Assembly: GCF_900446255.1 (NCBI RefSeq)
Contig: NZ_UIGI01000001.1
Coordinates: 4,490,763 to 4,554,762, forward strand
Source: Buttiauxella agrestis
GTDB taxonomy: Bacteria > Pseudomonadota > Gammaproteobacteria > Enterobacterales > Enterobacteriaceae
Direction: 5' to 3'
Length of the DNA stretch: 64,000 nt
Below, piece after piece: positions 1 through 64,000 of this stretch. Every line of letters begins with the position of its first letter. Positions within the stretch are counted from its first letter, which is position 1. The translations under genes and the position numbers were made by a program. The notes below the pieces were generated by a model. That model was not told the origin of the DNA. It saw only the letters and a program-made list of their open reading frames with translations, and did not search any database.

Positions 1-364
1 AAGCCAGAATGATAGCAATATCTTTCCATAACCCTTTCTCGGTGATGAGTTCATGCCCGAGGCTGGCATCAAGACGCAGCATGGTACATTCAGTTTCTGC
101 ACGCAGAATATGGCTGCGCAGTGGCTGGATGCTCTCTGCAATGCCAAACAAATTCTGATCATACACCGTGGTGATGACCAGACCGTCTGTGGCTCGCAGA
201 ACAGAAAGCTCACCACTTTTAAAGACATAGAACTGAGGGATCTCTTTATATTCCCAGTTTATCCTTTTACGCGGAATAACCTCCATGGGGGTTCCATAGG
301 GTTCCAGGGCTGTAATGAGATTCTGAATGGCAGCTTCTGGCCGCGTGGGAGGGGGTATAATCAT
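1..364 (-). CDS. Partial IprA/YaiV-like transcriptional regulator (3' end outside window)
   Basis: Reading the minus strand from an ATG at 364 gives an open frame of about 121 codons that runs off the left edge without a stop. The product begins MIIPPPTRPEAAIQNLI and contains a cyclic-nucleotide-fold-like stretch (FYVFKSGELSVLRATDGL, then DQNLFGIAES). This resembles the N-terminal sensor half of the YaiV/IprA group of Crp-like winged-helix regulators. The C-terminal DNA-binding half would lie outside the window, so the family call rests on the sensor half only. It is divergent from the DUF3302/HlyD pair across a 311-bp gap. Confidence 0.6.
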   Translation of the reverse strand, partial: MIIPPPTRPEAAIQNLITALEPYGTPMEVIPRKRINWEYKEIPQFYVFKSGELSVLRATDGLVITTVYDQNLFGIAESIQPLRSHILRAETECTMLRLDASLGHELITEKGLWKDIAIILA

Positions 365-675
365 TTTTAATCCTAAGATGCCTAATCTTTCCTTGAAGTA
401 TATACCATGCCAACGATCTGGCAGGGAGCCATACCATGCGGTGTTTCACTCATAGATTCAACTGTCCATAATAAAATCTAAACAAGTTGTAGCAATTTTC
501 TCACAACTGTTTCAGCGATGAAAAGAAGTGTAATTTTCCGTTCTTCCTATTGCACAATATTGGCGCTTTGTGCAATTGAAAAATGACTCATTATTTATTT
601 TTAAACAAAATAAAAGTGGTGCCATTCACGCCTTCTCATTAGTGTCTGCTGAAATTTCTTCATGGGACTCCAGGT
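365..675. other. Divergent intergenic region
   Basis: This 311-bp AT-rich gap separates the leftward regulator from the rightward DUF3302 gene and must hold both promoters. I see no convincing small gene. The only clear structure is the inverted repeat at 549-576. Confidence 0.5.
549..576. promoter_or_regulatory. Inverted repeat, possible operator
   Basis: Two perfect 8-bp arms (ATTGCACA and TGTGCAAT) are separated by 12 bp, about 100 bp before the DUF3302 gene and 185 bp before the leftward regulator. The spacing does not suit a terminator (no T-run), so an operator for a dimeric regulator is inferred. The binding protein is unknown. Confidence 0.35.
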
Positions 676-1005
676 ATGTTTCTCGATTATGTTGCCTTAG
701 TGGCACTTATCTTTGTTGGGTTGACGCTATTTTATGGCGTGATTGTGGTACACGATATTCCCTATGAAATAGCCGTGCATCGGAATCATCCTCATCAGGA
801 TGCTATTCATGCTGCGGGCTGGGTAAGTTTATTCACTCTCCATGTTTTGTGGCCATTTTTGTGGATCTGGGCAATGTTATATCGCGAAGACCGGGGCTGG
901 GGATTCACGGTTAAAAATAACGAAATGGATGCCTTGCGAGAAAGAATAGCGCAACTCGAAGCCCAGCATCAAAAAACGCAAACAAAGCCATCAACGGCCG
1001 AATAA
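676..1005 (+). CDS. DUF3302 inner-membrane protein (YiaW/YibI-like)
   Basis: A 109-aa protein with two predicted membrane segments (about residues 5-26 and 47-67) and a charged C-terminal helix rich in E, Q and K (MDALRERIAQLEAQ). It matches the YiaW/YibI type of DUF3302 protein, which in E. coli is always paired with an HlyD-family gene, as here (17-bp gap to the next gene). The pair probably forms the inner-membrane part of an envelope or efflux assembly, but no substrate is known. The start lies after a run with no stronger upstream ATG in frame. Confidence 0.75.
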   Translation: MFLDYVALVALIFVGLTLFYGVIVVHDIPYEIAVHRNHPHQDAIHAAGWVSLFTLHVLWPFLWIWAMLYREDRGWGFTVKNNEMDALRERIAQLEAQHQKTQTKPSTAE

Positions 1006-1021
1006 CCGATCAGGATTTATT

Positions 1022-2161
1022 GTGGACTTATTACTTATTCTGACTTATACCGCGATCTGTTTCGGTATATTTAAATTTTTCAAAATCCCGTTAAATAAAT
1101 GGACGGTTCCTACCGCAGTCTTGGGCGGTATTGTTCTGATTGGTTCGCTACTGTTATTAATGAATTATAACCATCCGTATTCTGAGCGAGCGCAGATGGT
1201 GACGGTGACGCTGCCGATCATTCCTGAAGTGGAAGGCGTGGTGGTTGAAGTCACCCCACACGCAAATCAGAAATTGAAAAAAGGCGATTTCCTGTTCCGT
1301 ATCGACCCGACGGCCTACGAGGCAAAAGTCGAAGCGCTAAAAGGTGAGGTAGAAACCGCCCAGCAAAACGTGGAAATGCTTAAAGCGCGCCTGGCTTCCG
1401 AAAATGCGGATATCGCCCAGGCAAAAGCCGTTCGCGATTTAGCATTGAAAGATGCCAATCGCTACCAGAACGGTAGCAAAGACAAAATGAAAAGCCCGTT
1501 TACCGACCAGGAAGTGGTTCGCGCGCAACAAAATTACCTCGCAGCACAGGCCCAGTGGCGCTCGGTTCTCTCAAAACGAGATGAAACCGCGGCCCAGTTA
1601 AATGCCATGATCAACGGCGAAAACGCGGCAGTCTACCGGATTAAATCTAAACTCAAAGAAGCGGAATATTTCCTGGCAAGAACCGTCGTTTACGCGCCGA
1701 GCGATGGCTACGCTACACAGCTTCTTCTGAAGCCTGGTATGTTCGTGCGCCCGCTCCCGCTGCGCCCGGTGATGGTGTTCGTTCCGGAGCAGAAAAACAG
1801 CGTGTATGCCGTCTTCCGCCAAAACTCAGCCCTGCGTTTAACCGCTGGTGATGAAGCGGAAGTGGTGTTTAACGGCCTGCCAGGCAGCGTGGTGAAAGGG
1901 AAAGTGAAGCAAATTCTGCCGGTAGTCGCCAGCAGTAGCTACCAGGCGCAAGGCCATCTACAAGGCTTAAGTCTCGACCCGAAACTCGACGGTATTTATG
2001 CAGAAATCGAGCTGAATAATATGGCTGATATGAAGAACTTACCCGCCGGGACGATGGGCCAGGTGGCGATTTATTCAGACTATTTCAAACACGTTTCTAT
2101 TATCCGCAAAATCCTGCTGCGCATGACAAGCTGGATGCATTATCTGTATATCGATCATTGA
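1022..2161 (+). CDS. HlyD-family membrane fusion protein (YibH/YiaV-like)
   Basis: A 379-aa periplasmic adaptor. Two N-terminal membrane segments (about residues 3-20 and 28-47) anchor it. A biotinyl-lipoyl-like half-domain follows (PIIPEVEGVVVEVTPHANQK, then FRIDPTAYEAKV), then a long helical hairpin (about 95-210) and a returning beta-barrel region (about 215-330). Length and architecture fit YibH/YiaV. The start is GTG at 1022, just after the DUF3302 stop, which implies one transcript. In this family such proteins usually work with an efflux or export partner. No transporter lies beside it here, so the substrate is unknown. Confidence 0.8.
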   Translation: MDLLLILTYTAICFGIFKFFKIPLNKWTVPTAVLGGIVLIGSLLLLMNYNHPYSERAQMVTVTLPIIPEVEGVVVEVTPHANQKLKKGDFLFRIDPTAYEAKVEALKGEVETAQQNVEMLKARLASENADIAQAKAVRDLALKDANRYQNGSKDKMKSPFTDQEVVRAQQNYLAAQAQWRSVLSKRDETAAQLNAMINGENAAVYRIKSKLKEAEYFLARTVVYAPSDGYATQLLLKPGMFVRPLPLRPVMVFVPEQKNSVYAVFRQNSALRLTAGDEAEVVFNGLPGSVVKGKVKQILPVVASSSYQAQGHLQGLSLDPKLDGIYAEIELNNMADMKNLPAGTMGQVAIYSDYFKHVSIIRKILLRMTSWMHYLYIDH

Positions 2162-2185
2162 GTTAACGCCAGAAGGAGGCTTCCC

Positions 2186-2575
2186 ATGCATCAAGCGAAA
2201 GTGTTATTCCCAACAGGGCATCGGCTTTTCCGGTTTTGCGTGTTTTTGTTCTGTTTCTGCCTACCCCTTACGCTGGTGATTTATGGCGGGCAGTTCATCA
2301 GTCTCAGCACCGTCGCTGTCATTTTTGCCGCGATGCCGGTGGCTATTCTTCTGGTATCCATTGTGGTGCTCAATGCCCCGACCAGCCTGTTACAGCTTGC
2401 AGGCGCGTCGCTGGCATTGATGTCGCTGCTATTTTTCCTGCAAGAAACGTTCCGCGATGCGACGAGCGATAGCTGGAAAGGTGCGCTGGCCGTGGTCGTC
2501 GCGGTCATCATGTATGCGTATCTTTACGTGCAACGCAAAAAGCGCGTCTCTGAATCGCAACTTAACTTAAATTAG
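2186..2575 (+). pseudogene. Truncated EamA (DMT) transporter remnant
   Basis: The 129-aa product resembles only the middle of an EamA-type drug/metabolite transporter. A hydrophobic run with the family pattern ahead of a conserved proline (STVAVIFAAMPVAILLVSIV) is followed by a helix (LLQLAGASLALMSLLFFL) and the first helix of the second repeat (WKGALAVVVAVIMYAYLYV). The first helices and most of the second half are missing, since full family members have about ten helices and 290-310 residues. A good ribosome site (AAGGAGG at about 2173-2179) precedes the ATG, so it may still be translated. It is probably a decaying remnant, but a small four-helix protein cannot be excluded. Confidence 0.5.
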
Positions 2576-2653
2576 AACGATTTTTTCTCAGCCATATTTA
2601 CAACACATTAATAGCTGTTAAGAATGGATATTATTTGAACATAACTACGGTCA

Positions 2654-3619
2654 ATGTCAGAAGAAATCCTCAGGCAGCAGATCCAGAACCTCAAAAGGCA
2701 CAACGCCCGTCTTAAGAGAATTGCGCACGACTCGCGTAACAAGCTGAGTGCGGCTCTGGACGGGACGGGTTTGTGCTTATGGCAGCTCGATATCGCGAGC
2801 GGAAAGTTAATTATTTTTAACCGCCGATGGGGTTCCATGCTGGGTTATCAGCCCAAAGAACTTAGCGCTCATTTTGACGTGTGGCGGGAGCATCTTCATC
2901 CTGAAGATAAAGAAATGGTGCTGTCTGCGTTTTATAACCATCTCGAAGGCAAGACGCCATTCTACGAAGCGCTGCACCGGATGCAGGCCAAAAATGGCAC
3001 TATTTCCTGGGTGCTTGATCGGGGTCGTGTGACGGAGTGGAGTGATGATGGGAAACCGCTGAAAGTGACCGGCACCCACATCGATATGACCAAAGAAAAG
3101 CAGTATGAACAGCAGCTTGCCACGCTGGCTAATCACGATCCGCTTACCGGGCTTGCCAACCGCTATGCGCTGCATGCGCAGTTCGATTTGCTCAAAAATC
3201 TCGGCTCGCTATCCGTGGCGTTTATCGATCTTGATGATTTCAAAAACGTGAATGATACGTTGGGGCATCGCAGCGGCGACGAGGTATTACTGCAACTCAG
3301 CCAGCGTCTGCGTGATGCCTGCCCGGCAGAAGTGACCATTGGCCGCATCGGAGGCGATGAATTTATCCTGCTGTTGCCGTGGACGCTGGATAATCAGGAA
3401 ATTATGCGGATCGCCCTGCGCTGCCTGGATGCCGCGATTACTCCGTTTGAGCTGGGTAACGGGGCGGCAAAAGTCGGCGCTTCAATTGGCGTCAATGAAT
3501 CCTGGGCCAGCGACAATTTCAGCGATGCGGTGATACGTGCCGACGAATCGATGTATCTGATTAAACGCACCGGTAAAAATGGCGTGGCGCTGGGGGCCAG
3601 AATTCTCATTCAAAGCTAA
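2654..3619 (+). CDS. PAS-GGDEF diguanylate cyclase
   Basis: A 321-aa soluble protein that makes cyclic di-GMP from GTP. A short N-terminal helix (residues 1-25) leads to a PAS3-type sensor fold (about 30-150: FNRRWGSMLGYQPKELSAHF, the HPEDK turn, and a closing THIDMTKEKQYE). The GGDEF domain (about 155-320) has the entry motif HDPLTGLANR, the metal/substrate helix FIDLDDFKNVNDTLGH and an intact active site RIGGDEF. The residues five positions before GGDEF read PAEV rather than RxxD, so the usual product-inhibition site is absent. There are no membrane segments. The last 4 bp overlap the stop of the convergent hydrolase gene. Confidence 0.9.
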   Translation: MSEEILRQQIQNLKRHNARLKRIAHDSRNKLSAALDGTGLCLWQLDIASGKLIIFNRRWGSMLGYQPKELSAHFDVWREHLHPEDKEMVLSAFYNHLEGKTPFYEALHRMQAKNGTISWVLDRGRVTEWSDDGKPLKVTGTHIDMTKEKQYEQQLATLANHDPLTGLANRYALHAQFDLLKNLGSLSVAFIDLDDFKNVNDTLGHRSGDEVLLQLSQRLRDACPAEVTIGRIGGDEFILLLPWTLDNQEIMRIALRCLDAAITPFELGNGAAKVGASIGVNESWASDNFSDAVIRADESMYLIKRTGKNGVALGARILIQS

Positions 3620-4503
3620 GCCAGATATTTATTAAACCAATCAATCGTGCGCTTCCACGACAGTTCCGCTGCGGCTTTGTCATAACGCGGTGTCGAATCG
3701 TTATGAAAACCGTGATTCACGCCGGGATAGATATAACCTTCGTAGACTTTATCGTTCGCTTTGAGCGCCGCTTCATACGCGGGCCAGCCCTCGTTGATGC
3801 GCGAATCCAGCTCACCAAAATGCAGCAATAATGGCGCTTTGATGCGTGGCACATCTTCGATTTTCGGCTGACGGCCATAGAACGGCACGGCAGCGGCGAG
3901 TTCCGGGTAAGCGACCGCCGCGGCATTCGCCACGCCGCCACCGTAACAAAAACCGGTGATGCCGACCTTGCCTGTCACCGCGTCGTGGTGCATCAAAAAT
4001 TCGATAGCGGCGAAGAAATCATTCATCAATTTGGTGGGATCGACCTGCGATTGCAGCTCGCGACCTTTTTCGTCATTACCCGGATAACCGCCCACCGAGC
4101 TTAAACCGTCCGGTGCCAGCGCAATAAATCCGGCTTTGGCAACGCGTCGCGCCACATCTTCAATGTATGGATTCAGGCCACGGTTTTCATGCACCACCAC
4201 CACGCCAGGCACTTTGCCCGCCGCTTTTGCCGGGCGCACCAGATAAGCCCGCACCTGCCCATGTCCCTGCGGGCTGGGGTATTCAATGTATTCCGCCACA
4301 ATATCCGGGTCGGTAAATTCCACCTGCGTGGCGAAAGCGTAATTCGGCGTTAATAAGGTGCCAAGCGCCACCGCCGAAAGCCCGCCGACGACAAACTTGC
4401 CCGCGATATCGAGAAACTCACGTTTGCTGATTTTGCCATGAACGTAAAAATCGAAGTATTCGAGTAATTCAGGAGGGAAATCTTTCGCGGTAAGTCGTGT
4501 CAT
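3616..4503 (-). CDS. yghX: Dienelactone hydrolase family protein (YghX-like)
   Basis: A 295-aa alpha/beta hydrolase. The family triad is visible: nucleophile Cys in GFCYGGG, Asp in GELDSR and His in GVNHGFHN. The N-terminus has a basic patch (KISKREF) followed by a hydrophobic stretch (VVGGLSAVALGTLLTP). This resembles a Tat-like or membrane-targeting leader, though it lacks a twin arginine. E. coli YghX is the closest family member I recognise. The natural substrate is unknown. It is 64 bp downstream of the EamA exporter on the same strand, which may be cotranscribed. Confidence 0.8.
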   Translation of the reverse strand: MTRLTAKDFPPELLEYFDFYVHGKISKREFLDIAGKFVVGGLSAVALGTLLTPNYAFATQVEFTDPDIVAEYIEYPSPQGHGQVRAYLVRPAKAAGKVPGVVVVHENRGLNPYIEDVARRVAKAGFIALAPDGLSSVGGYPGNDEKGRELQSQVDPTKLMNDFFAAIEFLMHHDAVTGKVGITGFCYGGGVANAAAVAYPELAAAVPFYGRQPKIEDVPRIKAPLLLHFGELDSRINEGWPAYEAALKANDKVYEGYIYPGVNHGFHNDSTPRYDKAAAELSWKRTIDWFNKYLA

Positions 4504-4567
4504 TTGCAGGCCCTTTATCGATAAAAGATGCGTAAATAATGGCCTGCATTTGAGGATTTTGCCTGGT

Positions 4568-5500
4568 CTAATTTAAGCGCGACTTAACCACGTTCACGCG
4601 CCAGATGCCGAAGCACACCAGCACTAACGCCAGCGCATAGCGCCATTCAAGAATGCTTTCTTGCAAGAAAATAGCCGACAATACCGCGCCCGACACCGGG
4701 ATCAGGAAGTTAAATGGCGCAATCATGCCCACGCGATTGTGTTTCAAAAGCAGGCTCCACAGCGCGAACGCCACGGAAGATAACAGCGCTAAATAGCCAA
4801 GAATTGCCACCGATTCCCAGCCGTGGAACGTCAGTGTGCCACCGCTGGCATACCCGCCAATGGTCAGCACCAGGCCGCCTATCGCCAGTTGCCAGCCGGT
4901 CATAATGGTGGCGTCCATGGTCTGCGAAATCCGTTTACCATACAGCGACGCGGCAGAAAGAATAAACGCCGCCAGCACCACGAAACCATCGCCCATCAGG
5001 CTAAAGCTAAAATCCATCAGCTGACTGTTGAAGTTCACCACCATCACACCGGCAAAACCGAGCACGCAGCCCACCACTTTATTGATGCTGAGCTTGTCGT
5101 TCTGATAAATAAAGTGCGCGAGTAACACGCTAAAGAAGGTGCCGGTGGCGTTCATGATTGAACCTTTCACCCCGGTGGTATAGGCAAGGCCAATATAAAA
5201 GAAGATGTATTGAATCGCGGTTTGCGTCACGCCTAATAGCGCGAGTTGCGAAAACTGCTGGCGTGATAAACGCGCAACAGACTTGCCTTGCAGAGACGCA
5301 AACGCCAGCAACAGCAGGCCTGCTATCACAAACCGATAACCGGCAAAGACAATTTTCCCCGCCAGGTCATCCGTCGCTATCTGAAATATTTCATAGCCGT
5401 TTTTAATTGCCGGGTAAGCGCTACCCCATAACAGGCAACAAAAAGCGGCCCCCATCCATGCGATTTTCTTATTAGTAAACCGTGAAACGTTATTGCTCAC
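4568..5500 (-). CDS. EamA-family (DMT) exporter
   Basis: Ten hydrophobic helices in two EamA repeats (first about 12-145, second about 165-300), with the typical proline-bearing helices and the motif LLWGSAYPAIKNGYE in helix 1. The family exports small metabolites or drugs across the inner membrane; no substrate can be assigned. The start is taken as GTG at 5500 because AAGGGAAGAGG lies directly before it. The longer frame to 5518 would need a TTG start with no ribosome site. It shares its strand with the downstream yghX-like gene. Confidence 0.85.
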   Translation of the reverse strand: MSNNVSRFTNKKIAWMGAAFCCLLWGSAYPAIKNGYEIFQIATDDLAGKIVFAGYRFVIAGLLLLAFASLQGKSVARLSRQQFSQLALLGVTQTAIQYIFFYIGLAYTTGVKGSIMNATGTFFSVLLAHFIYQNDKLSINKVVGCVLGFAGVMVVNFNSQLMDFSFSLMGDGFVVLAAFILSAASLYGKRISQTMDATIMTGWQLAIGGLVLTIGGYASGGTLTFHGWESVAILGYLALLSSVAFALWSLLLKHNRVGMIAPFNFLIPVSGAVLSAIFLQESILEWRYALALVLVCFGIWRVNVVKSRLN

Positions 5501-5575
5501 GCCTCTTCCCTTAACCAAAATTAAACTGTCGTTTCAGAATCGACCATTATCCTTCAATAAAGAAAAATAGCGAGA

Positions 5576-5607
5576 GTGCCATCCACACTTTGCGCGGTGG
5601 ATGGCAC
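5576..5607 (-). terminator. Terminator of gadC
   Basis: A perfect 11-bp stem (5576-5586 with 5597-5607) with a 10-nt loop lies just past the gadC stop. On the minus strand it is followed by a T-rich stretch (TATTTTTCTTTATT), as expected for a Rho-independent terminator. Confidence 0.7.
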
Positions 5608-5617
5608 GACAGCCGTT

Positions 5618-7138
5618 TTAAGGTTTTGGAAGGTGCGAAGGACGCGCTTTCGGATGCACCGCAAAGTGCCCATCAGGTGCGTTATCGACTTTCACGTGGA
5701 CCATCTCAGGCGCTTGTTTTTTATTGGCTTTATCGCGGAACAGATAAACATTAAACGGCAGGATAAACACCAGCACAAAGCAGACAACCAGCAAGCCGCC
5801 GTAAACATCGTGAGCATGTGCACCCGGCAAAGAACTCGGTGGAATAAACGAAACGACAAACGCCAACACCGAAACCACCAGGCCGGAACACGCCACCACC
5901 AGTTTGACTTTTTGGCCACCAGGGATCTGGAAAGCGCGTTTTTTATCACGTTGTTTACGCACCAGTTGAATGTATCCCAGGAACAACATCAGGTAACTGC
6001 ACAGATAAATCACCACGGTGAGTGACAAGGCAATCAGGAACGACATATTGCTCCCCCCTCCAGTATTAGTGAGAACAATCAACGCAATAGTCGTAATGAT
6101 TAACTGGGAAATAACCAGCGCGACCGGCACGCCATTTTTATTCACTTTGGCAAAACGCGCAGGCAGCAGCCCTTTTTGCGCCGTCACCAACATGCCGCGC
6201 GATGGGCCGACAATCCACGAAGCGATTTCCGCCAGCACGCCCAGCATTAACAGTGCGGCAACCACACGAATCGCCCATTCAAACCCTGGACCGTAATAAC
6301 CAATCAGCGTGCTGAATGCTTGCATCACACCGGCAGAAAGATTGATTTCGTGTTCTGGGATCACTGCCGCAACGGAAAGCCCGCCCACGGAACTGAGCAC
6401 GATGGCGGCAATCACCAGCAAGATCATCGCCAGTGGGTAATCGCGCGCCGGATTGGTCATTTCATTGACGTGAGTCGCCGAGGCTTCAACGCCCATGTAA
6501 CTGAGCACGAACGCTACAAGCACCACTAACGTGCCAATCTGGGAAAAATCAGGGAAGAAGGTGTGCGCCGACATCTCAATCGCCAGCGGCTGGCCGTTAT
6601 ACAACCAGGCCACAGCCAGCGCGACCAGTACGACAGCCGGGAATAAAATCCCGAAGAAGAAACCGAGTTTTGCGATGCGGGCGGTGTAACGCGTGCCTTT
6701 AAATTGGGTGAGCGCCAGCCCCCACAAAATCAGCACTGCCGCCACGGTTCTGACCAGCGGGTCGGTATTCAGCGCAGGCCAGTTGAGAATGTAGGAAAGC
6801 GCGCCGAGCACAAAATAAAGCATCGGAATAAAGCCGATAGCGATTTGCAAATAGCTAAAGGAAATAGCCGCAAAACCCCAGCGTTCCCCTAGCGTATTGG
6901 AAACCCAGGCGAACAAACCGCCCTCTTCCCAGCCTTCAACCGTTGCCATTTCAGCCGCACACAGGCCAACGGGAATAAACCAAAACAGGCCGCCCATCAG
7001 CAGGAAGAAAATCAGGCTAAAGCCTGAGGTCGCAAAAGTCGGATATTCATAAACCGCCATCACCATCGAAGCGGTAATAGCAAAAAAGCCGAGCAAAGTG
7101 AGTTGCCGGGCTGGGGGATTGGTCGTTGTGGTGGACAT
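5618..7138 (-). CDS. gadC: Glutamate:GABA antiporter
   Basis: An APC-superfamily inner-membrane antiporter that imports glutamate and exports GABA in acid resistance system 2. The sequence follows E. coli GadC closely ([20 protein letters not shown] at the start of helix 1, [35 protein letters not shown]). It keeps the C-terminal plug that closes the channel at neutral pH (ending [18 protein letters not shown]). The start is set at ATG 7138, preceded by GGAGAG. The open frame extends to 7219, but that extension translates a REP element and does not resemble GadC. It lies downstream of gadB in the same operon. Confidence 0.96.
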
Positions 7139-7190
7139 AAATCTCTCCGCATCCGCAGGCAGCGTGGCCCACGGATGATGATTTGTGTGG

Positions 7191-7217
7191 GTCGGATAAG
7201 CGTTAGCGTCATCCGAC
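7191..7217. repeat. REP element between gadB and gadC
   Basis: A 27-bp imperfect palindrome (GTCGGATAAGCG with CGTCATCCGAC) of the REP family found throughout this window. It lies in the transcribed spacer between gadB and gadC and could affect mRNA stability or relative expression. Confidence 0.85.
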
Positions 7218-7222
7218 ATGAA

Positions 7223-8620
7223 TCATGCGTGGTTAAAACCACCCGCTTCTTCAGCGGTCAACGAATGGGTGACGGGATTTTTTTCCAGCGCGTCGAGGGT
7301 GCGTTTCAGGTCAGCAATCAGCAATTCAGCCAGGTCAGTGCTCATGCCGTGGCGAACCAGGATGCGCTGCACTACTAAGTCTTCGCGATGGGTCGGCATT
7401 GAATAAGCAGGCACCTGCCAGCCACGGCTGCGCAAGCGATCGGCAAGATCATAAAGGGTATAACCGCAATTGCGATGTTCCGGTTTCAGCGCCCAGGTCA
7501 GTGCCGGAATACCCTTTTTGTGGCTGCCATCAAAAATGATTTCAAACGGACCAATGGCGGCAATTTCTCGGGCCAGGTACTGCGCGGTGTTGTAACAAGC
7601 CATATGAATTTTGCGGTAGCCTTCACAACCAAGACGCAGAAAGTTGTAATACTGCGCGACAATTTGCCCACCCGGACGCGAGAAGTTCAGCGCAAAGGTC
7701 GGCATATTGCCGCCGAGGTAATTCACGTTAAAGATGAGCTCCTCTGGCAGATCCTGTTTTTCACGCCATACCACCCAACCTGCACCCAGCGGGGCCAGGC
7801 CGAATTTGTGGCCGGATGCGTTGATAGATTTCACGCGTGGCAGACGGAAATCCCAGTCGATTTCAGGTGCGCAGAATGGAGCAAGGAAACCGCCGCTCGC
7901 CGCATCAACGTGCATTGGAATATCCAGCCCTGTGCGCTCAAACAAATCATCCAACGCATCATGAATCTCTTTCACCGGCTCGTACTGGCAAGTGAAGGTA
8001 ATCCCCAGAGTCGGCACCACGCCGATGGTGTTTTCATCGATGTATTTCAGCGCTTCTTGCGCGGTCATCATCAGGCGATCGCCATCCAGCGGCACTTCGC
8101 GCAGCTCAACGTCAAAGTAGCGGGCGAATTTGTGCCAGCAAATCTGCACCGGGCCACACACCATATTTGGCTTGTCGGTTGATTTACCTTCCTGTTCACG
8201 ACGTTTACGCCAACGCCATTTCAGCGCCAGGCCGCCTAGCATCGCCGCTTCGGAAGAACCAATTGTGGAGCAACCCAGGGTGTCGGTAGCCGCGGGTGAG
8301 TGCCACAAGTCGGCCAGCATGTTCACGCAGCGCTGTTCAATTTCAGCGGTTTGCGGATACTCGTCTTTATCAATCATATTTTTGTCGATGGACAAATCCA
8401 TCAACTGACGAATTTCGTCATCCACCCAGGTCTGGCAAAACGTCGCCAGGTTTTGACGGGAGTTACCATCGAGCATCAATTCATCGTGGATAGCGTGAAA
8501 TACATTACGCGGGTTACTTTCCTGCACCGGAAATGCGGTTTTTGGCAATGAAGTGGATAATTCCAAGGAAGCATAAACATCGTCATTATCATTTTCTACG
8601 GGCTGATTGAGCATAGTCAT
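7223..8620 (-). CDS. gadB: Glutamate decarboxylase (PLP-dependent)
   Basis: A 465-aa enzyme that converts glutamate to GABA and consumes an intracellular proton. PLP is bound by Lys272 in [13 protein letters not shown]-like context (here [13 protein letters not shown]). The family substrate-site blocks ([27 protein letters not shown]) are present. It ends FNHA, keeping the penultimate-region histidine that in E. coli GadB closes the active site at neutral pH. The N-terminus diverges from E. coli GadA/B, as is usual. AAGGA precedes the ATG at 8620. It is 36 bp downstream of hdeD and 85 bp upstream of gadC, consistent with an hdeD-gadB-gadC operon. Confidence 0.96.
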
Positions 8621-8656
8621 AGTTATTCCTTAATATAAATTAAATAATTCCAGTGA

Positions 8657-9259
8657 TTATTGTGAATCTTTCATCGCCAATGTTTTTGGCTGGGCAAGAG
8701 AGAGTTTCTTACGCAGAGAAATAAAACCTCCAGCGCTGAAGATCATCTCCAGACCAATAAAGGCGGTGGTGAATAAATAAGATTGTTCAGTGTTGAGGCC
8801 AAGCCAGATGGCGGCAATCAACAGGTCGAAAACACCGATGAGCACGTTCCAGATGGCACCTGCCCGGCCACGCATAGTAAAGCCGGATACGATGCGTGAA
8901 GCCCCGCCGATAATGAACAAGCAGCAGAAGACAATCGACAAAGAGTTCATTCCTACCAGCGGGTTAGCGATGAAGCTGTAGCCCAGCAATAGCCAGGCTA
9001 TCGCGAAGACAGCGCTAATCAATTTCGATTTCCAGTGCTGGGTGCGGAACACCAGCAGGCAATAAAGAGTATAAAACCCGAAAATCATAAACATCATGCC
9101 GGTTATATAAGCGAGATACATGCCAGCCATAAAGGGAAAAAGTAAGCAGCAGGCACCACAAATAAGCAGTAATATCGCCATGACCAAAGCATGCTTTTTA
9201 TAATGAAGGCGAGAAACTTCACTCAACGCTTTCATTATATATTGGTTAAATATAAACAT
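8657..9259 (-). CDS. hdeD: HdeD-family acid-resistance membrane protein
   Basis: A 200-aa inner-membrane protein with six hydrophobic segments in two similar halves (about 25-45, 50-70, 82-98, 107-125, 140-155, 166-182), the layout of HdeD. In E. coli HdeD contributes to acid resistance at high cell density; the mechanism is unknown. The start at 9259 has GGAG five bases upstream. A later ATG at 9235 lacks a ribosome site. It heads the gadBC operon and is divergent from yfdX across a region with an EvgA-like box. Confidence 0.85.
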   Translation of the reverse strand: MFIFNQYIMKALSEVSRLHYKKHALVMAILLLICGACCLLFPFMAGMYLAYITGMMFMIFGFYTLYCLLVFRTQHWKSKLISAVFAIAWLLLGYSFIANPLVGMNSLSIVFCCLFIIGGASRIVSGFTMRGRAGAIWNVLIGVFDLLIAAIWLGLNTEQSYLFTTAFIGLEMIFSAGGFISLRKKLSLAQPKTLAMKDSQ

Positions 9260-9369
9260 AACAACTCCGCCGTATAATTAATGATTGAAATGGTAGTGCT
9301 TGCCACCAGGCAGAGTAAATAAGAGTGGCGGGTCATTATTATACGCTGAGCCTGACATCTGTATTCGCT

Positions 9370-9387
9370 TTCCGACATTTGTAAGAC
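9370..9387. promoter_or_regulatory. EvgA-like box in hdeD/yfdX divergent region
   Basis: The 18-bp stretch TTCCGACATTTGTAAGAC fits the published EvgA inverted-repeat consensus (TTCYTACA-N2-TGTARGAA, from memory) at 14 of the 16 defined positions. It lies about 105 bp before yfdX and 111 bp before hdeD, so phosphorylated EvgA from the neighbouring evgA gene could act on both sides. Direct binding is inferred. Confidence 0.6.
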
Positions 9388-9490
9388 TGCACCTGCATTA
9401 TTCACCCGGCGCTCTGATTTTCATCGTGACAGTTATTTTTTATTCTGATGGCGTTCGGTGATAACCACCTGGTTTATTAAGGAGAAGAAA

Positions 9491-10120
9491 ATGAAAAAAT
9501 TAATTCTGGCAGGCATGATGGCAACGATGATGTGTTCCGCACCGGTTATGGCGGCAACTGCAAATACTGCGGTGCAAACTGCGGCAACCGCTCAGATACA
9601 AAAAGAAGCCACTGATGTGATGCAGATTGCCGTTCAGGGTGCAAATGCGATGCGTGATATTCAGCTTGCCCGTCTCGCGCTGTTCCATGGCGTTCCAGCC
9701 AGTGCCAAAAAGCTGACAGATGACGCCGCAACGCTTCTGAAAGACGACAGTACCGACTGGAAGAAATTCGTTAAAACCGACGCTAAAGCGAAGATGATTG
9801 ACGACCAGTACGTGATGATTAACGCCACCGTTGCGCTGTCTGAAGACTATATCGCGACGCCAGAAAAAGAGAGCGCCATCAAATCTGCCAACTCAAAACT
9901 GGCTAAAGGCGACCAGAAAGGCGCGATTGATACACTGCGTCTGGCAGGGATTGGCGTGATGGAAGACCAGTATTTAATGCCGCTGAACCGGACCCGCAAA
10001 GCGGTGGCTACAGCGCAAAAAATGCTGGCTGATGGCAAATACTATGAAGCGAATCTGGTGCTGAAAAGCGCGGAAGACGGCATCGTGGTGGATAGCGAAA
10101 TGTTTGCTGCCAGCAACTAA
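9491..10120 (+). CDS. yfdX: YfdX-family periplasmic protein
   Basis: A 209-aa secreted protein with signal peptide MKKLILAGMMATMMCSAPVMA. The mature helical domain contains LARLALFHGVPASAKKL and KMIDDQYVMINATVALSEDY, characteristic of YfdX. In E. coli yfdX is strongly induced by EvgA; the protein is linked to acid and drug tolerance and its biochemical function is not settled. The start at 9491 follows AGGAGAAG. An in-frame start at 9458 would add 11 residues before the signal peptide and lacks support. In E. coli yfdX sits beside oxalate genes, which are absent here. Confidence 0.9.
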   Translation: MKKLILAGMMATMMCSAPVMAATANTAVQTAATAQIQKEATDVMQIAVQGANAMRDIQLARLALFHGVPASAKKLTDDAATLLKDDSTDWKKFVKTDAKAKMIDDQYVMINATVALSEDYIATPEKESAIKSANSKLAKGDQKGAIDTLRLAGIGVMEDQYLMPLNRTRKAVATAQKMLADGKYYEANLVLKSAEDGIVVDSEMFAASN

Positions 10121-10137
10121 AATTATCGTGCTGGATG

Positions 10138-10212
10138 TCGGATGACGCTGCGCTTATCCGATCTACGATTTCGATTCCGGTTTCGTAGGGCAGATAAGCG
10201 CAAGCGTCATCC
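10138..10212. repeat. REP pair (BIME) between yfdX and evgS
   Basis: Two inverted REP copies (one at about 10138-10165, the other about 10187-10212) face each other between the convergent yfdX and evgS genes. They share the GGATGACGCTGCGCTTATCC core. This could act as a bidirectional transcript-end structure. Confidence 0.85.
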
Positions 10213-10220
10213 ACCTATTT

Positions 10221-13200
10221 TTAATGGCTCATCAAGCTCTCAATCTCCAATTCAATTTCCCGCATCACTTCACGGATTTTCTCTAACGTTTGCTGGCGCT
10301 CCTCAAGAGGGAGTGAATCATGTCGGCGTGCTTCAAAAGGCTCGCACAGCGCCTGAAGAGCAGTGATTTCCAGTATTTGCGCCGAGCCATGCAAACGGTG
10401 TAACGCATGCAAAAATTTCTGCGGCTCATCCTGTTCGATGGAGCGCACGACCGCCTGCAAATCATTGGCAGAGGCTTCGCGGAAAGTTTCCAGAATTTCA
10501 TTCATTAACTTCCTGTCACCACCCGTATTCTCGGTCAGAATACTGAGTTTTAAATGACGGGTGACGCCAGGCGACGAACGGCCAGTATCGAGTTTGCTCA
10601 ACTCATGCGTCAGCGTTTGAACCGACACCGGTTTAAACAGGCACTCATCCATCCCGCTTTGCAGGCATTGCTCGCGCGATTGCGAAAGCGCGCTGGCGGT
10701 CAGCCCCCAAATTTGCAGGCGCTGATTCTGGCGGCGCAAAGATGCCGTCAATTCCAGGCCATCTTTCTTCGGCATATTGACGTCCGTTATCAACAAGTCA
10801 TACGGCTTGTTGAGGATTTTCGCCTCCGCTTCTTCACCGTCACAGGCTTCATCCACGTTGTAGCCAATGGCGTTCAACTGGCGCTTGAGCAACAGACGGT
10901 TAGTCGGATTATCGTCCGCAATCAGAATCGACAAACGCGGCAGGGGCGATAGCGCTGCGGGATTATCACGCGTCGGCGTCAGCGTTTGGCGCCCGGTTTC
11001 AACAGCCATCGTTATCGTAAAAGTGGTGCCCTGCGACTGGCGGCTACTCAACTCAAGGGTGCCGCCCATCAGCGTCACCAGCTCTTTGCAGATAACCAGC
11101 CCTAAGCCCGAGCCGGTTTGTTCGCGCCCCTGGCGGGCCTGCGCATAACGGTGGAACAGCATCTCCTGTTCTTCCGGGCTAATGCCGCAGCCGGTATCAC
11201 TCACCGTGACAACCAGCGTACCGTGTTTTTCATCTTCAGGAATCAGGCGGGCCGAAACCTGGATATGCCCTTTTTCGGTAAACTTCAGCGCATTTCCCAC
11301 CAGGTTCGTGAGTATTTGCCGCAATGCCTGTGGGTCAACCAACACCCGCTGGTCGGCAGCCAGGTGGCTGATGCAACGCAGCGCAATCCCTTTTTGCCGG
11401 GCAAGCGCATCGAACGAATGGCACTGCAAGTCGATCAGTTGCGATAAATCCGTCCATTGCGGAGCAATTTGATATTTACCAGACTCAATCTTGTCGACAT
11501 CCAGAATCTTACCAATCAGCCCCAGCAATGATTGCGCCGTCGCTCCCGCCAACGCTATCGCCTCCTTACGCTGGCTGGCACTGAGATCTGACCCGGATAG
11601 CAACTCTAAAAAACCGACTATTGAACTCACCGGCGTGCGCAGTTCATGGCTCATGCTCGCCAGGAAGCGGCTTTTCGCTTTAGTCGCCTGAATGGCTTTA
11701 TCTTTTTCCGCTTCTAACTCGTGAGAAAGTGCCTCTTTGAGATAAAGCTGTTCTTCAAGTTCACGCTGGGATTGTTTTCTTTTACGCACTTCTCGCGACA
11801 GCGACAGCCCCCAGGCGAGGCTGATGGCAATCAACACCAACGCGAAAATCACCAGTTGATAGAACTGCTTGCTGTACAGGCTCCAGGTATCGATTTGCAC
11901 GCTGGATATTTTCGACCACTTCTCCGTCATTTGTAGAATGTCGCGCGGAGGAATCGCCTGTAGCGCCTTACCCAAAATAGACTTGAGTTCTGGTTCGTCA
12001 CGCGCCATCGCAAAACTCAGCGACGCACTCGGCATGCCCGGCAACCGCATGTAGTGCATGTTCTGCGGGTAGTAATGGTCAATCATGTAACGTGCTGAAA
12101 GCTCGGTAGTGATCGCGGCGTCAACCTCGCCCTCCTCCACCATTCCCATCGCCACGCTGACATTGTCCGTTTCAACCCAGGTCGCCTGCGGGAACCGTTT
12201 CCTTAAGTCACGCGTCAAAATTTGCCCTGCGGCCACGGCAATACGCTGCGGTTTTGAAAGCAGCAGACTGGCGTTTTCGCGGTGTGCAGTCACCAGCACA
12301 AACGAGACATTCATCAGCGGGTCGCTAAACGAGATAAAGCGCTGCGGCTCACTGCTGAGCGTGGCAGCGGGAATCATATCCCATTGACCCGGTTTCATTT
12401 TCTCCGTCATTTCGCGGTTGGAATTGACGATGATCGGTTGAAACTCAAGGCCGGTTTGCAACTGAATAATATTGAGTAAATCCGCCATAATGCCGCGCAA
12501 TTCACCGTCGCTATCGACCAGCGTAAACGGCGGGTAGTTTGGGTTAATCAACACCCGGACTTTAGGGTGCTTTTTAAGCCACTCCTCCTCTTCACGGCTA
12601 AAAGGGATCGGCGAATTAAGATAGGAGAGATTGCCGCGATTCAACCAGTTCTGCATCACCCGCATATGCGTTTCGTTACTGATAGAAATAATGAAACGCT
12701 CAAGGATATTTCGCAACAGCGGTTGATTTTGGCTGGTGACAAAATAGTTATATTGCTCCTGCTTATTAAAGTAGTGAGTAATAACCAGCGATTGTGAGAA
12801 ATATTTCGAGATGCAATTTCCGGTGGTGACATTGTTGCCAATAAAATATTGGTTAACCCCGGACATGACCGATGACAGCGCCTGATAATCACTGTCGTAA
12901 AAGGTAATTTTTGCGTTCGGGAAAGCCACTTTAATCACATCGAGAAACGAACAACCGCGCACACAAGCCAGCGTCACTTCTTTGTGACTCTTGAGCGGCA
13001 GCAGCGTGTTTTTGAGCGACGTGACCAGCGTCGGCCAGGTCTTTATCAGCGCGGAAGTGCGCAGCAAATGGCTGCCAACCTCTTCACGGTCGGAGAGTTG
13101 AGTCAGCAAAGTGTCGACTTCATTTCGCGATAGCGCAGCCAACGCTTCTTGTTCGTTATCATATTGTTTGATAGCGATTTTAGTGTTGATATTTTTTTGC

Positions 13201-13463
13201 AGCAACGCGAGGTAATCCGCATTCACGCCCTGGTAAAGTTCGCCACCGCTTTCGTAATCAATAGGCGAGACTTCCGGCAGCCAGGTGCCGACAGTTAAGG
13301 TGTTTTTATGCGCCAGCCAACGCGTTTCTTCAGCGTTTAAACGGACATCCAGTTGCGCCGGATGATAATTACTTTTCAGCTCAATGGAATGCGTCGCCGC
13401 CGGAACCGAAAATATACTTAAGCAAAACAGTGCTACCAGATAAATAGATAAACCAGATCGCAT
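10221..13463 (-). CDS. evgS: Hybrid sensor histidine kinase EvgS (PAS-less form)
   Basis: A 1080-aa unorthodox sensor. A signal peptide (1-22) is followed by two periplasmic solute-binding-type domains (about 50-275 and 295-515) and a membrane helix (534-553). The kinase core has His606 in SMSHELRTP, the N box near 720-728, DTGCGIS at 756 and GSGLGL at 784. The receiver domain has Asp894 in LITDVNMP with Asp850/851 and Lys944. The Hpt domain has His1025 in HRLHGSA. The phosphorelay residues are all present. E. coli EvgS is 1197 aa and has a PAS domain between membrane helix and kinase; here only about 45 residues of coiled-coil-like linker are found. evgA lies 4 bp upstream, which supports the name. 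Confidence 0.92.
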   Translation of the reverse strand: MRSGLSIYLVALFCLSIFSVPAATHSIELKSNYHPAQLDVRLNAEETRWLAHKNTLTVGTWLPEVSPIDYESGGELYQGVNADYLALLQKNINTKIAIKQYDNEQEALAALSRNEVDTLLTQLSDREEVGSHLLRTSALIKTWPTLVTSLKNTLLPLKSHKEVTLACVRGCSFLDVIKVAFPNAKITFYDSDYQALSSVMSGVNQYFIGNNVTTGNCISKYFSQSLVITHYFNKQEQYNYFVTSQNQPLLRNILERFIISISNETHMRVMQNWLNRGNLSYLNSPIPFSREEEEWLKKHPKVRVLINPNYPPFTLVDSDGELRGIMADLLNIIQLQTGLEFQPIIVNSNREMTEKMKPGQWDMIPAATLSSEPQRFISFSDPLMNVSFVLVTAHRENASLLLSKPQRIAVAAGQILTRDLRKRFPQATWVETDNVSVAMGMVEEGEVDAAITTELSARYMIDHYYPQNMHYMRLPGMPSASLSFAMARDEPELKSILGKALQAIPPRDILQMTEKWSKISSVQIDTWSLYSKQFYQLVIFALVLIAISLAWGLSLSREVRKRKQSQRELEEQLYLKEALSHELEAEKDKAIQATKAKSRFLASMSHELRTPVSSIVGFLELLSGSDLSASQRKEAIALAGATAQSLLGLIGKILDVDKIESGKYQIAPQWTDLSQLIDLQCHSFDALARQKGIALRCISHLAADQRVLVDPQALRQILTNLVGNALKFTEKGHIQVSARLIPEDEKHGTLVVTVSDTGCGISPEEQEMLFHRYAQARQGREQTGSGLGLVICKELVTLMGGTLELSSRQSQGTTFTITMAVETGRQTLTPTRDNPAALSPLPRLSILIADDNPTNRLLLKRQLNAIGYNVDEACDGEEAEAKILNKPYDLLITDVNMPKKDGLELTASLRRQNQRLQIWGLTASALSQSREQCLQSGMDECLFKPVSVQTLTHELSKLDTGRSSPGVTRHLKLSILTENTGGDRKLMNEILETFREASANDLQAVVRSIEQDEPQKFLHALHRLHGSAQILEITALQALCEPFEARRHDSLPLEERQQTLEKIREVMREIELEIESLMSH

Positions 13464-13467
13464 CGTA

Positions 13468-14082
13468 TCACCCTATTTTATTTCTTTGCGCGTAGTCGTA
13501 AAGTTCCATTAATGAAGAACAATCTAACTTTTCCATTAAGCGGCTTTTATAGGTGCTCACGGTTTTATTACTGATATTCATTTTGCTGGCAATGGTGGTG
13601 TAATCAATGCCATTGAGGATATAGCGTAATACCTTCATCTCCTGGGTAGATAAGGTATCCAGTTTATCCTGCTCGGTGAGGGTCGAACCGCTAAAGCGTT
13701 CGAGAGAGAAAGGAAAATAGCTGTAGCCATTTTTTGCAGCCTCAATAGCCGCGAGGATATTGTTCATCCCCTCTTTTTTGCTCACAAATCCATTGGCACC
13801 AAATTCGGCGCTACGTTTACCGTAGAACAGTTCATTTTTGGCAGAGATGATAATAATAATGCCGATATAGTGCCGCTTTCGTAATTGCTCCAGCACTTCG
13901 ATACCGCTAAGGCCAGGGATATCGACGTCAATAATCAGCAGCTCAGGTTTGATTCTTTCTACGGTTTGCACCACCTGCTCACCGCTGTCCAGCTCGGTGG
14001 TGACAGTGATGCCATTGGTGTCCAGCAAATTGCGAATGGCTATCCGCGCCAATGGGTGATCGTCAACGATTATCGCGTTCAT
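13468..14082 (-). CDS. evgA: Response regulator EvgA
   Basis: A 204-aa NarL/FixJ-type regulator. The receiver domain (1-120) has the acidic pair DD at 7-8, phosphoacceptor Asp52 in IIDVDIPG, and SAKNE and KKEG near the conserved Thr/Ser and Lys. The LuxR-type helix-turn-helix lies at about 140-200 (LSTQEMKVLRYILNG, then ISNKTVSTYKSRLMEKL). It is nearly colinear with E. coli EvgA, including the terminal AQRNKIG. It is phosphorylated by EvgS and in E. coli activates acid-resistance and efflux genes. It lies immediately upstream of evgS in one operon. Confidence 0.95.
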   Translation of the reverse strand: MNAIIVDDHPLARIAIRNLLDTNGITVTTELDSGEQVVQTVERIKPELLIIDVDIPGLSGIEVLEQLRKRHYIGIIIIISAKNELFYGKRSAEFGANGFVSKKEGMNNILAAIEAAKNGYSYFPFSLERFSGSTLTEQDKLDTLSTQEMKVLRYILNGIDYTTIASKMNISNKTVSTYKSRLMEKLDCSSLMELYDYAQRNKIG

Positions 14083-14355
14083 TGCGTTAAAACATCCTGG
14101 TATGAAAAGGAATAATAGGAAAGCCGGAAAAACAGATGTGGTTGTTATATTATTATTTTTAGCGGAGATTCTGGAGCGGAATGAATTTTAGCATAACTGC
14201 CAGAGGTGTTCTTAAATATTTACACCTTGCAAGGAAAATGGCAAAAATTGATTTCGATCATATTTAAATAATCTATTTGGACTACATGCGTAGGATGGGG
14301 ATTTCAATTATTAGGGTGGGATCTTAATTGATATTTGAATATTGTTTTGGAAAAC
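14083..14355. other. Upstream region of evgAS
   Basis: This AT-rich region upstream of evgA should hold the evgAS promoter. I see no gene. One stretch near 14209-14226 (TTCTTAAATATTTACACC) is a weak partial match to the EvgA box and is not claimed as a site. Confidence 0.4.
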
Positions 14356-14379
14356 AACCCTCTCCCGCGAGAGAGGGTT
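14356..14379 (-). terminator. Hairpin terminator downstream of SDR gene and ERIC
   Basis: An AACCCTCTC/GAGAGGGTT inverted repeat with a short CCGC-type loop forms a strong hairpin. On the minus strand it is followed by GTTTT, so it probably ends transcripts from the SDR gene after they pass through the ERIC. Confidence 0.55.
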
Positions 14380-14381
14380 AT

Positions 14382-14507
14382 ATACCCTAAATAATTCGAG
14401 TTACAGGAAGGCGGCGACGCAGGGAGTCCCCAGGAGCTTACTTGAGTAAGTGACTGGGGTGAGCGAGGAAAACCAACGCACATGCAACTTGAAGTATGAC
14501 GGGTATA
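14382..14507. repeat. ERIC element, copy 1
   Basis: A 126-bp enterobacterial repetitive intergenic consensus. It has the ATACCC ends, the central CCCCAGGAGCTTAC and AAGTAAGTGACTGGGGTGAG segments known from ERIC, and the closing GAAGTATGACGGGTAT. It sits directly after the SDR stop. Confidence 0.93.
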
Positions 14508-14515
14508 ACTCAATC

Positions 14516-15289
14516 TTAATTACGTCCCGCCATCACACCACCATCTACATCCCACAACGCGCCTGTCACCCAGCCCGCTTTATCAGAAAGCAAAAATCCT
14601 ACGGTTTCAGCCACATCGCGCGGGGTGCCAACTCGGCCAATTGGGTGGAAACTGTTAAAGCTGTCCATGACGCCGTGGACTTCTCCTTTCGGAATAAAGC
14701 CTTCATAAATAGGCGTTTGTACAACCGCTGGCGATACCGCATTCACACGAATGCCATTGCCGCCCAACTCAATCGCCATGTTTTTGGTCAGCGCATGCAA
14801 GCCTGCTTTTGCCATGGAGTAGGCAGAAGACGGTGTCGCACCAATCGCCTGCTGCGCCCACATCGAACCGATGTTCACGATGGAGCCTTTAATCCCTGCG
14901 GCCACCATGTTTTTCACCACATCCCGGGTGATGAAGAACGTCGCGCGGTTAATGTTCATATACATGTCGTAATCGGCTTCTTCATGCTCGGTGAAGGCTT
15001 TCGGGAAGAACACACCGGCGGCATTCACCAGCAGGTCGATATCTTTATGTTCAGCATTCACCGCCGCCATCACGTGTTTCATACCTTCTGTTGTCATCAG
15101 ATTTGCGGTAATGGTCGCAACTTCACCTAACGGGGCGAGTGCTGCACGCGCCTCATCCGCTTTTTCCTGGCGATTGCCCACTAACACCACGCTGCCGCCC
15201 TGCTCCAGAACCAGACGCGCCGTTTCCAGGCCCATGCCGCTTGTGCCACCAACAACCAAAAGTTTTTTACCTGCAAATACGTTGCTCAT
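14516..15289 (-). CDS. Short-chain dehydrogenase/reductase
   Basis: A 257-aa classical SDR oxidoreductase using NAD(P). The nucleotide-binding motif is VVGGTSGMG near the N-terminus, followed by NAAG (in VNAAGVFF) and the catalytic Ser-Tyr-Lys in NIGSMW and the YSMAK pair ([14 protein letters not shown]). Closing motifs are [13 protein letters not shown] and DVDGG. The start at 15289 has GGAG seven bases upstream; a GTG at 15301 would be an alternative with no ribosome site. It is divergent from a LysR gene, which probably controls it. The substrate is unknown. Confidence 0.85.
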
Positions 15290-15402
15290 GATTTTCTCCA
15301 CAATAATTTCTTTGTCAGTTAATACAGAGAAGACGCTGTTTCTCTGTCGATGAGCAAAGAATGCCAGTTACTCTCGACTCTCACGAACCATAAGAACTAC
15401 AC

Positions 15403-15429
15403 TTGTGAGATAGAAAATCTATCTCACAA
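15403..15429. promoter_or_regulatory. Perfect 12-bp palindrome, probable LysR operator
   Basis: The arms TTGTGAGATAGA and TCTATCTCACAA are separated by 3 bp, 17 bp before the LysR start and within the divergent SDR/LysR spacer. LysR-type regulators commonly bind and autoregulate at such sites. Binding by the adjacent regulator is inferred. Confidence 0.6.
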
Positions 15430-15446
15430 AATGCAAAGAGATCGGA

Positions 15447-16361
15447 ATGCGTACTCTGAATCGACTCAAGTGGCTGCAAGCTTTTGAAGCCACCGCGCGC
15501 CATGGGAGTTTTACTGGTGCAGCAAATGAACTGGGCGTGACGCCCGCAGCAGTGGGCCAACTGGTGCGCGCACTCGAAGATTGGGTTGGACACCCGTTGC
15601 TTAACCGCAGTCGCTCGGGCAACGAACGTTTGACGCTTATTCATGAAGCACAGGAAGCGCTCGACGATATTTCCCTTGGGCTGGATAAACTGGAAAGCGG
15701 GCTTAAAAAACTACGTGGGCGCAAAGCCCGATCGATGCTGGTGATTACGGCTTCGCAAGTGCTGGTGATGAACTGGCTCATGCCACGTCTGAATCGTTTT
15801 TCGGAACGTTATGAAGCGATAGATGTGCGCCTGGATGTCGCCGACCGGCTTATCGATCTCACACATGGCGAGGCGGATGTGGGGATTCGGTGTGGACCCG
15901 GCAACTGGAAAGGATTAGTCGCTGACTGGATGATGGACGAAGAAGTGGTGATGATTTGCAGCCCGGCGTTGCTGCCCGCCGAAGGCAGCGCGAGTACGGC
16001 CTGGCTTGCGCATCAAAAGCTGATTCAGGATGATACGCCGCATCCTGGCGCTAACTTCCCGAGCTGGGAAAACGTGCTGATGCACATCGGGCTGGACACC
16101 CTGTTCCAGACTCGCCAGCACATTAACTCCACTGCCACGGTCATTCAGGCGGTGTTAAACGGACGCGGAGTGGCGCTGGTTCGCAAGGCGCTGGTGCAGC
16201 AAGATTTGGATATAGGTCGCCTGGTGCAACTGTTTCCGGAGCACCGTTGGCCAATCGACTGGTCATATTTTGTGGTGTGTTCCGCAGCGGTGTTGCAGCG
16301 GCCAGAAGTGAAAGCCTTTCACGACTGGCTGCTGCAAGAAGTCAGAGAAGAAGTTAATTAA
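15447..16361 (+). CDS. LysR-family transcriptional regulator (GcvA-like)
   Basis: A 304-aa regulator with an N-terminal winged helix-turn-helix (FEATARHGSFTGAANELGVT, then VGQLVRALEDWVGHPLLNR) and a substrate-binding-type effector domain (about 90-300). The wording of the first domain is close to the GcvA subgroup. The effector is unknown. It is divergent from the SDR gene with a perfect palindrome between them. It converges on the PTS IIC gene with a 2-bp gap and no visible terminator. Confidence 0.85.
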   Translation: MRTLNRLKWLQAFEATARHGSFTGAANELGVTPAAVGQLVRALEDWVGHPLLNRSRSGNERLTLIHEAQEALDDISLGLDKLESGLKKLRGRKARSMLVITASQVLVMNWLMPRLNRFSERYEAIDVRLDVADRLIDLTHGEADVGIRCGPGNWKGLVADWMMDEEVVMICSPALLPAEGSASTAWLAHQKLIQDDTPHPGANFPSWENVLMHIGLDTLFQTRQHINSTATVIQAVLNGRGVALVRKALVQQDLDIGRLVQLFPEHRWPIDWSYFVVCSAAVLQRPEVKAFHDWLLQEVREEVN

Positions 16362-16363
16362 CC

Positions 16364-17689
16364 TTATGCATCAGCCAGTTGCTTCGCTTTCTCTTCTTCT
16401 TGTTGCTGCTGCTGCTGAGTTTCCAGCATCTTTTTCTCGTATACCTTAAAGAACGGGTAATAAATCGCCAGAGAAATAAAGAAGCAGATAAACACCAGCC
16501 CGCAGGCAATCAGGTTCCAGTTGGTGGTAATCAGCGCACCGAGCGGGGCTGGAATGGTAAACGGCGGTTTAACCATCATGCGCGGAATAAGCCCGGTGAT
16601 GGTAAACAGATACACCACCACGGTATTCACCATCGGTGCCAGAATAAACGGCACCGCCAGAATCGGGTTCATCACTATCGGTGCACCAAATATCATTGGC
16701 TCATTGATATTAAATAACCCTGGAATAAACGATAGTTTCCCCAGCTGTTTCAGATATATCGCTTTAGAACGAATAAACAGCACCACTAACGCCAGTGTGG
16801 ACCCAGTCCCGCCCATCTGCGCATACCACTGGAAGAATTGCTCGGTGAAGATATTCGGCAGCTCATAAGCACTGGTTCCGGCCTGGAACATCTCCATATT
16901 CTGCACAATCGCCTGATCCCAAAGCGGACGAATCAGCGGCCCCATCACTGCGTGACCGTGGATACCAAACACCCAGAACAGGTCAATAAAGAATTGAGTC
17001 ACAATACCGCCAAACAGATTCGTGCCGGTCATAAACCCTTTGAGCGGCATAATAATGAAGCTGATGATGGCGTTAATATCGATATTAAAGAAGTGACGCG
17101 GGATCCAGAAAACCAACACCACGGCGAGCGTCGGGAACAACGCTGAGAACGAGCTGGCTACAACCGGCGGCACGCCTTCCGGCATTTTAATTTCTATATT
17201 TCTGACTTTTATAAAGCGATAAATCTCGATGGCGATTAACGATGAAATAATTGCGCCAAATAACCCCTGGGAACTTAGCGATGTGATTGGAATATAACGC
17301 CCCGACACCACATCTCCGGCAACAGTAACCCCTTGTTTAATGTTGACGGGCACAATCATGAGCAGGGTCGCCAGCATCGCTAATAGCCCGCTGGTTATAT
17401 CATTGAGCTTATAACTTTTCCCGAGGAACGAGCCGATGGTAAAGGCGGCGTACAGCGACATCAGCCCGACGGTGAAGCGAAAGGGAACATCCAGCATATC
17501 GCGCCATGGCGCGATAAAGTCCATATACCCTTTGATCGGAATATTGAGCAAAATAACGAAAAATGAACCCACAATTGTCAGCGGCAAAATAGAAATCAGC
17601 CCGTTGCGGATTGCCTGCATATGACGCTGATTTCCGATGGCATTCGCCACCGGGAGCATCTTTTCAGCCAGTCTTTCAAAGTAAGACAT
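16364..17689 (-). CDS. PTS lactose/cellobiose-family EIIC permease
   Basis: A 441-aa membrane permease of the Lac family (CelB/ChbC type). It has about eight to ten hydrophobic segments and family motifs such as LAEKMLPVANAIGNQRHMQA at the start and FNINEPMIFGAPIVMNP in the substrate region. It takes up and phosphorylates beta-glucosides together with the IIB encoded two genes upstream. A low-complexity tail contains QQQQQQ. The start at 17689 follows AGAGGGC and lies 1 bp after the GH1 stop. No IIA gene is in the operon. Confidence 0.88.
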   Translation of the reverse strand: MSYFERLAEKMLPVANAIGNQRHMQAIRNGLISILPLTIVGSFFVILLNIPIKGYMDFIAPWRDMLDVPFRFTVGLMSLYAAFTIGSFLGKSYKLNDITSGLLAMLATLLMIVPVNIKQGVTVAGDVVSGRYIPITSLSSQGLFGAIISSLIAIEIYRFIKVRNIEIKMPEGVPPVVASSFSALFPTLAVVLVFWIPRHFFNIDINAIISFIIMPLKGFMTGTNLFGGIVTQFFIDLFWVFGIHGHAVMGPLIRPLWDQAIVQNMEMFQAGTSAYELPNIFTEQFFQWYAQMGGTGSTLALVVLFIRSKAIYLKQLGKLSFIPGLFNINEPMIFGAPIVMNPILAVPFILAPMVNTVVVYLFTITGLIPRMMVKPPFTIPAPLGALITTNWNLIACGLVFICFFISLAIYYPFFKVYEKKMLETQQQQQQEEEKAKQLADA

Positions 17690-17690
17690 C

Positions 17691-19079
17691 TTATGCCCTC
17701 TCGAAGCCATTATTTTCAATTACCGAACGGAACCAAAGCCCTGACTTTTTCAATGAGCGGTGCTGAGTTTCTAAATCCAGGCGGTAAAAACCGTAGCGGT
17801 TTTTATAGGCATTTTGCCATGACCAGCAGTCGATAAACGTCCACATTTGATAGCCCAGGCAGTTGCTGCCATCCGCCATCGCTTTATGTAAATAGCTCAG
17901 ATGTTCCTGAAGGAATTCAATCCGATAATCATCCTGAACCTGGCCGTTAACCATGAACTGTTCTTCATCAGAAATACCGATTCCGTTTTCAGAAACAAAC
18001 CAAGGTAAATTGCCGTAACGCTCCTTCACCACCATCGCAATGTCATAAAGCGCAGCGGGATAAATCTCAATGCCACGAGATGTATTCATCCTGCGACCCG
18101 GCATGATGTATTCTTCAAAAAAACGTTCCGGCACAAAACCATGCGGTTCTTCGAGTAGCGTTTCACGTGCTTTGACGCGGCGAGGGCGGTAGTAATTTAT
18201 TCCCAGTAAATCAATTTTGGTGCTGGCAATAAGCTCGCAGTCACCCGGTAAACTCTGCGGTAGCTGATCGTGTTCTTTCAGCAGCGCTATCAGTTCGTCG
18301 GGATATCGCCCCAGCAAAATAGGTTCGTTAATACTGCGGGTATAAAACAAGTCTGCCATTTCAGCGGCGTGTAAATCCTCCGGTGAATCACTGCGCGGAT
18401 AGACCGGAATAACATCCATGATAATGCCGATTTTTCCCGGCAAATTCATACGTCGCCAGGCCGCAACGGCTTTGCAGTGCGCCAGTACAATATGATGGAG
18501 CACCTGAGCTGCGCGACGGAAATTGGTCACATACGGATAATGACGCGGATGCAAATATCCTGCTTCTGCCGGGATAAGCGGCTCATTAAACGTGAACCAA
18601 TAACGGACGCGATCGCCAAATAGGTCGAAGCATATTTCTGCATATCGGGCGAACGCCTCCACGACTTCGCGGTTTTCAAATCCACCTTTTTCCTGAAGCG
18701 CCATCGGCATATCAAAATGATACAGGTTGATAAACGGCTCAATCCCCTGGTCATGCAGTTCGTTAATGACTGAATTGTAAAAATCGACTGCCTGCGGGTT
18801 AATTTCCCCATCACCATCAGGGATTAATCGTGACCAGGAAATAGAGGTGCGAAACGAGTTCAGACCGATATTTTTGGCAAGCTGAATATCTTCCTGATAA
18901 TTCTGGTAAAAGGTCGAGGTGTCATCGGCAGTTACGCCATTATGAAATCGCTGATTAAAATGGTGCGAGGCATAATCCCAGATATTCTCCCCTTTACCAT
19001 CACCGGATTTATGCCCTTCGGATTGTGTTGCACTGGTAGCGGTTCCCCACCAGAAATTATCAGGAAATTCGTAATTCAT
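17691..19079 (-). CDS. Glycoside hydrolase family 1, 6-phospho-beta-glucosidase
   Basis: A 462-aa GH1 enzyme. The catalytic acid/base is in FTFNEPLIP and the nucleophile Glu in WFVSENGIG. The N-terminal FWWGTATSATQSEG signature is typical. Being inside a PTS operon, it most likely hydrolyses a phosphorylated beta-glucoside imported by the IIBC pair. Exact sugar specificity cannot be read from the sequence. It lies between IIB (9-bp gap) and IIC (1-bp gap). Confidence 0.9.
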   Translation of the reverse strand: MNYEFPDNFWWGTATSATQSEGHKSGDGKGENIWDYASHHFNQRFHNGVTADDTSTFYQNYQEDIQLAKNIGLNSFRTSISWSRLIPDGDGEINPQAVDFYNSVINELHDQGIEPFINLYHFDMPMALQEKGGFENREVVEAFARYAEICFDLFGDRVRYWFTFNEPLIPAEAGYLHPRHYPYVTNFRRAAQVLHHIVLAHCKAVAAWRRMNLPGKIGIIMDVIPVYPRSDSPEDLHAAEMADLFYTRSINEPILLGRYPDELIALLKEHDQLPQSLPGDCELIASTKIDLLGINYYRPRRVKARETLLEEPHGFVPERFFEEYIMPGRRMNTSRGIEIYPAALYDIAMVVKERYGNLPWFVSENGIGISDEEQFMVNGQVQDDYRIEFLQEHLSYLHKAMADGSNCLGYQMWTFIDCWSWQNAYKNRYGFYRLDLETQHRSLKKSGLWFRSVIENNGFERA

Positions 19080-19088
19080 AGCCTGCCC

Positions 19089-19403
19089 TTATTGTGGGTT
19101 ATTCAGTAAAGACAGGGCGTGATCCAGCACTTTGTCACCTTGCATAGAGCCATACTGCATCATATCAATGGCTGCAACAGGGACGCCGTGCGAAGCGGCA
19201 GCGGTGGATAAACTCTTCAGTTGAAATTTCACCTGCGGACCCAGCAAAATGACATCTGCTTCGGTGATGATTTGGTCAAAATCAGAAACCGGCACCGCCG
19301 TAATTTCAACGGTAATATCGCGTTGAGTAGCGGACTGCTTCATTTTTTCCACTAACATGCTGGTAGACATTCCGGCTGCACAGCATAAAAAGATCTTCTT
19401 CAT
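19089..19403 (-). CDS. PTS lactose/cellobiose-family EIIB
   Basis: A 104-aa cytoplasmic phosphotransfer protein. The active-site Cys is in the N-terminal loop FLCCAAGMSTSMLV, with the typical LLGPQV segment in the middle. It accepts phosphate from an EIIA and passes it to the sugar at EIIC. The start at 19403 is chosen because AAGGGG lies five bases upstream; ATG at 19406 is too close to that site and the longer frame to 19442 has no support. First gene of the PTS operon. Confidence 0.88.
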   Translation of the reverse strand: MKKIFLCCAAGMSTSMLVEKMKQSATQRDITVEITAVPVSDFDQIITEADVILLGPQVKFQLKSLSTAAASHGVPVAAIDMMQYGSMQGDKVLDHALSLLNNPQ

Positions 19404-19766
19404 CATATCCCCTTTTGTAATAAGTCTTGTTCTGCACGACACGCGTTAAATTAGATTCTGCGGCGAGCCGTAAAAAGCAGCAAGAGAGGCGCCACACAGA
19501 ATGAATTTTAACAATTGGTACTTTTCAGGTAGATGATGGTACTTCTTAATTTTTAGGTATGATAAACAGTAAGATAGAGGTGTTACTTCCCTCGCAAATA
19601 TTATTCATATTTGCGAGGGTATGGGATTATTCTCTAATGGGGATTATTTCAAGAAAAAATCATGGTTTGTAAACCTTTTGGCCCAACAGACTTATATTGT
19701 AATCACACTCTTTTATATCCCATTCCGGCGCTGCATCATTTTTGTGATTAGTAATATCAGTAATCA
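19404..19766. other. Upstream region of PTS operon
   Basis: This 363-bp AT-rich stretch lies between the PTS operon and the lipoprotein gene. It should carry the PTS promoter. I see no gene. A perfect 13-bp inverted repeat lies at 19589-19619. Confidence 0.5.
19589..19619. promoter_or_regulatory. Perfect 13-bp inverted repeat
   Basis: The arms CCCTCGCAAATAT and ATATTTGCGAGGG are separated by 5 bp. Neither strand has a T-run after it, which argues against an ordinary terminator. It lies 186 bp before the PTS IIB start and could be an operator or a transcript-end hairpin. Function is unknown. Confidence 0.45.
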
Positions 19767-20237
19767 TTATTGGATTAATATAATACCCCCCGCAACGGTA
19801 TAAGCCTCATAAGAGTGGCCAGCTTTTGGTATAAAAGAACGATAAGAAGTATGAAGCGTTTGAGTATACATAGTCTGGCTTGTTGTCCTGTAACCAACTT
19901 TAAGATATTGCCCTGGTTGTATATTATATTCCATATAATCCACACCTCGTAATGGAGAACCTTCAGGGAGAGGCTCAATATCATTTATTTTTTTAAATTT
20001 AGTTGATTTAAAACCTAAAATGTTCACACCAGGGGCAAGTGATCTTGAATCTATCTCCTGAAGACACCTTCCAACCTTCTTATAAAATTTCATTGAGAGA
20101 GGATCGGAGGTGTTAGCAACTCGTATTTTAGCTGCATCAGTACCAGAATAATCCTCCATAGAAGACAAACTAATAACACAACCACTTAGTGGAAGCACAA
20201 TACCTAATAAATATAATCCTTTAGTAAAGCTATACAT
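19767..20237 (-). CDS. Predicted lipoprotein of unknown function
   Basis: A 156-aa protein with a short leader ending in a lipobox (VLPLSGC), so it is probably lipidated at Cys20 and membrane anchored. The mature part has a beta-rich C-terminus (YMEYNIQPGQYLKVGYRTT, EAYTVAGGIILIQ). I do not recognise the family. Base composition is AT-rich compared with housekeeping genes here. It is the last gene of the CDI orphan array, in the same orientation, which allows but does not show a role as immunity protein. Confidence 0.65.
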   Translation of the reverse strand: MYSFTKGLYLLGIVLPLSGCVISLSSMEDYSGTDAAKIRVANTSDPLSMKFYKKVGRCLQEIDSRSLAPGVNILGFKSTKFKKINDIEPLPEGSPLRGVDYMEYNIQPGQYLKVGYRTTSQTMYTQTLHTSYRSFIPKAGHSYEAYTVAGGIILIQ

Positions 20238-20284
20238 TTACATCCCTTATTGAAAATAACATTAGGTGAATAAAAAAAATAACT

Positions 20285-20318
20285 ACAGTCCCTATCAATA
20301 TTGAGTCAGAGGGACTGT
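20285..20318. terminator. Hairpin between orphan CDI end and lipoprotein
   Basis: A 9-bp stem (ACAGTCCCT with AGGGACTGT) encloses 16 nt. On the minus strand the right arm is followed by GTAGTTATTTTTTTT, so it can act as a Rho-independent terminator for genes read leftward. Confidence 0.6.
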
Positions 20319-20346
20319 GAATCGGCTAGCGCTGGAATGGTCTGTC

Positions 20347-20376
20347 AAAAAGCACCCGGCGACTTAGCCGGGATTT
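20347..20376 (-). terminator. CDI-type terminator, copy 1
   Basis: A CCCGGC/GCCGGG hairpin (20355-20360 with 20367-20372) is followed on the minus strand by GTGCTTTTT. It lies just past the stop of the membrane-helix orphan end. Similar hairpins close the two other CDI modules. Confidence 0.7.
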
Positions 20377-20380
20377 GAGC

Positions 20381-20805
20381 TTACCTGTGACGATATAAAT
20401 TAAAGCGATATATCAGCCAAACACCAAAACCAGCGATACATCCTCCCCCAGCTCCCGCTCTTACGAATACCAATATATTATTTAAATCAATATCTAATAC
20501 ACCTGTATAAAAATATACGAAAGCTATAAAAACCATTTGCAGTATAAGGGCACATAAAGCGATGGCAATAATACTCGCTTCCTGCAGGCCCGCAGCCAGT
20601 ATACTCAACCCCACGAATTTCTGCTTTCCCACTTCCGTCAGGTCTTCATGCTTCACATTCGGATAACTGTCCAGCGCCGTCTGCGCCTTTATCACCAGTT
20701 GCGTACAGGCTGCACTGCTTTTATTACCCTGCGTACAGATATCACCGATTAACGCATCACGTGCTTTATCCGTGGCATTGATATCCGCCAGCTCCTGCTG
20801 GAGTA
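20381..20805 (-). pseudogene. Second orphan CdiA C-terminal fragment with membrane helices
   Basis: On the minus strand the frame runs from about 20805 (LLQQELADINATDKARDALI, then CTQGNKSSAACTQLVIKAQT) into a 104-aa open end starting at 20695. The first part copies the linker of the barnase orphan. After ALDSY the sequence changes completely to PNVKHEDLTEVGKQKF followed by two or three hydrophobic helices (about 27-63 and 78-98 of the short frame). No start or CdiA upstream part is present. It may be the remnant of a membrane-active toxin end, or of a membrane immunity protein fused by deletion. I cannot tell these apart. Confidence 0.6.
20664..20805. repeat. 142-bp direct repeat, copy in second orphan
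   Basis: This stretch matches 21862-22003 with a few substitutions over an equal length of 142 bp. It encodes the LLQQELADINATDKAR to ALDSY linker that precedes the variable end. Such shared blocks allow recombination between CDI modules. Confidence 0.85.
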
Positions 20806-20822
20806 GCCGCTGAGTGACAGAT

Positions 20823-20853
20823 AAAAAGATCCCGGCTCGATGGCCGGGATTCT
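20823..20853 (-). terminator. CDI-type terminator, copy 2
   Basis: An 8-bp stem ATCCCGGC/GCCGGGAT (20829-20836 with 20843-20850) is followed on the minus strand by CTTTTTAT, just past the barstar-like gene. It is nearly the same hairpin as those at 20347 and 23270. Confidence 0.75.
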
Positions 20854-20856
20854 TGA

Positions 20857-21153
20857 TTATTTCAGCACATAATCAAATTTATCATCCCAAGAAAATTTAA
20901 TATCTTGCTGTTTTGTACGCTCGAAAATTTGGATTATTTTCTCAAAACTCTCTCCGAGACGTTCTTTTGATAAACCTGAATTCAGCCAAGTTATTTTGAT
21001 TGGTCTTTCAATATCTGTACTAAGGCGATCCCATAAAGCATCTAGGTTCCGCCCATAATAAGGCCCAAAATCCAGCAACTCGGCCAGAACACGATGCACA
21101 TCAGATTCTGTGTATATATGCAGGCCATCTATAATTATATCGTTTTTACTCAT
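20857..21153 (-). CDS. cdiI: Barstar-like immunity protein (orphan CdiI)
   Basis: A 98-aa protein of the barstar family, which binds and blocks barnase-type RNases. The diagnostic helix FGPYYGRNLDALWDRLSTDI matches the barstar core (YYGxNLDALWD), including the acidic face that enters the RNase active site. The start at 21153 overlaps the toxin stop by 4 bp (ATGA), so the two are translationally coupled. A GTG at 21159 is less likely. It sits directly after the barnase-like orphan toxin and before a terminator. Confidence 0.9.
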   Translation of the reverse strand: MSKNDIIIDGLHIYTESDVHRVLAELLDFGPYYGRNLDALWDRLSTDIERPIKITWLNSGLSKERLGESFEKIIQIFERTKQQDIKFSWDDKFDYVLK

Positions 21154-23018
21154 TTCCACTTACCTATAGAGGTGGCTGTCTCATAGTGATCTGTAGTGAT
21201 ATAGAGCAGACCGTCATCTGAATACAGCAATCTTGTTCCTGCCTGATTGCTTCTTGACATAGTATTATCTAATCCAACGTCTGCTTCACGCCATACTCTT
21301 CCTGATGAGGATGGTAATAAATTATTTGAGTTTGCAAATATATCACCTCCTATCTGCTTCCCTGGCGATGTATTATTCAGCGCTTTGCCCGGCTTCCAAC
21401 CATTCTCGATAGCTTGAGCTTTATTGACATAACTTTCAGGAAGTTGCCCGGTATTTCGCAAGCTGTCCACAAGTCCATTTGCTGCCTCAGTCGTTTTTAA
21501 ATCCAGCTTCAGACCAGCATAGCTTGCCGCGTTGTGAGCTGTATTACCTGCTGCTTCAGTCTTACCAGCCCCTTTTGCCGCATCAGGCTTAACGCTGCCC
21601 TTACCACCCTGAGCCGCCTCATCACCCGCCACTTTGTAGCCCGCAATGATACTCACGATACCGTGCAACTGCATCGCATCGTCATAGGCTTTTTCAACTT
21701 CTGCCCATGATTTTGTGTTACCGGGGCTCTCCACTATCCCCTTAATCGCCGCATCACGCGTGATATTCCCCGCATCCAGCCCTTCCATAATAGCAGCGGC
21801 ATTCGCGTAATCTTTCGGGAAAATATCTTTGTACGACAGGTTATATGTCGCTGCACCACCGTAACTGTCCAGCGCCGTCTGCGCCTTTATCACCAGTTGC
21901 GTACAGGCCGCACTGCTCTTATTCCCCTGCGTACAGATATCACCGATTAACGCATCACGCGCTTTGTCCGTGGCATTAATATCCGCCAGTTCCTGCTGGA
22001 GTACCTGTCGTTCTTCCGGGTTCAGCTCACCGTTTGCTAACTGATGTTCTACCTGCTTTTTACGCTCGGCTTCTTTATGGTCCAGGTAGTTATAACGCAC
22101 CGAATCCAGTGCCGTCGCCGCACCCGACTGCGCACCGTTACTGCCCCCTGCCACACCGCCAACCGCTGCGCCACCCAGCGCCGCTGCCCACTGGGTTATC
22201 GCCGCTTTTTCATTCACACCCAGTTGAGTATTGCTGCTCAGGTAGTCATCAACAAATTGCCCCAGGGCCTCGCTGCCCATTCCCGCCAGGCCACCTGCCA
22301 GCGCATTGCCGCCGCCGAAGCTCGCCTGTATCGCACCTATCACTCCATGAATGGCCGCTTTCTCCGGACCATCAGCCGCCCAGCCCATCTCTGCACCCAG
22401 GTCTCCGGCATACTTGTTCGCCATCTGCCCGAACACCGCTGCCAGCTCCTGCTGCTCCTCGATTTTTTCCTTATCGAAGATTTTATCGATGTGACCATTG
22501 GCGTTGTCCGTATCGCGGCTCAGGTCCGCCACATCCTGCTGCTGGTTTTCCTTGTCACGAAGGGTGATGTTGCCTGCTGCAATGGCTGACTGGGTGGTGC
22601 CCGAGGCATCATCGCTGGCTTCGATGCCAATCAGTGGCACGCCACCCCCGCTGAACATCTGCCCGCCATGGCTGTCCTGACCTGTCGCTCCGCCCGCGCT
22701 GATGCCCTTGCTGCTGGCACTGTATTCAGCGTGGTTGTCGAGGCTGCTCCAGCCCAGCGTCCCAGTGTCGAGGCTGTTTTTGCTGGCTTCCGCCGTGCTG
22801 GCAATCACCCCGCCATCCAGCTGCGTGTGTTTACCGACGGTAATATCGAACCCTTTGTCCCCGGCAAATAACCCGCTTTGCTCGCCGACGCTGGCGTATT
22901 CACTGTCAGTTTTGCTCTGGTTGATAACGCCGGGATATATTTCTTGCGCGATGAACTCGCCGATGGTGGCACCCGATGCGCCTGACAATGCGCTATTGTC
23001 TAGCATCTGAGCGACCAC
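21150..23018 (-). CDS. Orphan CdiA C-terminal module ending in a barnase-like RNase
   Basis: A 622-codon frame with no proper start (first codon GTG at 23018; homology to CdiA starts further up near 23057, with a stop just beyond). Order: a short pretoxin piece (ALSGASGATIGEFIAQEI), a block identical or nearly so to main CdiA (about 31-300), a charged linker, and an RNase domain (about 512-622). The RNase matches barnase strongly (LPESYVNKAQAIENGW, PGKQIGGDIFAN, SGRVWREADV, TTDHYETATSI). It keeps the catalytic Glu578, Arg596 and His611. It cannot be secreted as it stands because it lacks the TPS domain and signal. It should become active if recombined onto cdiA. Confidence 0.85.
   Translation of the reverse strand: MVAQMLDNSALSGASGATIGEFIAQEIYPGVINQSKTDSEYASVGEQSGLFAGDKGFDITVGKHTQLDGGVIASTAEASKNSLDTGTLGWSSLDNHAEYSASSKGISAGGATGQDSHGGQMFSGGGVPLIGIEASDDASGTTQSAIAAGNITLRDKENQQQDVADLSRDTDNANGHIDKIFDKEKIEEQQELAAVFGQMANKYAGDLGAEMGWAADGPEKAAIHGVIGAIQASFGGGNALAGGLAGMGSEALGQFVDDYLSSNTQLGVNEKAAITQWAAALGGAAVGGVAGGSNGAQSGAATALDSVRYNYLDHKEAERKKQVEHQLANGELNPEERQVLQQELADINATDKARDALIGDICTQGNKSSAACTQLVIKAQTALDSYGGAATYNLSYKDIFPKDYANAAAIMEGLDAGNITRDAAIKGIVESPGNTKSWAEVEKAYDDAMQLHGIVSIIAGYKVAGDEAAQGGKGSVKPDAAKGAGKTEAAGNTAHNAASYAGLKLDLKTTEAANGLVDSLRNTGQLPESYVNKAQAIENGWKPGKALNNTSPGKQIGGDIFANSNNLLPSSSGRVWREADVGLDNTMSRSNQAGTRLLYSDDGLLYITTDHYETATSIGKWK
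21862..22003. repeat. 142-bp direct repeat, copy in first orphan
   Basis: Partner of 20664-20805. Both start at TAACTGTCCAGCGCCG and end at CTGGAGTA, with scattered mismatches between. Confidence 0.85.
22117..22926. repeat. 810-bp direct repeat, orphan copy
   Basis: This block and 24780-25589 in main cdiA have the same length and near-identical sequence. It encodes INQSKTDSEYASVGEQSG through GGSNGAQSGAA. The flanks differ sharply on both sides. It is the likely crossover block for exchanging the toxin end. Confidence 0.93.
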
Positions 23019-23093
23019 CGCACCGAGAGCCGCGTGGGTAATCAGATTGGTTTCTCGATTAACTAGTCGTTTTCTATAATGTTGTTAAAGAAC

Positions 23094-23243
23094 ATGATGC
23101 TGTTTCGCCACGAAGACCGCAGAACCCATATGACCACCTATTACAACCGCCATCCCAGCCTGCACCTGAAGGGCGACTGGCTAAAAGAGGCGGGGTTTGG
23201 GACGGATACACCGGTTATCGTGACCGTGGAGCGGGGCAACTAG
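23094..23243 (+). pseudogene. Truncated symE-like toxin gene
   Basis: A 49-codon frame on the plus strand, opposite to the CDI genes, contains YYNRHPSLHLKGDWLKEAGF followed by VIVTVERGN and a stop. This is the core of SymE (type I toxin family with an AbrB-like fold), which continues well beyond this point in complete members, so the copy is cut short. It fills the gap between cdiI and the barnase orphan. symE genes are often found at Rhs and CDI loci in enterobacteria. Confidence 0.7.
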
Positions 23244-23269
23244 TGATCCGGCCTGCTGAATGACAGGTG

Positions 23270-23298
23270 AAAAGATCCCGGCTCAAGGGCCGGGCTGT
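23270..23298 (-). terminator. CDI-type terminator, copy 3
   Basis: A CCCGGC/GCCGGG hairpin (23277-23282 with 23289-23294) is followed on the minus strand by GATCTTTTC, just past cdiI of the main locus. Confidence 0.7.
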
Positions 23299-23306
23299 GA
23301 AACCAC

Positions 23307-23759
23307 TTATATAGAAACATCTTCACTTGAACCATTCATAAAATAGATGGACAACTTATTTCCATTTAATTTCACATGATCTATATAATCAATAAATTCA
23401 AAGTGATACCTCTCATGTAGGTTATTTAACGACAGAACAATAACCTCAATCTCACATACGATAAAAATATATGCGTCTGTTACTTCAAAGTTGTAGAAAA
23501 AAGATGAAGATAATAAAGTTCTCATCAACTCATTGTTTTTTATACTAAAAAATGCAACCAATTGATCGCAACCAATAGCAATTATATCATTTACTATTAT
23601 AGCAACGGGTTGTATCTCACTTTGCACTGAAAGTTTTAATATAACTCTATTTTTGTAAGAGAGATGATAGTAATGCCTCGCACATTCTTCATCATGGAAC
23701 GCGATAGGCATTTGGCTATGATAAAAATCATGCTTAGTTATAGGGATAATTTTTATCAT
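23307..23759 (-). CDS. cdiI: CdiI immunity protein of the main CDI locus
   Basis: A 150-aa protein rich in beta-strand-forming residues and AT-rich in base composition. I do not recognise a family. The call rests on context: its start overlaps the cdiA stop by 4 bp (ATGA) and it is followed by a terminator, as is usual for cdiI. It should bind the CdiA end encoded just upstream and protect siblings. No signal peptide is visible; some hydrophobic runs (AYIFIVCEIEVIVLSL) are more like buried strands than membrane helices. Confidence 0.75.
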   Translation of the reverse strand: MIKIIPITKHDFYHSQMPIAFHDEECARHYYHLSYKNRVILKLSVQSEIQPVAIIVNDIIAIGCDQLVAFFSIKNNELMRTLLSSSFFYNFEVTDAYIFIVCEIEVIVLSLNNLHERYHFEFIDYIDHVKLNGNKLSIYFMNGSSEDVSI

Positions 23760-26700
23760 TTGTTTTTACTCGCTATTTTTGGAATCAATGTCGTGATTTT
23801 TGGCGTTACATTTAAGTCACCTCCAGGATAAAAGAAACTAACATTAATAGCTCCCTTATCTGAAACAGTAATATTTTTGGTTATTGTAGTTCCAAAATTA
23901 TTAGATTTCTGAGAGACGATAACACCATCACTAGCTGCTTTATTAAATACATCTACTAACGATTGCTCGTTATTAATCCCTAACGTATTAAGATCTTTCA
24001 AGTTTTGAGCCGACCTTTCAATGTTATGAGGGTTGCCCTCAGTAACTTTACCAAAGAAGTAATCAAATTTATTAGGATCGACATTATAAGCTTGAGGTGC
24101 GATCTCTTTTGAAACACTACTCGCCTCAGCCGCCCCCGCTCTCCCCGCATTCCAGACTCCGGCTCCCGCCGCACTCAGTTGTGACAGACCATAGATCCCT
24201 TCTGAGTAAGCCGGTGGTACACCCGCCTCTTCCAGCAGCCATGCTCCGCTGGTCTGCTGACCGATACCCGTCACAAAGGCATTTGAACCAGCCCAGGCCA
24301 TATCTATCCCGCTGGCTGCCAGATACGTCCCTGCCGCACAACCGATACCGGAAACACACAGCGCCCCACCGCCCAGCGCCTGCAATTCCCCACCTGCTGT
24401 CTGCACCAGACCGCCAATACGCGTACCCACACCATAGCGGGACAGCGTATCTGCAACCTGGTCACTGGCCGAATACCCGAACATCGGCAGACTGCCTGTG
24501 CCATAACTGCCCATCGCATAAATCGTCTGGTTACTGCCCTGGGAAACCAGCAATGCCCGCTCACTGGTATACGCCTCGCTGTTACCCAGTTGCTCTAGGG
24601 CCAGCGCTTTGCTGTAAGCCTCCGTACCTTCTTTGAACTCTGCCGAGCACTGGACCAGCGCACAGGCCGCCGCTTTCAGCCGGGTTTCCTTGTCTTTGTC
24701 CCCACCGGCCAGCGCCTGGATACGTGCCACCTCATCTGGGTGTAACTGGCGGTTATAGCGTTCTGCATCAAGCGACGCAGCCGCACCCGACTGCGCACCG
24801 TTACTGCCCCCCGTCACACCACCAACTGCTGCGCCACCCAGCGCCGCTGCCCACTGGGTTATCGCCGCTTTTTCATTCACACCCAGTTGAGTATTGCTGC
24901 TCAGGTAGTCATCAACAAATTGCCCCAGAGCCTCGCTGCCCATTCCCGCCAGGCCACCTGCCAGCGCATTGCCACCGCCGAAGCTCGCCTGTATCGCACC
25001 TATCACTCCATGAATGGCCGCTTTCTCCGGACCATCAGCCGCCCAGCCCATCTCTGCACCCAGGTCACCGGCATACTGGTTCGCCATCTGCCCGAACACC
25101 GCTGCCAGCTCCTGCTGCTCCTCGATTTTTTCCTTATCGAAGATTTTATCGATGTGACCATTGGCGTTGTCCGTATCACGGCTCAGGTCCGCCACATCCT
25201 GCTGCTGGTTTTCCTTGTCACGAAGGGTGATGTTGCCTGCTGCAATGGCTGACTGAGTGGTGCCCGAGGCATCATCGCTGGCTTCGATGCCAATCAGTGG
25301 CACGCCCCCCCCGCTGAACATCTGCCCGCCATGGCTGTCCTGACCTGTCGCTCCGCCCGCGCTGATGCCCTTGCTGCTGGCACTGTATTCAGCGTGGTTG
25401 TCGAGGCTGCTCCAGCCCAGCGTCCCGGTGTCGAGGCTGTTTTTGCTGGCTTCCGCCGTGCTGGCAATCACCCCGCCATCCAGCTGCGTGTGTTTACCGA
25501 CGGTAATATCGAACCCTTTGTCCCCGGCAAATAACCCGCTTTGCTCGCCGACGCTGGCGTATTCACTGTCAGTTTTGCTCTGGTTGATATTCAGGCTGGC
25601 CGAGCCGGTCATCGAACCAAAGGTGAAACTGGCTCCGCCACTCACATCTTTCTGCTTACTGTGGTACTCGTCCGTATCCTGCAGACTGCTGATGGTTAAA
25701 TCACGCCCCACATCGGCAGTGATTTTGTCGCCCAGAGCCTGCGCACCGGAGATTATCGTGTCCCGCCCGCTGCTCATGCTCAGCTCATTGCTGGCATTCA
25801 CCCGGCTGTTGACATATTCGGTGGTTTTACCGTCTGCGGTACCTTTCGACTGAAAACCACTGGCTGACACACCTATCCCGGTTTCCTGTCCCAGCGAGAC
25901 ATGTACCCCGGCATTCCAGCCACTGCTGTTATTTTTGCTGGTCTGCTCGCTGTTGTTGGTCGCAGCGTCCAGGATCAGGTCATTCTGCGCAACCAGCGTG
26001 ACGTTATGACCCGTTACCCCACTGCCGCTGATGTGCAGGTCGCCGCTGGTGCCTTTCCCGCCGGTCGCCACCATGGTGACATCGCCACCCGCCGTAAGCG
26101 TACTGCCCCGCACCTGATTTTGTGTCGATTCAGACTCGAACTGACTTTTGCTTGAGCCGACGCTGACTTCCACTTTCACTACGTTCATATCGCCCTGCGC
26201 AGCCCCCCCTGCTATTGAGGAAGCACCAGAGCCTGCAGCCCACGCATTTTCTGCTGTTTTAACTGCATACAACGCTTTAAGGCGATCATCGCTGACCTCC
26301 TCACCACGTTTGAAGGTATCGTTAGCAGCCATCGCGGCACCGGTCACAGCCGACGAAACCGACACCGTCACCCCACTCTGTTTTTGTTCATAACGTTCTT
26401 TGCGGCGCTGCTGGTCATTGCCCGGATCGACAATAATCTCGCCTGCAGCCACATTAAGATTTTTACCGGCCACCACATCCGCACCACCGATATGTGCTGT
26501 GTTGCCAGCAATGATGCTGACGTTACCGCCTGTGGAGCCAATAGTGCTGACACTCTGGCTCTGGGTTGTTCCGTCCTCGTTCAACTCATGCAGGGAGGAT
26601 TTGCTGCCAATAGTGACACCCAACCCGCCCGTCCCCATCAGACCACTGGTTTTCTTCTCCTTGAAACGGTATGTCGACTGTTCATCTGTGGCTGCCAGGA

Positions 26701-29700
26701 TGTTGACATCATTTCCTGCCTGGAGAGTCACCGAGCCATCACCCACGACACCAGAGCCTTTCACGTTCAGGTCGTTACCCGCTGAGAGCGAGACGTTATT
26801 TCCGCTCAGTGCACTGCCTTTTTCGTAGGTGGCGTAATCTTCCTCAATGGTGTGCGTGGTGGTTTTGTTCAGGAACCCTTTTTTGGTTTTGGTCTCTTCT
26901 TCAAAGTGGTAATCGCTTTCAGTGGCGGTTTCGAGATGAATATCGCGACCTGCGCCGATGCCGATATCACCGCTGGCGATGACCTGTGCGGCCTGGCTGT
27001 TGACGTCACGCCCGGCAACGATAGTGGTGTTGCCGCCGCTGGCGATTTCTGTGCTGTCCTGGCGTACCGATTCGTTGATTTCGACCTTTTTCTTCGCGTG
27101 ATAACTGTCGCCTGCGGTGGTTTCTTCCGCCATCAGGTTGACGTCGCGCCCGGCCTGCATCGCCACATCGCCTTCTGCGGCAAGCCCTGCCGCCTGGCTG
27201 TTGATGTCCTGGCCCGCCGCCAGCGCCAGGTCCCCACCTGCCGTTATCGTGGTGCGCGCATTGTCTGTGCTGTGGGTTTCGCTGTTACCTTTGCTGCTCG
27301 ACTCGCTGGTCTGCCCGGCATTCAGGTTCAGATCGTTCCCTGCAATCAACGTGGCGTTGTCGCCCGCACTGGCTGAACTGGCCTCGATGGTAATGTCATT
27401 ACCCGCCTGCACGCCCAGATTGCCGCCAGCAGAAATGGTGCTGCCTTGCTGCGTGACGGATTCGCTGCTGGTCGCGTCTTTGCGCCAGAAGCCGGACTGA
27501 CTTTCGCTGTCCGTCATCTGGTTGGCGGTGACGTTGATGTTGCCGTCGGCCAGCATCAGTAAATCGCCACCAGCGGTGACATTGGCACCGGTAATGTTGA
27601 TGTCTTTCCCAGCACTCAGGCTCATGCCGTCCTGCGCGGTGATACCCGCCACCGGGCCGCTGACGGTCTCGCTGAAACTCACTGATTCACCGCGTTTTCC
27701 CGTACCGCCCGCCTGCCACTGCTCGGTCTGCGTGACGTTATTAATGCTGCCGCCTAGGCTTTCGAGCTGGACGGTTTTGCCGGAAATAGTGGAACCGATG
27801 TTGTTGATATCGCCCAGCGCCCCCAGTTGCAGCGCACCGCCCGCCTGCATCAATCCAGCGTTCAGGTTGTTGATACTGTTCTGGCTGTCGAGGCTCAGGC
27901 CGTTTTGGGCGGTGATAGTGCTGCCACTATTGGTGATGTTGCCGCCCGCAAGCTGGACATTGTTACCGGAAATCACGCTACCACTGTTTACCGTGACGTC
28001 TTTTGGCGACAGGTAAACTTTCGGCACCATGACCGTCTGGCCATTCACCTGAGTGGCTTCCCACCACAGAATGCTGGTGTCGAGCGCGGCAATCTGGTTT
28101 GCCGTCAGAGCCACCCCAAAGGCTAACCCCAGCGACTGTTGCGCGGTGGCTGCGTTATCCATCAGGTACTGCATCTGTTCCAGGTCAGATCCCAGGCCAT
28201 TGATGTAGCGGCTGCCGGTCTGGTTAAGCATAAAGTTGCTGACGTAGCGCGTGTCGAAGGCTGCATCACCGAGGAAACGGTAGTCGTATTCCGGGTGCAG
28301 GTTCAGCCGTTCGAGGAAGTAAGACGAACCGAGGAATTTATTCTGATCGGTGTAGTTGGCGTTAGTTTCACGCGGCGCAACACCGGGTTGTGTTCCCATC
28401 AGCGCATACAGGTCGCCAAACAGGCTTTGATCCAGCTCGCCGAGGCCATCTAGTTTCGGGTTAGTGGTGATCAGATATGGGCTGTTCGGGTCGGTTGAGG
28501 TGACAAAGTAGCCGTTATTGCCGGATGGCAACGGGTACAGGCTGGTATCAACGCTGCTTCCTGTCTGTCCGTTCAGGCTGCTGCCACCGCTGATTTGTGC
28601 CACCGCATCAGCCAGATTGTCGCGCCATTGCGGCGAGTTGATTTCTGCAATGTCAGCGCTGGCAAGGTCTTGCTGGGTGATACCGCCATCGATTGTCTGC
28701 TGGCTGAGGGTGTTTAGCGTCGGAACAGTGATGGTGTTGCTGATACCGCCCGTATGCGCCGTAGTGGTGGTGTTGCTGATGTCGCTGGTGAAGTTGGCTG
28801 TGACGTTGCCGCCAGCCTGGATTACGGCGCGGTATGCGGCTGAATCATCACTAAATTCCGTATGCTGATCACCAGTGAATTCATAGCGGATGTAGCGTTT
28901 TCTTTCATTTACAGCTCGCCCCAAACGAGCGTAAATCTCATCAAGAGTTTCTTTATTGAAAACCCTGGTTTCCATAACTTCAGGGGAAAGATACTCAAAA
29001 TCATCTTGTGTTAAATGACTGGCAGGAACTCCTAAATATTGGTAAGTGCGGTATTCTGTCTCCGTTCCCGAAACCCATGACTGATTACTTAGAGTGTCCC
29101 CTTGCAAAAATAGATCACGGCTTGCAAGGATATGACTGGCGCTATTATCTAGACTCCTCGCGGAAATTGTTAAATCACGCCCTGAACTGATTCTCCCTGC
29201 TGAGCCATCACTACTTACGCTAATAGTGTTCGATGCAACAGGAATATCCAGAAATTGGTGGTCAGGAGTTGCCATTCCGTAGTAGTAAACATCATGGTGA
29301 AGCGTGTCATTACCTTTTCCATGCCCCTCCAACCAAGTAACTGAATAAGTGTAAAACTGATATTCGCCATATTTCAGTTCACTGAAAGGAACATCAGCTG
29401 TGGTCTCCGTCAGCCAGCTATAATCATTAAAATAATTATGCTGCTCACTTGTTACCACCAACCCTTCCCGCTCATTCAATAAATGCCCGGTCTTAATCGT
29501 AATATCGCCATTGACCGTCTCGATATTCCCAGAGGTATTCACCACCTCGGCATTCGCATTGCCCGCCATATCGCGCTGCATCCACAGGCTATTACCTGCC
29601 AGAATATCGCCACGGGTATTTTTGATACTGTTTGCCAGCAAATACATATTGTTGCCCGCATACAGCAGCGCGGTATTCAAAATACTGCCTGCTGCATTGA

Positions 29701-32700
29701 GAGTCAGCGAACTGGCGGTGCCAACAAAACCGTCCACCGTGATATTGCCACGGCTGTTTAGCGCCACGTCGCCGCCTGCCTGCAATGTGCCTGCGGTGTT
29801 CATCGCAATCTGGCTGCCGGAAAGTGTGCTGCTGCCGCTGCCGGTGGTGATTTGCCCGTTATTGGTCAGCGCCTCACCCGCCGTCAGATTCACCGCCTGG
29901 CCCTGCATCACGTTCTGGTTAGTGATGCCGCCGTTACTGGTGATATCGAGGATGTTGCCCGCAGCAATCACGTTTTTACCGGTAAATGCGTTGGTGAGTT
30001 TGAGTGTCAGATTGCCCAGAGCCACCACCTGGCCGAGGGCATCAAAACCGGTGCTGTTCAGCACTAAATTACCGCCGCTGAACAGTTTCCCCGCGGCCAT
30101 ATGGTTGACCTGGCCGGCATTAACGGTCAGCGAGGTGGTGCCAAACAGCGTGCCGCTATTCGTGATCTGCTGATAATTCACGCCCAGATTGCCGCCCTGC
30201 GCGGTGCCGGTGTTGCTGAAGGAGTTACCGGTTAACGTCGCGGAATCAGCCAGTAATGATCCGCTGTTGGTCAGCGTGCTGGCGTTAAGTAGCAGTGTTG
30301 ACGCCTGGAGCCAGTTGTTATTAGTAAAATCTGCGGAGTTCAGCGTGAACTCGCCGCCGGAAAGCAGTTTGCCGCCGTTGCGTGCCGAGGTTGCGGCATC
30401 AATGCGTGTGGTGCTTCCCCCCTGAATCAGCCCGTCGTTCACAAGCGCAGGCGACGTGATATTCAGTGTGTTCTGGCTGAGGATAATCCCCGCTGCGTTG
30501 TTGGTCAGATTGCCGCTGAGCGCAAGGCTATCATTCGCCTGAATGCGCCCGCTGTTGTTAACCATTGCGCTGTTGAGCTGGAGATCCGCGCCCTGAATCT
30601 GCCCGGCATTTTCCACGGAGGCGGCACTGAGATTTAACGCCCCGCCGGTCAGCAGCGTTTTGCCCTGTTGCTGGCTGAACGCGCCAGTTAGCGCCACGTT
30701 CAGCCCGTCCACCCCGCTGATGTCGCCGTTGTTATTCAGCGAACGGGCGTTTATTGACAGGTTTTTAGCAATCCACTGGCCGTTATTGGTCAAATCCAGC
30801 GCCTGAATGGCCGCGCTGCCATTGGCGGTGATTTTGCTGTTGGCAGTTGATGCCAGATTGCCGGAAAGTTGCAACGTCAACGCATCAGCACTTTGAATCG
30901 CCCCGCTGTTACTGAGTTGCTGGGCATTAAGCCCGATCTGTTGCCCCTGCCAGGTGCCGCTGTTAGTGATGTCGCCGCCGCGAATGTTCAGCACCCCGCC
31001 ACTCAATAGCTGCCCGCCGTTAAGCAGCGTCTGCACATCGAGGTTCAGCGCAGTCAGGCCGATGATCACCGCCTGGTTCTCCACCTGCGCCTGGTTCAGT
31101 GCCAGGGTATTTCCCTGAACCGCGCCGCTGTTGGTGAACTGATTTCCGGCGAGCGTCATATCGCCCGCACTGAGCAGCGAGCCACGGTTATCGAGCGTTT
31201 GTGCGCGAAGCGTGGTGTTCCCCTGGCTGAGTACATCACCCTGGTTTGTCAGCGTCTGCGCAACATTCACATTCAGGCCACCAATGCCCAGCAGCGATCC
31301 GCTGTTCTGCCAGTCAGTCGCGGTGACGCTGGCGTTTTGCCCCTGAATGATGCCGAAGGTGTTGAGTTGCCCGGCATTGAGCATCAGATTTCCCCCGCTC
31401 AATACCCGGCTGGCGTTGCTCGTATAGAGATCATCCGCCTGAATGATCAGGGAGGAATTGCCCTGCAACAGCCCGGAATTGCTCAACATTTTGCTCTGGA
31501 TGGCGAGTGAAGCACCCGCCATGCTTCCGGCGTTGGCAACACGATCGCTGTGAATATCAAGATGTCCGGCGCCCAGCAGCAGGCCGTTTGCCTGGTTGTC
31601 GATTTGCGTATTATTGAGGGCCAGCGCCACCGCGTTAATTTCGCCGCTGTTGGTGAGCTGATTGCCATTGAGCGTCAACCCGGCGTCGCTGGTGATAAGC
31701 CCGGCATTGGTCAGTGTCGGCACCGTTAGCACAAAATCCTGCATGCTGTAGACGCTGCCGCCGAACTGGTTATCGAGGCGTTCCGCAGACAGGTTTAATG
31801 CTCTGTCGCCCTGGAGCAGACCGGTATTGACGATCGTCTGGCTATTGAGGCTAAGTTCCGGCGCCACCAGGGAGCCGCTGTTGTTGACGTTGCCCGCATT
31901 AATGTTGATGGCAGCGGCATTCGTTTTACCGCCATGTGCCAGGTTATCTGCGCGGATAGCGAGTTTGCCACGAGCAGCTTGTGTGCCGTTAAGCGTGGCG
32001 TCTGAGGCGTTGAGCGTCAGCTGTCCGTCACTTTGCAACTGCGCGTTTTGTTGGCTGGTGAGCCGCTGTGCCTGCACCGTAAGATCGCCGTGGGCGATGA
32101 TTTCACCATCCACACTGGCATCATCCGCATTCAGGGCGATATTGCCCTGGCTGGTGCTCAACGAGCCGCTTGCAGTGGTCAGGGAGTTAGCCTTCACCGT
32201 CAGCGCATTTTTGCCCGACAGCGTGCCATTTTGTTGAATATTCCCCGCGATAACCGTGAGTGCGTCATCGCTCAGGATTTGCCCGCTGGCACTGTTATTC
32301 AGTGAGTTAGCCGCGTTGATACTGGCGCGGCCTTTGGCGCTCAGCGTGCCATTTTGTTCGAGAGTTTGGGTGGTGAGATCCAGCTCGCCGCCGCTCAGCA
32401 TCTGGCCGCCGTTGGTCAGGGAATTGGCGTTTAACGCCATGTTATTCTGGCTTTGCACGGTGCCGGTGTTATTCAGCGTGCTGGCGTTAAGTTGTGCAGT
32501 ACCATTGGCGGTAATCGTGCCGCGGTTGGTCAACGCGCCGCTGTTTAAGGCGGCATTGTTCCCGGCAACCAGCAGACCCTGGTTATCCGTCGACCCGGCG
32601 ACTTCAGCCGTGATATCACGCGCCGCGTCAGCGCGGCTGCTACCATCCTGAGTGAAATCATGGGCGTTGAGACTGAGGTTGTTTCCGGCGGTCAACGTCG

Positions 32701-33754
32701 CGCTGGATAAACTCAGTTTGCCATCACTGTTCAGGACAATGTTGTTGTCGCTGACAAAGGTGCCGCTGTTAAGCGCAATTTCCTGCCCGCTAACATTGAT
32801 ATTACCGCTGGCTTTATGCTCACCATTTAACGCAACACTTTCACCTTTTGCCGTCAGGCTGCCGCTGGCGAGACTGTTTTTGACCGTCAGTTTGCCGTTA
32901 ACATCCAGGGTGATATCCCCCTGGCGTGCAGTCAGGTTGCCAAGGTTTACCCCCACACCTTTGTCGCTGGAAACCAGGCGAATACGGTTGGCGTACATGC
33001 CGCCAAGCGCGCCGGTGTCCACCGCAACGACCGGAGCCGCACCGTCCCCGGCAATCGCCGTCGCGCGCCCATCAGCAGTCACACGATTTGCCCCGGCAAT
33101 CACCGTCAAATCTTTGGCATGAATGTCGGCGTTAATTTCGGTGGCACGGGAAATTATCGACAACGCATCTGACTGGCTGGCGTTCAGCCCTTGCCCTTCA
33201 ACGGTGATAGAACCCTTCGTCACATCAAGCGATTGCAGATTGCCGCTGGCATCGAACACCGGTTTGCCGGTGGTCAGCGTCGCGTTTGGGGTATTGATAA
33301 ACCCGCACCCATTGCAGGTGATGCCGTACGGGTTGGCGACCATCACGTTCGCCGCTTTGCCCGCCACTTCGGTGTAACCCTGGAGCTGCGAGCGGTTAGC
33401 ACCCGTCACTTCGTTGATGATGCCGCGCGCTTCCTGACCTGCTTTCAGATTGGGGTTGTTCTGGATAAGCCCGCCGAGCTGTGTCTGATTCAACTGCCCG
33501 GTGGCGTTATTGAGGATTAAGCCCTCAGGGCCCACGTTGTAATCCTGGTACTGGTTATGGGAAATCCCCGCCCCGTTGGGCGTGGCGATGTTTACCACCG
33601 GCACCCCGTTCCCGGCTTTATCCATTTGTGTCGCGTTATTCGCCGGGGTCGTGGCAGCAAACGCAGGGAAAACAGGCTGACCCGCCAGCAACGCGCAAAT
33701 CAGGTAACTCAGTGTGCGCCTTGCAAAACACACAGGTTTTTGATGATTATCCAT
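23756..33754 (-). CDS. cdiA: Contact-dependent growth inhibition toxin CdiA
   Basis: A 3332-aa secreted filament. An extended signal peptide (1-33, ending VFPAFA) is followed by the TPS domain (about 34-300; NPYGITCNGCGF). Then come FHA-1 repeats (about 300-1400), a receptor-binding/YP-like central region (about 1420-1930), FHA-2 repeats (about 1935-2720), a pretoxin block (2721-2991) and a variable end. The last about 110 residues (from PNKFDYFFGKVTEGNPHN) are the presumed toxin, whose family I do not recognise. The classical VENN motif is absent; the divergence point follows SLDAERYN. CdiB, encoded 12 bp upstream, exports it. The frame is intact throughout. Confidence 0.93.
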   Translation of the reverse strand: MDNHQKPVCFARRTLSYLICALLAGQPVFPAFAATTPANNATQMDKAGNGVPVVNIATPNGAGISHNQYQDYNVGPEGLILNNATGQLNQTQLGGLIQNNPNLKAGQEARGIINEVTGANRSQLQGYTEVAGKAANVMVANPYGITCNGCGFINTPNATLTTGKPVFDASGNLQSLDVTKGSITVEGQGLNASQSDALSIISRATEINADIHAKDLTVIAGANRVTADGRATAIAGDGAAPVVAVDTGALGGMYANRIRLVSSDKGVGVNLGNLTARQGDITLDVNGKLTVKNSLASGSLTAKGESVALNGEHKASGNINVSGQEIALNSGTFVSDNNIVLNSDGKLSLSSATLTAGNNLSLNAHDFTQDGSSRADAARDITAEVAGSTDNQGLLVAGNNAALNSGALTNRGTITANGTAQLNASTLNNTGTVQSQNNMALNANSLTNGGQMLSGGELDLTTQTLEQNGTLSAKGRASINAANSLNNSASGQILSDDALTVIAGNIQQNGTLSGKNALTVKANSLTTASGSLSTSQGNIALNADDASVDGEIIAHGDLTVQAQRLTSQQNAQLQSDGQLTLNASDATLNGTQAARGKLAIRADNLAHGGKTNAAAININAGNVNNSGSLVAPELSLNSQTIVNTGLLQGDRALNLSAERLDNQFGGSVYSMQDFVLTVPTLTNAGLITSDAGLTLNGNQLTNSGEINAVALALNNTQIDNQANGLLLGAGHLDIHSDRVANAGSMAGASLAIQSKMLSNSGLLQGNSSLIIQADDLYTSNASRVLSGGNLMLNAGQLNTFGIIQGQNASVTATDWQNSGSLLGIGGLNVNVAQTLTNQGDVLSQGNTTLRAQTLDNRGSLLSAGDMTLAGNQFTNSGAVQGNTLALNQAQVENQAVIIGLTALNLDVQTLLNGGQLLSGGVLNIRGGDITNSGTWQGQQIGLNAQQLSNSGAIQSADALTLQLSGNLASTANSKITANGSAAIQALDLTNNGQWIAKNLSINARSLNNNGDISGVDGLNVALTGAFSQQQGKTLLTGGALNLSAASVENAGQIQGADLQLNSAMVNNSGRIQANDSLALSGNLTNNAAGIILSQNTLNITSPALVNDGLIQGGSTTRIDAATSARNGGKLLSGGEFTLNSADFTNNNWLQASTLLLNASTLTNSGSLLADSATLTGNSFSNTGTAQGGNLGVNYQQITNSGTLFGTTSLTVNAGQVNHMAAGKLFSGGNLVLNSTGFDALGQVVALGNLTLKLTNAFTGKNVIAAGNILDITSNGGITNQNVMQGQAVNLTAGEALTNNGQITTGSGSSTLSGSQIAMNTAGTLQAGGDVALNSRGNITVDGFVGTASSLTLNAAGSILNTALLYAGNNMYLLANSIKNTRGDILAGNSLWMQRDMAGNANAEVVNTSGNIETVNGDITIKTGHLLNEREGLVVTSEQHNYFNDYSWLTETTADVPFSELKYGEYQFYTYSVTWLEGHGKGNDTLHHDVYYYGMATPDHQFLDIPVASNTISVSSDGSAGRISSGRDLTISARSLDNSASHILASRDLFLQGDTLSNQSWVSGTETEYRTYQYLGVPASHLTQDDFEYLSPEVMETRVFNKETLDEIYARLGRAVNERKRYIRYEFTGDQHTEFSDDSAAYRAVIQAGGNVTANFTSDISNTTTTAHTGGISNTITVPTLNTLSQQTIDGGITQQDLASADIAEINSPQWRDNLADAVAQISGGSSLNGQTGSSVDTSLYPLPSGNNGYFVTSTDPNSPYLITTNPKLDGLGELDQSLFGDLYALMGTQPGVAPRETNANYTDQNKFLGSSYFLERLNLHPEYDYRFLGDAAFDTRYVSNFMLNQTGSRYINGLGSDLEQMQYLMDNAATAQQSLGLAFGVALTANQIAALDTSILWWEATQVNGQTVMVPKVYLSPKDVTVNSGSVISGNNVQLAGGNITNSGSTITAQNGLSLDSQNSINNLNAGLMQAGGALQLGALGDINNIGSTISGKTVQLESLGGSINNVTQTEQWQAGGTGKRGESVSFSETVSGPVAGITAQDGMSLSAGKDINITGANVTAGGDLLMLADGNINVTANQMTDSESQSGFWRKDATSSESVTQQGSTISAGGNLGVQAGNDITIEASSASAGDNATLIAGNDLNLNAGQTSESSSKGNSETHSTDNARTTITAGGDLALAAGQDINSQAAGLAAEGDVAMQAGRDVNLMAEETTAGDSYHAKKKVEINESVRQDSTEIASGGNTTIVAGRDVNSQAAQVIASGDIGIGAGRDIHLETATESDYHFEEETKTKKGFLNKTTTHTIEEDYATYEKGSALSGNNVSLSAGNDLNVKGSGVVGDGSVTLQAGNDVNILAATDEQSTYRFKEKKTSGLMGTGGLGVTIGSKSSLHELNEDGTTQSQSVSTIGSTGGNVSIIAGNTAHIGGADVVAGKNLNVAAGEIIVDPGNDQQRRKERYEQKQSGVTVSVSSAVTGAAMAANDTFKRGEEVSDDRLKALYAVKTAENAWAAGSGASSIAGGAAQGDMNVVKVEVSVGSSKSQFESESTQNQVRGSTLTAGGDVTMVATGGKGTSGDLHISGSGVTGHNVTLVAQNDLILDAATNNSEQTSKNNSSGWNAGVHVSLGQETGIGVSASGFQSKGTADGKTTEYVNSRVNASNELSMSSGRDTIISGAQALGDKITADVGRDLTISSLQDTDEYHSKQKDVSGGASFTFGSMTGSASLNINQSKTDSEYASVGEQSGLFAGDKGFDITVGKHTQLDGGVIASTAEASKNSLDTGTLGWSSLDNHAEYSASSKGISAGGATGQDSHGGQMFSGGGVPLIGIEASDDASGTTQSAIAAGNITLRDKENQQQDVADLSRDTDNANGHIDKIFDKEKIEEQQELAAVFGQMANQYAGDLGAEMGWAADGPEKAAIHGVIGAIQASFGGGNALAGGLAGMGSEALGQFVDDYLSSNTQLGVNEKAAITQWAAALGGAAVGGVTGGSNGAQSGAAASLDAERYNRQLHPDEVARIQALAGGDKDKETRLKAAACALVQCSAEFKEGTEAYSKALALEQLGNSEAYTSERALLVSQGSNQTIYAMGSYGTGSLPMFGYSASDQVADTLSRYGVGTRIGGLVQTAGGELQALGGGALCVSGIGCAAGTYLAASGIDMAWAGSNAFVTGIGQQTSGAWLLEEAGVPPAYSEGIYGLSQLSAAGAGVWNAGRAGAAEASSVSKEIAPQAYNVDPNKFDYFFGKVTEGNPHNIERSAQNLKDLNTLGINNEQSLVDVFNKAASDGVIVSQKSNNFGTTITKNITVSDKGAINVSFFYPGGDLNVTPKITTLIPKIASKNK
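24780..25589. repeat. 810-bp direct repeat, copy inside cdiA
   Basis: Partner of 22117-22926. In cdiA it encodes residues about 2721-2991, immediately before the variable end. Differences are few, for example AAASLDAERYN here against AATALDSVRYN at the outer edge where the two diverge. Confidence 0.93.
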
Positions 33755-33766
33755 AATCGTTTTCCC

Positions 33767-35452
33767 TTAAATCACAAACGCGATGCGGTAATAAATGCTG
33801 ACGTGGTCAGGTGCGAGCCAGTCCGGATATTGCAACGGTGTTCCCACCGTGAACTGGCTGGAGTAATAACGGTTAGCGCTTGATAACCCTACCGCTGCGC
33901 CCCACAACGTGCCGGAGGCCCAGGGGTCTTTGTTGTCTTTTTGCAGCCAGCCGCCATCAAGAGCCACGACGCTGCTGACCTGGCCGATAAACGGCAAAGT
34001 GAATAGCGTGTAGTTGAGTTCGTTGCGCAGGTAGCCGCCGTTATCGCCGGATAAATACTGCTCTTTAAAACCGCGCACCGAGCTTTCGCCGCCGATTGTC
34101 AGGCGTTCGCTGCCGTAAAGTCGGTCTGGCGACCATTGCCCGTAAACGCTGGTCAGCCACCATAAATCGTTGGTGACTGGAAGCTGGAAGCTGCCATTCG
34201 CGCTCCATTTTTTGAACTCGGCTTTCGGCATGTTGTCGTTTTTGCCGTTGTCGTTTTCCGCACCTAGCCAGGGCACGCCATGGCTGAAGGTCGGGTTAAA
34301 GGTCGCCACGCCACCGAAGATTTTTTGCGTATGGTTCAGGCCAAACAGCAGACTGGAAAGTTTGCGGCTGCTGCTGTCGAGCTTTGCGTCGTTAAGGTAG
34401 TTATTGCTGATTTGGTGGGTCAGGCCGATGGAGGCGCCGGTTTTAATATCGCCATTGCGAAATAGCACGTGCGAAGCGGTAAAACGGTGTGTCTGGCTGT
34501 CGCCCGTTGACGCCCAGCCGAAGCCATTGTTATCAATGGTGCTGAGGTAATTGCTCCAGCTGTAGCTGTAATCAAACAGGCTGTATCCGTAAGGGATACT
34601 CAGCCCGGCCTGCACACTTTGGGCATCATGAGAGGAAGAAAAGTCACTGCTGCGCGCACCGCTGACAAACCATTTATCCGCCAGCCCCAGCAGGTTATTG
34701 CCCGTCAGTGACCCGTTGAGTTGTCCGGTGCCGGTACTTTTCTGGCCGCTGTTATCGAACCCCAGTGAAACACTGAGCGGAAACTCCGGCGTGGCGGTGA
34801 GGTTGACGATGGAATAGCCCGGTTTTTCACTGGGCAGAATTTCAATCTGCACCGGATTACTGCGTAAGCGGTTGATTTGCTCCATGCCCTGTTCAATGTC
34901 ACGCAGGTTGAGAATTTCACCTTCCAGGCCCGGAAACGCCATGGTTAACTGTCTTGATGAAGCGCCTTCGAGATGTATTTTCTCAAGACGCCCTTCCAGC
35001 ACCGCAATCTTTAATTCCCCCTGAGATAAATCTTGTTCGGTGAGAAAAGCGCGGCTGGTTATATAACCCTGCTGAATATACCAATCAGATATTTCTCGCG
35101 TTAATTGCGTGATTTTATCCATGCCAATGCATTGGCCGATATAAGGTTGCTTAAATTCTTTTTGTTTTTGACTGGAAAGCAGCGTGGCATTATTAATATT
35201 GATGGTGTGAATAGTAAAACAAGGACCAGAACTTGCCACAGGCTTTGGCTGGGCAGGTTGCACAAGAGGAGCGCTGCGCTGTAATTCATCTCGTTGCTGT
35301 TGATTTTGTTGTAATAAATCTTGTTGACCCTGGCGAATTAAATCGCGATCGGCAGGGCTGAGTGGTGCCGCAAATAAGGGAGTAACAGATAGCGCTATAC
35401 AACACACCATAGCGTAGAGGGTGATATTCTTTTTATTACGCACGTATTTCAT
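33767..35452 (-). CDS. cdiB: CdiB, two-partner secretion outer-membrane transporter
   Basis: An about 561-aa Omp85/ShlB-type transporter that exports CdiA across the outer membrane. A signal peptide (ending VTPLFA) is followed by a plug helix rich in Q (RQGQQDLLQQNQQQRDELQ), two POTRA domains (about 60-210, with GYITSRAFLTEQDLSQGELK) and a C-terminal 16-strand barrel. The barrel keeps the conserved SSVRGFKEQYLSGDNGGYLR segment. The start is set at ATG 35452, which gives a compact signal peptide; the frame continues to 35494. No strong ribosome site marks either. First gene of the CDI operon. Confidence 0.92.
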   Translation of the reverse strand: MKYVRNKKNITLYAMVCCIALSVTPLFAAPLSPADRDLIRQGQQDLLQQNQQQRDELQRSAPLVQPAQPKPVASSGPCFTIHTININNATLLSSQKQKEFKQPYIGQCIGMDKITQLTREISDWYIQQGYITSRAFLTEQDLSQGELKIAVLEGRLEKIHLEGASSRQLTMAFPGLEGEILNLRDIEQGMEQINRLRSNPVQIEILPSEKPGYSIVNLTATPEFPLSVSLGFDNSGQKSTGTGQLNGSLTGNNLLGLADKWFVSGARSSDFSSSHDAQSVQAGLSIPYGYSLFDYSYSWSNYLSTIDNNGFGWASTGDSQTHRFTASHVLFRNGDIKTGASIGLTHQISNNYLNDAKLDSSSRKLSSLLFGLNHTQKIFGGVATFNPTFSHGVPWLGAENDNGKNDNMPKAEFKKWSANGSFQLPVTNDLWWLTSVYGQWSPDRLYGSERLTIGGESSVRGFKEQYLSGDNGGYLRNELNYTLFTLPFIGQVSSVVALDGGWLQKDNKDPWASGTLWGAAVGLSSANRYYSSQFTVGTPLQYPDWLAPDHVSIYYRIAFVI

Positions 35453-35607
35453 CCATGAATATAAGTGCCAGTGCGAAAATACACACACTGACATAGAATT
35501 TAATTGAAACTTATAATTGGGTGAATATGACCATATCCTTTGATCATGTTCAACCTATTATGTTAACTCTGAGGCACGCTGCGCAATAATGATTATTTAA
35601 GCCACGC

Positions 35608-36465
35608 TTAACTAAACATTTCATCGACCATCGCACTACCCAGCCGCATTGCCGAACAAATACGCGGCATCCCCAGTGAAACGCCCTGATGTGTCTGCGT
35701 TGTAGCAAAACTAACCGGGTGTTTTTCGCCGTCACAATCATCGCCAAGCCATGCCAACGCTTCTTTGCTTTGCATCATTTCGGGCGTTGTTGGGAACATC
35801 AGCCATTCATAGTAGTAATGGCGGGTGCGGACAGACGCATTCACATCTTGCGCTAATTGCCTGATAGCCAGCGCACGTGCTTGCTCAATTAACTCCGTGG
35901 TTTGCAACGCATTACCGAAGCGTAGCGCCTCACCAAACGCGCCCCAATACAGCTCTTGTAGCGCGATATAACAGCGACCAGCCGGAGAAAATGCCGAGTA
36001 ATGCCCGGACTGCCAGCGGGCAATAACCTGCTCGCAATGCACCAGCCCCAGATGGGTCATATCGCTGCCGTTCAATTGAATTTCCAGTTTGTCGATACGC
36101 TGCGCCAGCAGTTGCTGTAACTGCATGAACTGCTGGCGAATCTCAGGAACATCATAGGGGACACGCGTACGCATGCTCTCATGTACCTTGACCATCGCCC
36201 GGTGCTTTTTGGCAACCCGCTGGCAAAGTTGTCCGAGCATCGCCAACGTCACTTCTGGCGCATCCAGTAATACGTCGTCCAGCGCCCATTTCTGCAACTG
36301 ACTTTGGCCGATGAATTCCTTCGTCAGACGTTGATAAAAGGCTTTGCTGTGCTGACTGCGCCACGATTCGCGCATGGCACCACTGTTTCTGGCAAAGTCG
36401 ACGACAAACTTCTCTGCAACACATTCCAAAGCGCGTGTTTGCGTTCCGGGTAATAAACCACTCAT
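35608..36465 (-). CDS. yjcZ: YjcZ-family protein
   Basis: A 285-aa helical protein without signal peptide or membrane segments. It matches the size and position of E. coli YjcZ, encoded directly after crfC. Its start overlaps the crfC stop by 4 bp, so the pair is translationally coupled. Function is not established; in E. coli it has been linked to motility by genetic screens. Context suggests it works with the dynamin-like CrfC. Confidence 0.8.
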   Translation of the reverse strand: MSGLLPGTQTRALECVAEKFVVDFARNSGAMRESWRSQHSKAFYQRLTKEFIGQSQLQKWALDDVLLDAPEVTLAMLGQLCQRVAKKHRAMVKVHESMRTRVPYDVPEIRQQFMQLQQLLAQRIDKLEIQLNGSDMTHLGLVHCEQVIARWQSGHYSAFSPAGRCYIALQELYWGAFGEALRFGNALQTTELIEQARALAIRQLAQDVNASVRTRHYYYEWLMFPTTPEMMQSKEALAWLGDDCDGEKHPVSFATTQTHQGVSLGMPRICSAMRLGSAMVDEMFS

Positions 36466-38828
36466 TGCTGTTCTACCGTAAAAAGCGTCTGAATATCATC
36501 CCGCAACAGGCGGGTGTCCTCGTGGATATAGCGTGTGGTTCGGACACACTGTTGAAGCTGCTGGCGCAAGATCATCACCGCCTCTTCATTTTGCGAACGT
36601 GCCATCAGGCTTTGTTGCAGGTTCAGGCGTATCGCATCCAGCGCCTGCGAAAAATCAGCGAAGAAGGCGGTCATTCCCTCCGTTACAGACATTTCGATTT
36701 GTGCCGCCATGTTCTGGTTAAGCTGCAACAAGAACTCCGCCACGTGCTGGCACAGCCTGTGTTGCACATCGGCCAGGGAAATCACGTAGCGACTTTGCAT
36801 GACGGTGTAGCCTTCCCAGCCCCAGTCGTCACTATTGAGCCAACGGGCCACTGTTCCACGCATTCCCTCCGGGCGACGTAATCGTGCGACGGGAATATCT
36901 TGCTCTTCGATAAGCTCGTTAAATGCCTGATTAGCATTGAAGTTTAATAAGCCGACGTGAAACACCGGCAGGCTAATATTGGTGCGAAATCCGGCCTGCG
37001 TTAGCCCCTGCGTAACGCGAGATTCAATCGGTTTTAGGGTATTTCGCAGCGTATCGGCCAGTTCGACTTCGAGATAACTGAAAAGATGAGTTAACTCCTC
37101 GGTCATTTTTTCCTGTGCGGCAGTCAGAATGACTTCGCATGAAGCGCGAATTCTGTGCAGCGCAATTTGCGCCGAAGGCTCGTCGTCAAAGCTGAGAGTG
37201 GCGTGGCGGGCGTCAAAGTCGCGCCCGCGCTGAGTGCCAAACGAGAGCGCCTGGCGCGTGAGTTTTTCTGGCACCATGCCATTGCGAAAGTAATCTTCAA
37301 TGTGGGTGATAATTTGCAGCTCATAGCGACGAATAAAATCACCCATTGCATCAATGGCTTGCTTGACGTTATTGCGTGCAACGATATTGGCCGTCTGCTG
37401 GCTGGACGCCGCCAGATTCATGTCATCTTCCAGTGCTGCGATATTTTGCTGCAATTGCTCGCTGGCAATTTGCAGGCCCTGGCAACGGAAATTCAGGTAA
37501 TCTTCCGCGCGCTGGGTGTAGTTCAGCAATTTCTGGCAGGCAGAACGCAGCGCGTACATCGACGCATTAGCATGAGCGGCATGGAGCACTGTTTTGACCG
37601 GCGCTTCAAACATCGAATCTTCCCACAGTAATTCTGCCGCGTGGCGCAAGGCATCAGCATCCGCCAGATCTTCATTGCGCCAGCGACGGCCAAGAGCGGC
37701 GTCAGCGAAATCCTGCACCCAACGTTGCTCATCGGGAGGCGGTAATTTGCCGTGTAATGTCAGTTCATGGCGAGCGCGATTGGCCAGATATCCCCACATT
37801 GATGACACCGGGAAAACATGGCTGGGATCGATTGCCCCTTTCATTAAGGTTCCAGAAATCAGCGTCTTAATTTGGTCTTCATCGTCGCTATTGCGATCTT
37901 TCTGGTCGAACTTATTCACCAGCGCATAAAGCGGGACGGAAGTTCCTGCGCCCAAAATAGCTTTACGCACATCTTCATCAGAAACCGATTTTAATTGGGT
38001 GTAATCCAGCACCGCCAGCACTGCCGATGCCTGCGCCAGTTGTTCCTGAAGCATTTTTTGCAAATGTGGCTGCCCGGCTTCATTTGGCCCAGGCGTATCT
38101 AATAATGTCAGCTGGCCATGGGTTTCATCCATTCCTGCAAGATGGACAAATTCCACTTCAATGACCGGAACATGTTCAATTGCGGCATAGGCTTTAAATG
38201 GAAAAGGCACATCCAGCGCTTTGGATAAGCGCACCAGATCATTCAAGCTTTTCAGGCAATGAAATATTGGCTGCGCACCAAGATAATGCTTAGCAAATGA
38301 ATTTCCTTCGGCAATTCGGGTTAATAACCCCGCCATATCCTTGTCAATTTCCAGATGTTTTGTCAGCGTTTTGCTGTCCGCTTGTTGCAAACGGGTTTGC
38401 AATACCTCCATCAGCTTTTCAATGGGCTGAACATAGGGAAAATGCAGCACCGGTTCACGCTGGCCGGGCGTATGGCGAATAAGCGTCGGTAACGCCGTCA
38501 TCGGACGGTTGCGATTGGGCAAAACTTCCGTCCCAATAATGGCATTGATGGTGGTGGATTTTCCCGCTTTTACCGTTCCAACTATCGCCAGCACCATTTC
38601 ATGCTGGGTTATTTTCCGTAGCTCATTTTGCAGTAGCGCCTGTTGCGCCTGAATGCTGCGTGGGCAAAATTGCGAGGCTGCAACCTTGCCTGTTGACTGT
38701 TGAGCGAAATAATTATTGTTATGCTGCGTCGTAAAAGAGGTTGTTTTTAAAGTATTCAGGTTTTGCAGGGCGAGTTGCAATAACCGTTCTGCTTCCTGAC
38801 TTAACTCAAATATTGCTTGTGTGTGCAT
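36462..38828 (-). CDS. crfC: Dynamin-like GTPase CrfC (YjdA)
   Basis: A 788-aa bacterial dynamin-like protein. G1 is GTVKAGKSTTINAIIGTEVL, with the G2 region NRPMTALPTLIRHTP, G3 DTPGPNEAGQP and G4 NKFDQKDRNSDD. A long helical stalk follows, ending in LLRDDIQTLFTVEQQ, as in E. coli CrfC. In E. coli it binds the replication clamp and helps keep sister nascent strands together. This copy is somewhat longer than the 742-aa E. coli form, with an extra N-terminal insertion (about 28-55). The E. coli order crfC-yjdM-yjdN-phn is kept. Confidence 0.93.
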   Translation of the reverse strand: MHTQAIFELSQEAERLLQLALQNLNTLKTTSFTTQHNNNYFAQQSTGKVAASQFCPRSIQAQQALLQNELRKITQHEMVLAIVGTVKAGKSTTINAIIGTEVLPNRNRPMTALPTLIRHTPGQREPVLHFPYVQPIEKLMEVLQTRLQQADSKTLTKHLEIDKDMAGLLTRIAEGNSFAKHYLGAQPIFHCLKSLNDLVRLSKALDVPFPFKAYAAIEHVPVIEVEFVHLAGMDETHGQLTLLDTPGPNEAGQPHLQKMLQEQLAQASAVLAVLDYTQLKSVSDEDVRKAILGAGTSVPLYALVNKFDQKDRNSDDEDQIKTLISGTLMKGAIDPSHVFPVSSMWGYLANRARHELTLHGKLPPPDEQRWVQDFADAALGRRWRNEDLADADALRHAAELLWEDSMFEAPVKTVLHAAHANASMYALRSACQKLLNYTQRAEDYLNFRCQGLQIASEQLQQNIAALEDDMNLAASSQQTANIVARNNVKQAIDAMGDFIRRYELQIITHIEDYFRNGMVPEKLTRQALSFGTQRGRDFDARHATLSFDDEPSAQIALHRIRASCEVILTAAQEKMTEELTHLFSYLEVELADTLRNTLKPIESRVTQGLTQAGFRTNISLPVFHVGLLNFNANQAFNELIEEQDIPVARLRRPEGMRGTVARWLNSDDWGWEGYTVMQSRYVISLADVQHRLCQHVAEFLLQLNQNMAAQIEMSVTEGMTAFFADFSQALDAIRLNLQQSLMARSQNEEAVMILRQQLQQCVRTTRYIHEDTRLLRDDIQTLFTVEQQ

Positions 38829-39212
38829 AAAAAATCCTTACTTAAATCAAATTACGCGGATTTTTAAAAGTCTTTATATTTTTGTGGGAATGCAGTACCG
38901 GTAATTATAATTACGTGCGGAAATCATTTATTCGTTAATATTATAATTAAGGTTTAATTTTCATATGAAAGGTGCCCAGACAAATAGCCGAGAGGAAATA
39001 CAATAACGCATTTCAATAATCCAATTCTGTATTTTCGTCGCGAATTTGGCAATTAAATAACGTTTTAAAATAGCACTTTCTTATTGCTGCTTTCCTTACG
39101 GCAATAAGTGCCACGCCATTTCTCCCCACAAAAGTAAGGTTTTAATGTATAATCGCGCCACTTTTGGCGGTAACACGCTATTTTTAAAATTTTAATGTTC
39201 GAGACGACTAAC
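38829..39212. other. Divergent region between crfC and yjdM
   Basis: This 384-bp AT-rich gap holds promoters for crfC and yjdM. A TTATTGC/GCAATAA inverted repeat lies near 39079-39105. I see no gene. Confidence 0.5.
39148..39153 (+). promoter_or_regulatory. Probable -10 box of yjdM
   Basis: A perfect TATAAT lies 60 bp before the yjdM start. The -35 region is weak. Assignment is by position and match to the sigma-70 consensus. Confidence 0.4.
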
Positions 39213-39548
39213 ATGACTCTTCCTCATTGCCCTAAATGCAGTTCCGAGTACACCTACGAAGACAATGGTATGTTTATTTGCCCGGAATGTGCCCATGAAT
39301 GGAATGATGCCGAACCGGCGCAAGACAGCGACCAACTGATTGTTAAAGATGCCAATGGCAACCTGCTGGCAGACGGCGATAACGTCACCGTAGTGAAAGA
39401 TTTGAAGGTTAAAGGCAGCTCTTCGATGTTGAAGATTGGTACTAAAGTCAAAGGTATCCGTCTGGTTGAAGGCGACCATAACATTGATTGCAAGATTGAT
39501 GGTTTTGGCCCGATGAAGCTGAAGTCTGAGTTTGTGAAGAAGAACTAG
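39213..39548 (+). CDS. yjdM: Zinc-ribbon protein YjdM (PhnA family)
   Basis: A 111-aa protein, almost identical in wording to E. coli YjdM. An N-terminal zinc ribbon ([20 protein letters not shown], four cysteines) is followed by the PhnA beta domain ending [14 protein letters not shown]. Despite the old name phnA it is not a C-P lyase subunit and its role is unknown. The start at 39213 gives the E. coli-like N-terminus MTLPHCPKC; six extra codons upstream are open. Confidence 0.95.
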
Positions 39549-39567
39549 TTAAGCTGCAATGGCAGGA

Positions 39568-39603
39568 CGGTGATTTTCCGTTCACCTGAACGGATAATCA
39601 CCG
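39568..39603. terminator. Hairpin downstream of yjdM
   Basis: Two stacked stems, CGGTGAT/ATCACCG and CCGTTC/GAACGG, are separated by a 3x3 internal loop. It lies 19 bp past the yjdM stop. No T-run follows, so termination is uncertain; it may protect the mRNA 3' end. Confidence 0.5.
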
Positions 39604-39703
39604 TACCGGACATAAGATCCCTCCCCCCGCCTGGCTAGCCCCGCGCCCCGCATCTAAACTTGTTCTGTCCATAAAATAATCTCTCTCTATGAGGAATTAG
39701 ACC

Positions 39704-40144
39704 ATGTCTATTGGCCCCTACATCTTTTTTGACGGCACCTGCGAAGAAGCTATCGAGTTCTACAAGCAAGCCGTCGGTGCTGAGTTACTGTTTAAAATGA
39801 CTTTTGGCGAAATGCCGAAGGATGAAGCAAGCGACACCGCCGAGGGTTGCGGCAGCGGATTTAACTGGCCTGACGATAAAATCATGCATGCCAATGTACG
39901 AATTAGCGGCGGCGAAGTGATGATGAGTGACGGCAATATGTGCGCCGATAAAGTGAAACACACGGGTTACGCGCTGAGTCTTACCAGCAAAGATGTCGAC
40001 GAGGGCAAACGCTGGTTTGATAACCTCTCTGCCGGGGGCGATGTCACCATGCCGTGGGGGGAAACCTTCTGGGCAAAAGGCTTTGGCATGTTGACCGATA
40101 AATACGGTATTCCGTGGATGGTGAATGTCGAAAAACCGATGTAA
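39704..40144 (+). CDS. yjdN: VOC-fold protein YjdN (PhnB)
   Basis: A 146-aa glyoxalase/VOC-superfamily protein with two beta-alpha-beta-beta-beta units: PYIFFDGTCEEAIEFYKQAV opens the first and GFGMLTDKYGIPWMVNVEKP closes the second. It matches E. coli YjdN in position and length. It is not needed for C-P lyase activity and its substrate is unknown. AGGAAT lies before the ATG at 39704. Confidence 0.92.
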   Translation: MSIGPYIFFDGTCEEAIEFYKQAVGAELLFKMTFGEMPKDEASDTAEGCGSGFNWPDDKIMHANVRISGGEVMMSDGNMCADKVKHTGYALSLTSKDVDEGKRWFDNLSAGGDVTMPWGETFWAKGFGMLTDKYGIPWMVNVEKPM

Positions 40145-40159
40145 CCGGTCGTACAGCAG

Positions 40160-40220
40160 CGTCATCCGACAAATCTGACGAAAAGGGTGGATGACGCTAG
40201 CGCTTATCCACCCTACGCAA
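40160..40220. repeat. REP element after yjdN
   Basis: A partial copy at 40160-40170 and a complete palindromic copy at about 40176-40205 lie between the convergent yjdN and DUF2235 genes. Same family as the other REPs in the window. Confidence 0.8.
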
Positions 40221-40236
40221 CCCATTCTCTATCTTT

Positions 40237-41451
40237 TTACCGCGCAATCGCCCAATTAATGGGAATCACGTTTGCCGCATGCAGGTAATCCAGCAGTGGA
40301 TGCGGAACATAAGGCCCGGTCTGCCACTCCCCGCTTATCGCCGACTGTTGCAGCAACGTTTTCCCCCCATTAAGCCGCTCGATAACCGACTGATGCACCA
40401 TCATTGACGAGCTGACGGGGGCAGGAAGCTGGCGCGGCATAATGCGCAAATAGCGCGTTGGCGGATACCATTCACAGTGCATCGGGCCAAGCGCATCAGA
40501 CACCACTTCGCCCCGCGCCAAATGAATGCCCAAATCATCGAGCGCATCGTGCATCCACAAATACGCGCCATTAGACAAACAGCGATCTTCATCAGTGCCG
40601 CTGTAATAGCCGCCCACATCATGATGAATACCCGGAAACATCACCTGCAAAATACGGTCGCGGTTGTCCCACAGCACCGGGGTTAAATCCACGCGTTGTT
40701 CATCTATTGCAATTGCCTGTAGCCCGTATTTGACCCGCGAATGCAGTTCCGTACTGTTAAAGCGAAAAATACCGTAACGCTTGTCGTTGAAATATTTAGG
40801 AATGCCCATCTGCCCGACGGTTTCCCAGACCGCAACCGCTTCAATGGAAGCCGGGCGCGTAATACAAGTGGGATCGACGCTGTCGCAGAAAAACCCCGGA
40901 AGCTCGCGCAATAGGCTGCCCAAAATACTCGGGCTCATATCCGGCGCATGAGCCAGATATTGCGCCCAAATGGACGAACCAAAACGCCAGGCTTCTTCTT
41001 TATTGCGCACGTTTAAATGCAGCCTTTCACGATTGAGCAACCCACGATCGACGATCATTTCTGCCAGCATTCGCGCGGTATAAGCCCCGTGGCTAAATCC
41101 GACAATATAAATCCGATCGCCAGGCTGCCAGTGGCGGCTAATAAACGTATAACCACGAATGATCGGAATGATCAGGCTCGCACCAAATGCGCCGCCCAGT
41201 CGTTTTACCAGGCCGTTATGCGGATCGCCCATGCCATGAATATATTTGGCCACTTGCAGCACATTGCCGCTGTTATCGGTAAGCGTCTTTTCTTGTTCAT
41301 TTGCCAGCAGCAAACTTTGCTGGTCTACGGCACCTTTTAAATCAACAAATAACTGATAAACATTACTTGCCGCGGCTTCGTCATCCGCTTGTTCTTCAAC
41401 ACCAGGAGCGCTCCATGTGCCATCGGCACAAAAAATAATATTTTTGCTCAT
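40237..41451 (-). CDS. Tle1-like DUF2235 lipase
   Basis: A 404-aa alpha/beta hydrolase of the DUF2235 family, which includes T6SS Tle1 phospholipase effectors. It starts MSKNIIFCADGTWSAPG, as the family does. The nucleophile Ser is in VGFSHGAYTARMLA, a candidate Asp in VAVWETVGQMG context, and His in FPGIHHDVGGYY. There is no signal peptide, VgrG or PAAR domain, and no immunity gene beside it, so a T6SS role is a family-based possibility only. The start at 41451 gives the family N-terminus; the frame extends to 41559 without similarity. It interrupts the E. coli yjdN-phnC order. Confidence 0.8.
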   Translation of the reverse strand: MSKNIIFCADGTWSAPGVEEQADDEAAASNVYQLFVDLKGAVDQQSLLLANEQEKTLTDNSGNVLQVAKYIHGMGDPHNGLVKRLGGAFGASLIIPIIRGYTFISRHWQPGDRIYIVGFSHGAYTARMLAEMIVDRGLLNRERLHLNVRNKEEAWRFGSSIWAQYLAHAPDMSPSILGSLLRELPGFFCDSVDPTCITRPASIEAVAVWETVGQMGIPKYFNDKRYGIFRFNSTELHSRVKYGLQAIAIDEQRVDLTPVLWDNRDRILQVMFPGIHHDVGGYYSGTDEDRCLSNGAYLWMHDALDDLGIHLARGEVVSDALGPMHCEWYPPTRYLRIMPRQLPAPVSSSMMVHQSVIERLNGGKTLLQQSAISGEWQTGPYVPHPLLDYLHAANVIPINWAIAR

Positions 41452-41641
41452 TGCTGAATTCCCAAGGCCAGAGGGTATCTGTAAGCAAAGCCAAAAACGA
41501 AACGCTAAACAATACGACAAATAGTTGATTAGCCTGATGACTTCCAGGCCGAGACTCACTCTTCATCATATGTACACTTATCCTTAACAAAATCGTCACA
41601 TTTCATCGGCACCATGAGGCAACTTTTTAAGGAGCCGTGTG

Positions 41642-42424
41642 ATGCAAACTATTATTCGCGTCAACAAACTGAGCAAAACCTTCAACCAGCATCAGGTATT
41701 AAATGCTGTTGATTTGGAAGTCAATGAAGGTGAGATGGTCGCTTTGCTGGGGCCGTCTGGTTCAGGCAAATCCACTCTCTTACGTCATCTGAGCGGCCTG
41801 ATTACTTCTGATAAATCAGCCGATTGCCACGTTGAATTGCTTGGCCGCACCGTCCAAAAAGCGGGCCGCCTGGCAAGCGATATCCGCAAGAGTCGTGCTC
41901 ACACCGGCTACATCTTCCAGCAGTTCAACCTGGTGAATCGCCTGACGGTACTCGAAAACGTGCTGATCGGCGCACTCGGTGCCACGCCGTTCTGGCGCAC
42001 CTGTTTTAACTGGTTTACCCGCGAACAAAAGCAACGTGCGTTGCAGGCGCTGACCCGCGTCGGCATGGCGCAATTTGCGTATCAACGCGTCTCCACCCTG
42101 TCCGGTGGGCAACAGCAGCGCGTGGCGATTGCCCGGGCGCTGATGCAGCAGGCGAAAGTGATTCTGGCCGATGAGCCGATTGCCTCACTCGACCCGGAAT
42201 CCGCACGCATCGTGATGGAAACGCTGCACGACATTAACCGTCTGGACGGCATCACCGTCGTGGTGACGCTGCATCAGGTGGATTACGCCCTGCGCTATTG
42301 CGAACGCATTGTCGCCCTGCGCCAGGGTCATGTTTTTTACGACGGAAGCAGCTCGGCGTTCGACAACGAACGGCTGGGAAATCTTTACCGCAGCATAAAT
42401 CGCGTTGATGCGGTTGCTGCTTAA
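41642..42424 (+). CDS. phnC: Phosphonate ABC transporter ATP-binding protein
   Basis: A 260-aa ABC ATPase that powers phosphonate uptake with PhnD and PhnE. Walker [10 protein letters not shown], signature LSGGQQQR, Walker [15 protein letters not shown] and switch His in TLHQVDYAL are intact. AAGGAG lies eight bases before the ATG at 41642. First gene of the phn operon, which in E. coli is switched on by PhoB under phosphate starvation; I could not identify a clean Pho box here by eye. Confidence 0.96.
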
Positions 42425-42458
42425 CCACTTTGCTATCTACTTCAAGGAATAGTCAGCC

Positions 42459-43475
42459 ATGAGCTACAAAGCCGTAAAAGCACTCGCCTTTACCAGCCTC
42501 CTGAGCGTTAGCGCCCTGTTCAACGCAGCCCATGCGGATGAGCAAGAAAAGTCCCTGAACTTCGGCATTATCTCCACCGAATCCCAGCAAAACCTGAAAC
42601 CGCAGTGGGAACCGTTCCTGAAGGATATGGAGAAGAAACTGGGCGTGAAAGTGAATGCTTTCTTCGCGCCGGACTACGCCGGGATCATTCAGGGTATGCG
42701 TTTTAACAAAGTGGATATCGCCTGGTACGGCAACCTTTCGGCCATGGAAGCGGTGGATCGCGCCAACGGCCAGGTGTTTGCTCAGACGGTAGCGGCTGAC
42801 GGATCGCCGGGTTACTGGAGCGTGCTGATCGTTAACAAAGACAGCCCAATCAATAATCTGCAAGACATGTTAGCGAAACGCAAAGAACTGACTTTTGGCA
42901 ACGGCGACCCTAACTCAACCTCGGGTTATCTGGTCCCTGGATACTACGTTTTCGCCAAGAACAACGCGGCACCGAACGAATTCAAACGCTCAGTGAATGC
43001 CAACCACGAAACCAACGCGCTGGCAGTGGCGAACAAACAGGTGGATGTGGCGACCAACAACACTGAAAACCTCGATCGTTTGAAGCAAACCGCCCCTGAG
43101 AAATTCAAAGATCTGAAAGTCATCTGGAAATCCCCGTTGATCCCAGGCGATCCGATCGTGTGGCGTAAAAATCTTTCTGAAGCCACCAAAGACAAAATCT
43201 ATGACTTCTTCATGACTTACGGCAAAACGCCAGAAGAAGCCGCGGTGTTGAAAGGCCTGACCTGGGCGCCGTTCCGCCCATCCAGCGACCTGCAACTGGT
43301 GCCGATTCGCCAGCTCGCCCTGTTTAAACAGATGCAAGGTGTGAAGGACAACAAAGGGTTAGCCGAGCCGGAAAAAGCCACCAAAGTCACTGCCCTGCAA
43401 AACCAGCTTAGTGACCTGGATCGTTTGACCGCCGCGCTTTCTGCGATGAGCAACGTGAATAAAGCGGTTCAGTAA
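42459..43475 (+). CDS. phnD: Phosphonate-binding periplasmic protein
   Basis: A 338-aa binding protein with signal peptide (ending ALFNAAHA) and the PhnD fold: LNFGIISTESQQNLKPQWEP at the start and NGDPNSTSGYLVPGYYVFAK in the hinge region. It captures phosphonates such as 2-aminoethylphosphonate in the periplasm. AAGGAA lies before the ATG. A REP pair separates it from phnE. Confidence 0.96.
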   Translation: MSYKAVKALAFTSLLSVSALFNAAHADEQEKSLNFGIISTESQQNLKPQWEPFLKDMEKKLGVKVNAFFAPDYAGIIQGMRFNKVDIAWYGNLSAMEAVDRANGQVFAQTVAADGSPGYWSVLIVNKDSPINNLQDMLAKRKELTFGNGDPNSTSGYLVPGYYVFAKNNAAPNEFKRSVNANHETNALAVANKQVDVATNNTENLDRLKQTAPEKFKDLKVIWKSPLIPGDPIVWRKNLSEATKDKIYDFFMTYGKTPEEAAVLKGLTWAPFRPSSDLQLVPIRQLALFKQMQGVKDNKGLAEPEKATKVTALQNQLSDLDRLTAALSAMSNVNKAVQ

Positions 43476-43482
43476 ATTGTTG

Positions 43483-43555
43483 GTGGATGACGCTTCGCTT
43501 ATCCCCCTACAAAACCTTTCCTTGTAGGTCGGGTAAGCGCAGCGTCACCCGACAG
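43483..43555. repeat. REP pair (BIME) between phnD and phnE
   Basis: Two inverted REP copies lie in the 111-bp spacer between phnD and phnE. BIMEs after binding-protein genes often stabilise the upstream mRNA, which would favour PhnD over the permease. Confidence 0.85.
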
Positions 43556-43586
43556 TGTTAAGCCAAACCCAAACACGGAGCACCTC

Positions 43587-44369
43587 ATGCAACAAACCAT
43601 TCAGGTCGCCGCACCAAAACGTAGCTGGTTCTCGCTACTGAGCTGGGCGATTTTGTTAGCGGTCCTCGTTGCGTCCTGGCAAGGCGCGGAAATGGCTCCG
43701 CTGACTCTGTTCCGCGATGCGGGCAACATGGCGACCTTCGCCGCCGATTTCTTCCCGCCTGATTTCAGCCAGTGGCAACAATACCTCGGTGAAATGGGCG
43801 TCACGCTACAAATCGCCGTCTGGGGCACAGCGCTGTCCATCGTGCTTTCCATTCCCTGCGGCCTGATGTGCGCCGACAACCTGGTGCCGTGGTGGATTTA
43901 CCAGCCGATGCGCCGCCTGATGGACGCCTGCCGCGCCATCAACGAAATGGTGTTTGCCATGTTGTTCGTGGTCGCCGTCGGCCTGGGTCCCTTCGCTGGC
44001 GTTTTAGCGCTGTTTATTCACACCACCGGCGTGCTGTCCAAACTGCTTTCTGAAGCGGTGGAAGCTATCGAACCCGGCCCGGTAGAAGGCATTCGCGCCA
44101 CCGGCGCCAACAAACTTGAAGAGATTATCTACGGCGTGCTGCCGCAGGTGATGCCCCTGCTGATTTCCTACTCGCTGTATCGCTTTGAGTCGAACGTCCG
44201 TTCGGCAACGGTGGTTGGTATGGTGGGCGCAGGCGGGATTGGCGTCACACTTTGGGAAGCGATTCGTGGATTCCAGTTCCAGCAAACCTGCGCGCTGATG
44301 ATTGTCATCATCGTCACCGTCAGCCTGTTGGATTTCATGTCGCAACGGTTACGTAAGCATTTCATTTAA
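43587..44369 (+). CDS. phnE: Phosphonate ABC transporter permease
   Basis: A 260-aa inner-membrane permease with about six hydrophobic helices and the ABC coupling loop [20 protein letters not shown]. The frame is intact, unlike E. coli K-12, where an 8-bp duplication inactivates phnE. CGGAG lies before the ATG. Confidence 0.95.
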
Positions 44370-44385
44370 CGAGGCTTTGTTGAAA

Positions 44386-45111
44386 ATGCACTTATCCAGA
44401 CATCCGACCAGTTACCCGACGCGTTACCAGGAAATCGCCGCCCTGCTCGAAGTGGAGCTGCGTAAAAACTACCGCTGCGGCGACTACCTGCCAGCCGAAA
44501 GCCAACTGGCAGCGCGTTATGAAGTGAATCGCCACACGCTGCGCCGCGCCATCGACCAGTTAGTTGAGAAAGGCTGGGTGCAGCGCCGCCAGGGGATTGG
44601 TGTGTTAGTGCTGATGCGCCCGTTCGACTACCCGTTAAATTCGCAAGCCCGCTTTAGCCAGAACCTGCTCGACCAGGGAAGCCACCCCACCAGCGAGCGC
44701 TTACTCGCGGTACTGCGCCCGGCCTCAAATAGTGTGGCAGACGCGCTCGGCGTCACCGAAGGCGAGAACATTATTCACCTGCGCACACTGCGCCGCGTTA
44801 ACGGCATCGCGGTGTGCCTGATTGACCATTACTTTGCGGAACTGGCCTGGTGGCCCACGCTGCAACAGTTCACCAGCGGTTCGCTGCACGACGTGATTCA
44901 GACCCAACTCGGTATCAACCTCACCCGCACCCAAACACGCATCAGCGCACGCCGCGCTCAGGCCAAAGAAAGTCGCCTGCTGGAGATCCCGAATATGTCT
45001 CCGCTGCTGTGCGTGCGCACTCTCAACCACCATGAAGGTGACGCCTCGCCTGCGGAATACTCCGTCAGCCTGACGCGCGCCGACATGATTGAATTCACCA
45101 TGGAGCACTAA
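44386..45111 (+). CDS. phnF: GntR-family regulator PhnF
   Basis: A 241-aa regulator with a GntR winged helix (LPAESQLAARYEVNRHTLRR) and a UTRA effector domain (about 85-235). In E. coli it is thought to act locally on phn genes, though it is not essential for C-P lyase. The start at 44386 (MHLSRHPTSYPTRYQ) matches E. coli. The frame extends back into phnE but that part is a shadow. It abuts phnG directly. Confidence 0.95.
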   Translation: MHLSRHPTSYPTRYQEIAALLEVELRKNYRCGDYLPAESQLAARYEVNRHTLRRAIDQLVEKGWVQRRQGIGVLVLMRPFDYPLNSQARFSQNLLDQGSHPTSERLLAVLRPASNSVADALGVTEGENIIHLRTLRRVNGIAVCLIDHYFAELAWWPTLQQFTSGSLHDVIQTQLGINLTRTQTRISARRAQAKESRLLEIPNMSPLLCVRTLNHHEGDASPAEYSVSLTRADMIEFTMEH

Positions 45112-45573
45112 ATGGACGCACCGCATTTTGACACCGCACAGCGCCAGCAGTGGATGGCCGTGCTCGCCCACAGCCTGCCGCAAGAGTTGGCCGCCATTTG
45201 GGCAGAACAAAATCTCAACCCTGAATATCAAGTTATCCGCAAGGCCGAAACCGGACTTGCACAAATTCAGGCGCGAATGGGCGCAACCGGGCAACGCTTT
45301 TTTGCCGGTGACGCCACGCTCACCCGCGCCGTGGTGCAGCTCGCCAACGGGACTTACGGCTACAGCTACTTATTAGGGCGCGACAAAGCCCACGCCGAAC
45401 GCTGTGCCGTGATCGACGCGCTAATGCAGGAAAAAGTTCGATTTCAGACTTTACAAGAAACCGTCATTGCGCCTCTGGCCGCAAATCGCGAACAGCGTTT
45501 AGCTGCTCGCCGCACCCAAATTAACAGCAGCCGAGTCGACTTCTTCACTCTGGTTCGCGGAGATAACGCATGA
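45112..45573 (+). CDS. phnG: C-P lyase core subunit PhnG
   Basis: A 153-aa subunit of the PhnGHIJ core complex, which joins with PhnI in forming the triphosphonate nucleotide. It shows the family pieces [19 protein letters not shown] and [20 protein letters not shown]. Its start directly follows the phnF stop and its end overlaps phnH by 4 bp. Confidence 0.95.
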
Positions 45574-46154
45574 CCCTGATGACCGCTTTCAACCTGCCCG
45601 TCCAGGATGCCCAACAGAGTTTCCGTCGCCTGCTAAAAGCGATGAGCGAGCCGGGCGTAATCGTCGCACTGCATTCCCTGCAACATGGCTGGAAACCGCT
45701 GAATGTCGCCTCCACCAGCGTGCTGCTGACGCTTGCCGATAACGACACTCCGGTGTGGATTAGCGACGCGCTGAGCAATGACGTCACGCTGCAAAATGTC
45801 CGATTTCATACAAATGCTTCAATTTCCTTGACGCCTGAGCACGCGCAGTTTGCCGTTGCCGACGCAGAAATCACCGCCGGGCAGCTCAACGCGCTGGCGC
45901 AAGGCACAGACGTCGCCCCCGACACCAGCGCGACGCTGATTTTGCAGGTGCCGAGCCTGAGCGGCGGGCGCATGTTGCGCTTAACCGGCGCGGGTATTCG
46001 CGAAGAACGCATGATTGCCCCACAACTGCCGGACTGCGTGATCCACGAACTCACCGAACGCCCGCACCCGTTCCCGCTGGGCATCGACCTGATTCTCACC
46101 TGCGGCGACCGCCTGCTGGCAATCCCTCGCACCACTCATGTGGAGGTGTGCTGA
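45570..46154 (+). CDS. phnH: C-P lyase core subunit PhnH
   Basis: A 194-aa subunit of the PhnGHIJ complex, structurally a PLP-transferase-like fold that lacks the cofactor. It opens [20 protein letters not shown] and ends [14 protein letters not shown] as in E. coli. It overlaps phnG by 4 bp and phnI by 1 bp, which implies tight translational coupling and fixed stoichiometry. Confidence 0.95.
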
Positions 46155-47218
46155 TGTACGTCGCCGTCAAAGGGGGCGAGAAGGCAATAGCCGCCGCCCA
46201 TCAATTGCAGGAACACAACCGCCGTGGCAATCAAAACCAGGCCGAACTAAGCGTCGCGCAAATCGAGCAGCAGCTTGGCCTGGCAGTGGATCGCGTGATG
46301 ACCGAAGGCGGCATTGCCGACCGGGAACTCGCCGCTCTCGCCATCAAACAGGCCAGCGGCGACATGGTCGAAGCCATCTTTCTGTTGCGCGCTTACCGCA
46401 CCACGCTGCCACGCCTGGCGGTGAGCGAGCCGCTGAACACCGCCGAGATGCGCATCGAGCGCCGAATTTCTGCGGTCTATAAAGACGTGCCGGGCGGGCA
46501 ATTACTCGGCCCGACTTACGATTACACCCACCGTCTGCTGGATTTCACCTTGCTGGCAAACGGCGAAGCGCCACAGCTTAAAACCGCTGATGACCACGCC
46601 GAACCCGCGCCGCACGTATTCAGCCTGCTGGCAAAACAGGGGCTGGCGAAAGCCGAAGAAGATAACGGCGAGAAACCTGACGACATCACCCGCCAACCGC
46701 CGGTTTACCCGTGTTCTCGCTCCTCGCGCCTGCAACAACTGGTGCGCGGCGACGAAGGTTATTTGCTGGCCCTCGCCTATTCCACTCAGCGCGGCTACGG
46801 ACGCAATCACCCGTTTGCCGCAGAGATTCGCAGTGGCTATGTCGATATGGAAATTGTGCCGGAAGAGCTGGGTTTTGCAGTCAACATCGGCGAACTGCTG
46901 ATTACCGAGTGCGAAATGGTCAACGGCTTTGTCGCCCCGGAAAATGAAGACCCGCACTTCACCCGCGGCTACGGGCTGGTGTTCGGCATGAGCGAACGCA
47001 AAGCGATGGCGATGGCGCTGGTTGACCGCGCGCTGCAAGCGCCGGATTACGACGAAACGGTGGCAGGCCCGGCGCAGGACGAAGAGTTTGTGCTGGCCCA
47101 CGCTGATAACGTCGAAGCCGCCGGGTTTGTCTCGCACCTGAAACTGCCGCACTACGTCGATTTCCAGGCCGAACTGGAACTGCTCAAACGTCTGCAAAAG
47201 GAACGTCATCGTGACTAA
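46154..47218 (+). CDS. phnI: C-P lyase core subunit PhnI (nucleosidase-type)
   Basis: A 354-aa subunit that, with PhnG, H and L, replaces the adenine of ATP by the phosphonate to give ribose-1-phosphonate triphosphate. The start at 46154 ([17 protein letters not shown]) matches E. coli and overlaps the phnH stop; two further upstream codons in frame are not used. Conserved blocks include YALAYSTQRGYGRNHPFA-like LALAYSTQRGYGRNHPFA and FVAPENEDPHFTRGYG. Confidence 0.95.
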   Translation: MYVAVKGGEKAIAAAHQLQEHNRRGNQNQAELSVAQIEQQLGLAVDRVMTEGGIADRELAALAIKQASGDMVEAIFLLRAYRTTLPRLAVSEPLNTAEMRIERRISAVYKDVPGGQLLGPTYDYTHRLLDFTLLANGEAPQLKTADDHAEPAPHVFSLLAKQGLAKAEEDNGEKPDDITRQPPVYPCSRSSRLQQLVRGDEGYLLALAYSTQRGYGRNHPFAAEIRSGYVDMEIVPEELGFAVNIGELLITECEMVNGFVAPENEDPHFTRGYGLVFGMSERKAMAMALVDRALQAPDYDETVAGPAQDEEFVLAHADNVEAAGFVSHLKLPHYVDFQAELELLKRLQKERHRD

Positions 47219-48059
47219 GGCACTCTCCGGCTACAACTTTGCTTATCTGGATGAACAAACCAAACGCACCCTGCGTCGCGCCATTCTCAAAGCGGTCGCG
47301 ATTCCGGGTTATCAGGTGCCGTTTGGCGGGCGAGAAATGCCGATGCCCTACGGCTGGGGAACCGGCGGCATCCAGATCACCGCCAGCGTGATTGGCGAAA
47401 ACGACGTGCTGAAGGTGATTGACCAGGGCGCAGACGACACCACCAACGCGGTGTCGATTCGCAACTTCTTCAAGCGCGTCACCAACGTGGCGACCACCGA
47501 ATCCACCGCCGACGCCACGCTGATTCAGACGCGCCACCGCATCCCGGAAACGCCGCTGACGGAAGATCAAATCCTGATTTATCAGGTGCCGATCCCTGAG
47601 CCGCTGCGCTTTATCGAACCGCGTGAAACCGAAACCCGCACTATGCACGCGCTGGAAGAATACGGCGTGATGCAGGTGAAACTGTACGAAGACATCGCCC
47701 GTTTCGGCCATATCGCCACCACTTACGCCTACCCGGTGAAAGTGAACGAACGCTACGTGATGGACCCGTCGCCAATCCCGAAATTCGACAACCCGAAAAT
47801 GGACATGATGCCCGCGCTACAACTGTTCGGTGCCGGGCGTGAAAAACGCATCTACGCGGTGCCGCCGTTCACCCGCGTCGAAAGCCTCGATTTTGACGAC
47901 CATCCGTTTACCGTCCAGCAGTGGGAAGAACCTTGCGCGATTTGCGGCTCGCACCACAGCTACCTTGACGAAGTGGTGCTCGACGACGCGGGCAACCGCA
48001 TGTTCGTCTGCTCCGATACCGATTTCTGCCGCCAGAACAGCGAGGCCGCAAGCTCATGA
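47211..48059 (+). CDS. phnJ: C-P lyase catalytic subunit PhnJ (radical SAM)
   Basis: A 282-aa radical-SAM enzyme that cleaves the carbon-phosphorus bond of ribose-1-phosphonate 5-phosphate. The cluster cysteines are Cys242, Cys245, Cys267 and Cys273 (PCAICGSHHSY and FVCSDTDFC), the E. coli pattern shifted by one. The Gly loop is in YGWGTGGIQITAS. The GTG start at 47211 overlaps phnI by 8 bp. Confidence 0.96.
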   Translation: MTKALSGYNFAYLDEQTKRTLRRAILKAVAIPGYQVPFGGREMPMPYGWGTGGIQITASVIGENDVLKVIDQGADDTTNAVSIRNFFKRVTNVATTESTADATLIQTRHRIPETPLTEDQILIYQVPIPEPLRFIEPRETETRTMHALEEYGVMQVKLYEDIARFGHIATTYAYPVKVNERYVMDPSPIPKFDNPKMDMMPALQLFGAGREKRIYAVPPFTRVESLDFDDHPFTVQQWEEPCAICGSHHSYLDEVVLDDAGNRMFVCSDTDFCRQNSEAASS

Positions 48060-48814
48060 CTCAACCCTTACTTTCGGTCAATAACCTGACCCATCTGTAC
48101 GCACCGGGCAAAGGCTTCAGCGACGTGTCATTCGAGCTTTATCCTGGCGAAGTGCTGGGGATTGTCGGCGAATCTGGCTCCGGTAAAACCACGCTGCTGA
48201 AATCCATTTCCGCACGCCTCGCCCCACAGAATGGCGAAGTGGTGTATCTCGACTCGTCACTGTACGACATGAGCGAAGGCGAGCGCCGCCGCCTGTTGCG
48301 CACCGAGTGGGGAGTGGTTCACCAGCATGCGATGGACGGCCTGCGCCGCCATGTTTCCGCGGGCGGCAACATCGGCGAGCGTTTAATGGCAACCGGCGCA
48401 CGCCATTACGGTGACATTCGTGCCACCGCCGAGCGCTGGTTAGAAGAGGTGGAAATCCCGGCTTCGCGCATCGACGACCTGCCGACCACCTTCTCCGGCG
48501 GGATGCAGCAGCGTTTGCAAATCGCCCGCAACCTGGTGACGCACCCGAAACTGGTGTTTATGGACGAGCCAACCGGCGGGCTGGATGTTTCGGTGCAGGC
48601 GCGTTTGCTCGACCTGCTGCGCGGCCTGGTGCGTGAGCTCAACCTGGCGGTGGTGATTGTCACCCACGATTTGGGCGTGGCGCGTTTGCTGGCCGACCGC
48701 CTGCTGGTGATGAAACAGGGAAAAGTGGTGGAAAGCGGCCTGACCGACCGTGTGCTGGACGATCCGCACCACCCGTATACCCAGTTGTTGGTGTCATCGG
48801 TGTTGCAGAACTGA
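48056..48814 (+). CDS. phnK: C-P lyase ABC-type subunit PhnK
   Basis: A 252-aa ABC ATPase that docks on the PhnGHIJ complex near PhnJ rather than on a membrane permease. Walker A GESGSGKTT, signature TFSGGMQQRLQ and Walker B LVFMDEPTGGLDVS are intact. It overlaps phnJ by 4 bp and is followed by a REP pair before phnL. Confidence 0.95.
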   Translation: MTQPLLSVNNLTHLYAPGKGFSDVSFELYPGEVLGIVGESGSGKTTLLKSISARLAPQNGEVVYLDSSLYDMSEGERRRLLRTEWGVVHQHAMDGLRRHVSAGGNIGERLMATGARHYGDIRATAERWLEEVEIPASRIDDLPTTFSGGMQQRLQIARNLVTHPKLVFMDEPTGGLDVSVQARLLDLLRGLVRELNLAVVIVTHDLGVARLLADRLLVMKQGKVVESGLTDRVLDDPHHPYTQLLVSSVLQN

Positions 48815-48818
48815 CATT

Positions 48819-48902
48819 TGTCGGATGACGACGCTAACGCGTCTTATCCGACCTACGAACGACGAACCTGTAGGTCGGATAAGGCGAAGCCGTCATCCGA
48901 CG
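48819..48902. repeat. REP pair (BIME) between phnK and phnL
   Basis: Two inverted REP copies occupy most of the 115-bp spacer between phnK and phnL. Without them the genes would be almost adjacent as in E. coli. Confidence 0.85.
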
Positions 48903-48929
48903 TCATGGCATACGTTTTAAGGAACCAAT

Positions 48930-49631
48930 ATGTACAGATTACGGGTTGAAAACCTCAGCAAAACCTTTGTGTTACACCATCAACACGGCATCCGTTTGCC
49001 GGTGCTGGCGAATGCCTCGCTGGAAGTGGAATCCGGCGAATGCGTGGTGCTGCACGGCCATTCCGGCAGTGGGAAATCCACTTTGCTGCGCTCGCTGTAC
49101 GCCAACTATTTGCCTGACCAGGGCCATATCTGGGTCAAACATAACGACGAATGGCTCGACATTGTGCAGGCTCCGGCGCGTGACGTGTTGGCAGTGCGCC
49201 GCCAGACCATCGGCTGGGTGAGCCAGTTTTTGCGCGTCATCCCGCGTATTTCTGCGTTAGAGGTGGTGATGCAGCCGCTGCTGGATTTGGGCGTATCGCG
49301 TGACGTCTGTGAAGACAAAGCATCCATGCTGCTGACCCGTCTGAATGTGCCGGAGCGCCTGTGGAACCTGGCTCCATCAACGTTTTCCGGCGGTGAACAG
49401 CAGCGCGTAAACATCGCCCGTGGCTTTATCGTCGACTACCCGATTTTGCTGCTTGATGAACCGACGGCCTCGCTGGATGCGAAAAACAGCGCCGCTGTGG
49501 TGGATTTGATTCTGGAAGCCAAAGCGCGCGGCGCGGCAGTGGTCGGGATTTTCCACGACGAAAGCGTGCGCAACCAGGTCGCAGATCGTTTACACAATAT
49601 GGCAACCGTTGAGGCCAAAAATGATCATTAA
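48930..49631 (+). CDS. phnL: C-P lyase ABC-type subunit PhnL
   Basis: A 233-aa ABC ATPase needed with PhnGHI for forming the triphosphonate intermediate; it can also join the core complex. Walker [10 protein letters not shown], signature [11 protein letters not shown] and Walker [15 protein letters not shown] are intact. AAGGAA precedes the ATG. Its end overlaps phnM by 11 bp. Confidence 0.95.
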
Positions 49632-50757
49632 TAACGTCAAGCTGGTGCTGGAAAATGAAGTGGTTAACGGTTCGCTGGAAGTGGCTGACGGTGTGATCCG
49701 TAATTTTGCCGACAGCCCAAGCCAGTTGCCGCAGGCGCAAGATGGCGAAGGCGGCTGGCTGCTGCCAGGGCTTATCGAGTTGCATACCGACAACCTCGAC
49801 AAATTCTTCACCCCGCGGCCAAAAGTCGACTGGCCCGCGCATTCGGCGATGAGCAGCCACGATGCCTTAATGGTGGCGAGCGGCATCACGACCGTGCTGG
49901 ACGCGGTGGCCCTTGGCGATGTGCGCGACGGCGGCGACCGTCTGGAAAACTTAGAGAAAATGATTAACGCGGTGATGGACAGCCAGGCGCGTGGTGTAAA
50001 CCGCGCCGAGCACCGCCTGCATCTGCGCTGCGAACTACCGCACCACACCACGCTGCCGCTGTTCCAGCAGTTGATCGACCGTGGCGGCGTGTCGCTGGTG
50101 TCGTTGATGGACCATTCGCCAGGCCAGCGTCAGTTCTCCAATCTGGTGAAGTATCGCGAATATTATCAGGGAAAATATCAGCTTAACGACGCCGACATGG
50201 ACCGCTATGAAGCGGAACAGCTGGCGCTGGCTGAACGCTGGTCGCAACCCAACCGCCTGGCGATTGCAGCCGTTTGCCGCGCACGCAATATTTCGCTCGC
50301 CAGTCACGACGACGCCACCCGTGCGCACGTCGCAGAATCTCATGAACTGGGCAGCGTCATCGCCGAATTCCCGACCACGCTGGAAGCCGCACAGGCGTCG
50401 CGCCAGCATGGTTTGAGCGTATTAATGGGCGCACCGAATATCGTGCGAGGCGGGTCGCATTCCGGCAACGTGGCGGCACATGAACTCGCACAAGTTGGCC
50501 TGCTGGATATTCTCTCCTCCGACTATTACCCGGCGAGTTTGATGGATGCCGCGTTCCGGGTGGCTTTTGAAGAAACCAACCCTTTCACCCTGCCGCAGGC
50601 CGTGGCGCTGGTGACGCACAACCCGGCCAAAGCGCTGAATCTTGACGACCGTGGCCAGCTTGCGGAAGGCAAACGTGCCGATATGGTACTGGCGCATCAA
50701 CATGGCGATCACATTCACATCGGCCGCGTCTGGCGTCAGGGAATACGGGTGTTCTGA
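49621..50757 (+). CDS. phnM: Triphosphonate diphosphohydrolase PhnM
   Basis: A 378-aa amidohydrolase-superfamily enzyme that releases pyrophosphate from ribose-1-phosphonate triphosphate. The metal site is in [20 protein letters not shown], where the usual HxH is HTD as in E. coli PhnM, with further ligands in [10 protein letters not shown]. The start at 49621 gives [13 protein letters not shown]; the four upstream codons are not E. coli-like. The stop overlaps the phnN ATG by 1 bp. Confidence 0.95.
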
Positions 50758-51290
50758 TGAACAAAATAGTCTGGTTGATGGGGCCGTCAGGCTCCGGGAA
50801 AGACAGCCTGCTCGGCGCGCTGCGCCAGCAGGAGAATAATCAACTGCTGGTGGCGCACCGATATATCACCCGCGCCGCCGACGCTGGCTGTGAAAATCAT
50901 ATCGCCTTGAGTGAAAAGGAGTTTACTCAGCGCCAGCGCCAGGGCTTGTTTGCCCTGTGCTGGCAGGCGCATCACCAACGTTACGGCGTGGGCATTGAAC
51001 TGGATATCTGGCTCGATTCCGGGTTCGACGTGGTGGTGAACGGTTCGCGCCAGCATCTGGCCCAGGCGCGGGCGCGTTATGGCAAAGCGTTAGTGCCCAT
51101 TTGCCTGCATGTTTCGACGGACGTGTTGCGCCAGCGCCTTGAAGCTCGCGGGCGCGAAACCGCGCTGCAAATCGAGCAGCGCCTGCAACGTGCGGCGCTT
51201 TACGCCCCGAATTTGGACGAGTGCTTGATACTGAATAACGACGATAGTCTTGATGAATCTGTCTCGTCGTTTATACATTTGATCTATTGA
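50757..51290 (+). CDS. phnN: Ribose 1,5-bisphosphokinase PhnN
   Basis: A 177-aa P-loop kinase ([16 protein letters not shown]) that converts ribose 1,5-bisphosphate, made after C-P cleavage, to PRPP. This links phosphonate breakdown to nucleotide synthesis. It overlaps phnM by 1 bp and is followed by a REP pair. Confidence 0.94.
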
Positions 51291-51300
51291 GCTGCTTTAA

Positions 51301-51375
51301 TGTCGGATGACGCTACGCTTATCCGACCTACAAGTGCATGATTTTGTAGGGTGGATAAGCGTAGCGTCATCCACC
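51301..51375. repeat. REP pair (BIME) between phnN and phnO
   Basis: Two inverted REP copies fill the 106-bp spacer between phnN and phnO. The second copy ends 21 bp before the phnO start. Confidence 0.85.
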
Positions 51376-51396
51376 AAATTCACAAGGAAACGCGCC

Positions 51397-51855
51397 ATGC
51401 TTGAATTACGCCGCGCCGCACTCGCCGATAGCGATGCCGTTTACGCTTTGATTTGTGAGCTAAAACAGGCGGAATTTAACCGCCAGGCATTTAATGTGGG
51501 TTTTGCCGCTAATCTCGACGATCACAACTTATGCTACCAACTTGCGCTACTGAACGGCGCTGTTGTCGGCATGATCAGTTTGCATATGCAATTTCACCTG
51601 CACCATGTGAACTGGGTCGGTGAAATCCAGGAGCTGGTGGTGATGCCCGCCGCACGCGGCCACGGCGTGGGCAGCAAACTATTAGCCTGGGCAGAAGAAC
51701 AGGCGCGGATTGCAGGCGCGGAACTCACCGAGCTTTCCACCAGCGCCAAACGCCTCGACGCGCACCGTTTCTACCAGCGCGAAGGCTATCAAAATACCCA
51801 TTTCCGCTTTACTAAACTGGTGGAGAATTTGAGTGAGCCTGACGTTAACCCTTAG
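51397..51855 (+). CDS. phnO: Aminoalkylphosphonate N-acetyltransferase PhnO
   Basis: A 152-aa GNAT acetyltransferase. The acetyl-CoA loop is in [20 protein letters not shown], with the family [17 protein letters not shown] at the end. It acetylates aminoalkylphosphonates, which aids use or detoxification of aminomethylphosphonate-type compounds. The start at 51397 has AAGGA upstream; the frame before it is REP sequence. It overlaps phnP by 23 bp. Confidence 0.94.
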
Positions 51856-52591
51856 CGGAACCGGCGGTGCGCAACTGGTGCCCGCCTTCGGCTGCTCTTG
51901 CGCGGCCTGCGAGCGTGCGCGCAATCATCCACACTATCGTCGCAAGCCTTGTAGCGCAGTCGTGAAGTTTAACGACGCGGTCACGCTGCTGGATGCGGGC
52001 ATTCCCGATTTAATGGACCACTGGCAGCCTGGGGAATTTCAGCAGTTTTTACTGACTCATTACCATATGGACCACGTTCAAGGCTTGTTCCCGCTACGTT
52101 GGGGCGTGGGCGATAAAATCCCGGTTTACGGCCCACCGGATGAGCAAGGCTGCGACGATCTGTTTAAACACCCTGGAATTCTCGATTTCAGCCACACGCT
52201 GGAACCGTTCGTCGGGTTTACGCTGCAGGCGCTGCGCATCACCCCCTTGCCGCTCAACCATTCAAAACTCACTTTTGGTTATCTGTTTGAAACTCCGCAC
52301 AGCCGTGTGGCGTGGCTATGCGACACCGCTGGCCTGCCGGAAAAAACGCTGAAGTTTCTGGCGAACAACAAGCCGCAGGTGATAGTGATTGATTGCAGCC
52401 ATGAACCGCGTACCGAAACACCGAAAAACCATTGCGATCTCAATACGGTTATCGAGTTGAATAAACATATGGGCTGCCCGCGCGTGATCCTCACCCACAT
52501 CAGCCATCAATTTGATTGCTGGCTGATGGAGAATGCGTTGCCGCAAGGGTTTGAAGCCGGGTTTGACGGGATGGAGATTTGCGTTGATTAA
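51833..52591 (+). CDS. phnP: Phosphoribosyl cyclic phosphodiesterase PhnP
   Basis: A 252-aa metallo-beta-lactamase-fold phosphodiesterase that opens ribose 1,2-cyclic phosphate 5-phosphate from the PhnJ step to ribose 1,5-bisphosphate. The metal motif is [11 protein letters not shown], with later ligands in LCDTAGLP and LTHISHQFD. The extra zinc site is in [15 protein letters not shown]. Start is GTG inside phnO. Last gene of the operon. Confidence 0.95.
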
Positions 52592-52669
52592 TGTCGGATG
52601 ACGCTGCTGTACGACCTACGATTTGTATGCGGTTTTGTAGGGGGGATAAGCCGCAGGCGTCATCCACCG
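52592..52669. repeat. REP pair flanking the RAYT gene on its 3' side
   Basis: One REP copy lies at about 52592-52620 and an inverted copy at about 52637-52669. The second includes the stop codon (TGA, 52660-52662) of the RAYT gene. It is also the likely 3' structure of the phn transcript. Confidence 0.85.
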
Positions 52670-53163
52670 GCTTTTCGTTCTCCGGCTTGAAAAGCTTCGA
52701 CTTTCCCCGCCCAATCTGCCGGATAAAGCCCATTTCTGACATCCCGATGAAATGACGAATACGGCCATTCACCCACGATCTTCACTAATCCATGTTTAAC
52801 CGGATTGATATAAACGTAATCGACATGAGCCTGGTAATCGCGTTCATCCCTGATGCAGTGTTCCCAAAAACGTTTTTGCCAGACGGTGGTGTTTCCAGAA
52901 AGAGATTTTGTGAAGGTCTTTTTGATTGCTCGCCAACGCTGAGAGTAGTTGCTGTCATTTGCAGGTAGCGTCCAGACGCAATGCATATGGTCCGGCAAGA
53001 TAATCCAGGCGTTTATCTCGAAAGGGTGGCGTTGTTTTACCTTTCGAATGGATTGCCTTAACTCAACGATGTTTCTGGTGAGCAAATCGGATTGACGATC
53101 ATGCAGGTTTACAGTGAAGAACCATGTGCCACCCGCAACACGCATACGGCAGTAATTCGACAT
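52660..53163 (-). CDS. REP-associated tyrosine transposase (RAYT)
   Basis: A 167-aa member of the IS200/IS605-like TnpA_REP family, thought to cut and move REP sequences as single strands. The HUH-like metal motif is in WIILPDHMHCVWTLP. Further family motifs are VWQKRFWEHCIRDERDYQAH and YVYINPVKHGLVKIVGEWPY, which holds the catalytic tyrosine region. It is flanked on both sides by REPs of the family dispersed over the whole window. The gene is intact. Confidence 0.93.
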   Translation of the reverse strand: MSNYCRMRVAGGTWFFTVNLHDRQSDLLTRNIVELRQSIRKVKQRHPFEINAWIILPDHMHCVWTLPANDSNYSQRWRAIKKTFTKSLSGNTTVWQKRFWEHCIRDERDYQAHVDYVYINPVKHGLVKIVGEWPYSSFHRDVRNGLYPADWAGKVEAFQAGERKAGG

Positions 53164-53182
53164 TGAAGCATCCTTGTTTGTT

Positions 53183-53215
53183 GTCGGATGACGCTTCGCT
53201 TATCCGACCTACGAA
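53183..53215. repeat. REP element on the 5' side of the RAYT gene
   Basis: A single palindromic REP copy lies 19 bp before the RAYT start codon, in the position expected for a REP-RAYT unit. Confidence 0.88.
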
Positions 53216-53236
53216 GCTACCAGAAGAACATATCAC

Positions 53237-53282
53237 GCGGGTATCCGGTTCTTTTTTCCGTTACCAAAAACCGGATACCCGC
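53237..53282. terminator. Strong hairpin downstream of yjbH
   Basis: Perfect 14-bp arms (53237-53250 with 53269-53282; GCGGGTATCCGGTT and its complement) enclose 18 nt, just past the yjbH stop. No T-run follows the full stem, so it may be a processing or stability structure rather than a simple terminator. Confidence 0.55.
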
Positions 53283-53297
53283 TCGCAAAGTTTTGCT

Positions 53298-55394
53298 CTA
53301 GCGGAAATTAATATCTCTGTCGCTCGTCATGCCATACAGCTCAAACTTGCGTCCCAGCATCTGCCCACCGTCGCGCGTTAAAGGCGTCCAGCTGACCTGC
53401 GCGCGGCTGCGGGTTGGCGATGAAGAGAAGATATCCAGCGGCACATTGACGTAGAAACCTTTGGTGAAATCCCCTTCCCCGTACTCTTCTTTCGAGACGT
53501 TGGTGATCGTAGCGTAGGTGCCGACCACCACGCCGCTGTCGAAGCGTTTCGAGATTTCCAGCGTGCCGCCTTTATCTTTCGCCAGATACTGGCCGATGCT
53601 CAGTTTAACCAGCACATCGTCAGCAAACGGTGGCGTCCAGTAACCGGTGATATGGCCGGTTGGTGCGCTGTAATCGGTGAACTTCATCATGTCCAGCGAG
53701 CTGGTCCAGTCACGCTGTTTGACGTAGTTGGCATTGGCACCAATCGCCCAGTTGCTATCGACCGGGCGGTACAACACTTCCGCGCCCACGCCGCCGTACA
53801 TGGTTTCGAGATAGCCGCCGTAAACCTGCCCGTACCAACTGTTGCCCAGGTACTGGAAGTAGTTGGCTTGCAGGTTATTGACGTAAACATCATTTTCAAC
53901 GTAGTCGCGAACGTGGGTACGCACTCGCGGCAGTGTCGAGTCGTTCGGCGGATTGGTGTAGTTAAATTTGTCGTAGTTATTGGCGATGTTGGCAAACAGG
54001 CTGCCGGTGGTGAGCAAGTGGTCCGTGACCCACCAGTCGGCGGTTCCCATCACGCCAACCTGATACATATAGAAACTTTCCGGCCCGCCAACCGACTGGT
54101 TGAGCACCGGGTTTATCGCGAAATTCACCTTTGATTTGTCGATGAAATACCCTTGCTCGGTTTTCGCTGGCACCACCGGTTCTTCGCGTTTTTGCACCAG
54201 TTGTGTTTCATGCCCCAGCGGCTCGCCTTGCAGATGGTTTTGCAGGCTGGCGACATCCGTTTCCGTCGTCACCTGCGGCATATTCAGGCGCGTTTCGGTG
54301 ATGCGGATGGTGCGAATATTTTCCGGCAGGTCATTCATGATAATGCGGTTGGCGCGTTCAATGCCTTCGCGGGAATCACGGTATTTCACCTGCTCGCCCG
54401 TCACATACAGCGTATCGCCTTTGACCTGGATATTCGGGTTGGCCAGGCCCGCGTTGTATTTAAGCAGCGTGAGCTGATTGGCGACCACCGTCGGCTGGAG
54501 AATTTCATCTTGCGGTTGCGGCTGGTATTGCGGGCGACGATTGTCGTTATAGCCCGGTCGCAAATCGTTGAAGTTGGTCCGCAACGTCACGCCAAACATG
54601 AAGGTATTCCCGCGTTCGTAGCTGACGTTAACGTCGGCCCAATCGGCGACACGGTAGATAGCGCCGACGTTAACGTTGCTACGCTGCTCGAGTTTCCCGG
54701 CAAAATCCTGGGTGTAATTATTGCCTTCATATTCCACTTTCAGGCGCAGCGGCTGCCATGGAGTCTGGTATTCAATGCCGCCAAACAGTGATGCCGGGCC
54801 GTGGAACATGCCGCTAAAGTTGAACGAACCCGCCTGGTTGTAGCTGTTATCGCGATAGCAATAACCGTCGCTGACTTCGCAGAATGGGTTTTTCACGTTA
54901 CCGCTGGTGCCCATGTAGCCCCAGCCCATTCCGAGGGTAAAGTCGAACGGCCCCCAGGCTTTGCTCGCCACAATATATTCACTGTCGAACAGCCCGGTGC
55001 CGCCTAAATCGCGCACGCCGACCGCCACTTGCGGCAGGTAATATCCCTCTTCCCAGAGGCGCACTTTCATGTCGAATGCTTTGTCTTTGTAGGTTTGATT
55101 ACCCGAGAAAGCCTCGACGCTGCTGTATTGTTTGGTGCGCACATCGGTGTAGCGCAGCGTGGTTTCAAGCCACGGGAAAAGCTGCACCGAAGCCGAGTAA
55201 AAGCGGTACTGGTCATTATCGCGGTAGTTCAGGCTGAATTCGCCCTCACGCGCCATGCGCGCCGTCGGGGTTTGGAGCAAACCGACGCCGCCAAAATCCG
55301 ATTGTGACGGGCCAACAGGTGCCGGAAAAGTTTCGGCATGGCAGGCCGCGGAGACCGCCAGCGCCAGCAAGCTGTAGAGCGTTTTATTCTTCAT
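53298..55394 (-). CDS. yjbH: YjbH-family outer-membrane lipoprotein/beta-barrel
   Basis: A 698-aa secreted protein with signal peptide [20 protein letters not shown]. An N-terminal domain ([20 protein letters not shown]) is followed by repeated aromatic beta-strands typical of a barrel. It is the DUF940/YjbH family, part of the Rcs-regulated yjbEFGH operon linked to production or export of an extracellular polysaccharide in E. coli. The start is set at ATG 55394, overlapping the yjbG stop; the longer frame would start at TTG. Confidence 0.92.
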
Positions 55395-56164
55395 CAATCC
55401 GGTCTCCGATGGGTCAGAGAGTTGAGGATTTGCTGATTCAGGCTGTTGAAATCAGAGTTAAAAAGTCGGTCGCTGAAACCGACAAACAGGATGCTGCCCG
55501 GCGTGAGTTCCACATGGCGTTTATTCCAGTACGCGACCGGCGCTTTTTGCGTTTTGCCGTCCGGGTAAATCACCCACGCATAGCTGCGGTCAGCCCCGCT
55601 GAGTTTGTCGATGCCATCCAGATATTCATCGGCACTGCGCCCGGCCACAAACGGCTTCTCGCCCGGCGAGCTGACTAATCCCATCAGCGTGATGGTGGTC
55701 GGCTGTGCGCCGGTCCACAGGCTGTATTCGCCCTGAAGCGGAACGTTGGCACGCGGACGAACGCGCACCCAGTCCGGATCGAGGTCAACAAACTGCCGTC
55801 CGGTGACGTGTATGGCCTGCATCTGCTGGCGCATGCCGTTGATAGCTGCGGCGTCGTCGCCATCTTCCTGCGCGGCAAATTCGCTTAACTGAGCCAGTAA
55901 TTTCTGGTGCTGTTGTTCTGCCGCAGCAGATGCCTGGCGTTCGCTGATGACGGCACCCGGCCACCAGGCGTTTGCCAGCACAGGCTGTGTGACTAAATCA
56001 GCCAGTCTTTCAACGTTTTTAATGGTTTGATTTTGTGGGTAAATCGTCACGTTTCCGGCAGCGTAAGCATTGAATACCAGGGTGGATAAGGTGAGCGCCG
56101 CAAAAACGTGTCGGATGACGCTGCGCTTATCCGACCTACACATCATCGAGGCTTTAATTTTCAT
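55394..56164 (-). CDS. yjbG: YjbG, exopolysaccharide-operon periplasmic protein
   Basis: A 256-aa capsule-biosynthesis GfcC-like protein ([49 protein letters not shown]). Its start overlaps the yjbF stop by 4 bp. Unusually, residues about 9-19 of the leader ([11 protein letters not shown]) are encoded by a REP element (56109-56140), giving a longer, strongly basic n-region ahead of the hydrophobic [16 protein letters not shown]. The rest follows E. coli YjbG. Confidence 0.92.
56109..56140. repeat. REP element inside the yjbG coding sequence
   Basis: A complete palindromic REP copy lies within the first 20 codons of yjbG and is read in frame without a stop. Same family as the RAYT-flanking REPs. 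Confidence 0.88.
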
Positions 56165-56799
56165 TCTTTTGCCGCCTTCAATAAAATGGTGTTAACCGGC
56201 CAATAATCGGGGCCAAGATATTGTTTTGACTGGCGGATATGACCTTCGCTGTCTATCCAGAAGCGGTTATGCCAGGTTTTGCCGTCGGCGGTAATTTCTT
56301 CGTCGAGCACGCGAACCGGCGTGGTGCTCATCGCTATGTCCAGCGTGTCGGTACCATCCCAGGTGAAGGTGGAACGCGCCGTCGCCATGCGCACCTGTTG
56401 GTGTTCAGTCCAGGCCATTTGCCGCGTCCAGCTTGCGCCATCAATAATTTGATTCGGGTTGGTTAGCGGGTCGTTTGCCAGGTTAGTGACCTGCTGGAGG
56501 TTGTCGCCAAGCCCGGTGGTTTTCACGATGCGGCCATGTTCGGTGACGATCATCGCCCGGTCTTGCGTCACCCATTTTTGTTGGCCGTTTTCGTCAAAGG
56601 CCAGCACCACAAAAATTTGCGGGCCGTTATTGATGCGCATGTACTGGCTGGCGTAGCGCATATTTTGAATTTCATCATGAGTTAGCTGTATGCCGTCATC
56701 CCCCACCATGCTGTGCCAGAGCGAGGAGCCAAGGCCTTTGGTGGTGTCGGAACATGCCTGAAGTAACAGGCAAGAAAGAAGAATTACGAGTCGCTGCAC
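56161..56799 (-). CDS. yjbF: YjbF-family outer-membrane lipoprotein (GfcB-like)
   Basis: A 212-aa lipoprotein with leader ending in lipobox LLLQAC. Family text includes DEIQNMRYASQYMRINNGPQ and RFWIDSEGHIRQSKQYLGPD. It is homologous to GfcB of the group 4 capsule system. The start is set at GTG 56799, with GGGGA upstream and a compact leader; the open frame continues to an ATG at 56829. It lies 63 bp after yjbE, beyond a UUCG hairpin. Confidence 0.9.
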   Translation of the reverse strand: MQRLVILLSCLLLQACSDTTKGLGSSLWHSMVGDDGIQLTHDEIQNMRYASQYMRINNGPQIFVVLAFDENGQQKWVTQDRAMIVTEHGRIVKTTGLGDNLQQVTNLANDPLTNPNQIIDGASWTRQMAWTEHQQVRMATARSTFTWDGTDTLDIAMSTTPVRVLDEEITADGKTWHNRFWIDSEGHIRQSKQYLGPDYWPVNTILLKAAKE

Positions 56800-56820
56800 G
56801 AGGTTTCCCCGGAGTCGAAA

Positions 56821-56842
56821 TAACCACACCGAAGTGTGGTTA
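56821..56842 (-). terminator. UUCG-loop hairpin between yjbE and yjbF
   Basis: A perfect 9-bp stem (TAACCACAC with GTGTGGTTA) closes on the minus strand with a TTCG tetraloop and is followed by TTTC. It probably lets part of the transcripts end after yjbE, giving excess of the small protein. Confidence 0.6.
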
Positions 56843-56862
56843 GAGTTAAATCACCCGCGAAA

Positions 56863-57108
56863 TTAACGGGTGCTGGTCGTCGTGGTGGTGGTGGTCCCGG
56901 TATTGGAACCATCACCGCCACCGGTTGCAGCAAGTGCTACACCCACTGCCGACCCGACAGTGCTGGCGCTGGTCGCAGTAGAACTCCCTGCGGACACATT
57001 CGTTGCTTGTGCGCCAGCTGCTTCACCCGTTGATACCGGGTCAGCATTTGCCGCGCCAGCCGCTGCCAGCGTGAATATGGCGAAAGCGCCATAAAGAACT
57101 TTCTTCAT
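56863..57108 (-). CDS. yjbE: YjbE, small secreted protein
   Basis: An 81-aa protein with signal peptide ([20 protein letters not shown]) and a low-complexity mature part rich in Ala, Ser, Gly and Thr that ends in a threonine run (TTTTTTT). It matches E. coli YjbE in size, composition and position as first gene of yjbEFGH. Function is unknown; in E. coli the operon responds to RcsB. Confidence 0.9.
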
Positions 57109-57479
57109 AACAATTTCCCTTCATTGAATGAATGGAGATTTGCCCAAAAGGAATTTCAGGCGTTTCGAGTATACACAACAAGTAATAGCGACAGACCGCG
57201 ACGGGGAATAAGGAGAGAGCTTTAAGATAAATGGAAATATAACAATATTGGCAATATTGACATTTCATTTAGATGATGAAAAACAGACAGTTAAAATATA
57301 ATCAAGAGGAAATACAATCTAATTAATCCGAAAATAAACCCGTAGAATTATCAGGTTATAGGTGTTTTTAGGATTAACCTCACGCTGGGGAATTAAGCTA
57401 TTTACGGGGCAAGGGGAATTATCTTATTTAAATAAATAAGCCGACCATAAGATCGGCTTATATTTAATGTCTATTACTC
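57109..57479. other. Upstream region of yjbEFGH
   Basis: This AT-rich region holds the yjbE promoter and the pgi terminator. A loose RcsB-box-like stretch (TAGGATTAACCTCA, 57369-57382; about 10 of 14 positions) is noted but is too weak to call. No gene is seen. Confidence 0.45.
57437..57460 (-). terminator. Terminator of pgi
   Basis: The hairpin AAGCCGA-N-C/G-N-TCGGCTT is flanked by A-rich and T-rich runs on both sides and lies beyond the ERIC that follows pgi. On the minus strand it reads into TTATTTATTT. Confidence 0.65.
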
Positions 57480-57605
57480 TTACCCTAAATAATTCGAGTT
57501 GTGGGTAGGCGGCAAACTTACGAATCCCCAGGAGCTTACAAAAGTAAGTGACTGGGGTGAGTAAGTGCAGCCAACACCGCCGCAACTCGAAGTATGACGG
57601 GTATT
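57480..57605. repeat. ERIC element, copy 2, touching the pgi stop codon
   Basis: A 126-bp ERIC with the same ends and centre as copy 1 (CCCCAGGAGCTTAC, AAGTAAGTGACTGGGGTGAG). Its right end overlaps the pgi TAA stop (57604-57606), so pgi mRNA carries the element directly after the coding region. Confidence 0.93.
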
Positions 57606-59253
57606 ATGCGCGCCAGGATTTATAACGGTTGATTAAACCATTCGTTGAAGAATCGTGAGTGCTGATTTCTGCATTGTCGCCCAGCTCCGGCAGAATACGG
57701 TTAGCCAGTTGCTTACCTAATTCCACGCCCCACTGATCGAAGGTGAAGATGTTCAGGATGGCACCCTGAGTGAAGATCTTGTGCTCATACAGCGCAATCA
57801 GAGCGCCGAGGCTGAACGGAGTGATTTCACGCAGCAGGATGGAGTTAGTTGGGCGGTTGCCTTCAAACACTTTGAACGGCACAACGTGTTCCAGAGTTTT
57901 TGGATCTTTACCCTGGTCAGCATATTCCTGCTCAACCACATCGCGTGCTTTACCAAATGCCAGCGCTTCTGTCTGAGCGAAGAAGTTAGACAGCAGTTTT
58001 GGATGGTGATCAGAAAGCGGGTTGTGGCTGCTCGCAGGCGCGATGAAGTCACAAGGAACCATTTTGGTACCCTGGTGAATCAGCTGGTAGAACGCGTGCT
58101 GGCCGTTAGTGCCAGGCTCGCCCCAGATGATTGGGCCAGTCTGGTAATCAACCGCGTTGCCGTTACGGTCAACGTATTTGCCGTTGGATTCCATGTTGCC
58201 CTGCTGGAAGTAAGCAGCAAAACGGTGCATGTACTGGTCGTATGGCAGAATTGCTTCGGTTTCTGCGCCGAAGAAATTGTTGTACCAGATACCAATCAGC
58301 GCCAGCAGCACAGGCAGGTTTTCCTCTGCCGGCGTGTTCGCGAAGTGTTTGTCCATGGCGTGTGCACCGGACAGCAATTCAACAAAGTTTTCGTAGCCGA
58401 CTGACAGGATGATAGACAGGCCAATCGCGGACCACAGGGAGTAACGGCCACCGACCCAATCCCAGAATTCAAACATGTTGGCCGTGTCGATACCGAACTC
58501 GCCAACCGCTTTTGCGTTGGTAGACAGCGCCGCGAAGTGTTTCGCCACGTGTTTGTTATCGCCAGCGGTTGCCAGGAACCAGTCGCGCGCGCTGTGGGCG
58601 TTGGTCATGGTTTCTTGCGTGGTGAAGGTTTTAGAGGCAACCAGGAACAGCGTGGTTTCCGGGTCAACATTCTTCAGCACTTCGGCAATGTGAGTCCCGT
58701 CAACGTTAGACACGAAGTGCATGTTGAGGTGGTTTTTGTATGGACGCAGCGCTTCGGTCACCATGAATGGGCCGAGGTCTGAACCGCCGATACCGATGTT
58801 CACTACGTCAGTAATCGCTTTGCCGGTGTAGCCTTTCCAGTTGCCGCTGATAATGCTTTCAGAGAAGGTTTTCATCTTCTCAAGCACCGCGTTCACTTCT
58901 GGCATCACATCTTTGCCATCAACGATGATTGGCGTGTTGCTGCGGTTACGCAGTGCAACGTGCAGCACAGCGCGGTCTTCAGTGCGGTTAATTTTCTCGC
59001 CAGAGAACATGGACTTGATTGCGCCCTGCAAATCCGTCTCTTTTGCCAGCGCTTGTAGCCTGGTCAGGGTTTCTTCAGTGATGCGGTTTTTGGAGTAATC
59101 CACCAGCATTAAGTCGTCGAAAGTCGCGGAGAACTTGCCAAAACGATCAGCATCCTGCGCGAACAGCTCAGCGATTGTGACGTCTTTCATTTCGTCAAAA
59201 TGCGCCTGCAAGGCCTGCCATGCAGCGGTCTGCGTTGGGTTGATATTTTTCAT
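57604..59253 (-). CDS. pgi: Glucose-6-phosphate isomerase
   Basis: A 549-aa cytosolic glycolytic enzyme interconverting glucose 6-phosphate and fructose 6-phosphate. Family signatures are [26 protein letters not shown] and the C-terminal [17 protein letters not shown]. Length equals E. coli Pgi. The position between yjbE and lysC is kept from E. coli, apart from the antiporter gene now beside it. Confidence 0.98.
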
Positions 59254-59464
59254 AGCGTTACCCTTTTGATTTGAGAACTGTGACTGCGGTCAATTGTATA
59301 TCCACAAAACGGGATTTGTGATGATTTTTCTGCCTTTGCACAGGGAATACCGTTTCAGGTTATGTGCCAGCGAAAAAGTTATCGAAGCGGACTCAGCCCA
59401 TCTGGACCCCGTCTACACTGAGAAAAACAGTATGGCGCTGTAAACCAGGTAAGGTAAAAATTTT

Positions 59465-61270
59465 ATGGAACTGTCCGTACCTCTTTTATTGGTGATTATC
59501 ACCATTAGCTCGCTGGCGGCGCAGTGGCTGGCGTGGGCGATTAAGCTTCCAGCCATCCTCCCTTTACTGTTATTCGGGCTGATTCTCGGCCCGTTTACGC
59601 ATGTGCTTAACCCCGATCAGCTTTTTGGCGAACTGCTGTTTCCCGTGGTTTCCCTCGCCGTGGCCATTATTTTGTTCGAAGGTGCGCTCACGCTGCGTTT
59701 TGATGAGATTCGCGGTTTAGGCGGCGTGGTGCGCAACCTGGTCAGCGTTGGGATGCTGGCGACTTTTGCCGTGATTAGCCTCGCCTGTTGGTGGCTGTTA
59801 GGGTTAGAACCGGCGCTGGCAGCGCTGGTGGGTGCCGTGACGGTTGTGACCGGCCCGACGGTTATCGCTCCGCTGATGCGCGTGGTGCGCCCGAACGCCG
59901 CGATTAACCGGGTGCTGCGCTGGGAAGGGATTGTTATCGACCCTGTGGGGGCGATTTTCACGCTGCTGGTGTTTGAGTTCATCACGCTGCGCCAGGAAGC
60001 AGGTTCCAATCTGCATTTGCTGATTATCTTCGCGCAGACGGTGGTGGTGGGTTTAGCCTGCGGCGCGCTGTTTGGCTGGTTGCTGGGCACCGCGTTAAAA
60101 CGCGTGTGGTTTCCGGCTTATCTGCAAAATTTTGCCGTACTCGCAGTGGTGTTGCTGACGTTCGGCCTTTCAAACTCGCTGGCCGATGAGTCAGGATTAT
60201 TGGCGGTGACGGTGCTGGGCATCTGGCTGGCGAACATGCGCGATGTGGATGTCAGCGATATCGTCGCGTTCAAAGAAGAGTTGTCGGCCATTCTGATCTC
60301 GGCGTTGTTTATTATTCTTGCCGCCCGCCTCGATATTCATGGCGTGTTGGCGATGGGCTGGCCACTGGTCGCTTTGCTGCTGGTGATTCAGTTTGTCGCC
60401 CGCCCGTTATGTATTGCGATTTCTACCCTCGGTTCGTCGTTAACCCTGCGCGAAAAGCTGTTGTTAAGCTGGATTTCTCCGCGCGGTATTGTCGCGGCGG
60501 CGGTGAGTTCGTTATTCGCCCTGACGCTGCAAAAAAGCGGTTACGAAGGCGCGGATAAACTGGTCAGCGTGGTGTTCGCCATTATTATTGGCACCGTGGT
60601 GCTGCAAAGCCTGACCAGTGGCCCGCTGGCAAGGTGGCTCGGCGTGCAACAACGCAAGCCAAAAGGGGTGCTGATTATTGGCGCAAATACGGTGGCGCGA
60701 ACGCTGGCTCACGCGCTGGTGAAACAAAACATTCCGGTGATCCTCACCGATAATAGTTGGGAATATTACCGCCTGGCGCGCATGGAAGGATTGCCCGCTT
60801 ATTACGGAAATGCCTGGTCGGAGCATGCGGAAAACGTGCTCGATTTAAGCAATACCGCGCAGGTGCTCGCACTTTCGCCAAACCGCCACCAAAACGCGCT
60901 GGCGGTGTATCACTTCAGTCATATTTTCGGCAACGATAAGGTTTTTGCTATCCGTTCCGGTTCCGCGTTGAAAGGGCGAGGCAGTAACGAAAGCGCGCGT
61001 TTTCGTCGTCATGAGAAACTTTTTCCTGAAGATGTCACCTGGAGCAATTTAAGCAGCCAGCTTGCCAAAGGAGCGACCATTAAAGCGACGCGTCTGAATG
61101 AAAATTTTGGCTGGCTGGAATATCTGGAGAAAAATCGCGGAGTCTTGCCACTTTTTGCCCGTCTGGAAGAAGGAAAAACTATCGCGATAAACGGGAAAAC
61201 CATCCCAACGCTGCCCTGTACTTTGATTGCATTGGTGCAGACCGATAAATCCCCGGCTTCCAGACGTTGA
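59465..61270 (+). CDS. CPA1-family sodium/proton antiporter with TrkA-type domain
   Basis: A 601-aa inner-membrane protein. About twelve to thirteen helices (1-390) carry the exchanger motifs (VVTGPTVIAPLMRVV, GIVIDPVGAIFTLLVFEF, SWISPRGIVAAAVSSLFA). A cytoplasmic NAD-binding-like TrkA-N domain follows (GVLIIGANTVARTLAHALV, about 405-520). This is the NhaP-type architecture with a regulatory nucleotide domain. The ion cannot be assigned from sequence. It is divergent from pgi; its stop overlaps the probable lysC -35 box. Confidence 0.85.
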   Translation: MELSVPLLLVIITISSLAAQWLAWAIKLPAILPLLLFGLILGPFTHVLNPDQLFGELLFPVVSLAVAIILFEGALTLRFDEIRGLGGVVRNLVSVGMLATFAVISLACWWLLGLEPALAALVGAVTVVTGPTVIAPLMRVVRPNAAINRVLRWEGIVIDPVGAIFTLLVFEFITLRQEAGSNLHLLIIFAQTVVVGLACGALFGWLLGTALKRVWFPAYLQNFAVLAVVLLTFGLSNSLADESGLLAVTVLGIWLANMRDVDVSDIVAFKEELSAILISALFIILAARLDIHGVLAMGWPLVALLLVIQFVARPLCIAISTLGSSLTLREKLLLSWISPRGIVAAAVSSLFALTLQKSGYEGADKLVSVVFAIIIGTVVLQSLTSGPLARWLGVQQRKPKGVLIIGANTVARTLAHALVKQNIPVILTDNSWEYYRLARMEGLPAYYGNAWSEHAENVLDLSNTAQVLALSPNRHQNALAVYHFSHIFGNDKVFAIRSGSALKGRGSNESARFRRHEKLFPEDVTWSNLSSQLAKGATIKATRLNENFGWLEYLEKNRGVLPLFARLEEGKTIAINGKTIPTLPCTLIALVQTDKSPASRR

Positions 61271-61295
61271 CATCTGGCGCGTAACATTTTATTTG
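61267..61295 (+). promoter_or_regulatory. Probable lysC promoter
   Basis: A perfect -35 TTGACA (61267-61272) overlaps the antiporter stop and is followed after 17 bp by TATTTG as a modest -10. It would start transcription just before the lysine riboswitch. Confidence 0.5.
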
Positions 61296-61330
61296 TATAC
61301 GGCTACTTGCTCACTTGTGAGTAAGCCAGA

Positions 61331-61515
61331 AGAGGCGCGTCGCCCAGGTATCGTGTTTGAGGAGCCAATCCGCAGACGACACAGGAGGGGGAGCGACGCC
61401 GAGGTAGTGCATGTATGGCAGCATGTATTATCGGCCACGGGGGCTGAATCCCTTGGGCTGTCACCAGGAGCATTTCATAATCGAATGCTCCAAATTATTC
61501 CCGAATTCGTAAAGA
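61331..61515 (+). ncRNA. Lysine riboswitch (L box)
   Basis: The conserved pieces occur in order: AGAGGCGCG at 61331, CCCAGGTA, GAGGAGCCAATCC, AGGGGGAGCGACGCCGAGG and GGGGGCTGAATCCCTTGGG, with closing CTGTCACC near 61459-61466. This is the lysine-binding aptamer known from enterobacterial lysC leaders; the expression platform lies in the about 150 nt before the start. Lysine binding should lower LysC production. The 3' limit is approximate. Confidence 0.92.
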
Positions 61516-61664
61516 GATTGGGGAGACAAGGTGGGGCGCTTCTGGGTGTATCGTAGTTCAAGTTTACTTTTCTACGTCTGCCCCGTATCCCGCTCTTCCC
61601 TTGTGCCAAGGTTGATTGACTTTTTTGCCATAGCGATGGCTCCCTGACACGAGGCTGTACCGTA

Positions 61665-63020
61665 ATGTCCTACCCACAAACCGTTATTGCCAAATTTGGC
61701 GGCACAAGCGTTGCAGATTACGACGCGATGAACCGCAGCGCCGATGTGGTGCTGGCTGATGAAAACGTTCGCGTTGTCGTCCTTTCCGCATCGGCGGGTA
61801 TCACCAATTTGCTGGTGGCGCTGGCAGGCGGACTGGAAGCTACAGAGCGTTTTGTTAAGCTCGATGCGATTCGCAAAATTCAATATGACATTGTCGAACG
61901 TTTGGCTAACCCGCAAATCATCCGCGAAGAAGTCGAGCGTCTGCTCGAGAACATCACCACTCTGGCTGAAGCGGCATCGCTTGCGACCTCAACCGCATTG
62001 ACAGATGAACTGGTTAGCCACGGCGAGCTGATGTCTACGCTGCTGTTTGTCGAGATCCTGCGCGAACGCAAAGTTGACGCGCAATGGTTTGATATCCGTA
62101 AAATCATGCGTACTAACGACCGTTTTGGCCGCGCCGAGCCGGATGTCACCACCTTAGCGGACCTGGCGAGCCAACAGCTCCTGCCACGTCTGGCGCAATC
62201 TCTGGTCATTACTCAAGGCTTTATCGGTAGCGAAGCGAAAGGCCGCACCACCACGCTTGGCCGTGGCGGCAGCGACTATACCGCGGCATTGTTGGGCGAG
62301 GCGTTACATGCCAGCCGTGTCGATATCTGGACTGACGTGCCGGGCATTTACACCACCGATCCGCGCATGGTGCCCGCGGCAAAACGCATCGACAAAATTG
62401 CGTTTGAAGAAGCAGCTGAAATGGCGACATTCGGTGCAAAAGTGCTGCACCCGGCTACGTTATTGCCTGCGGTTCGTTGCGGTATTCCGGTGTTTGTGGG
62501 GTCCAGTAAAGATCCAAAAGCCGGTGGCACACTGGTGTGTAATCAAACTGAAAACCCGCCGCTGTTCCGCGCGCTGGCTGTTCGCCGCAAGCAAACGCTG
62601 GTGACGCTGCACAGCATGAGCATGCTCCACTCCCACGGTTTCCTTGCGGAAGTGTTCAACATTCTGGCGCACCACAATGTCTCTGTCGATTTGGTGACGA
62701 CATCTGAAGTCAGCGTCGCGTTGACGCTGGACACCACCGGTTCCACATCCACCTCAGACAGCCTCCTGACGACGTCTTTGCTGACCGAGCTTTCTTCATT
62801 GTGCCGCGTTGAAGTGGAAGAAAACCTCGCGCTGGTTGCTATCATCGGCAACCAACTGTCGAAAGCCTGCGGCGTGGGCAAAGAGGTGTTTGGCGTGCTT
62901 GAACCGTTCAATATCCGCATGATTTGCTACGGCGCATCCAGCTATAACCTGTGCTTCCTGGTGCCGGGCGATGACGCAGAAAAAGTGGTGCAGAAGTTGC
63001 ACCACAATTTGTTCGAGTAA
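61665..63020 (+). CDS. lysC: Lysine-sensitive aspartokinase III
   Basis: A 451-aa enzyme catalysing the first step of the aspartate family pathway (aspartate to aspartyl phosphate). The ATP/aspartate site begins IAKFGGTSVADYDAMNRS; GRGGSDYTAALLGEAL and VPGIYTTDPR follow. Two C-terminal ACT domains (about 310-450) bind lysine for feedback inhibition. E. coli LysC has 449 aa. Expression is set by the upstream riboswitch. Confidence 0.97.
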   Translation: MSYPQTVIAKFGGTSVADYDAMNRSADVVLADENVRVVVLSASAGITNLLVALAGGLEATERFVKLDAIRKIQYDIVERLANPQIIREEVERLLENITTLAEAASLATSTALTDELVSHGELMSTLLFVEILRERKVDAQWFDIRKIMRTNDRFGRAEPDVTTLADLASQQLLPRLAQSLVITQGFIGSEAKGRTTTLGRGGSDYTAALLGEALHASRVDIWTDVPGIYTTDPRMVPAAKRIDKIAFEEAAEMATFGAKVLHPATLLPAVRCGIPVFVGSSKDPKAGGTLVCNQTENPPLFRALAVRRKQTLVTLHSMSMLHSHGFLAEVFNILAHHNVSVDLVTTSEVSVALTLDTTGSTSTSDSLLTTSLLTELSSLCRVEVEENLALVAIIGNQLSKACGVGKEVFGVLEPFNIRMICYGASSYNLCFLVPGDDAEKVVQKLHHNLFE

Positions 63021-63365
63021 TTAACGATAGTTATCGTCTAAGCGCCGCTCATCTTCCTCAAGCTGGCGGCGCTGTTCGTCTAACTGACGCTGCTGGTCAT
63101 CGAGCTGGCGGCGTCGGTCTTCAAGCTGACGGCGGCGATCCTCATACTGCCGACGCCCATCTTCGCTACGCTGCCTGTCCTGCTCTTCCCAACGGTTATC
63201 ATCACCGTCATCTTCACGGCTGTCGTTTGGCTTATAGGCGTCGTTTATCGCCTGCGAAATAGAACCGACAATCGAGTTGTCAAACAGGCCATCCAGCGCA
63301 TCGGCGTGGGCAATTGAGGTCATGGTCAGGGTGCCGAGCAGCAGCGCAGTGGAGTAGCGATTCAT
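63021..63365 (-). CDS. yjdP: YjdP, secreted coiled-coil protein
   Basis: A 114-aa protein with signal peptide (ending SIAHA) and a strongly charged repeat region in the second half (RRRQLEDRRRQL, DEQRRQLEEDERR) predicted to form a single long helix. It matches E. coli YjdP, which lies beside phnP in that genome; here it has moved next to lysC. Its stop is directly adjacent to the lysC stop. Function is unknown. Confidence 0.88.
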   Translation of the reverse strand: MNRYSTALLLGTLTMTSIAHADALDGLFDNSIVGSISQAINDAYKPNDSREDDGDDNRWEEQDRQRSEDGRRQYEDRRRQLEDRRRQLDDQQRQLDEQRRQLEEDERRLDDNYR

Positions 63366-63554
63366 AAGCCTGTCTCATGAAATTGGTTCGCTAAACGATA
63401 AGAAAAAGGCCTGAGCGCCAGTAGCGGAGAAATCCTAAAACATGATCCTCGTCCGCTATTTCAAATAAACATTGAAACGCTATTTCAAGTTATATGAGTG
63501 CGGTGTTTTAATGTTTCCAGTTGAAACTTACTCATACGGACATGGGGTACTAAA

Positions 63555-64000
63555 ATGTCTTACGACTATATTGTAATAGCGGGTTATTTTTTATTAATGG
63601 TGGCGATTAGCCTGCTATTTAAAAAAATGGCGAATAATAGCACCAGCGACTATTTCCGCGGTGGCGGCAAGATGCTGTGGTGGATGGTTGGGGCAACGGC
63701 ATTTATGACGCAGTTCTCCGCCTGGACCTTCACGGGTGCCGCTGGTAAAGCCTTTACCGATGGCTTCGCCGTGCTGGCGGTGTTTATCGGCAACATGTTT
63801 GCTTATCTTCTGGCGTGGGCATACTTCGCTCGCCGCTTCCGCCAAATGCGCGTGGATACCCCAACTGAAGCGGTTCGCCGCCGTTTTGGCCCGGTCAACG
63901 AGCAGTTCTTTACCTGGGTGATTATCCCGCTGAGCGTGATTAACGCTGGCGTGTGGTTAAACGGCCTTGGGGTATTTGCCTCCGCCGTATTTAACGCCGA
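63555..64000 (+). CDS. Sodium:solute symporter family protein (partial, 3' end outside window)
   Basis: 148 codons of an SSF-type transporter. The first helices read YDYIVIAGYFLLMVAISLLF and FAVLAVFIGNMFAYLLAWAY, with the family segment STSDYFRGGGKMLWWMVGAT between them. The solute cannot be assigned from this part. Confidence 0.85.
   Translation, partial: MSYDYIVIAGYFLLMVAISLLFKKMANNSTSDYFRGGGKMLWWMVGATAFMTQFSAWTFTGAAGKAFTDGFAVLAVFIGNMFAYLLAWAYFARRFRQMRVDTPTEAVRRRFGPVNEQFFTWVIIPLSVINAGVWLNGLGVFASAVFNA

Follow-up and report, generated by a model that had tools for sequence, protein, structure and literature searches.

Orphan cdiA-CT/cdiI arrays are described by Poole et al. 2011 (PMC3150448) as fragmentary cdiA ends with immunity genes, located on the same strand downstream of cdiBAI, which show homology to the upstream cdiA and have relatives fused to full-length CdiA elsewhere. 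In P. mirabilis BL95 (PMC11278526), two orphans have been reported, one containing 830 bp of cdiA at 95.2% identity, and a single symE lies inside the CDI cluster on the opposite strand. Models of orphans as fossils and of ends displaced downstream are given in PMC4927057 and PMC6336857, and the first of these also sets out a reserve model.

We analyzed a window of 64,000 nucleotides of Buttiauxella agrestis DNA containing a locus that consists of an ordinary CDI cluster, one intact spare toxin/antidote pair and two broken leftovers downstream. The locus matches the arrays of Poole et al. in the position and strand of its fragmentary cdiA ends and immunity genes, in their homology to the upstream cdiA, and in having relatives on full-length CdiA elsewhere. 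Since the spare pair fits the description of an orphan module save for the absent VENN motif, the arrangement is of a kind already known. It departs from those arrays in that the pretoxin is of the DUF6862 type, not VENN, and the orphan pair is barnase/barstar. As in BL95, ends are displaced downstream and a symE sequence lies within the cluster on the opposite strand, whereas the BL95 cluster resides on an integrative and conjugative element and carries other toxins. The features of the locus are as follows.

33767..35494, minus strand: cdiB, outer-membrane two-partner secretion transporter (Pfam ShlB, E 7e-96; POTRA_2, POTRA_3)
23756..33754, minus strand: cdiA, 3332 aa, full length, non-VENN pretoxin (TPS, E 4e-50; Fil_haemagg_2, E 8e-60)
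24780..25589, minus strand: stretch of full-length cdiA matching the orphan copy (810-bp repeat)
23756..24100, minus strand: CdiA-CT1, displayed toxin of the CdiA Kp342 family (phmmer to 6cp9 and a four-sequence profile)
23307..23759, minus strand: cdiI1, immunity to CT1 (4-nt overlap with cdiA, and a relative)
23277..23294, minus strand: terminator-like hairpin 3' of cdiI1, recurring after barstar as a 40-bp repeat
23100..23255, plus strand: relic of symE in convergent orientation to cdiI1 (tblastn E 5e-14 at 23106-23237)
22926..23048, minus strand: VENN-type pretoxin, first half, up to YPGV (at most 73% identity to VENN pretoxins)
22117..22926, minus strand: codons 2722-2992 of cdiA as repeated in the orphan (810 bp, 98.5% identical to 24780-25589)
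21858..22076, minus strand: DUF6862 pretoxin of the orphan (PF21726, E 2e-11)
21150..21551, minus strand: orphan CdiA-CT, barnase-type RNase (barnase PDB chains, best E 3.8e-24; PF00545)
20857..21159, minus strand: barstar-type immunity gene of the orphan, whose frame overlaps the toxin stop (PF01337, E 1.3e-19; barstar PDB chains, best E 1.8e-12)
20829..20850, minus strand: terminator-like hairpin 3' of barstar
20664..20805, minus strand: 142 bp of the orphan pretoxin (21862-22003) in a second copy, 95% identical
20570..20665, minus strand: VENN-type pretoxin, second half, from YPNV onward (at most 74% identity)
20381..20572, minus strand: N-terminally cut membrane immunity gene, toxin gone (87% and 84% to the gene behind CdiA ends in G288 and G207)
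19767..20237, minus strand: lipoprotein gene with a frameshift close to the 3' end (156 aa; relatives longer)

The cdiBAI operon and its displayed toxin

The genes cdiB, cdiA and cdiI1 are open frames on the minus strand, and the ShlB and POTRA domains of CdiB lie beside the TPS domain and haemagglutinin repeats of CdiA, the hallmarks of a CDI system, in agreement with the intact cdiB-cdiA-cdiI operon proposed in the initial annotation. A variable C-terminal toxin with an adjacent immunity gene is present as CT1/cdiI1, and other toxin ends occur in three related genomes (G009, G010 and G002). No VENN motif was found in either cdiA or the orphan.

When the last 139 residues of CdiA were used as a phmmer query against the PDB, they matched the K. 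pneumoniae 342 CdiA toxin 6cp9 (E 1.5e-5), and a profile built from four sequences (the window, L118, L120 and L122) matched 6cp9 with E 4.7e-35 and 6cp8 with E 6e-8. Relatives of CT1 were detected in 6 of 392 family genomes, the best being an end of 73–74% identity in a 3065-aa frame of G343. Directly behind this end lies a cdiI of 54% identity (relative pair in L157), supporting the assignment of CT1/cdiI1 as a toxin/immunity pair; searches with cdiI1 returned no Pfam family and no PDB match at E ≤1. By homology, CT1 would have a BECR fold and tRNase activity. The review PMC9086364 lists 6CP9 as a BECR-fold toxin acting on tRNA-Ile, with active-site residues K157, Y160, H170, R252 and T255, and CT1 aligns Lys, Tyr and His residues that, judged by spacing, correspond to the first three. 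A gap of 11 alignment columns near the C-terminus sets CT1 apart from L120 and L122, and close to the end of the toxin the alignment by eye places Lys in the window and Arg in both relatives.

An orphan barnase/barstar module downstream of cdiI1

The barnase end is contained in a minus-strand frame of 622 aa (21150-23018), and together with the barstar gene it forms a cdiA 3' fragment with its immunity gene, downstream of cdiBAI on the same strand, as an orphan module is defined. The PDB and Pfam matches to both proteins bear out the barnase-like CdiA end and barstar-like immunity gene of the initial annotation, although the Pfam Ribonuclease match (23.0 bits) falls just below the 24-bit cut-off. 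Lys27, Glu73, Arg87 and His102 of barnase and Asp35 and Asp39 of barstar, the catalytic and contact residues of these proteins, are kept in the PDB alignments. The same domains, with toxin and inhibitor genes likewise adjacent, are found in Bacillus amyloliquefaciens; in the window, however, the barnase domain belongs to a CdiA fragment and the organism is Gram-negative.

The start of the orphan pretoxin occurs also in the full-length 3845-aa CdiA of G009, and orphan residues 32-462 match in L005, L006 and L007. Orphan fragments without VENN are reported in Poole et al. (PMC3150448), and pretoxin motifs other than VENN are allowed for in PMC9086364. Inspection by eye found candidate GTG and ATG start codons in the orphan and no Shine-Dalgarno-like run before either, and a terminator-like hairpin separates it from cdiI1. 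The most likely role of the orphan would be to confer immunity by way of barstar. The retained immunities of the initial annotation fit barstar, whose key residues are apparently kept.

According to the 2022 review PMC9086364, characterised CdiA-CT structures cover all BECR subfamilies apart from barnase. A barstar-type CdiI was predicted in Pseudomonas brassicacearum in 2016 (PMC4725963), the only source our literature search found to combine barnase, CdiA-CT and barstar. The present locus adds a barnase/barstar CDI pair from the subfamily named as missing in that review.

Remnants beyond the barstar gene

The ORF at 20381-20695 opens within the 142-bp copy of the orphan pretoxin and runs through a VENN-type scrap into a membrane protein; Pfam returned no family for it. 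The initial annotation had taken it for one more fragment of a CdiA end, with membrane helices, and had counted at least three different toxin ends. We considered a third toxin here and rejected it because the same segment is a separate gene right behind a CdiA end in G288 and G207, where its N-terminus, counted from the first Met, is ~14 residues longer. Matches to this protein occur in 13 of 392 family genomes. The ORF, lacking the toxin-encoding cdiA-CT of an orphan module, consists of remains of pretoxin and a truncated immunity gene, and the toxin count is reduced to two, plus this toxin-less remnant.

Each half of the VENN-type pretoxin had 26 matches across 60 loci, giving 18 adjacent in-frame pairs that all share a 12-nt overlap at YPGV, which indicates that the two scraps are neighboring halves of one pretoxin type. 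Their best matches lie in different subtypes (73% to L160 for the first, 74% to L154/L158 for the second). A single VENN module may have been split by the barnase unit; the adjacency of the halves in the pretoxin speaks for such an event and the difference in subtype against it.

The lipoprotein mentioned in the initial annotation is present as a gene, but its frame is shifted near the 3' end, as judged by eye, giving 156 aa compared to 165-200 aa in relatives among the matches listed. Relatives occur in 22 of 392 genomes. In 10 of these a CdiA repeat region lies on the same strand within 10 kb upstream, in one (L143) a CT1-like end alone, and in 11 neither. Pfam gave no family past the cut-off for the window protein or three relatives scanned. 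In Burkholderia, some CDI operons include BcpO, which is predicted to be a lipoprotein (PMC9086364).

Origin and possible reuse of the orphan module

The stretch of cdiA at 24780-25589 and the orphan copy are identical at 798 of 810 positions and in the same reading phase, a similarity beyond chance with only 12 mismatches over this length. In a three-way comparison with G009, both copies differ from that genome at 34 positions, 6 changes are orphan-only, 5 are cdiA-only and 1 position differs in all three; the 34 shared differences indicate that the copies parted, or were last homogenized, after the split from G009.

Very probably, newer cdiA ends inserted in cdiA pushed older ones downstream, leaving one Kp342-family toxin, an RNase by homology, on display with cdiI1 as its guard, barnase/barstar kept as an orphan, and debris beyond. 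At one side incoming DNA would have used the 810-bp stretch to pair with cdiA, and at the other it would have joined with little or no homology, a homology-facilitated insertion such as that proposed for Acinetobacter CDI, where illegitimate insertion is aided by cdiA homology (PMC6336857). The orphan barnase end has no secretion part of its own. In the full-length cdiA of G009, at the same site, the pretoxin start is that of the window orphan and not that of the window cdiA: homology to G009 extends beyond the repeat by 43 bp in the orphan and by 13 bp in cdiA, a small gap that depends on BLAST alignment ends. This fits the main end of the window as the newcomer. Because the G009 end departs from the orphan a short way past the common pretoxin start, barnase itself is only presumably the former resident end. 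At the far edge of the orphan, matching by eye extends over few bases. The cdiB match of G009 has two stop codons, and its CDI system may be damaged.

We judge it unlikely that the locus arose instead by tandem duplication within itself followed by partial loss. Such an event, discussed in PMC3150448, PMC4927057 and PMC6336857, would leave a repeat like the one seen, and direct repeats of 810, 142 and 40 bp are present. However, CT1 and the barnase end belong to different families, and their G+C contents of 33% and 44% lie below the 56–61% of the shared cdiA part, so that the toxin ends themselves probably came from outside. The orphan could also be functionless, barstar included, and decaying. 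We hold this to be rather doubtful: the remnants nearby are indeed broken (toxin-less membrane immunity gene, frame-shifted lipoprotein, symE relic) and promoter-like sites are no commoner than chance predicts (11 against 9.9), but neither the barnase nor the barstar frame is interrupted and both retain their key residues, and an orphan cdiI is expressed in E. coli EC93 (PMC3150448).

The opposite possibility, that barnase is kept for redeployment, appears quite improbable. The 810-bp, 98.5%, in-phase repeat would permit homologous recombination, and transfer of barnase onto CdiA by this route is possible: a crossover within the repeat is predicted to remove 2,663 bp and load the barnase end onto cdiA. 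Redeployment is also favored by the retained key residues of toxin and barstar, and by the case of Y. pestis Microtus, where an orphan was fused through a deletion of 3,557 bp (PMC3150448). Against it, a simple crossover would delete cdiI1, so that RecA-mediated exchange would have to follow duplication of the locus or accept loss of that immunity gene; the orphan is preceded by a terminator-like hairpin, with no ribosome site seen by eye; and no fused barnase form was found in any of 12 congeners. Codon changes (3 silent and 2 not in the orphan, 5 silent and 0 not in the main copy) lean to relaxation in the orphan but are too few to tell. The switchable weapon of the initial annotation is a possible reading, with a suitable repeat but with loss of cdiI1 in the simplest exchange and no fused form among the 12 congeners. 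The locus illustrates cleanly how toxin ends are displaced, has a long repeat ready for recombination, and leaves the picture of orphan module origin unchanged.

Variation at the site among related genomes

In the nearest genome examined (G001), both flanks (97.3% and 94.3% identity) are separated by 66 bp, compared with 15,977 bp in the window, and the locus is absent. Flanks lying close together without cdi were found in five congeners (G001, G003, G004, G005 and G008). A dynamin-like neighbor gene is present in 11 of 12 genomes of the genus, and in 3 of these 11 (G006, G009 and G010) a cdiB of 82–84% identity lies beside it. G009 and G010 carry other toxin ends at this site and, by eye, other orphans; the G006 contig ends ahead of the toxin end. 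In G007, G011 and G012 the search found the dynamin-like gene but no second flank next to it. G002, with no dynamin-like match, has a tRNA-Sec and a cdi array with, by eye, at least four displaced ends and an integrase-like fragment. The different ends and orphans of G009 and G010, together with the locus-free flanks, indicate that order and content are not fixed among the relatives examined; the same fixed order in all related genomes, which the initial annotation had named as evidence against its reading, was not seen among these congeners.

Barnase ends on other delivery proteins

Matches to the barnase end were found at 123 places in 114 of 392 family genomes, and we examined the neighborhoods of the 11 closest, with Pfam for two of them (L096 and L104). 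The other 112 are mostly of 33–51% identity in frames of 145–225 aa, along with some short, more similar pieces. In one of the 11 (L095), a barnase relative of 73% identity ends a full-length 3192-aa CdiA, with cdiB before and barstar after. The carrier is VgrG-like in L096 (Pfam) and L097 (similar sequence, by eye) and an Rhs protein in L104 (Pfam), and short CdiA-type fragments carry the barnase end in L098, L099, L100, L102 and L103, as recognized by VENN-type sequence by eye or by FHA2 matches. The remaining two are cut at a contig end (L101) or interrupted (L105). Polymorphic toxins are known to place the same toxin/immunity pair on different delivery proteins, and the CdiA, VgrG-like and Rhs carriers indicate that this pair too rides several of them.

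The barnase end is absent from the 12 congeners searched, in which nothing matched past residue 320 of the 622-aa query. The comparison suggested by the initial annotation, a search of related strains for barnase fused to cdiA, was negative in these 12 congeners and, among the 11 closest places in the wider family, yielded the one full-length CdiA of L095. The orphan protein had no match in a phage collection, nor did barnase/barstar DNA match E. coli genomes at 'distant' sensitivity. Five records of a plasmid collection matched, led by two Proteus records of chromosome size.

Module boundaries

Terminator-like hairpins lie 3' of cdiI1, barstar and the membrane ORF, and the region contains 7 terminator-like sites compared to 3.8 expected. 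A tblastn search with E. coli symE as query gave 17 matches at E ≤0.01 in 15 of 66 sequences. One locus (L150) has a symE match without a CDI match; in the other 14, symE is on the strand opposite to the toxin genes in all 16 matches, 5 of which are weak (E 0.003 to 0.009), and the loci are related, not independent. The query itself faces an rhs gene, and symE is also opposite beside two E. coli rhs genes. The excerpts of PMC11278526 and PMC3942780 state no general symE-CDI pattern. As a highly speculative proposal, with little chance of holding as a whole, toxin modules might be units bounded by pretoxin homology at one side and by a convergent immunity gene-terminator-symE end at the other, with symE serving as a second recombination arm for CDI and Rhs loci and the CDI-linked lipoprotein as a further passenger.

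An Rfam match to isrA (66.4 bits, 23100-23227), on the minus strand of the symE relic, raised the candidate of a small RNA between modules, which we rejected: the match is above the cut-off, but its outer pairs are non-standard. None of 8 other loci with a symE match reached the gathering score. The matches are antisense to symE in three cases (window, L100 and L165), and the isrA match is probably only symE sequence.

symE genes opposite toxin/immunity modules

A search with the 109-residue E. coli symE query revealed that symE genes or relics face toxin/immunity modules in the window (23100-23255) and at 13 other loci (L007, L054, L056, L060, L095, L100-L102, L136, L155, L159, L162 and L163), which are related and do not count as independent cases. 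At L100 and L101, the barstar gene is directly followed by a match to query residues 1-74. Rfam isrA matches were located on the antisense strand of symE in all three cases seen:

Window 23100-23227, minus strand, isrA
L100 4151-4273, minus strand, isrA
L165 5949-6077, minus strand, isrA

This coincidence suggests that symE sequence may be what the isrA family really describes. Two Rfam isrN matches lie near CDI or orphan arrays, at L102 (1374-1516, 151 bits) and L007 (5737-5879, 137 bits). The window also contains matches to the STnc430 sRNA (57304-57470) and the Lysine riboswitch (61322-61549), both ordinary in enterobacteria.

Surroundings of the CDI genes

An unnamed lipoprotein family is represented in the window at 19767-20237. 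Of the 22 genomes having the family, 10 carry the lipoprotein gene downstream of a CdiA gene (loci L132-L136, L142, L146, L148, L151 and L152). By eye, an OmpX/Ail-like gene was recognized near the lipoprotein gene in L135, L151 and L152.

Behind the cdi array of the congener G002, the segment at L060 4325-5427 is probably an island, and tRNA-Sec adjoins it. It holds a fragment resembling a tyrosine recombinase, together with a gene pair of toxin-antitoxin type, both named by eye.
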